Shown here in pieces: positions 1 to 23,300 of a DNA stretch of 23,300 nt (positions are counted from its first letter, which is position 1; the number at the start of each line of letters is the position of its first letter). The position numbers and the translations under genes are program-made. Origin of the DNA: a virus. Under the pieces are notes generated by a model. The model worked only from the letters and a program-made list of their open reading frames with translations. It ran no database searches and was not told the origin of the DNA. Location: IMG/VR virus record IMGVR_UViG_3300031977_002338, positions 1 through 23,300 of that record, one strand, 5' to 3'.

Positions 1-569
1 CCAACACCTGTCAGCAAATAATTTGTTTTTGTCACAGGTATGAAAGATGAAACGTTCTTTAAGTAAGCAAACCAAGTTTTTACGAATGTTTCAAAATTGA
101 TTATTTCATTTGATTGTTTTTCAGTTAACCCACTTACAAAGGAATTATAAAGTTGTTGAGTATATTCACTATAAATTCTTGTTGGGTCGTTATAGGCTTG
201 GTATGCCTTCATATCAAAGATTTTTTCATTTGTGTCTTGTGTTTTAAGGACCCCGAGAATTGTGGCGTTTCTCATATGAGACGCAAACTCTTCAAAAGCA
301 TCAACAACAAAATTAAGGGCCAAAAGGTTTGACCGACCCACTGTTCGTAGAGGCTTTAGATTTTCATACGACGGAGTAATTGTGTTCTGCCTTTGGTCTA
401 TGCGTCCATAGTATTGCTTGTCATACCAAGTGTCAAGGGGAATCTTTATATCCGTGGGATAGATAGCCTCTCTATACATTACTCTCTGGAAATAAAGCGC
501 AAAAGAAGATAGACCGTTATTGCCGGAAGGATTCTGTAAATCAAATGGTGTGTAATCGAAAGTAGTCAT
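1..569 (-). CDS. Structural protein of unknown role, 3' end cut by left edge
   Basis: An open frame starts with ATG at 569 and runs without a stop to the left edge, giving about 189 residues. The product begins MTTFDYTPFDLQNPSG and contains YYGRID near residue 70. I recognise no domain, signal peptide or membrane segment. The upstream gene ends in a TAATG overlap, so its stop and this start share bases and the two are probably translationally coupled. Its place at the end of the tail and baseplate run suggests a baseplate or other virion component, but that is position-based inference only. The real gene is longer than what is visible here. Confidence 0.75.
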   Translation of the reverse strand, partial: MTTFDYTPFDLQNPSGNNGLSSFALYFQRVMYREAIYPTDIKIPLDTWYDKQYYGRIDQRQNTITPSYENLKPLRTVGRSNLLALNFVVDAFEEFASHMRNATILGVLKTQDTNEKIFDMKAYQAYNDPTRIYSEYTQQLYNSFVSGLTEKQSNEIINFETFVKTWFAYLKNVSSFIPVTKTNYLLTGV

Positions 570-3500
570 TAGTCTTTTCCTAATGTTACACGCTGGTTAA
601 AGCTTTGTCTACTCGCTTCTTCTGACCCAAGAGCCGCCGCGGCATCTTCCACCAATACTCGCTCTGCTTCGGCAGCTTCAGAAAAAGCGCTAGTGGCTGC
701 CTCAACGTCCCGGCCCAATATTTCTCTTCTAACAACATCATGTGGAGGATCTTCAGGCTGAAAGCCCTCCTCAAAGAAACGACCAACATCTCCTGTCGCA
801 GGAAGAAGTTTGTTGTCCTTAAATTCAATGCCCTCATGAAGCGCGGATATTGAAACATCAAAAGAAGAAGGTGTAACTGTTGACTTTACAGAGGTAACCA
901 AGTAGTAACCGTGTAGACCTAGATAATCTAAATATTCTTGGCTTGCCCCCAACAAAGAAGGATTAATGTAAATATACATACCGTTTTTATATAGAGTGTT
1001 GCCCACTAAATCAATATCTGCTGAATAAAGCTCTCTTAACTGTTCGGCGCCTAAAGCCCCTTCTTTTTGAATTCTCGATTCTCTCAAGTAAGCTTGATCT
1101 TGTCTAGAGAAGTTAATTGTTTTTACCAAACCACAAGCAGACCCCAAATAGTGATGGTATATGCCACGATTTGTGTCGTTATCATAACTTTTCATACCCT
1201 CCAGCCCTCTAGGGCGGGAATCAGTTGAATAAAGCAATAGACCCAATTTTGTCTGTGCAGAGTCTAGCCCGCAGCGAACTTCGGCTTGTGCCTCTCCTAC
1301 CTGTTTTGCAGGATAAGTTTCATTGGAAATAAATTCGTTTATCTTTCCCTGCTTTAGTCCCAAAGTTAATGGCTGTGCATCAAATCTTTGTTGGAAATTG
1401 AATTCCTTTCCAAAACATTTAGAAGAAAGTGCCTTTGTGATTAAGTCTTTACATATATCTTTAATAAAGTAAAGCAAGAAATAAGTGTTCTTTTCACTTT
1501 TTACAACATTGTCTTTAAACCAAAGTTGGAAAGCGTCCAAAGATATAGGGATATCGCCTATGTTCATTGTTCTGTAAATACCATTTAATTCGGTGTTATC
1601 TAGTGGATTCTCTTTTGATGCGGCATCAATAAAGGAAATGTCCTTCAAATCATACCCGCAATTAACTAAATCTTCTAAATTCTTAAACTTAAATGCTTGC
1701 AAAGGATCGATCATTTCTACATCTGATATAAACATTTGAAAATTAAGTGGCTTTGCACCATCTGCGGCGTTTTTCTGGTTATTAGATTTTATTTCTTCAA
1801 TAACAGTATCGATCAGGTCTCCCAAAAAGAAGAAAGGAATGTTGATTTTTTGCTGATCTGTTAGCTGATCAAAAGTTTTAACCGCAGTGTTGGAAAAAGC
1901 TTCGCCTGTTTCATTGCCGCCGGCACCCGGACTCTGCTCAATAGCATTTAGAAGTTCATTATTGAACTCTGGAATTGTTTGAAATTGGAATGTTTCGTCT
2001 GTTTCTCTTCTTTTAACTCTTCTTTGCCTATCTGTAGGCGACAGATCCTTATAAGGAGTTAAAGTTAGCTCATTAGGGTTTAATGAAATATTATATATTC
2101 TTGAATCTCCAGCCTTCGACGGTCCGGCTGTGGCCGAAGAGAATATTCTTTTTAGAAGCTTCTTATACTTAACATTTCTATCAATGTTTTTTAGTTTTTT
2201 GATTTCTTCTAACAATTCTTTCTTTTTTTGTTTATCTCCCGCTAATGGTTTATCTGCGCGCTCGTTAAGCACCTCTGATTCTTTTTCTTTTTCTTCTATA
2301 TCTTGTTCAATTAGTTTTGAACTAACATCAAAAATGTCTGCTGTTTTGCCAGTCAACAACCCAGCTAAACTTGCTTGATATTGAACGGTTAACTCTAAAG
2401 TTCCATTTTGATTAAAATTAATCTGATGCTGGGTCATCTGTAAAAACAAAGAAATTCTAGAATCGTTAAATGCCTCTTCTAGAGCTTCGGCTTTTTCATC
2501 ATTTTTTGTTAATTGCTTCAATGCCTCAATGGGGGGAGTAGCCCATCCAGCACATATCTTAACTCTGAAATTGTGCCCTTCATAATCTTGATGAAGCTTA
2601 TTCCTTAAAAGATCATCAGAACAAGGTTTTTCATCTGGCTTTTCATTACCAGTTTGTTTATTTCTTAATTTTCTGACTCCTGGGGAATTAATGATTAAAT
2701 CCAAGAAATTAGGCTCATCTTGTCCAGCGGAGCGTGCCCCATTAAAGAAATCGTTAATGGACTGAAAATACATCACCAATGTGGCCGAGATGTTATTATC
2801 CACTTCTGCTGGCTGGACACCATCCAGTGCCCAAGAGAAAGATTTGATTCCAGCACCGGGTGCCCTTCCAGCGGCACCATCTAAAATATTTTGAACGTCG
2901 TTTTGTGTCAAGAAATTTGGAATTCTTAAATCTTTCTCAATTGACCTACCATTTCTATCTAATTTGACATTTCCCACATCATCATATTCAAGACGCGATA
3001 TCTTCAAGTAGGGTGTTAAGAGTCCGTAAACCTCGGGACATATATTTAAAAATTCTCGAATATAGCCGGATTTGATTCCATGTTGAATTGTGTTTATAAC
3101 GCTACCCGGGTCACCATTGTTAGAGACTTTAACAATATTTTTGTAATTTGATGCAAACGCACCATTCTCTCTTTGATCAACAAGCTTTGAAATGTTTTCC
3201 AACAAAAAGCATTGGAAATCAAAGGGAGTTAATTTAGGAGGTGGACCCTTTGGCGGTATTAGTTCTTCTGGACGATCAATAATGGCCGCACCAGCAACAG
3301 TCTGGGCACTCCGCGCCGTTTCCTCTATCTGTTCTAATACTTCAGGAATAAGATTGTTAATAATTTCTTCTGTTTTTTTGTCTATGCACTCCTGTGAAAT
3401 TAAAGCTCTGTCGCCTATATTTACTCGACCCGGGTCAGAGCCAAGCCCACCGCTTGTTCCAAAAGCAAATTTAATTAATATTTTGGCTACATCTTTGTAG

Positions 3501-4291
3501 ATTTTTCTGAAATTTGTGACAGCGCGCCGATTTGAGGCAGGCACTCGTAAGATTTCCTGGCTAAACAATTGCTGTATTTCAGCTGTAGGAATTCCAGGCT
3601 TAGCTCCTTTCCTAATCAGATCAACAATCGTAGTAGAGTCTTGCTGAACCGCGGAAAGTCCCCCATACTGTGAGATAATTGAATTCACACCCAGACTCGA
3701 TACATCTCGCATTGCAAATGGCGCGGTTGTATAGATATTAAAAAACAATAAAGTTTGAAGATCTTCAAAGGTTAAAGATCTGTACCCCTGTTCGGCGCGG
3801 GTCCTATTCAACAAAAAGTTGAAGATATTAGTATCCCTTAAGCCTCGGTAATTATCTCCTTGTTTAGTAAATCGAAATGTTCCTAGTTCTTCAGACCTAA
3901 AGCGGAAAAGCCAATCATCTTTGCCTTCTAGCAGTTCACTAATTCTAGGCGCGCTATCGTAAGGTCTAGTAGATTGTCTATCTCCCATTTGGCTTACAGA
4001 AAAACCAAGAATGGTCGACTCTAGGTCAATAAGAATTTGCTTTGATTCTTCGAATGTGTCGCTGGCTCTTAAGTTCCTTCGTACTAAAACGTCAGTATCG
4101 AACTCGTCGTTCTCTATAAGAACATTGCCGTCTGGATCGGGCTTTTTTAATTCTTCTACTATTTCTGGTGCTAAAAGTGTACTAAAATTATAAACAACAT
4201 TTTCTAATGCTAGCTGATTGCACAAACCATCTTCAAGGGTGGATTGTAAGTCCAGCCATTTCTGCGGTGGCTTAAGATCTATATTAGCCAT
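569..4291 (-). CDS. Large (1240 aa) baseplate/hub-like virion structural protein
   Basis: This is the largest gene here, with an ATG start after AGAGGT and a stop overlapping the next ATG. The product is soluble, with no signal peptide or membrane segment. About residues 650-710 are very rich in E and K (EEKEKESEVLNER, KKKELLEEIKKLK) and probably form a helical or coiled-coil linker between two globular halves. The C-terminal part contains NGMYIYINPSLLG followed by YYLVTSVKSTVTPSSFDVSI. This pattern resembles beta-rich ends of phage hub proteins, where a pair of strands precedes a short tail. It directly follows a gp53-like gene, so a baseplate or hub job is likely. I cannot name a T4 counterpart, and no lysozyme or peptidase motif was recognised. 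Confidence 0.7.
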   Translation of the reverse strand: MANIDLKPPQKWLDLQSTLEDGLCNQLALENVVYNFSTLLAPEIVEELKKPDPDGNVLIENDEFDTDVLVRRNLRASDTFEESKQILIDLESTILGFSVSQMGDRQSTRPYDSAPRISELLEGKDDWLFRFRSEELGTFRFTKQGDNYRGLRDTNIFNFLLNRTRAEQGYRSLTFEDLQTLLFFNIYTTAPFAMRDVSSLGVNSIISQYGGLSAVQQDSTTIVDLIRKGAKPGIPTAEIQQLFSQEILRVPASNRRAVTNFRKIYKDVAKILIKFAFGTSGGLGSDPGRVNIGDRALISQECIDKKTEEIINNLIPEVLEQIEETARSAQTVAGAAIIDRPEELIPPKGPPPKLTPFDFQCFLLENISKLVDQRENGAFASNYKNIVKVSNNGDPGSVINTIQHGIKSGYIREFLNICPEVYGLLTPYLKISRLEYDDVGNVKLDRNGRSIEKDLRIPNFLTQNDVQNILDGAAGRAPGAGIKSFSWALDGVQPAEVDNNISATLVMYFQSINDFFNGARSAGQDEPNFLDLIINSPGVRKLRNKQTGNEKPDEKPCSDDLLRNKLHQDYEGHNFRVKICAGWATPPIEALKQLTKNDEKAEALEEAFNDSRISLFLQMTQHQINFNQNGTLELTVQYQASLAGLLTGKTADIFDVSSKLIEQDIEEKEKESEVLNERADKPLAGDKQKKKELLEEIKKLKNIDRNVKYKKLLKRIFSSATAGPSKAGDSRIYNISLNPNELTLTPYKDLSPTDRQRRVKRRETDETFQFQTIPEFNNELLNAIEQSPGAGGNETGEAFSNTAVKTFDQLTDQQKINIPFFFLGDLIDTVIEEIKSNNQKNAADGAKPLNFQMFISDVEMIDPLQAFKFKNLEDLVNCGYDLKDISFIDAASKENPLDNTELNGIYRTMNIGDIPISLDAFQLWFKDNVVKSEKNTYFLLYFIKDICKDLITKALSSKCFGKEFNFQQRFDAQPLTLGLKQGKINEFISNETYPAKQVGEAQAEVRCGLDSAQTKLGLLLYSTDSRPRGLEGMKSYDNDTNRGIYHHYLGSACGLVKTINFSRQDQAYLRESRIQKEGALGAEQLRELYSADIDLVGNTLYKNGMYIYINPSLLGASQEYLDYLGLHGYYLVTSVKSTVTPSSFDVSISALHEGIEFKDNKLLPATGDVGRFFEEGFQPEDPPHDVVRREILGRDVEAATSAFSEAAEAERVLVEDAAAALGSEEASRQSFNQRVTLGKD

Positions 4292-4303
4292 AATAATAAC
4301 CTC

Positions 4304-4642
4304 TTACTTATCGTAATACCTTAAAATGTCCTGCAAAGGCAATGGAATGTAAATTAAATCCCCAACGCTTAAATCAGCTTCTGTTGGCTTTTGATTGAAC
4401 ATGGCAATCACCCACCAGTATTGAGCAGAGTTATAATATTCAATCGCCAACTTAAAATAACGATCGCCTGTTTTCCAAATATGACGAACTCTTGTTAAGT
4501 TCTTTATTTCCTCAACAGTTGGATAAGACATCTCTGGAGTTGAATATTGACGAATAAAATTTACATTTCGTTCTTCTAAAGTTTTTTCGTACAACTCATT
4601 TGTATTGGTTAGGACTCTTCGTCTATCGTATCTTGTAGGCAT
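4304..4642 (-). CDS. Small baseplate wedge-type protein with LysM-like fold (gp53-like)
   Basis: The 112-residue product has the pattern IWKTGDRYFKLAIEYY, QYWWVIAMFN, then LSVGDLIYIPLPL. This is the LysM-like signature of gp53-type baseplate proteins of contractile-tailed phages: a 'GDRyy-A-yY' helix, a 'WW-iA-fN' core and a final 'GD-i-IP' strand. T4 gp53 is longer (196 residues), so this may be a minimal version. The ATG at 4642 is preceded by GGAGGGTGA, which lies inside the last codons of the upstream gene; only two bases separate the genes, implying coupling. The expected role is joining wedges around the tube and hub when the baseplate is assembled. The fold call is fairly secure and the exact structural position is inferred. 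Confidence 0.8.
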   Translation of the reverse strand: MPTRYDRRRVLTNTNELYEKTLEERNVNFIRQYSTPEMSYPTVEEIKNLTRVRHIWKTGDRYFKLAIEYYNSAQYWWVIAMFNQKPTEADLSVGDLIYIPLPLQDILRYYDK

Positions 4643-4644
4643 TT

Positions 4645-5493
4645 TTAATCACCCTCCAGAACCTGTGCATTATTACCTGCTCTATTAAAATCAATCGTGC
4701 CCACTATCTCACTGTCAGCCGGCGCAGCAGTTTGTGATATGATATATTCTTCATAAGTAGCATTTGGATATTTTCCACTAACTGCTCTAGAGCCAAAGTG
4801 ATATCCTCCACCATTCTTTTCATCTTTGTACCAACCCGTTAAATGAGTGTGTAAAACGTTAAAAGTAAGTTGAATGCTTACTTTTTTTGGAATGAAAGTC
4901 TTGCCACCAACCCTATTCACAATTACCTCTTGACCTGTTTGCTCACGAAGTCTGGCGGCTACTGTCCCGGGATCCGAGATAATAGTCTCCTTTTTTCTTA
5001 TCTCGCCATTAGCAATCACTTCCGCACCAACTTCTCTAGTGGCCACAAAACCGCCTTCTGTTATATCAGGACCGTAAGTAACACCATTTAAGTAACCAGT
5101 CAAGTAGCCAAGCTCCGAAGCATCTGAAAGCAAGTTTGTCCATTTCATCTGTATAAGTGGAGCAGCTTTTAAAGTATTTTGAGCCGTTCGTGAGGAGCTT
5201 TCATATACTGGGTATTGAAACTTCACGAGATCCGCTATAGCATTCAAATTATCCTCAGCTTGAGTTATGCTGTCAGACACTACATCAAACCCTAGTGATA
5301 TCGTTCTTTGAGTATTCTCAAACGCTGGAAGTGGATCCATACGACCGTATACAGGCGTTGAGGACCAATTAGAATTAAACTGATCTGAAAACTCGGTTAC
5401 CCATCCTTCGAATTCAACAAATTGAGAAGTGGGCAAGTGTCTAATGAAGATTGTAAAAAACTCGTCGGTTCTTAATGATGGTGCTTGTGGCAT
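4645..5493 (-). CDS. Baseplate tail-tube initiator-like protein (gp48/gp54 type)
   Basis: The 282-residue product starts with a strand-rich region (FFTIFIRHLP, FVEFEGWVTEFSD), then VYGRMDPLPAFENTQRTISL and a helix ending near VKFQYPVYE. This layout, 'W-vyGR-DP-y-nT-R-isL-F-v' followed by a helix and 'YP-Y', resembles tube-like domains of proteins that cap the baseplate and start tube polymerisation. A second beta region contains KKVSIQLTFNVLHTHLTGWY. The gene sits between the tape measure and gp53-like genes, as expected for such a role. The start follows AGAGGAA, which overlaps the stop of the upstream gene. I cannot decide between gp48 and gp54 equivalence from sequence alone. Confidence 0.65.
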   Translation of the reverse strand: MPQAPSLRTDEFFTIFIRHLPTSQFVEFEGWVTEFSDQFNSNWSSTPVYGRMDPLPAFENTQRTISLGFDVVSDSITQAEDNLNAIADLVKFQYPVYESSSRTAQNTLKAAPLIQMKWTNLLSDASELGYLTGYLNGVTYGPDITEGGFVATREVGAEVIANGEIRKKETIISDPGTVAARLREQTGQEVIVNRVGGKTFIPKKVSIQLTFNVLHTHLTGWYKDEKNGGGYHFGSRAVSGKYPNATYEEYIISQTAAPADSEIVGTIDFNRAGNNAQVLEGD

Positions 5494-5503
5494 TTATATT
5501 CCT

Positions 5504-7384
5504 CTAGCCGTTTGTAAATGGGCTAAATGTATTTCTCCCGGCTGTACTATCTAGCGCTTTAACAACAATATTATCGATCTTTTCTTGGCCAACATAGACA
5601 GCGATCTGCTGTGGACCTTGTCCTTGATTCTTCATTGCATCAATAAGCTCTTTAAAATCTTTCTTTGATATGACCTCGGATCCTTGACCACCAGTGATTA
5701 ACATTTCGCCTGGGTGGACGATGGCTTGTTCCGACATAATGGTGCCGCCTTGTTCAAAGCGAGGAGTTGCCGCGGCAACCCCACCAGAAGTTGCCGAAGC
5801 TTTAAGTGCAGCAGCAGTTCCGCCGCCAAGTATACCAATGCCTGCCGACGCAAGCAAAGCGGTACCTATCGGAAGTGAAGTTCCCATTGTAAGAGGAGCA
5901 GCAATAATAGCCGCGACACCGGCAACAGCGAGACCAACTCTCATAAATGCAGATGCTGCAGAAGATGCATCACCCAAGAATTTTGCAAAATCACCTAGGT
6001 ACCCTATTGCAGGAACTAAGAAACCATCAATAAAAGGCTTTGCATCAATTATTAGTTGGTTAAAAGCGTTGGTCAACTGCTCCATCGCGGACTGTGCTTG
6101 TCTGGCTGCTTCGGCTACCTCTTGTTGATTCATTCTTTGAATCTCAAGCTCTTCATTTGATTTGCCTAGAAGCTCAATAGTCTCAGACGTTGAGAGTCCT
6201 AAAGCAGAAGCAAACGCTTCTAGTTCAGCACCACCCAGATCCTCAATAGATTTGCCTGCTTGGTCAAATCCATCACGAAGCATCTTGATTCCTTCAATTG
6301 GATCCTCGTAAGCTGCGTTTAGCATGTCGATAGAATTTAAGAATGGTCCACCCAAGATGGCATTGAACCGACCAACAATCCTACCGGCTTCATCAAAAGT
6401 CTTAAACTTATCGACAACCCCCACAAGAGTTCCCAACTCTGTGCCGAGTGCCTTTGCGGCAACTGCCATCTCTTCAAACACTTCCTGCCCGTCTTCGCCA
6501 AAGCGAACAATAAAGTCTTTGTTGGCTGCGAACTGACCGCCCAATACGTCTATATCAACTCCCAAAGATCTTGCCGTTGAAGCCAAATCAATAAGAAGGT
6601 CATTAGCTTCTCCTACATCCATTCCCAATGTTTGAGTAGCAGTCTGAATAATTTTGGCTTGCGTTCCAAAACTAAATCCAAGCTTCTCAAGCTGAACGGT
6701 TGTTTGAGTTATTTCTTCTTGTTGCTGCTGAGTAAGGTAAGTAAAGTCTGTGAACTCGTTCTTTAGGGACCTAACAGCGCCCGCGACGTCTTCTAGAGAT
6801 ACGCCAGCTGCAATATTTGCCAAAGCAACATCGCGAATAGTTTCATTAAATTCATCCCCGGCACCTGTTTGAGCCTTGAACTGGGCAATAACTTCATCTT
6901 GCCGAAGTCCAAATTGAACCAGCATGTCAACAGCTTTTGCCCCAACAGCTGCCAGCTGACCTAAAGCAAGTTTAGGCGCCAATCCAGATTTGGCAAATTT
7001 TAATAAACTGAAGTCTCCTTGGCTGATTCCTTTTACCATTTTGCCAATTGAGGTTTCGAGACTAAGAAAACCTTGCGTTAAGGATTCAAGTTGAGTTTGA
7101 GTCGCAGCTGCAACCCTAGCATTTTGTTCATGCGCTTTCTGGTTCTCTCTTAGAGCTTCGGTATCTCTATTGATACTCTCTGTAGCAGCCTTGTATGCTG
7201 TTGTTAGGTCTCTTAGGCTATTCTCAAGATCCCCGACACTGTCCCCAGCAGCTTTTCTTTGCTCTATTAGGATTTTAAGCCTATTTATCTCGGCGCGCTG
7301 TTCGGCAGCTAGCTCTCTCTTTACCGCGAGTTGACGCTCTTCTGTTTCTAAAGCGGCTTTAATTTCTTCAAGTGTTAATGCCAT
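5504..7384 (-). CDS. Tail tape measure protein
   Basis: The 626-residue product has the expected composition of a tape measure. Residues 1-115 are a charged helical or coiled-coil stretch (RELAAEQRAEINRLKILIEQ). A long helix-rich middle follows. Residues about 478-526 are strongly hydrophobic and Gly/Ala-rich (VGLAVAGVAAIIAAPL, ASAGIGILGGGTAAAL), like the membrane-interacting segment of many tape measures. The C-terminal region has FEQGGTIMSEQAIVHPGEM, a motif common near the ends of these proteins. The length is close to T4 gp29 (590 residues); by the usual rule of about 0.15 nm per residue, a tail near 90-95 nm would be expected. The ATG follows AGGAG overlapping the stop of the preceding gene. 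Confidence 0.88.
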   Translation of the reverse strand: MALTLEEIKAALETEERQLAVKRELAAEQRAEINRLKILIEQRKAAGDSVGDLENSLRDLTTAYKAATESINRDTEALRENQKAHEQNARVAAATQTQLESLTQGFLSLETSIGKMVKGISQGDFSLLKFAKSGLAPKLALGQLAAVGAKAVDMLVQFGLRQDEVIAQFKAQTGAGDEFNETIRDVALANIAAGVSLEDVAGAVRSLKNEFTDFTYLTQQQQEEITQTTVQLEKLGFSFGTQAKIIQTATQTLGMDVGEANDLLIDLASTARSLGVDIDVLGGQFAANKDFIVRFGEDGQEVFEEMAVAAKALGTELGTLVGVVDKFKTFDEAGRIVGRFNAILGGPFLNSIDMLNAAYEDPIEGIKMLRDGFDQAGKSIEDLGGAELEAFASALGLSTSETIELLGKSNEELEIQRMNQQEVAEAARQAQSAMEQLTNAFNQLIIDAKPFIDGFLVPAIGYLGDFAKFLGDASSAASAFMRVGLAVAGVAAIIAAPLTMGTSLPIGTALLASAGIGILGGGTAAALKASATSGGVAAATPRFEQGGTIMSEQAIVHPGEMLITGGQGSEVISKKDFKELIDAMKNQGQGPQQIAVYVGQEKIDNIVVKALDSTAGRNTFSPFTNG

Positions 7385-7393
7385 TTAAAACTC

Positions 7394-7720
7394 CTAGTTT
7401 TTGAATGGCCACCTTAAGCCTGTTTCTAATTCAAACTTCTTAACTGCACTAGCCAAAGAATATTTAGAATTCATTGTTTTAGGATCATTTAGTCCGTGCT
7501 TAATATAAGAATCCATATATCGTTTTTCACTCTTAAGAGCTTTCATAAATGCGTCAACTTGAGAAGATGTGCCCGTTATATTCATTGGCACATCAAATCC
7601 CATGTAATATAGATCCAGCATCATGCTGCGAACCTTATTGGCAAATGCTGTATAGTAAGCTTCGGTCAGTGGCTTGCCAACTTGGTTAAGATCTATCGCT
7701 TGTTTTATTAAATCACTCAT
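7394..7720 (-). CDS. Small unknown tail-assembly-region protein
   Basis: The 108-residue product is mostly helical and mildly basic, with no Cys, no signal peptide and no membrane segment. Recognisable short segments are YYTAFANKVRSMMLDLYYMG, a central KALKSEKRYMDSYIKHG, and the ending ETGLRWPFKN. I do not recognise the family. It lies between the gp26-like frameshift pair and the tape measure gene, so a role in tape measure packing or tail assembly is plausible but unproven. The ATG at 7720 is preceded by GGGGACC about ten bases upstream, a weak ribosome site, and by a CTATTTA motif at 7744-7750. Its stop overlaps the tape measure ribosome site. Confidence 0.75.
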   Translation of the reverse strand: MSDLIKQAIDLNQVGKPLTEAYYTAFANKVRSMMLDLYYMGFDVPMNITGTSSQVDAFMKALKSEKRYMDSYIKHGLNDPKTMNSKYSLASAVKKFELETGLRWPFKN

Positions 7721-7743
7721 GAGTTATGGTCCCCGTATAAATA

Positions 7744-7750
7744 TAAATAG
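7744..7750 (-). promoter_or_regulatory. CTATTTA motif, candidate late promoter (108-aa gene)
   Basis: The sense strand reads GAACTATTTATATTTATAC, 24 bases before the ATG at 7720. A weak hairpin (AAGAAC / GTTCTT, then TCTTTTTAT) lies just upstream at 7754-7780 and overlaps the stop of the frameshift extension. Confidence 0.5.
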
Positions 7751-7767
7751 TTCATAAAAAGAAAGAA

Positions 7768-7950
7768 CTATCTTGTTCTTGCTTTCTCCATTCTCTCTTT
7801 CTGATCTTTGAACTCTTTTGACAATCTTTCAAGGAACCATCGTCGCAATGCAATGGGAAGATTGTATAGCTCTGTAAAGGACCACCCGCCGTGATGCTTA
7901 AGCAAAAAGAACTCTTCGTATACCGATTGTTGATATTTAGGAGTTAGGCC
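7768..7950 (-). CDS. Frameshifted C-terminal extension of the gp26-like protein (tail-chaperone-like)
   Basis: A frame offset by one base from the gp26-like gene stays open from 7965 to a TAG at 7768-7770. After the T7 run it encodes 60 residues beginning GLTPKYQQSVYEEFF and containing KHHGGWSFTELYNLPIALRR, then WFLERLSKEFKDQKERMEK. The residue pattern (GGWSF, YNLP, RRWF) looks like real, selected protein. It has no ATG before the seventh residue from the end and no ribosome site in a useful place, so it is best read as reached by a +1 or -2 shift at the slippery run. The fusion would be about 334 residues. The position, just before the tape measure, is that of lambda gene T. An undetected non-ATG start or a sequencing indel are alternatives. 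Confidence 0.7.
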   Translation of the reverse strand, partial: GLTPKYQQSVYEEFFLLKHHGGWSFTELYNLPIALRRWFLERLSKEFKDQKERMEKARTR

Positions 7951-8773
7951 AAAAAAAGGCTGCCGTCATTGGCATGCCTACCTTTCCTTCTTCGTGGCAA
8001 AGGGGACAGTTAATGTCAAAACGAAGGTCAAGGTCTGGCTTTATAACGTCGTAAATGTTACGAAGATGTTTTACATCTGGCAAAGGCATTGATTCAACAA
8101 ACTTATTAAGCAACTTTGGATCGGTGTGCTCATTTGCTTGAACAACAATAGACTTTAGAAGCCCTGTGATTGGACTTGCAGTGCCGTTGTTACCAGCAAT
8201 CAAAGAAGCAATCCTTTTTTCATCTCGCGATGTCAGCAAACGAACAAAGATACGAACTTTGGATACTGGCAACTCAAATGAGAAGATACCCTGACCTTCT
8301 ACTTGGACTCCCTCTGGAAGTTCATTGCCTCGCGGCTTAAGTTCGTTCAAATCAAAAGTGTAATCTGATTCTTTACCACAAGAAGGGCACGGTGCTGATA
8401 CATCGTAAAAAGGTCCGAAGCCTGTAATTCTTGTTGCAATAAGAATCGCGCTCTTATCTCCCAAAAGCAAATCGCCAACTTTAATGTTGTTATTGATGAT
8501 AACGGATTCTAATAAGCGATCAATCGCAAGCTCATTCCTAAGGAGCGCTTCCGAAGTTAGAATATCTTCTTCTTTGGCTGTCATGTGCTTGATTTCAATG
8601 ACAGCTTGATTATGAAGCGGGTGTCCTTCTGGATAGAACAAACCTTTGCTCGGCAATTCAACAAATTCTGTTGGATTGACGAATGCGAAAAGGTCTGATG
8701 CTTCTGATATAGGGGGAGTTGGCGCGTCTGGTTGCGGTGCGCCCAACCGCTCTAGGTTATTCCTTCGTGACAA
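7937..8773 (-). CDS. gp26-like baseplate/tail-assembly protein with zinc ribbon
   Basis: The 278-residue product matches the T4 gp26-type family: SRRNNLERLG at the start, VELPSKGLFYPEGH at residues 38-51, and a helical MTAKEEDILTSEALLRN. Two CxxC pairs (Cys129/132 in CPSCGK, Cys256/259 in CPLCHE) should form a zinc ribbon. The only workable start is TTG at 8773: a TGA lies two codons upstream in frame, AAGGTG is well spaced before it, and the next Met is residue 64, after conserved sequence. T4 gp26 is shorter (208). In T4 it is assigned to the baseplate hub; here its place just before a frameshifted extension and the tape measure argues for a tail chaperone role. It follows the tube gene by 19 bases. 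Confidence 0.82.
   Translation of the reverse strand: MSRRNNLERLGAPQPDAPTPPISEASDLFAFVNPTEFVELPSKGLFYPEGHPLHNQAVIEIKHMTAKEEDILTSEALLRNELAIDRLLESVIINNNIKVGDLLLGDKSAILIATRITGFGPFYDVSAPCPSCGKESDYTFDLNELKPRGNELPEGVQVEGQGIFSFELPVSKVRIFVRLLTSRDEKRIASLIAGNNGTASPITGLLKSIVVQANEHTDPKLLNKFVESMPLPDVKHLRNIYDVIKPDLDLRFDINCPLCHEEGKVGMPMTAAFFWPNS
7951..7957 (-). promoter_or_regulatory. Candidate slippery site (T7 run) for ribosomal frameshifting
   Basis: On the sense strand the gp26-like frame reads GCC TTT TTT TGG CCT AAC TCC TAA, so seven T lie just before the stop. A tRNA-Phe on the second TTT can move one base forward or two bases back and still pair perfectly. Either move enters the 60-codon downstream frame. 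A -1 shift would give TTG GCC TAA and end at once, so it is not the useful direction. Homopolymer slip sites of this kind occur in tail-assembly chaperone genes of other phages. Confidence 0.6.
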
Positions 8774-8792
8774 AAATCACCTTCTTTCTATA

Positions 8793-9368
8793 CTATAATG
8801 CAGTCACAGCCGCTACAGCAGGACCGGACACATAATCAGCCCAATCATAGCGGAAACCAATCTCAATATTAAGGAGACCATCGTCTTCGTAAGTTAAATC
8901 ACCAAATGTAGCAGAAGTAATGAAAGCGTTGTTAAGTGTCCAAGTGCCAACCAAACCACCTTGACCGTTCAACTCTTCAATAATAACATTACCCAGCTGA
9001 TTAACAGCATCGAACTTGTTTACAGTGCCAGGAGCCTGTGCTGGGTTGAAGAAAACATCTTCCTGAACATCAGGCTTGAGATAACCAGAACCAACGAGAG
9101 CATCATAAAGAATCTTATTTCCATCAGGGTTAACAGCGTTAACGATTGTAGCGCTAACTGGGTTCCACTCAACAGTTCCCGGGTAGTAATAAGTGTTCCC
9201 TAAAAACTTGTGTGCGGTGTCAGTTACTGTGTATGATGGCTTTGTAACCCCTTTAGCAAGATACTGTTCAAATCTAAAATCGGCGTTAACGTCGGCTAGG
9301 TTTGGTAGTGTAAGCAAAAATCGATGTGCTCTTCTTGGTTCTGATAATGCTGATGTCCAAAATGGCAT
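8793..9368 (-). CDS. gp19: Tail tube protein (gp19 type)
   Basis: The 191-residue product has the tube-protein pattern: RRAHRFLLTLPNLADVN near the N terminus, a first strand pair ending FEQYLAKGVTKPSYTV, then NTYYYPGTVEWNPVSATIV. It closes with TWTLNNAFITSATFGDLTYE and a last strand GLLNIEIGFRYDWADYV. T4 gp19 is 163 residues. Hexameric rings of this protein stack inside the sheath to form the tube for DNA delivery. The ATG at 9368 follows AGGAG at a normal distance. A strong hairpin and a CTATATA motif precede the gene, consistent with separate high-level expression. It lies directly after the sheath gene, the usual order. Confidence 0.92.
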   Translation of the reverse strand: MPFWTSALSEPRRAHRFLLTLPNLADVNADFRFEQYLAKGVTKPSYTVTDTAHKFLGNTYYYPGTVEWNPVSATIVNAVNPDGNKILYDALVGSGYLKPDVQEDVFFNPAQAPGTVNKFDAVNQLGNVIIEELNGQGGLVGTWTLNNAFITSATFGDLTYEDDGLLNIEIGFRYDWADYVSGPAVAAVTAL

Positions 9369-9396
9369 TTAATTAGTCTCCTGTAAGTCCTATTAT

Positions 9397-9403
9397 TATA
9401 TAG
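9397..9403 (-). promoter_or_regulatory. CTATATA motif, candidate late promoter (tail tube gene)
   Basis: The sense strand reads GCACTATATAATAATAGG directly after the sheath-tube hairpin, 29 bases before the ATG. It is a one-base variant of the CTATTTA motif and has the same placement. Confidence 0.42.
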
Positions 9404-9427
9404 TGCGGGGAGCCGTAACTCCCCGCA
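9404..9427 (-). terminator. Strong hairpin between sheath and tube genes
   Basis: Perfect 9-bp inverted repeat TGCGGGGAG / CTCCCCGCA with a six-base loop lies five bases after the sheath stop. On the sense strand it is followed by CTATATAATAATAGG, which lacks a proper T run, so it may be a weak or factor-dependent terminator. It could also protect the 5' end of the tube mRNA or the 3' end of the sheath mRNA. On the plus strand it is followed by TTTTATTA, so it could stop antisense transcription. Confidence 0.7.
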
Positions 9428-9432
9428 TTTTA

Positions 9433-12294
9433 TTAATCGTCAAACGATGCCCCTGTTCTTGTGATGTTGAAGTCAATCGCAATGAACTCGATTGCTCTTG
9501 TTGGCTTCAAGTAAATCTTTGCATATAGAATGTTTCTATCTACAAGATCAGGTGTTGTAGTAGTATCGTCAAGAACAACTCTGTAGTCGGAAAGACCAAA
9601 GTTTGTCTTAACATCGGCCAAGAAAGGATTGACCTGTGCAGTAAAGCGCTTCCAAGTCTGCTGAACGTTTGGATCGAAGAGCAAGCCAGATGCAATCTGG
9701 GAAATGCGCTTCTTAACAAAGATCATTAGACGGCGAACATTGATGCGATCCAAAGCAGATGGCGTAAGCTGCAGTGTCTTCTGACCGAAGATTACAATAC
9801 CTTCTGCTGGGAACTTCGCGATTGGGTTAATGTTCGCTGAGTAAAGATCATCGCGATCCTTTCGGCGTAGCTGGTGGGCTACGTCAACAACCGGAATGCC
9901 TGCGGAGCCTTCTGTGAGACCACCGCGGTTGAAACCAGCTGGTGCGAACCAAACCTGTGTTCTACGCTGTGAGCTAGAGAATGTACCAACAGCTGCTACA
10001 GACGGCGGAAGCCATACAAAAGCACCGTTGATTGTGTCTCTTGCTCTAACCCATGGATAGTAAGCACAACCGTAAGAAGAGTTGAGGTTTCTATCGCGCA
10101 GACCATTAACCAATGTCGTAATGGTAGAAGGCGTGTTTAGACGATCAATCGAAGTGCTATCTTCTCTCGGCTGGAATGCCGATGGAAGGTCAATAACTGC
10201 GAGAGCATCTGCACGATCCTCACATGTTCTTACCAAGTGAGTTGTGAGACCATCCTGAGTCTGACCTGGGATGGCAGCCAAATTCATTTCAACAACCTCT
10301 GGATCCGCGACTGAGTCGATTGCTCTTCTGATAGAGAAGAAAGAGTAGCTTGTTGTATCAGATGGAGCCCCAGGCATTGCTGCAGATGTGAAAGGATCCA
10401 TTTCAGTAATGTCAAGACCGTCGAAACCACCGTAAAGCGGAACTGTGAAACGATCATAACCTGCGTCGAGTACACCAGAAATTGCTCCATTAACGAATGT
10501 CAATGAATTTGAAGTAGAGGAGCCTTCGGACCAAACACCAGAGCCTGAAATATCATCAAGTGTGAATGTTGGTGATAGCGAGGCGCTAAGACCAGTGGCT
10601 GCTGTAAACTGCCCAACAATACCGCCGCGCGGCCGAAGAATGTCGCCTACCGAGCGAGCGTATACTGTGCTAGCACCGTCGCGTGCAGTCTGCAAGCCGA
10701 AGTAAGCATCTGTTGGGTTTGCAAGGTTGCCCTGTGTAGCGTTAGCACGCAGTAGTGGGCGTGGGTAAGCAACAGAAGCAGTCAAGCCAGAACCAGAGAT
10801 AATGAACGGAGAGTTCAACTGGTAATCTGCAACCGGGCTGTACTCGCCATCTCTGATTGGGTTGACAATACTTCCAGTAATCCAATTACCTTCTGTAGTA
10901 GCGGCGCCGGAACCCAATGAAGCTTCATCTGTGTACTTTACGATGCCTTCGAAACCGAAAGGAAGAAGTGCTGCGTTTGTGAACCCAGCGTCTACATCGG
11001 AATTCATATCAATGTAAATGTAAGCAGAATTGTTTGGATAGTTACCATACTCTCTGTAAAGTCTGTCTGACTCTACCCAAGACTCGTACTTATCACCAAT
11101 CTTGCGCGCAACGTAGTTGAGGGAGTTAGGATTCAAATCACAATTGTTGAACTGCTCAACAACACGAACAACGTTGTCGCTGTCGGAGATGTGTCGCACT
11201 ACAACAGAGAAGGTACCATAATCCGAATCCTCGCTTGGAGAGCGCTTGATATCCTGAATGGAAATCTTGAGATTGCTGCTTGTCCAATCGCCGGCTTCAC
11301 CTCTTGCAACAAACTTGAACAACTTCTTCGGAGTTTCAGATGGATCCAACTTTGAGGCAATAACGAATGGTGTTTCAGCTGGCTGCAGCTGATACTTGAA
11401 ATCATCGCCGGTTTCAGTGCCACCTTGGAGGCTGACCTTGACTACTGCCGCGGCCACACCGTTCGAAGGAGTAGAGATAATCTCATCAATGTGCTGGTCA
11501 AAGGTCTCACCAAGGAAGTAACTCTTTCTTTGCGAAGCATCGGTGATTCTAGTATTTGTTAGCTGTGGGTTTGTGTTAAATACTTTACGAATGTACTTCG
11601 AATCGCCTCTTGTAAAGTTGAATGTAATCTTTTCCTGTCCCGAGCCTGAAACGATCAATGCAGTGAACTCTTTGTTTGTTCCGCCAGTTGCGGATGTAAA
11701 CAAAGCGTCGGAGCCCGTAAGCGAACCAACACTACTAGAAAATGCTGTGTTGCCTGTGGTTCCAGCACCAGCTGATGAAGAAACAATGGAGCCGCTTAAT
11801 TTTACATCTGTTCCAGCATCTGTGTAAAAAATAGCTGCCAAAGCACCAGAAACACTAAGGGCGCTGGGAGCGCTGGAGGAGTTTCTTGTAAAGAGAACCA
11901 ATCCATAAGCTTCACCTCCCAATGTCCAGCCAGCTTCATCAAGACCAGACTGATCGTCAGTGACGTTGTCCGACTCGGCGCCAAGCAAACGAATGTAAGT
12001 TAAAGGAGAGCTATTTCGGAGATAAGCTTGTGCGGCATACATGCCATAAGTCGTAGCCGTCGTGTTGGCGCCCTGTCGCCATACATCGTCACCGGCATTG
12101 CCCGGGCTCGGGGTGCCGAAAACATTTACAAACTCTTCAAAAGAGTTAACTGTTGTTGGTCTAAGTGCGGGTCCCTTTGCGGCACGTCCAATGATAACCG
12201 GACCAATCCCAGCTGGCGAAGCGGGAAGCTGTGAGTTATCAATTTCGTTTACGAAAACGCCGGGGGATACAAATCGGTAATTCTTAATTGACAT
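9433..12294 (-). CDS. gp18: Contractile tail sheath protein (gp18 type), enlarged
   Basis: The 953-residue product begins FVSPGVFVNEIDNSQLP and continues with GPVIIGRAAKGPALRPT and FVNVFGTP, the classical sheath N terminus. The C terminus contains QQTWKRFTAQVNPFLADVK, LSDYRVVLDD and ILYAKIYLKPTRAIEFIAID, the conserved core and the strand that links neighbouring subunits. The middle includes GGFDGLDITEMDPF and DREDSTSIDRL-type segments. T4 gp18 has 659 residues, so about 300 extra residues, rich in Ser, Gly and Thr and mostly in residues 130-600, must form outer domains. The ATG at 12294 follows AGGAG, with a CTATTTA motif 37 bases upstream. The protein contracts to drive the tube into the host envelope. 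Confidence 0.95.
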   Translation of the reverse strand: MSIKNYRFVSPGVFVNEIDNSQLPASPAGIGPVIIGRAAKGPALRPTTVNSFEEFVNVFGTPSPGNAGDDVWRQGANTTATTYGMYAAQAYLRNSSPLTYIRLLGAESDNVTDDQSGLDEAGWTLGGEAYGLVLFTRNSSSAPSALSVSGALAAIFYTDAGTDVKLSGSIVSSSAGAGTTGNTAFSSSVGSLTGSDALFTSATGGTNKEFTALIVSGSGQEKITFNFTRGDSKYIRKVFNTNPQLTNTRITDASQRKSYFLGETFDQHIDEIISTPSNGVAAAVVKVSLQGGTETGDDFKYQLQPAETPFVIASKLDPSETPKKLFKFVARGEAGDWTSSNLKISIQDIKRSPSEDSDYGTFSVVVRHISDSDNVVRVVEQFNNCDLNPNSLNYVARKIGDKYESWVESDRLYREYGNYPNNSAYIYIDMNSDVDAGFTNAALLPFGFEGIVKYTDEASLGSGAATTEGNWITGSIVNPIRDGEYSPVADYQLNSPFIISGSGLTASVAYPRPLLRANATQGNLANPTDAYFGLQTARDGASTVYARSVGDILRPRGGIVGQFTAATGLSASLSPTFTLDDISGSGVWSEGSSTSNSLTFVNGAISGVLDAGYDRFTVPLYGGFDGLDITEMDPFTSAAMPGAPSDTTSYSFFSIRRAIDSVADPEVVEMNLAAIPGQTQDGLTTHLVRTCEDRADALAVIDLPSAFQPREDSTSIDRLNTPSTITTLVNGLRDRNLNSSYGCAYYPWVRARDTINGAFVWLPPSVAAVGTFSSSQRRTQVWFAPAGFNRGGLTEGSAGIPVVDVAHQLRRKDRDDLYSANINPIAKFPAEGIVIFGQKTLQLTPSALDRINVRRLMIFVKKRISQIASGLLFDPNVQQTWKRFTAQVNPFLADVKTNFGLSDYRVVLDDTTTTPDLVDRNILYAKIYLKPTRAIEFIAIDFNITRTGASFDD

Positions 12295-12330
12295 TCGTTA
12301 TTATCTCCTACATTGCGAAAATGTTCAAAG

Positions 12331-12337
12331 TAAATAG
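12331..12337 (-). promoter_or_regulatory. CTATTTA motif, candidate late promoter (sheath gene)
   Basis: The sense strand reads TTAACACTATTTACTTTG, 37 bases before the ATG at 12294. A short palindrome (AGAGAATAATTCTCT) straddling the stop of the gp15-like gene lies upstream. Confidence 0.5.
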
Positions 12338-12358
12338 TGTTAAGTAGTATGAAGAGAA

Positions 12359-13303
12359 TTATTCTCTGTAAAAACCATCTTTAATGTTTTGAGGGATATC
12401 TCCCACTATTGTCCTTTCTCTTCCAAGTTTTATATCAACAGCATTTTGGCGTTTGACAATCTTTGGTTTTTCTTGGTTTTCGCCTTCTCCTATAAGATAG
12501 CCAAGAGTTTCAATGTTGATATTTGTTTCGTAGTTTCTTTGCTCCATACCAAGATTTGCTTGATTAGAGTTATTGGCAAAACCGCCATCAATAAATATCT
12601 CGTAATAATGGCCCTCTGCCTCGATACGCTTTGGAGTTCTTGAGTTGCCCGGAATCGTGATGAATGGACGAATAAGCTCGTTCATTTGTTGCTGATACTC
12701 GGTGCGAATAGAAATTTCATATGTTACCTTAACCCAGGTAGGAATTGGGATGGTTATCGTTTCATACACTGTTTTAGCGGTTGACATGTTTCTTTTATTC
12801 GTGTTGAGCATCTTGCTTGAAACGTTTTTATCTGGACCGTATTTTCTATTAGCCTGTGCATTTTGAAACTCTGCTGTTTTCTTTTGGTTTATTTGGCGAG
12901 CCACAGTGATTGTGCCGCCCTTTTCGTCGTTAACAGGATACAAGTTTGCAAATACAGTTCCTCTGTAGTTTTGTTCTTTAGTAACATTAGATCTATTGAC
13001 AGTTATTAAAGGAAGAATCAAAGTTTCTTCTTTATCTCTTAGATCTTTATTGTTTTTAATTTGAAAAGCGCGCTCTGCTGTAACCCATAAAACAGGAACC
13101 TTCTTGAAACCATCGTTAGTCGTGGTGAAAAGATTAAGTTCTTCATCAACAAATCGAAGCATTGCTCTATCAATCGTCTCTAAAGACGAAGGCATAAACT
13201 CAATTTCTTGAAGTTTTGCCGCAACTTCCTTATCACCAACATAATCGAATCGTTGGGAGCGTTTATCCTTTATTTGTCTTTCTGTTCTTTTACTACGCGA
13301 CAT
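12359..13303 (-). CDS. gp15: Tail terminator / sheath stabiliser (gp15-like)
   Basis: The 314-residue product shares the layout of T4 gp15 (272 residues). Near residues 45-85 there is a Met/Leu-rich helix, then KKVPVLWVTAERAFQIK and ETLILPLITVNRS. The later block is PIPTWVKVTYEISIRTEYQQ followed by MNELIRPFITIPGN, matching gp15's 'YELSIFTRYEDDMFQIVEQILPYF' region. A final strand set (NINIETLGYLIGEG) precedes a basic tail. The protein would cap the sheath and tube and join tail to head. The start at 13303 lies four bases after the neck gene's stop, so the two are coupled; the upstream ribosome site is weak (GTGGGA). The sheath gene follows, as expected. Confidence 0.72.
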   Translation of the reverse strand: MSRSKRTERQIKDKRSQRFDYVGDKEVAAKLQEIEFMPSSLETIDRAMLRFVDEELNLFTTTNDGFKKVPVLWVTAERAFQIKNNKDLRDKEETLILPLITVNRSNVTKEQNYRGTVFANLYPVNDEKGGTITVARQINQKKTAEFQNAQANRKYGPDKNVSSKMLNTNKRNMSTAKTVYETITIPIPTWVKVTYEISIRTEYQQQMNELIRPFITIPGNSRTPKRIEAEGHYYEIFIDGGFANNSNQANLGMEQRNYETNINIETLGYLIGEGENQEKPKIVKRQNAVDIKLGRERTIVGDIPQNIKDGFYRE

Positions 13304-13307
13304 TTAA

Positions 13308-14576
13308 TTATCCCACGTAAATGCCAGCTGGGATATTCTCAAGAACCTTCCTGCCAGAGTCCTGCATTGAAGAATCAATTTCAGCCAGCTTGTCATATGT
13401 TGTATCATCAAGAATAACCTTAAGTTCATCTCTCAACTGATCCATTTCGGTTCTAGCCTGCGATAGTAGTTCGGAGGCATTCAAAGTTACTGATTCGCCC
13501 GGAATTGGAACGGTTGCAAACTTGCCTCTTACCTGTCCTAGGATTTCTTTTGTTAGAGCCAATGCAAATCTGCGGATCCACTGCTTACCAATAGCATTAA
13601 TGTTTTCGTATGGGATGTTCTCAAATGGAAGTGTGTTAATGTTGTTAACACCCTTTGCGCCACCATCTATTCCTGGCTGGTCGTCCCAAGGTTCATACTG
13701 ATTATTAATTGTAAACTGAACCCAGAACTTCTCTGGTGAAGTTGAGTCAGGCACCGGAAAGATTCTTAACTTGTTGTCGTGAATCTCATAGGAGTAATGT
13801 GACACTCTTGTCCAAAGCGCATCTTCGTAAGCCATCGCTTGAAGTTTGTTTTGCCAAGTTGGGACAATTTCAAAGCTAGAATCATCAGCGTATTGTCCAT
13901 AAGTTCTTAAGTTTCCGACAACGGAGAAACCACCATAGTAGCCATAGAATCTCCACATTGCTCGTGGAGTCTTGAAGAATACTTTTCTAATGGTTATTCT
14001 TTTATCTCCGACCTGTTGGAAGTAAGGGACAGATGAGCTATTGGCCGAAGATGCGGAAATGATAGTTTGTAAATTGTAATCCTGTTGATTAACCACTCTA
14101 TCTACCGATGCAGAATAAATTGGTGTTGTTCCGCCAAAACCAGCCTCGGTGGCAAGACCTTCTGAAATCCTGCGAACATAACCATAATCAAACTTTGGAT
14201 AACGAAGGGCAATATCTGACCCGGATAGAGAGCTTCCTGATACAATCTGACCGTCCTCGTCAAAGGATCCGGTTGTTGCACCAAGATAAGAAGAAAGAGA
14301 ATTCTTTGTTTGAAATAAGTTTACCAAATAAGAATATTCTAAAACTGCTTCTTCGTAAGCAGCGTATACGTTTCCTTCTGCCAATTCAATATCCAACACA
14401 TCGCCGCCCAACTTCTTATAAGTGTAAGCAACTTGATCAGCGGCGCCAGATAAAAACGCTGTTGAGCCTGCGTATATAGCGAACGGCAACGTTGCTGCTA
14501 CATTTGCTGCGGCTCCAGTCACCGGAAGAATATTAGCATTTGATGTTGATGCTGGGTTTAAATTTGGAATTGCCAT
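13308..14576 (-). CDS. gp13: Neck protein (gp13-like)
   Basis: The 422-residue product contains KKLGGDVLDIELAEGNVYAA followed by YEEAVLEYSYLVN, like the 'LG-p-i-vELt-qi-Ai-lY' start of gp13. The C-terminal half has KQWIRRFALALTKEILGQVR followed by GKFATVPIPGESVTLNASEL. This helix plus 'R-Kf-vPiPGe-v-LNa' block is the most diagnostic part of the gp13 family. T4 gp13 has 309 residues, so roughly 110 residues are extra, including a Ser/Gly-rich N-terminal leader of about 50 residues. The protein would sit under the portal at the head-tail junction. ATG at 14576 follows AGAGGAT. A terminator-like hairpin and CTATTTA separate it from the capsid gene. Confidence 0.75.
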   Translation of the reverse strand: MAIPNLNPASTSNANILPVTGAAANVAATLPFAIYAGSTAFLSGAADQVAYTYKKLGGDVLDIELAEGNVYAAYEEAVLEYSYLVNLFQTKNSLSSYLGATTGSFDEDGQIVSGSSLSGSDIALRYPKFDYGYVRRISEGLATEAGFGGTTPIYSASVDRVVNQQDYNLQTIISASSANSSSVPYFQQVGDKRITIRKVFFKTPRAMWRFYGYYGGFSVVGNLRTYGQYADDSSFEIVPTWQNKLQAMAYEDALWTRVSHYSYEIHDNKLRIFPVPDSTSPEKFWVQFTINNQYEPWDDQPGIDGGAKGVNNINTLPFENIPYENINAIGKQWIRRFALALTKEILGQVRGKFATVPIPGESVTLNASELLSQARTEMDQLRDELKVILDDTTYDKLAEIDSSMQDSGRKVLENIPAGIYVG

Positions 14577-14603
14577 GTAAGAATCCTCTTTTTGCTCTAT
14601 TAA

Positions 14604-14610
14604 TAAATAG
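14604..14610 (-). promoter_or_regulatory. CTATTTA motif, candidate late promoter (gp13-like gene)
   Basis: The sense strand reads TTTCTATTTATTAATAG, 28 bases before the ATG at 14576. It coincides with the tail of the capsid-gene hairpin, so it may act as terminator tail, promoter element or both. Confidence 0.45.
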
Positions 14611-14641
14611 AAAGCCCCACCTCAAAAGAGGCAGGGCTTTC
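14604..14641 (-). terminator. Terminator-like hairpin after the major capsid gene
   Basis: GAAAGCCC pairs with GGGCTTTC, and an inner CCTC pairs with GAGG around an AAAA loop, with a CA/CA internal mismatch. The sense strand continues TATTTATTAAT, a moderately T-rich tail. It lies about 28 bases after the capsid stop, the place where highly expressed capsid genes usually have a terminator. The tail overlaps the CTATTTA motif upstream of the gp13-like gene. Confidence 0.75.
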
Positions 14642-14669
14642 ATTATTTTGACCTTAAGTCAGGCTAGGA

Positions 14670-16418
14670 CTATACGAGTCCTCTGCAGACAACCAAGCCG
14701 TACATGTCCGGACGGACCATCTTCTTGGCGTAACGGGTCATGACACCCTTACGAGGTACGAAGTCCTCTACACCGAAGATTGTATGTGTGGTCTGTAGTG
14801 GTACGTATGGTGCGTACACGTAGCCGCTCTCAAGGAAGCTGGAGCCACGTCGACCAACGAGGATCAACTGACGTGGGAAGTATGGGTCAACCATAACATC
14901 AAACTTCTTGGAGAGGGAACCAACGCGAACAGCGCCGATATCACCGCGATCAGCATCGGCTGTAACGTTTGCACGGAAGCCAGCTGTGAACTCAAGGATG
15001 TTGGCAACTTCTGGTCCGCAGACGACGAAGTTGGCAGCACCGCGAAGAGTCTTGCGGTGGATCTGAGCGGAGACGTCGTTGATTGTCTCAACGAGTGTCT
15101 CGTACCACTCGGATACGTTACCAGTGAAGTCAGCTACACCGGAAGCCAAAACAGCACCTGTCTCTCGGTTTAGGAACTCACCTGGGTTACGGGACCAGTA
15201 ACGTGTACCAGCCTCTGCACCACGTACAAGATCCTCAAGGATCTCGCGATCGATCTCTAGAGCGATCTGCTCGGAGAGGATCTGTGTAAGCTCAACCTCG
15301 GCGTCAAGGTTGTGGTAAGCGTTGAGGTCTTGACCCAACTCTGGTGTCCACTTAGCCTTGAGCTTCTTGGTTACAGCTGTGACTGCTACGGAATCGACAC
15401 GGATGTCGATCTCGGGGATGTCTTCACTTCCCTCAAGACCCCAATCGGCAGCGCCGACGAGGGAGCCAAGGGCACCACCAGCGTTGAAGTTGTCTTCCAT
15501 AGCGAATGTGATAGCAACACCACCACCAGAACCACTTGCGAGTGAAGCGGAAAGGGCGCCGGCTGTTGCAGCTGCATTGTAAGAAACGAGTGTTAGCAAG
15601 ATTGTATCACCATCATCAGCAACGATGTCATCAAAACGAGTTAGACGACGAACCAAGTTTTCATTAGCAGAGCCTGTGTAAGTAATAGTAATGAAGTCGT
15701 TAGGGTTCAATTCAGAACCAGCGGCTGTATCAACAGCAGCCTTGCTGATTGTACCAACAGCGAATGTAGAGCCAGATGGAAGATCTGGATCGAACTCTAG
15801 CAAACGGTCAACGTTGAAGCCAGCGGTTGGGAATGTACCGTTGCCAACAACAGAGCCTGTACCAACTACACCGAAAGCAACAATTGTAGGTGTTAGGCTT
15901 ACGGAACCTGTTGGAGAGGAGTAGCCGTTGTTGAGTGCGTAAGGACCACGCTCGGCGTTGTCTTCCGAGAGAAGAACACCACCTGTGATCTGGGAGCCAA
16001 CTCGGCCACCACCGTAGACTGATGTGTTTGTCTGGTAACCAAGACGTGGGTTATCAGCAACAGCACCATCACCAATCTCTGTGGAGAAGGTGAAGTCAAG
16101 GAAGAAAATGAGACCTGATGGAAGGCTCATTGGCTGAACGCTAACAAGATCGTTGGCGATCAAGGAACCGAATACTCGGCGTACTAGTGGGAATGCAACA
16201 GCTGCAAAACCCTCAACGTCTCCAGCAGCCATGCTGGAAGACTCACGGAGAAGCTCTTTTGCCTGATTCTCAAGCAAACGGGCCATACCGTTCTTCTGGT
16301 TATCGTCGGAAATGCCCTCAAGAAGACCAGTCTGCTCCCACTTGTTAATAAGTGCAGCACCCTCGGTCGAGAGGTCACGATTGACGATACCTTCTGTCAA
16401 TCTTTCTACAATAGACAT
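14670..16418 (-). CDS. gp23: Major capsid protein (T4 gp23 type)
   Basis: The 582-residue product follows T4 gp23 along its length: NKWEQTGLLEG and LLENQAKELLRE in the propeptide, FPLVRRVFGSLIANDLVSVQ then PMSLPSGLIFF, then LKAKWTPELGQDLNAYHNLD and LSEQIALEIDREIL, and finally YVYAPYVPLQTT with MTRYAKKMVRPDMYGLVV. T4 gp23 is 521 residues; the extra length lies mostly between residues 165 and 345 and is Gly/Ala/Thr-rich. T4's prohead protease cuts after (L/I)xE, and LRE ending at residue 59 is the best candidate site here, though LLE at residue 50 also fits. The ribosome site AGGAGGT is close to perfect. The scaffold gene lies just upstream. Confidence 0.95.
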   Translation of the reverse strand: MSIVERLTEGIVNRDLSTEGAALINKWEQTGLLEGISDDNQKNGMARLLENQAKELLRESSSMAAGDVEGFAAVAFPLVRRVFGSLIANDLVSVQPMSLPSGLIFFLDFTFSTEIGDGAVADNPRLGYQTNTSVYGGGRVGSQITGGVLLSEDNAERGPYALNNGYSSPTGSVSLTPTIVAFGVVGTGSVVGNGTFPTAGFNVDRLLEFDPDLPSGSTFAVGTISKAAVDTAAGSELNPNDFITITYTGSANENLVRRLTRFDDIVADDGDTILLTLVSYNAAATAGALSASLASGSGGGVAITFAMEDNFNAGGALGSLVGAADWGLEGSEDIPEIDIRVDSVAVTAVTKKLKAKWTPELGQDLNAYHNLDAEVELTQILSEQIALEIDREILEDLVRGAEAGTRYWSRNPGEFLNRETGAVLASGVADFTGNVSEWYETLVETINDVSAQIHRKTLRGAANFVVCGPEVANILEFTAGFRANVTADADRGDIGAVRVGSLSKKFDVMVDPYFPRQLILVGRRGSSFLESGYVYAPYVPLQTTHTIFGVEDFVPRKGVMTRYAKKMVRPDMYGLVVCRGLV

Positions 16419-16446
16419 TTTTAATATACCTCCTGAATGTTATTGT

Positions 16447-17520
16447 TTATTTATTCAAACCTGCTAAACGCAGCATACGACCCATAGTTGGGTCCTTAGT
16501 TGCCTCGTTGTTTCTCTTAGAATTGATCAAAAGCGATGTAGGTCTTTGAACTGCTTCACGAAGTGTTTGTGGTCGTGTTCTCTGATCAGGAGTGGACCCC
16601 ACTGCGTTTTGAATTGTTTCAAAAATCATACTTGCTTCTTCAACAGAATTGGCAGATTGAACAGCCTCGACAATTTGTGCTTTTTGTCGCTCATTCAAGG
16701 AGGCGCTGCTCAAAGCCTTGTTTTGATAAACAAGCTTGGCGTTATCAAGATTCAACTTTGTAAGTTGATCCTTTGCTTCAACAATGAGAGCACGAAGCTC
16801 TCTGTTAGATTCTGTAAGTTCGGAGATTTTGGATTCGTAAAGAGCAGCGTCAGATACAACATCAGATGCTGTCTCCTCTTCTAACTCATCCTCATCTTGC
16901 TCCTCAAGGTGGGCAGCCTGGGCAGCTGCCATTGCATCATTGTTTGCTTGCTCAACGCTATTGTTAGCGGAGTTAACAGAAGACCAACCTTGTGGGCGCG
17001 GAACCATGTCAACAACTAGTTCTTCTACTAGTTCTTTAATAAACTCTTCGGATAGATTAAGATCCTCGTCTTCTTCTAGTGGCTCAACTGGTGTGGCGCC
17101 TAGTTCGGCGGCATCTTCCTTGGCATCGCGATTGGCCATCTGATCTAGTGGGTCGCCGCCTGCCATGTCTTCAGCCATCTCTAGAGCGTCGGTAAGGTCT
17201 CCCTCTCCAACAACTTCATCTTCCTCTTTTAAGCGCTCCTTAAGAGCATCAAAATCAATCTCAACAATTTCGTCTTCTTCAAGAGCATCTAACTCTTCGT
17301 TCTGGAATGCGTAAGGAACCTCGTCTGTGAACTCTGTAAGAGTGTCGTCTTCTTCTAGATCTACTGGAGCTTCCTCTAAGTCTTCTTGTTCTAGCAAAGT
17401 ATCTAAAGCTTTCTTAACTTCTCCCGAATACTTCTCTAATACAACATTTTCAGCATTCTTTAATGCTGCTTCCTTAAGGGCTTTGGCGTCTACGATCGCC
17501 TCTTCTAACAGTGAAGACAT
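16447..17520 (-). CDS. Prohead core scaffold protein (gp22-like)
   Basis: The 357-residue product is very acidic (runs such as EEDDTLTEF, EPLEEDEDLN, EEQDEDELEEE) and almost entirely helical, as expected for a core that is degraded or expelled before packaging. The C-terminal part has LRALIVEAKDQLTKLNLDNA, KLVYQNKALSS, LNERQKAQIVEAVQSAN and VEEASMIFETIQ, a block I associate with scaffold proteins of T4-like phages. It ends MGRMLRLAGLNK. The start is ATG at 17520 because GGAG lies correctly before it; an in-frame TTG at 17550 has no such site. Several L/I-x-E triplets could be protease sites. A CTATTTA motif precedes it and the capsid gene follows 28 bases later. Confidence 0.82.
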   Translation of the reverse strand: MSSLLEEAIVDAKALKEAALKNAENVVLEKYSGEVKKALDTLLEQEDLEEAPVDLEEDDTLTEFTDEVPYAFQNEELDALEEDEIVEIDFDALKERLKEEDEVVGEGDLTDALEMAEDMAGGDPLDQMANRDAKEDAAELGATPVEPLEEDEDLNLSEEFIKELVEELVVDMVPRPQGWSSVNSANNSVEQANNDAMAAAQAAHLEEQDEDELEEETASDVVSDAALYESKISELTESNRELRALIVEAKDQLTKLNLDNAKLVYQNKALSSASLNERQKAQIVEAVQSANSVEEASMIFETIQNAVGSTPDQRTRPQTLREAVQRPTSLLINSKRNNEATKDPTMGRMLRLAGLNK

Positions 17521-17553
17521 ACAAATACTCCAAATCTGATGACTCGTCAAAAA

Positions 17554-17560
17554 TAAATAG
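17554..17560 (-). promoter_or_regulatory. CTATTTA motif, candidate late promoter (scaffold and capsid genes)
   Basis: The sense strand reads AAAACACTATTTATTTTTG, 34 bases before the scaffold ATG at 17520. The first three bases before the motif (ACA) match the copy upstream of the sheath gene. No convincing hairpin was found in the rest of this 116-base gap, which is otherwise AT-rich. Confidence 0.52.
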
Positions 17561-17636
17561 TGTTTTATTTTTTCAAATGACTAAAACTATTGGATTTAGA
17601 ATAATGTTACTTTTTGTGTATTTAGTGACTTATACA

Positions 17637-18356
17637 TTAAAGAGCGGCATACTCAAACCCGTTGAAATTCCAATCAGTGATGGACCAAGTTACCTGAACA
17701 TTTCCACCACAAGAGAGATAAGCGTAGCGCGCACCACCAGCACGGTCGAACTTTTTAGCAGTTCCAAATGTGCTCCATGTAGGCGATGCTCCGGAGCCGC
17801 CTTCATACCAAGTTACTGTTTCGCCAACAATCGTGAAGCGAATCCAATTGTAATTTGTGGTTGTTGCTGCAGTCGAAACCGGTCCCTGTGCATTGCTGTT
17901 TCCAACACAATACCCGGAAAGTCCTGTGCCGCGACCAACACGAATACCTACGAGACCTGCTTGGTTAGACGCGCCATCCTCGCCAGATCCAACCCCCATA
18001 AAGAATTGTGAAGTACCACTAGCCGCGGACGTCTTGACGCGGCAAGATACATCCACATCACCCATCATCGCGGTTGGCCACCATATACGAGAAGCAAGGT
18101 ACCAAGCTGACCCATTAGCAGTCTCGTCTGCTGTATTGTTGGTGACCATAGTAAAATCTGTTCCATTATCATCAATAGAAACAAAATGGGCGCCTGGATC
18201 ATGAACCGTGGCTCCGTTGGCTAGTGTAGCATCTAGGGTTGCACCATCTGCTATACTAGTAGGAGTTCCGGCAACAGGAGATAACCTTTTATCTAATTCG
18301 GTATTGCCTGCAGCTGCCTGCAGCAACCAGACGCCATTTTCAAATACTAATGCCAT
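17637..18356 (-). CDS. Lectin-like beta-sandwich protein, probable virion decoration
   Basis: The 239-residue product begins MALVFENGVWLLQAAAG and then has strand-rich sequence: AHFVSIDDNGTDFTMVTN, ASRIWWPTAMMGDVDVSCRV, TSQFFMGVGSG, NWIRFTIVGETVTWYEGGSG and NVQVTWSITDWNF. The alternation and the 'W-iRf-i-g-tvtwyegG' segment resemble concanavalin/LamG-type jelly rolls that bind sugars. I infer the fold from pattern only and cannot assign a family or binding residues. It has no signal peptide. It lies between a fibre gene (13 bases upstream) and the scaffold, a place where head or collar decorations would be expected. ATG follows AAGG. It may help the particle bind surface polysaccharide or mucus, or it may be a fibre tip. 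Confidence 0.6.
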   Translation of the reverse strand: MALVFENGVWLLQAAAGNTELDKRLSPVAGTPTSIADGATLDATLANGATVHDPGAHFVSIDDNGTDFTMVTNNTADETANGSAWYLASRIWWPTAMMGDVDVSCRVKTSAASGTSQFFMGVGSGEDGASNQAGLVGIRVGRGTGLSGYCVGNSNAQGPVSTAATTTNYNWIRFTIVGETVTWYEGGSGASPTWSTFGTAKKFDRAGGARYAYLSCGGNVQVTWSITDWNFNGFEYAAL

Positions 18357-18368
18357 TCTATTATCCTT

Positions 18369-19931
18369 TTATGTAGTAGAGACGATTCCCCAACCATATC
18401 CTCTCGCTGAAGAAGAAAAGGCCGTAATTGTTAACGCGCCGTAATTTGTTTGGATCTTTGCAGCAGTCCCACCATCAATCTTTTGTGATCCCGAAGGTTT
18501 GACAACAACGTTATTAGTTGATCCAGATCCGAACAAATCTTTAACTGTGTAAGTTAAGCCAATTTGATCATCTGTTGTAATCCCGGGCAATGTTCCAGTG
18601 ACTACAGATCCGGTACAATCTACGACAAATGTCTGAAAGCCTTCAATATTAAAATTTGAAGTTTGAACTTGTGATATAGCCTGATGATAGTCTGTACTGC
18701 GAAGTTTAAATTCACCCTCAAAAACATCAAGTAAATCTTTACCTCCGAATGTGTATCTTATGCCCTGACCAATATTGATAGAGCCGTTGGCTGAGGATGT
18801 TACCTCTATGCCCACAGATGCTGTGATTGTTGGGACAGACAATATATCAGAAGAGAATGTGAATGGAGAGTGGCTTGTGATTTGACCGTTAGTGGTTGAT
18901 ACCAACACTCTGTCTGCCGGTATGCTAGAAATATAAACGTCCCCTATATACAAGCCTGATCCCGAAATATTCACGGATGCTGAAATATCCCCCCCTACCG
19001 TAAGAGTATGGTCTGGGTTTGTGTTGTTAATACCCACTCTATTAGCCGAAGCTGAAATAAAAATTGTGTTGTCTTGTATTGTTTGATCTGTATCGTTCCC
19101 AATAAATAAATGACCTTTATCTAAGTTGGGAGTATCATTTGCTCTACCAGCACCACCAACTTTGATTTGCCCATTAGAACTAATACCATTGCGAACAACC
19201 TTGCCGATGTTTTGCACTAGGTTGCTAGAGCCTGTTGGTTTAACGTTAGTGAATGTACCCGCTGTTCCACCGGAGCCTGTGTTCACATAAAGAATATCAC
19301 CTTCCGAGAATGAATGTCCGGGGGATATGTTGTTTAGATTTAAGCCGTCAAGAGAACCAAAGGTTGCAACTTGAGTGTTAGTATTATTGCTGGCCGAAAA
19401 CGCACACAATCCAAAGGCGGGCATCTTAGCAGGGTCATCGCAAGCAGCAAGACCAATGGTCGGCGTTGTTCCCGATAATCCTTTGATATATACGACTTTG
19501 CCTTTTCCAATACCGCCAACTTCATCAACTTTGGCGACAAATAAGATAGCACCTTCCAAGTCGCCGTAGAATTCTTTGCCGTCTTCAAGGCGAACGTTGC
19601 CTGATATAAGAACATCACTTGTTGCTGGATCCCAAAGTAAATCACTAGAGCCACTTAGATCACCAGATACAGGAGAGTCAAATCTAAACTGTAAAGAATA
19701 TTGAGGACCATCAGCAACTTCAACCGCTGATGCTGTAACGTTTGTTAGGTTTGATCCATCACCATAAAAGGCAGATGCTGATATGTTTGCGGATGCTGAT
19801 AAGGATCCTGCACCGTCTGTTGTTAATAAAGCGGAGCCACTAAAGGATCCACTGCTATTGAATTGTATGTCTCCGTTAGAGCCTCCCGGTGATGTTGAGC
19901 CTCCACCCGGTCCATATACCCATCCTGACAT
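18369..19931 (-). CDS. Modular fibre protein, 520 aa
   Basis: The protein starts MSGWVYGPGGGSTSPGG and is built from recognisable fibre modules. Residues about 20-90 include NGDIQFNSSGSFSGSALL, then GDGSNLTNVTASA and QYSLQFRFDSP. Residues about 130-250 form a 'VVYIKG...PTIGLA...MPAFGLCAF...SEGDILYVN...IGKVVRNG' domain found in phage fibres. Next are GHLFIGNDTDQTIQD and VGINNTNPDHTLTVGGDISA. The last about 47 residues (KPSGSQKIDGG, YGALTITAF, YGWGIV) form a cap like those of the two neighbouring fibre genes. There is no signal peptide or enzyme motif. The start follows AGGAG; a terminator and CTATTTA lie upstream. It could be a head, collar or tail fibre; location next to head genes favours the first two. 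Confidence 0.78.
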   Translation of the reverse strand: MSGWVYGPGGGSTSPGGSNGDIQFNSSGSFSGSALLTTDGAGSLSASANISASAFYGDGSNLTNVTASAVEVADGPQYSLQFRFDSPVSGDLSGSSDLLWDPATSDVLISGNVRLEDGKEFYGDLEGAILFVAKVDEVGGIGKGKVVYIKGLSGTTPTIGLAACDDPAKMPAFGLCAFSASNNTNTQVATFGSLDGLNLNNISPGHSFSEGDILYVNTGSGGTAGTFTNVKPTGSSNLVQNIGKVVRNGISSNGQIKVGGAGRANDTPNLDKGHLFIGNDTDQTIQDNTIFISASANRVGINNTNPDHTLTVGGDISASVNISGSGLYIGDVYISSIPADRVLVSTTNGQITSHSPFTFSSDILSVPTITASVGIEVTSSANGSINIGQGIRYTFGGKDLLDVFEGEFKLRSTDYHQAISQVQTSNFNIEGFQTFVVDCTGSVVTGTLPGITTDDQIGLTYTVKDLFGSGSTNNVVVKPSGSQKIDGGTAAKIQTNYGALTITAFSSSARGYGWGIVSTT

Positions 19932-19953
19932 ATTGATTTTTCTCCTGCTTCCT

Positions 19954-19960
19954 TAAATAG
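19954..19960 (-). promoter_or_regulatory. CTATTTA motif, candidate late promoter (520-aa fibre gene)
   Basis: The sense strand reads GCAACTATTTAAGGAAG, 23 bases before the ATG at 19931 and 13 bases after the T run of a strong terminator. A motif here, right behind a terminator, is best explained as restart of transcription. Confidence 0.55.
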
Positions 19961-19972
19961 TTGCTCAAAACT

Positions 19973-20003
19973 AAAAAGGGAGCCCCCCTTTCGGAGGACC
20001 CCC
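19973..20003 (-). terminator. Rho-independent terminator after the 564-aa fibre gene
   Basis: On the sense strand GGGGGTCCTCC and GGGGGGCTCCC pair as an 11-bp stem, including three G-U wobbles, closed by a GAAA tetraloop. TTTTTAGTTTT follows directly. It lies about 35 bases after the stop of the 564-residue gene and just before the CTATTTA motif of the next gene. This is the clearest intrinsic terminator in the window. Confidence 0.92.
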
Positions 20004-20037
20004 AATTTATTAGCAGGATTAACCAGCTAGTTCTAGA

Positions 20038-21732
20038 CTAGACGATTCTCCAGTTGTCTGCTACAACGTATACCAAAGATACAGCAGCGTATGGGGACTC
20101 AAGGTCAATGGTGGATTCACCATCGATTGTGTGAGAACCCTGGCAGCTGATTCTAAGGACGTAGTCGCCAGAAATGTCACCAGCCTTAACGTGGATAACG
20201 TCACCAACGGATGGCGATGCTGGAAGATCAACACCTACGTTTGCTGCAGAAATGGCAGCGAAGTAGTTGTAACCTTCCTGAAGTGTATCACCATCAGCCT
20301 TGGAGTGAACATCGTTACCAGTAACGGAAAGCTGACCGGATGTGGCTGTAAGACCAGCACCTGCCATTGCGGATACGATATCAGCAAGGCTTTCCTTCTT
20401 TGTGCTGTTGTCAGTAGCATCGACAATAGCAACAAAGTCGGCACTCATGTCAACGTCAGCAGCTGTCAACTCGTTGAGGTCAAGGCTAAGAACAGCAGAA
20501 GATGCTGCAAGACCGTCACCTGCGAAGAGTGTAGCGAGATCGTCAATTGTTTCCTTCTTCATGGAGTCAGAATCATCTGAATCGATGAATGCGAAGCTGT
20601 CGCCGGAAGCGATTGCGCCTGCGGAGAACTCTGCGAGGTCAACCTCTAGAGCGTGGGATGCAAGAGCAATACCGTTACCAGCTACACTGGACTTCAACTG
20701 AATCTCATCAGACGCAATTGCGAAGGATGTGGAGTTGACCTGTACTTCTAGAACACCAGAAGAAGCTGCGAGAGCGTCACCAGCGATTGCAGTGGCGTAG
20801 TCAGCCATTGCGTCACGCTTCATTAGACCATCGCTGTCAAGGAAGTAGAAGCTATCTGCAGCTACGTCAAGTGCTGCATCAGCAACGCCTTCAAGCTCAA
20901 CTGTACCGCCAGCGTAAAGGTTACCAGAACCAGAGATAGCGCCAACTACTGCGAGCTTAGAACCATCAAAGGTCAACTTTGAATCGTCTTCAAGCTCACC
21001 ACCTGTACCGGCGAGAACGATACGACCAGAGGTCAAGTCCTCAACGATAGCAGTGTTGAATGTTGCACCACCGTCAACTTCAAGGGAGCTATCAAAGACA
21101 GCAGCCTCGTCAACAGAAAGTGTACCACGGATGTCTGTTGCGACACCTGTAGCAGCCAAGGATGTTGCACCAGCAACGTCAAGGGCACCGTTAAGATCAG
21201 CTGCACCAGCAACTGTGATACCAGCCTGCAAGTTCATTGCACCCTGGAAGTCAGATGTGCTGTTGAAGTCAGCAGCGCCATCAACCTGCATTGTGCTGTC
21301 GAATACAGCAGCTTCGTCTACGGAAAGTGTACCACGAATGTCTGTTGCAACACCAGAAGCAGCCAAGGATGCTGCACCAGCAACATCGAGAGCGCCATTG
21401 AGGTCAGCTGCACCAGCAACTGTTAGAGCGTCCTGCAAGTTTACAGCACCCTGGAAATCAGCTGTGCTGTTTGCGTCGAGTGCGCCACCAACTGTCATAA
21501 TGCCATCGATGCTGAAGTTACGAGCACCAGACATGTCCTTGTTGGAATCTAGAACCATAGCCTTGGATGCGGCTGCGGTACCATCTGTGATGCCATCAAG
21601 CTTTTCGAGATCAGTTTCGCTCATGTCAGCGGAACCGATAACGAGGGAGAAACCGGATTCGATTTCTACGTTACCCTCTTGGAGAAGGGCACCTGAGAGG
21701 ATTGCATCTCCTCTTTGGAATTTGTAAGCCAT
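20038..21732 (-). CDS. Repeat-rich fibre/decoration protein, 564 aa
   Basis: The start MAYKFQRGDAILSGALLQEG is followed by LEKLDGITDGTAAASKAMVL and DSNKDMSGARNFSIDG, a motif widespread in phage structural proteins. Residues 91-228 are two near-identical 69-residue units (DFQGA, TVAGAADLNGALDVAGA, DIRGTLSVDEAAVFDS). Three looser units (FLDSDGLMKRDAMADYA, FIDSDDSDSMKKETIDDLA, IVDATDNSTKKESLADIV, each followed by AGD/AG-LAASS-VL) lie near residues 297-330, 382-416 and 434-470. The end has GSHTIDGESTIDLESPYAAV and DNWRIV, the same cap type as the two adjacent fibres. The ribosome site GGAGGA is strong and codons favour C- or G-ending forms as in the capsid gene, so the product is probably abundant. 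It is likely a trimeric beta-rich fibre; target unknown. Confidence 0.8.
   Translation of the reverse strand: MAYKFQRGDAILSGALLQEGNVEIESGFSLVIGSADMSETDLEKLDGITDGTAAASKAMVLDSNKDMSGARNFSIDGIMTVGGALDANSTADFQGAVNLQDALTVAGAADLNGALDVAGAASLAASGVATDIRGTLSVDEAAVFDSTMQVDGAADFNSTSDFQGAMNLQAGITVAGAADLNGALDVAGATSLAATGVATDIRGTLSVDEAAVFDSSLEVDGGATFNTAIVEDLTSGRIVLAGTGGELEDDSKLTFDGSKLAVVGAISGSGNLYAGGTVELEGVADAALDVAADSFYFLDSDGLMKRDAMADYATAIAGDALAASSGVLEVQVNSTSFAIASDEIQLKSSVAGNGIALASHALEVDLAEFSAGAIASGDSFAFIDSDDSDSMKKETIDDLATLFAGDGLAASSAVLSLDLNELTAADVDMSADFVAIVDATDNSTKKESLADIVSAMAGAGLTATSGQLSVTGNDVHSKADGDTLQEGYNYFAAISAANVGVDLPASPSVGDVIHVKAGDISGDYVLRISCQGSHTIDGESTIDLESPYAAVSLVYVVADNWRIV
20323..20844 (-). repeat. 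Three diverged protein-coding repeats in the 564-aa fibre gene
   Basis: Three units share an 'F-iDsD-kket-aDlat-AGdgLaAsS-vL' pattern at residues about 297-330, 382-416 and 434-470. Spacing is uneven (about 85 and 54 residues), so they are old and diverged. Units of this type are common in fibre proteins of T4-like phages. Confidence 0.7.
21049..21462 (-). repeat. Tandem 207-bp duplication in the 564-aa fibre gene
   Basis: Two adjacent in-frame copies, 21462-21256 and 21255-21049, encode residues 91-159 and 160-228. The protein copies differ at only about a dozen positions; long stretches such as TVAGAADLNGALDVAGA are identical. The DNA has more differences, mostly at third positions, so the duplication is not brand new but is held under protein-level constraint. 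Confidence 0.9.
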
Positions 21733-21882
21733 TTTTTATGTCCTCCTATAAAATGACCGAGACTATAAAACAAAAATTTAGGGTAACACTACGGAGGAGA
21801 GAGAATCTAAAATATACCCATATCAGTCTCTTGCAATATATACCCCTTGGACGAAGCATAATCAGAAATATTTTAAATTATT
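21733..21882 (-). other. 150-base gap upstream of the 564-aa fibre gene
   Basis: This is the longest gap between genes. The sense strand contains GGGGTATATATT and, 26 bases later, GGGTATATTTT, then CCCTAAATTTTTG and TTTTATAG before the strong GGAGGA ribosome site. There is no CTATTTA motif and no clear terminator. A 37-codon ATG frame (21859-21746) has no ribosome site and is not called. The gap probably holds a promoter and a long leader. Confidence 0.5.
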
Positions 21883-23300
21883 TTAGTAGATGAACCAATC
21901 GGATCCATCGGTGTATAAAAAGACTGATCCGTAAGGTGATTCAACATAGATGGCTGGTGCTCCGTCAATCGTTTGTGATCCCGAGGGGTTAAGGATTACA
22001 GAGTTAGCCGACGAAGCTTGCCCGGACTCGTCTTTTACTATTAAAGTTTGTCCCGCAGAAAAATCTGTGGCATTAAATAAAATACTTGTCGGTACTGACG
22101 ACACACCAATAATATAATTCTCTGACGATGCTGTATGACTTGATGAAACTGATACCCTGCTGTGTACGAGTCCGCCATTAACTGTTAGGCTATTGTCATT
22201 AACGCTATAAGATACTTTTGTTGTCCCGCTAATTTCGTTTGTTATTGGGTTATCAACTCTAAATTGTAAAGATCCAATTGGTCCGTCGCCGGCCATAATT
22301 GCTGATGCTGTAACGTTTGTAAGATATCTTCCGTCGCCATAATAAAAAGATGCTGATACATGTGTGGAAGCAGACACCGTTGTAAATATACCCATGCTCG
22401 CAGATAATAAAGAGGATCCGTCTGCTGATACCTCACCAAGCGTAGCGATAACTTCATTGCTCTGGGGCCCATTAACAATTTGAATTGATCCGGAAATTTT
22501 AAGAGGCGAGCCACCAACTACGACACCCTTTACGGTCAAGTCTCCGGCAATAAAAACATCCGAAGATGCCGACACGTTTCCAATAACTGTTAATGAGTGT
22601 GAGGGCGCATCTGTATTAATTCCCAAACGCCCAGAAGAGGGCAAGAAAGTTAAATTAGCAGAGCCCGTAAATACGCCGGCGCCTTGCTGGAACTGTATAG
22701 AGCCAGTTGGCCCAACAGCATTTGCGCCAGCAGCACTAATAGTAAGTGTATTGTTCGGACCATTGTCTGTTAGGGTGATACCCGTACCGGCTGACAATCT
22801 TCTCTCGTTTGGTAATCTAACTTCTGAATTAACTGTTATATAAGTTGCGTTAAGTGGAGGATAAGGCGCCGGTCTTGGTGCTGGTTGAGAAACATCTGTT
22901 TCTTCTTGTTGTTGTAAAGTTGGACGATCAATGCCTGGGATTACTCTGAATGCGCCTTCTCGTGCTTTCACGCATTCTGCACTGATTTGGAATTTATGTT
23001 CTACCTGCCCAAAGTAATAGCGAGTGTCATTATAAGTCTTTACAATCTCATAGAATACATCGCCGTACTGAACATAATCACCAACACGAACATAAAGATT
23101 TTGATCTTCTACAAGTCTACGACGATGAAAGTTAACAGTTAGTTTGGTTTGGTATTCATAACCATACTTTGTGTTGGTCTGGTCATTTTGGACCTCAACG
23201 TATGCGAATACACGAACAGGCGGCAAAGATACTTTTTCTTTTGCCTCGCCGTAAATATCGTTAAAGTTTGATTCTTCAATGCTTATGGGATAATAAGCAA
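21883..23300 (-). CDS. Neck-like (possibly gp14-type) protein fused to fibre modules, 5' end cut by right edge
   Basis: The frame is open through the right edge, giving at least 471 residues; an in-frame TTG at 23226 is internal, not a start. Visible residues 16-120 contain IYGEAKEKVSLPPVRVFAYV, TKYGYEYQTKLTVNFHRRRL, RVGDYVQYGDVFYEIVKTYN and RYYFGQVEHKFQI. The order 'YGE-K, FyG, GD-YEI, fGQ' resembles T4 gp14 and similar neck proteins; this is a tentative match. After a Pro-rich linker (QPAPRPAPYPPLNATYI) the rest is fibre: GSIQFQQGAGVFTGSANL, GINTDAPSHSLTVIGNVSAS, GDGRYLTNVTASA and a C-terminal cap (NPSGSQTIDGA, SPYGSVFLY, SDWFIY). It may be a collar protein carrying its own whisker-like fibre. 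Confidence 0.72.
   Translation of the reverse strand, partial: AYYPISIEESNFNDIYGEAKEKVSLPPVRVFAYVEVQNDQTNTKYGYEYQTKLTVNFHRRRLVEDQNLYVRVGDYVQYGDVFYEIVKTYNDTRYYFGQVEHKFQISAECVKAREGAFRVIPGIDRPTLQQQEETDVSQPAPRPAPYPPLNATYITVNSEVRLPNERRLSAGTGITLTDNGPNNTLTISAAGANAVGPTGSIQFQQGAGVFTGSANLTFLPSSGRLGINTDAPSHSLTVIGNVSASSDVFIAGDLTVKGVVVGGSPLKISGSIQIVNGPQSNEVIATLGEVSADGSSLLSASMGIFTTVSASTHVSASFYYGDGRYLTNVTASAIMAGDGPIGSLQFRVDNPITNEISGTTKVSYSVNDNSLTVNGGLVHSRVSVSSSHTASSENYIIGVSSVPTSILFNATDFSAGQTLIVKDESGQASSANSVILNPSGSQTIDGAPAIYVESPYGSVFLYTDGSDWFIY

Follow-up and report, generated by a model that had tools for sequence, protein, structure and literature searches.

The gp26-like gene of a marine phage was found to end in a run of seven T residues from which a second reading frame continues, and the locus very probably directs a programmed +1 ribosomal frameshift yielding a short and a long tail assembly chaperone (TAC) in a phage with a contractile tail. 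This reading is drawn from sequence. The stretch of DNA analyzed, referred to here as the window, is the 23,300-base IMG/VR record IMGVR_UViG_3300031977_002338, and the features of interest within it are the following.

9433..12294, minus strand: tail sheath gene (phrog_23, E=4.7e-71; PF17482, E=1.3e-9)
8793..9368, minus strand: tail tube gene (phrog_4542, E=2.3e-16)
7937..8773, minus strand: gp26-like short-form gene, 278 aa (PF12322, E=1.9e-15; phrog_150, E=8.8e-17)
7997..8008, minus strand: second Cys pair (C256, C259) of a putative zinc ribbon, from conservation in 50 relatives
7958..7978, minus strand: upstream mRNA hairpin, predicted +1 stimulator, abutting the slip site
7948..7957, minus strand: slip site TTT TTT TGG C (T7 run at 7957-7951)
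7768..7953, minus strand: +1-frame extension, about 60 codons and stop (open frame, dN/dS 0.09)
7394..7720, minus strand: 108-aa ORF between the extension and the tape measure gene
5504..7384, minus strand: tape measure gene (phrog_167 tail length tape measure, E=5e-7)

The order of genes on the minus strand is sheath, tube, gp26-like gene, 108-aa ORF and tape measure, and the same order is seen in three related loci (L083, L084, and L087). The gp26-like gene and its extension are thus sited after the tail tube gene and before that of the tape measure, as is characteristic of G/GT-type genes, and this arrangement supports the suggestion of an earlier note on this DNA that a G/GT-like pair lies directly before the tape measure. 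In Pfam, PHROGs and NCBIfam the 108-aa ORF matched no family. A 207-base tandem repeat (1.8 copies, 85%) was also observed at 21098-21471 of the window, within a predicted structural gene (21732-20038).

The gp26-like gene has a TTG start codon with a Shine-Dalgarno sequence, AAGAAGG, at 8786-8780. Its product belongs to the family PF12322 (T4_baseplate), against which it scored 57.6 bits with a cut-off of 24.5, and the phrog that it matches, phrog_150, is that of a baseplate hub. Four cysteines (C129, C132, C256, and C259) are each at least 90% conserved in 50 relatives, with the C256/C259 pair located 14-17 residues ahead of F273/F274, close to the 15 or so residues before the shift that had been estimated earlier. 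An AF2 model of the short form had a pLDDT of 85.5. Fold searches of the PDB with the models of the short form and of the extension returned no significant match for either, the comparison of the short form with the HK97 TAC gp13 (2OB9) being non-significant (E=2.4, probability 0.21, TMt 0.46). The 3' end of the 0-frame reads GCA GCC TTT TTT TGG CCT AAC TCC TAA (7963-7937, minus strand), with 11 bases between the T7 run and the TAA, or 14 bases when the stop codon is included.

The +1 frame coincides with the -2 frame. It stays open from 7965 up to the stop at 7768-7770, running for 60 codons past the junction, and its sequence is RQPFFGLTPKYQQSVYEEFFLLKHHGGWSFTELYNLPIALRRWFLERLSKEFKDQKERMEKARTR; the earlier description of a gp26-like frame ending soon after the T7 run, with another frame open beyond it, was therefore confirmed (7768-7965). 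This frame opens just 15 nt ahead of the shift codon with no ATG, GTG or TTG there, and the first candidate start within it is a TTG 45 nt downstream of the shift codon, inside the conserved domain, so that the claim of no usable start also holds for the window. Among relatives the median dN/dS of the extension frame was 0.09 (384 pairs) compared with 1.38 and 3.43 for the other two frames, which argues that the extension is a translated and selected protein; the value for the gp26 0-frame upstream was 0.16.

The extension was modeled by AF2 as three predicted helices (pLDDT 77.8). On the basis of profile searches it appears to be related to DUF6760 (PF20546), although it is not classed as a member, as the window extension scored 19.2-19.4 bits, below the curated cut-off of 27. 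Matches to this family at E<0.1 were found in the extensions of 37 of 50 relatives (best 3e-5). A search of seven MAGs with relatives using the DUF6760 model gave no match although these MAGs do contain the extension, indicating that the model is too insensitive for it. The family phrog_634, corresponding to the C-terminus of T4 gp51, was matched by 13 of the 50 (best 4.7e-4), while an hhalign comparison of the extension with the gp51 C-terminus was in register and non-significant (E=0.53). A weak similarity to the E' frame of the P2-like Xanthomonas phages Murka and FoX was also noted (tblastn E 0.01-0.02, 40% identity over 50 aa). The extension is predicted to be a T-domain-like, DUF6760-like C-terminal part of the long form. 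In L190 and L191, Bacteroidota loci where a tube-like gene lies upstream, PF12322 is followed by DUF6760 in one ORF, the point of fusion being directly after the equivalent Phe-Phe, and this provides direct evidence that elsewhere both parts act as a single polypeptide.

Viral contigs were scanned with the 0-frame protein and six peptide patterns, which yielded 80 loci, ranging from 100% to about 40% identity. As none of the six patterns spans the junction, these relatives were not selected for it, and every locus reaching beyond the junction had retained the run or a near variant together with the +1 extension. Distant relatives were then added, namely Flavobacterium phage immuto, Microcystis phage Mel-JY01, Streptococcus phage GXN1, Listeria phage LIS04, Bacillus phage SP-15, two huge-phage records, Flavobacteriales and other MAG contigs, and 80 further viral contigs. 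Across contigs, named phages and MAGs (identity to the window protein from 100% to ~23%) all but one of 143 unique junctions (142) carry the extension in the +1 frame, consistent with the earlier requirement for a +1 or -2 shift. An additional scan gave 13 unique junctions, 11 of them in the +1 frame and two (L205 and L210) with an ATG of their own. Sequencing error, raised in the earlier note as a possible miscount of the T run, was ruled out by the recurrence of the run and the frame in more than 100 divergent contigs as well as in deposited genomes of isolates.

The slip site was counted in 113 representatives of less than 80% DNA identity, which are related, so that the counts do not reflect independent events. 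Its first nine bases are TTTTTTTGG (TTT TTT TGG) in 98 of these, TTCTTTTGG in five and TTTCTTTGG in five, with TTTCTATTC, TTCTTTCGT, TTTTTTAGT, TTTTTTCAC, and TTTTTTTTC found in single cases; at most junctions the site extends as TTT TTT TGG CC. TTT accounts for 75% of the Phe codons elsewhere in these genes, on which basis some 56% of Phe-Phe sites would be expected to be TTT TTT. All 113 representatives kept a TTT with T or C as the next base (TTT-Y), which means that a P-site tRNA-Phe would be able to re-pair fully one base forward, and at TTT TTT sites a slip on the first or the second Phe leads to an identical product.

A -2 ribosomal frameshift on the T7 run would arrive in the same frame and add one extra Phe before the same extension. 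Such a shift has a precedent in phage Mu (PMC5009743), and the run TTTTTTT permits -2 re-pairing of the second Phe tRNA. However, the run is broken in relatives with TTC TTT TGG, TTT CTT TGG or TTT CTA TTC, where tRNA-Phe can re-pair one base forward and the same tRNA cannot do so two bases back. These interrupted runs favor +1, and with them a -2 shift is considered very unlikely. The two products would differ at the junction, for which the peptide predicted in the window is VGMPMTAAFFGLTPK with two Phe after a +1 shift and VGMPMTAAFFFGLTPK with three (AAFFFGLTPK) after a -2 shift.

A homopolymer of seven T is of a typical length for polymerase slippage. With such a run available, the long form could arise from transcripts in which one U is deleted or two are added, but independent lineages in which the run is broken to T4 or T3 (TTCTTTTGG, TTTCTTTGG, and TTTCTATTC) still have the +1 extension, and transcriptional slippage is accordingly judged very improbable. 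The interruption of the homopolymer by TTC TTT TGG and TTT CTT TGG argues against both -2 shifting and polymerase slippage as a mechanism shared by these phages.

Immediately before the slip site the RNA of the window can form a hairpin (7978-7958) with a stem of GGC.TGCC and GGCA.GCC, the two arms being separated by AATGAC. Hairpins of this type are placed 0-3 nt upstream of the slip codon, and the 24 nt ending at 7958 gave a folding energy of -10.1 kcal/mol (folded on the identical sequence of L002). When compared with synonymous-codon shuffles, the 21 nt ahead of the site had a mean z of -2.54, with p<0.1 in 66% of 109 representatives, while control windows 30 to 120 nt upstream had mean z values of -0.13 to -0.24. 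Two main stem registers were identified, in 30 and 29 of the 109 representatives against 2.0 and 1.8 expected; together they account for 59 of 109 against 3.8 expected, the maximum in 200 shuffles being 7 for each. The remaining 50 representatives have no hairpin in these two registers, with some having another register and a few having none. Within the stem, pairs are exchanged from G-C to A-T (TGCCG/CGGCA and TACCG/CGGTA) and from C-G to T-A (CCGC/GCGG and CCGT/ACGG), and CCG serves as the Pro codon of the 5' arm in 60 of 109 (55%), compared with 16% elsewhere.

In a 70S system, a hairpin adjoining the E site has been described as raising +1 frameshifting and attenuating -1, mimicking the Shine-Dalgarno duplex of prfB (PMC6321510). 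This published effect agrees with the +1 direction proposed for the gp26-like site, at which the hairpin may likewise stimulate the shift. Being placed upstream, the hairpin would also disfavor backward slippage of the -2 type, and transcriptional slippage would not predict its presence. A conserved 3' stimulator was rejected, as windows downstream of the site are weakly structured (mean z -0.10 to -0.66), and no Rfam match was found near the slip site. A Shine-Dalgarno-like GGAGG motif occurs upstream of the hairpin in 52 of 109 representatives (e.g., L065 and L128), spanning -22 to -18 relative to the first Phe codon, and 55 representatives have GAG as their codon at -21 to -19, though GAA is commoner than GAG elsewhere. 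GGAGG was rejected as a stimulator because 17 nt separate it from the first Phe codon, whereas the E-site spacing in prfB is short. In a few of the representatives bearing GGAGG, L128 among them, the +1 frame has an ATG after the motif.

The alignment of homologous loci, proposed earlier as a check, upheld the frame and the slip codon at the proportions given above, but the absence of an ATG did not extend to every lineage. Homologues of the kind named earlier as a refuting condition do exist, though only in L088, L205, and L210, all of them distant, where an ATG belonging to the extension lies at the gp26-like stop or just beyond it. L205 and L210 have also lost the TTT slip codon (TTC TTG and TTC CTT), and with two of the three lacking it, these look like lineages which replaced the frameshift, and not like counter-evidence for the window. 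That the extension is a separate small protein with an independent non-canonical or coupled start is hardly credible, for although it could appeal to these three ATG codons, to the annotation of Mel-JY01 with a separate CDS overlapping the 0-frame gene and to the GGAGG of some relatives, 67 of 142 junctions contain no ATG, GTG or TTG from the opening of the frame to five codons beyond the site, such a codon lies near the site in the +1 frame in only 23 of 109 representatives, the window frame opens 15 nt ahead of the shift codon, L205 and L210 no longer have the TTT, and conservation of the slip site would be left unexplained. It follows from the 23 representatives that some lineages might additionally start there.

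What the computations show is the slip site and the frame with its conservation, the selection acting on the extension, the hairpin, the synteny and the in-frame fusion in relatives; we infer that the +1 shift occurs, how efficient it is, which way the hairpin acts and that the products serve as chaperones, as follows. Most ribosomes would stop at the TAA at 7939-7937 and release the short TAC. In a minority, tRNA-Phe on UUU in the P site would face a slow A-site codon (UGG, or YUU if it is the first Phe that slips) and re-pair one base downstream, from UUU to UUY, the slip being aided by the hairpin refolding in the exit channel directly behind the E site. These ribosomes would then read GGC CUA ACU and onward for 60 codons, giving the long TAC, whose C-terminal three-helix domain would be the T-like part. 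By analogy with gpG and gpGT of lambda, the short form would coat the tape measure, with recruitment of tube subunits left to the rare long form.

The upstream hairpin and the comparison with T4 gp26 and gp51 were absent from the earlier note, and the hairpin at the gp26-like slip site is new here. It gives the locus the look of a natural +1 site stimulated by an upstream hairpin, such stimulation having been measured with designed reporters in the previous work (PMC6321510). Full-text searches of an open-access subset of the literature found no earlier report of a +1 shift in a T4-type TAC, which makes novelty likely, if not certain. Current annotations miss or mis-start the extension, as in immuto, SP-15 and Mel-JY01. 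In the deposited annotations of L083 (4833-4943), L087 (3758-3877), and L084 (4734-4970) the extension starts within the conserved part or upstream in the overlap, and these are likely to be mis-annotated frameshift products. The frameshift, the gene pair, the separate start and the in-frame fusion form an evolutionary series which can be tested.

Among known systems, gpG/gpGT of lambda and other frameshifted TACs, including E/E' of P2, likewise have two nested products encoded just before the tape measure, and in TACs of the gpG/gpGT type the extension lacks an independent start, as in the window. In contrast to lambda, the proposed shift in the window is +1 instead of -1, the site is TTT-Y with an upstream hairpin, and the short form resembles T4 gp26, carries a putative zinc ribbon and was not gpG-like by the family searches run.

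T4 gp26 and gp51 both match PF12322 (8.8e-64 and 3.9e-52, respectively), the same family (PF12322/phrog_150) as the window short form. Unlike gp26, gp51 covers the C-terminal part of phrog_150, and phrog_634, the family matched by some relatives' extensions, covers its C-terminal 100 residues. The short and long T4-like TAC genes are presumably 26 and 51, as these family matches suggest. T4 gp26 ends directly after the Phe-Phe position, as does the short form of the window; however, in T4 the two forms come from two separate genes with no frameshift, whereas in the window both would come from one gene through the +1 shift. The T4-like TACs were identified by Vladimirov, Gautam and Davidson (2022, Virology 566:9), with two forms made by a mechanism other than frameshifting, and the pair is summarized as one short gene and one longer fused gene (PMC10885494). 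In a 2016 review T4 is presented as an exception to the conserved G-T frameshifting of long-tailed phages (PMC5009743). Taken with membership in PF12322, this literature suggests that the window represents a T4-type chaperone using a +1 shift, and that a family described as non-frameshifting in the T4 branch would frameshift in many, mostly environmental, phages.

TAC shifts of -1, -2, and +1 are reported across different phages, with +1 held to be very likely in the haloarchaeal myovirus HSTV-2 (PMC5009743). This is a contractile-tail TAC with the same direction as that proposed for the window, and the review's account of HSTV-2 does not mention an upstream hairpin, unlike what is found here. 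In prfB (RF2), P-site re-pairing in the +1 direction at a slow A-site codon is stimulated by an E-site duplex, as proposed for the window; the duplex in prfB is formed between the Shine-Dalgarno sequence and 16S rRNA and the A site holds a stop codon, whereas the window has a cis hairpin and a sense codon. In the injection-system (eCIS-like) module of L190 and L191, a tube-like gene is likewise followed by PF12322 and then DUF6760, which there form one continuous ORF, unlike in the window. Another Bacteroidota injection-system-like locus, L189 (reverse complement, about 1115-1668), has a gp26-like ORF, shortened, that overlaps in the -1 frame at TCG GGG GAA TCA TAG with a DUF6760 ORF for which no start is obvious, making a -1 frameshift possible there. 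It is somewhat more likely than not that a sense-codon slip site UUU-Y (A-site UGG) with a hairpin behind the E site, as a cis substitute for the prfB duplex, constitutes a widespread natural +1 signal across the T4-gp26 chaperone family, with the two genes of T4 and the fusion of the injection systems as alternative routes to the same long form.

What the first reader, a model, noticed from the sequence alone, without database searches (positions are those of the whole stretch)
21883..23300. Neck-like protein fused in one chain to a fibre ending in a cap
Seen: one open frame links a compact N-terminal region with a neck-like pattern, a Pro-rich linker, and some 340 residues of fibre modules. 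In T4 the collar whiskers are a separate protein (fibritin) attached near gp13/gp14. A fusion would give each neck subunit its own whisker or collar fibre, fixed in number by neck symmetry. The gp14 resemblance is tentative.
Basis: partly seen in the sequence, partly recalled or inferred. Interest (0 to 1): 0.7.

Follow-up and report, generated by a model that had tools for sequence, protein, structure and literature searches.

The report
Neck ring protein carrying a fibre
A virus of bacteria known only from environmental DNA appears to have joined a fibre onto one of the ring proteins that seal its head to its tail, and a near-identical virus carries a second, fibre-free copy of that ring protein right beside it, suggesting a neck ring built from bare and fibre-bearing parts.

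Summary
The open frame is real (minus strand, 21883-23298, cut at its 5' end). A contig 99.97% identical over 10,350 bp (L004) supplies the whole 515-aa protein. Its first ~164 residues are a gp14-like head-closure (stopper) protein. No HMM library names it, but four results agree: profile alignment to T4 gp14 (P 1.1e-5; seven T4 decoys at 0.0069 or worse), the T4 gp14 chain as top Foldseek hit (E 4.4e-5), bare 158-178-aa relatives sitting in the T4 slot gp13-gp14-gp15, and that slot being closed (4-15 bp) in 14 of 14 contigs where the gene has moved. A 30-37-residue Pro-rich linker leads to a variable fibre, here ending in a T4 gp9/gp10-like domain.

New: L004 carries a bare 170-aa gp14 twin 15 bp upstream. 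Fifteen distinct contigs have such a tandem; 27 have only the fused gene. Best reading: a neck-anchored fibre, probably on a mixed gp14 ring. In the necks I read about, fibres are separate proteins held by the adaptor or a special ring. Host, virion location, stoichiometry and fibre function are untested.

The parts
22939..23298 (-). gp14-like head-closure (stopper) domain; residues 45-164 of the full protein, first 44 residues lie outside the window (present in L004:4764-4895)
22840..22938 (-). Pro-rich linker (about 33 residues)
22222..22839 (-). variable beta-type fibre modules, one GDGxxLTNV-type motif
21886..22221 (-). C-terminal cap domain, fold of T4 gp9 (65-163), T4 baseplate chain 5iv5_AC (gp10, recalled), CBA120 TSP4 (74-175)
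21883..23298 (-). whole fused gene (5' end outside the window), with stop codon
13308..14576 (-). gp13-like adaptor, presumed ring partner
   Evidence: hhalign 95%, phrog_211
12359..13303 (-). weakly gp15-like terminator; lies 4 bp after the gp13-like gene, so the usual gp14 slot is empty
20038..21732 (-). neighbouring 564-aa fibre protein with the same type of cap
18369..19931 (-). neighbouring 520-aa fibre protein with the same type of cap and the GDGSNLTNV motif
14670..16418 (-). major capsid protein, gp23 family (context)

Best explanation
The gene encodes a gp14-type head-closure subunit of the neck whose C terminus has been extended by a flexible Pro-rich linker and a fibre. The N-terminal domain takes its place in the six-fold stopper ring between the gp13-like adaptor and the gp15-like terminator, so the fibre is anchored to the neck of the virion. 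In this virus it works beside a bare gp14 twin encoded just upstream (seen in L004), so the ring is probably mixed and the number of fibre chains is set by how many extended subunits enter it. Extended chains then trimerise through the fibre; the ~33-residue linker gives slack to bring non-adjacent C termini together. The gp9/gp10-like tip most likely docks another fibre or a tail fibre, or binds the host. SHOWN here: gp14 homology, fusion, empty canonical slot, tandem twin, purifying selection on both copies, fast fibre turnover. INFERRED: presence in the virion, ring position, six subunits (from T4), mixed ring (about 0.45), trimer, tip function.
For: Fold: top Foldseek hit T4 gp14 chain 9mkb_0, E 4.4e-5. 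Profile: 118 columns, P 1.1e-5 against decoys at 0.0069 or worse. Synteny: 86 of 139 distinct contigs have the bare domain next to gp13- and/or gp15-like genes; gp13-gp15 gap 4-15 bp in 14 of 14 moved contigs against a median of 488 bp in 76 others. In 25 of 27 fused-only contigs the whole record was searched and each held one gp14 copy, so there the fused protein is the only known candidate for head closure. Tandem twin in 15 distinct contigs; dN/dS medians 0.039 (twins) and 0.026 (fused N domains), from 13 and 6 usable pairs of 55. Fibre parts diverge fast behind a constant N domain in 12 of 13 chosen pairs. T4 gp14 C terminus contacts gp15 and 812 stopper termini contact outer decoration proteins, so an outward C-terminal extension is plausible (PMC12270204, PMC12886913, passages).
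Against: Pfam and PHROGs do not recognise the domain as gp14, and a PDB sequence-profile search missed it. The model is only moderate (pLDDT 69). No virion data, host or cultured member of the fused group. In tandem genomes the bare copy could do the neck job alone. Records are linear fragments of unknown completeness. The T4 C-terminal arm that contacts gp15 is absent from the bare relatives, so the exit path is inferred.
Confidence: 0.68

Rival explanations
1. After duplication the bare twin kept the neck job and the fused paralogue was re-used elsewhere (baseplate or tail), its gp14 domain serving only as a docking platform for a fibre.
For: A bare twin exists in L004 and 14 other distinct contigs; cap fold and hits resemble baseplate and tail-fibre proteins.
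Against: Fused-only contigs show one gp14 copy in 25 of 25 whole records searched, and their gp13-gp15 slot is closed. The fused N domain stays as conserved as the twin. A cap at the far end says little about where the near end sits.
Confidence: 0.17
2. The fibre is cut off or lost after assembly (for example by the prohead protease, Peptidase_S77, found in L004) or serves only in assembly, so the mature neck carries no fibre.
For: A Peptidase_S77 prohead protease gene lies upstream in L004; bare and fused forms coexist, so a bare ring is viable.
Against: By eye the linker of L004 holds no obvious (L/I)-x-E site of the T4 type (site recalled, not tested systematically). The cap is a folded domain conserved in type in 35 of 40 complete fused proteins, and fibre swapping is hard to explain for a discarded part.
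Confidence: 0.1
3. The N domain is not gp14 but another phage beta-barrel of the tube, terminator or baseplate type, and the gp14 match is a common-fold match.
For: Hcp, lambda tail-tip and baseplate chains appear lower in the same VIA list; first hhalign gave only 14.7%.
Against: T4 gp14 ranks first and neck proteins fill the top ranks; T4 decoys score far worse; the bare form lies exactly between gp13 and gp15; sheath, hub and gp13-like proteins are separately encoded.
Confidence: 0.05

Closest known systems
T4 gp14 (head closure Hc2; PF11649, phrog_679; PDB 9mkb, 9lu4-9lu7)
   Same: fold, profile match over 118 columns, gene order of the bare relatives between gp13 and gp15
   Different: no fibre in T4; its C-terminal arm of about 80 residues contacts gp15 and is missing in the bare relatives; here the C terminus carries linker and fibre
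T4 fibritin (wac) whiskers
   Same: a fibre attached at the neck
   Different: separate protein bound to gp13 domain III; no Fibritin_C domain in any of 10 records searched, T4 as positive control
A-1(L) neck fibres (gp82-gp81-gp80 on the gp5 pentadecamer)
   Same: trimeric fibres at the neck, symmetry mismatch
   Different: separate proteins on a 15-mer ring, five fibres (PMC10966104, passages); here in one chain with the stopper subunit
Sf14 whiskers (gp30/gp31 on adapter gp37)
   Same: neck appendages, some touching the sheath
   Different: separate proteins attached to the adapter (PMC11821841, passages)
Cyanophage gp14 of ~490 aa (S-BM1, ACG-2014f) and Tenacibaculum PTm1 neck protein (619 aa)
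   Same: gp14 domain with a long C-terminal extension
   Different: extensions are other modules (GxGYxxPP-type repeats, weak lectin-like hit), not a long capped fibre behind a Pro-rich linker; no bare twin was looked for there
T4 gp9 / gp10, CBA120 TSP4, Solidus tailspike C terminus
   Same: fold of the C-terminal cap (Z 9.9-11.5)
   Different: in gp9, gp10 and TSP4 an inner domain of a baseplate or tailspike protein; here a C-terminal tip, as in the Solidus tailspike and the Pa223 capsid spike

Membership tests
Head-closure / stopper proteins of the gp14 type (structural class) | fold of the gp14/stopper barrel | tested here: met
   Foldseek rank 1 T4 gp14, E 4.4e-5; VIA Z 8.9, 129 residues, rmsd 7.3 A; model pLDDT 69
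Head-closure / stopper proteins of the gp14 type (structural class) | sequence relation to gp14 | tested here: met
   hhalign P 1.1e-5, 118 columns; seven T4 decoys at 0.0069 or worse; weak with a shallower profile
Head-closure / stopper proteins of the gp14 type (structural class) | gene between adaptor gp13 and terminator gp15 | tested here: met
   met by the bare relatives (86 of 139 distinct contigs) and Mel-JY01; the window's own gene has moved away and left the slot empty
Head-closure / stopper proteins of the gp14 type (structural class) | hexameric ring under the adaptor, closing the channel | not testable with these tools
   only single chains could be modelled
Pfam PF11649 / PHROG 679, 460 (curated gp14 families) | HMM match at the curated or usual threshold | tested here: not met
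   no match for the fused protein, 56 N domains or the twin; so not filed under these curated families
Fibritin (wac) | Fibritin_C foldon domain | tested here: not met
   0 of 10 records incl. the window; T4 control rings at E 2.3e-34
gp9/gp10/TSP4-type domain (cap) | domain fold | tested here: met
   Z 10.5 gp9, 9.9 5iv5_AC, 11.5 TSP4; model pLDDT 93
gp9/gp10/TSP4-type domain (cap) | binds another fibre or spike | not testable with these tools
   function inferred from the fold and from recalled work on gp9, gp10 and TSP4
gp9/gp10/TSP4-type domain (cap) | trimer | not testable with these tools
   no multimer prediction available

The most novel reading that the evidence does not exclude
The phage builds a heteromeric stopper ring from two gp14 paralogues, one bare and one carrying a fibre, so that the 6-fold ring can hold trimeric fibres in a set number (for instance three extended and three bare subunits giving one fibre). 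The tree favours this tandem arrangement having arisen twice (main group and L050/L054), while relatives with only the fused gene would carry fibre on all six. A head-sealing ring would thus double as a fibre platform that swaps fibres quickly while the seal stays constant.
Probability: 0.35. Interest if true: 0.78.

Novelty: new variant of a known kind. Interest (0 to 1): 0.62.

Why it matters
Neck fibres are known, but in the structures whose passages I read they are separate proteins held by the adaptor or a special ring. Here the protein that seals the packaged head appears to carry the fibre itself, so fibre attachment cannot fail independently of head closure, and the fibre can be swapped by recombination at one linker. 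The three states found in close relatives (bare, fused, tandem bare plus fused) are a natural series for asking how a six-fold ring carries three-fold fibres and whether a phage can tune fibre number by paralogue ratio. The finding also names gp14 in a large uncultured T4-like group and in two cultured phages where the gene is unnamed or overlooked (Mel-JY01, immuto).

Tried and rejected
Family scans of the N domain (Pfam, PHROGs) gave no head-closure name, and a PDB sequence-profile search gave only chance hits. The first hhalign against gp14 was weak (14.7%); it became clear only with a deeper profile. The window protein against the phage collection by tblastn hit 4 of 50,697 records, fibre tip only.

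Considered and set aside: fibritin (no Fibritin_C; alone was uninformative because its controls did not ring, one search gave the T4 control); chimeric assembly (42 distinct contigs show the fused or tandem form); a firm statement on origins. The tree is not decisive there: holding all 36 fused rows together gives p-AU 0.087, all 13 twins 0.072, all 56 moved rows 0.42, so a double origin of the tandem is favoured by the free tree, not shown. The bootstrap had not settled.

Six positions where twins and fused copies share no residue were looked at for signs of ring alternation; nothing decisive. The genome scan found 2 loci, both in MAGs and both bare; the host stays unknown. Cap profile against PDB sequences gave chance hits only.

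Rows dropped before counts: L077 (partial) and ten loci that repeat contigs already held (L084-L088, L090, L091, L094, L095, L101), leaving 139 of 150 loci. L050's downstream copy is cut by the contig end and only presumed fused; L014 is fused but its end is cut. Linker lengths were measured in 40 of 42 fused or tandem contigs. The tree used 129 different rows of 153. The cap alignment A5 used 28 of 30 distinct caps of that type plus two window fibres; 5 of 40 complete fused proteins end differently (L015, L016, L017, L028, L045) and were left out. The loci come from capped searches for near relatives, so their proportions are not natural frequencies; several contigs may be the same virus from different samples.

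Papers: PMC12270204, PMC10966104, PMC7029224, PMC11821841, PMC10491603 and PMC12886913 were seen as passages found by terms; all others only as search listings. Statements that stopper-fibre fusions were not met in print rest on searches of an open-access library; subscription papers are mostly missing.

Full report
OBSERVATION. The window is a whole 23.3-kb virus record. The frame at 21883-23298 is on the minus strand, 471 codons, open at its 5' end because the contig stops there. L004, from another contig record, matches the window at 99.97% over 10,350 bp and gives the full gene: start ATG at L004:4764, 515 aa. The anatomy is a ~164-residue N domain, a ~33-residue Pro-rich linker, ~206 residues of beta-type fibre modules and a 112-residue C-terminal domain.

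WHAT THE N DOMAIN IS. Standard libraries do not name it, and a PDB sequence-profile search found nothing. An alignment of 56 different N domains from related virus contigs gave an AlphaFold2 model of moderate quality (pLDDT 69, pTM 0.57). Its best Foldseek match among solved structures is chain 9mkb_0 (E 4.4e-5), named neck protein gp14 of T4; ranks 2-6 are neck, stopper or connector entries of Pam3, NF5, T1, E217 and Chi. VIA-align gives Z 9.6 (phage 812 neck), 9.2 (Chi), 9.1 (Pam3) and 8.9 (T4 gp14). A first profile comparison was weak (P 0.0018). With all relatives plus two cultured phages the match to gp14 covers 118 columns with P 1.1e-5, against 0.0069 for the best of seven T4 decoys (gp53).

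GENE ORDER. laid out 150 loci. After removing one partial and ten repeated loci, 139 distinct contigs remain. In 86 the domain is a bare protein of 158-178 aa lying next to gp13- and/or gp15-like genes, the T4 order. In Microcystis phage Mel-JY01 an unnamed 174-aa protein in that slot scores 65.9 bits with the family profile. In Flavobacterium phage immuto the homologous frame is present but covered by three 'hypothetical' features. In the window lineage the gene has moved upstream of fibre, scaffold-like and capsid genes; in the 14 moved contigs that hold both gp13- and gp15-like genes these are 4-15 bp apart, while in the 76 other contigs measured the median gap is 488 bp. The window's own gap is 4 bp. 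The 422-aa neighbour is gp13-like (hhalign 95%; phrog_211); the 314-aa one is only weakly gp15-like (P 0.005).

FUSED, BARE AND TANDEM FORMS. Of the 139 contigs, 7 carry a moved bare gene, 27 a fused gene only, 15 a tandem of bare then fused gene (one of these, L050, is cut before its fibre), and 4 a different order, gp13-gp15-gp14, with a ~110-residue C tail. L004, hence almost certainly the window virus, is a tandem: bare twin at L004:4236-4748 (170 aa, 80% identical) ending 15 bp before the fused gene. In 25 of the 27 fused-only contigs the whole record was searched and held one copy each, the longest being 194, 117 and 112 kb; the two not searched whole are L047 and L092. Five tandem records searched whole held two copies each. 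All are linear records of unknown completeness.

HISTORY. In a tree of 129 different N domains eleven twins form one group (100/88) near moved bare genes, and most fused copies lie in another (99/88), so the window's twin and fused gene look like old paralogues inherited together. Pairwise identities of twins and of fused N domains correlate (r 0.69, 55 pairs). The L050/L054 twins fall inside the fused group (99/95), which suggests a second origin of the tandem, and L041/L048/L092 stand apart; yet holding all twins together, or all fused rows together, is not rejected (p-AU 0.072 and 0.087). One relocation of the gene is compatible with the data (p-AU 0.42). Both copies are under strong purifying selection: median dN/dS 0.039 for twins and 0.026 for fused N domains, from the 13 and 6 of 55 pairs that are not saturated.

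LINKER, FIBRE, CAP. The linker is 30-37 residues in the 40 fused proteins measured, 24% Pro at the median, with a P-x-P-R-x-x-P-Y-P-P type motif in 28 of 40 complete ones. Behind it the fibre changes fast: in 12 of 13 pairs that I chose the N domains are 85-99% identical while the rest is 13-75% identical; the thirteenth pair (L005/L007) is 95% and 97%. Of 40 complete fused proteins 35 end in the same type of cap. Its model is confident (pLDDT 93.4) and matches Klebsiella KP1 baseplate chain LS (Z 11.7), CBA120 TSP4 (11.5), the C terminus of the Solidus tailspike (11.3), T4 gp9 (10.5), T4 baseplate chain 5iv5_AC, which I take to be gp10 (9.9), and the Pa223 capsid spike (9.9). Both neighbouring fibre proteins of the window carry the cap too. 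I recall that gp9, gp10 and the TSP4 domains hold other fibres or spikes, which is why docking is my first guess for the tip, with host binding as the alternative.

MECHANISM. In T4, gp14 is a hexamer under a gp13 dodecamer; its C-terminal residues 178-256 contact gp15, and fibritin binds gp13 domain III (PMC12270204, passages). In phage 812 the stopper's termini meet outer decoration proteins (PMC12886913, passages). A C-terminal extension of gp14 can therefore plausibly leave the ring outward near the gp14-gp15 level. Six extended chains could form two trimers; a mixed ring of three bare and three extended subunits would give one. The linker, at most about 100 A if fully stretched (my estimate), could bridge non-adjacent subunits. 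None of this stoichiometry has been measured.

KNOWN OR NEW. Neck fibres or whiskers of T4, A-1(L) and Sf14 are separate proteins on the adaptor or a special ring; Milano has a collar without fibres. Extended gp14s exist elsewhere: 487- and 492-aa cyanophage gp14s whose extra parts resemble baseplate and fibre modules and a 619-aa Tenacibaculum neck protein with a weak lectin-like hit below the Pfam cut-off. Thus 'gp14 with extra C-terminal domains' is not unique; a gp14 fused to a long, exchangeable, capped fibre, and the tandem with a bare twin, I did not meet in the papers searched. I rate it a new variant of a known kind.

Noticed in passing
L160:21355-21864 (NC_055915.1 133256-133765): Flavobacterium phage immuto has a gp14-like open frame that the record does not annotate; three other 'hypothetical' features overlap it.
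   Followed up: partly
L004:3567-3788: A ribosomal protein S21 homologue (PF01165, E 5.9e-11) lies two genes upstream of the gp14 twin; Mel-JY01 has an annotated RpsU in its head region.
   Followed up: partly
L120, L121, L139, L142: A separate clade (100/100) has gene order gp13-gp15-gp14 and a ~110-residue C-terminal extension of gp14 of unknown type.
   Followed up: no
L028 fused gene; L038:9430-12801: Some fibres end in a different shared C-terminal module (ending near NK[ST]GKRFKLLMEEIE), so caps seem to be exchanged between fibre genes.
   Followed up: no
L079:5935-7398; L082:1998-3476: Cyanophage gp14s are about 490 aa, with a C-terminal half sharing modules with baseplate and tail-fibre PHROGs.
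   Followed up: partly
window 14670-16418: tblastn to other gp23 proteins covers only about 63% of the 582-aa capsid protein in two pieces, hinting at a large insertion.
   Followed up: no
L164, L165: Bare gp14 relatives occur in contigs binned as an Actinomycetes and a WOR-3 genome; phage contigs or prophages, not checked.
   Followed up: no
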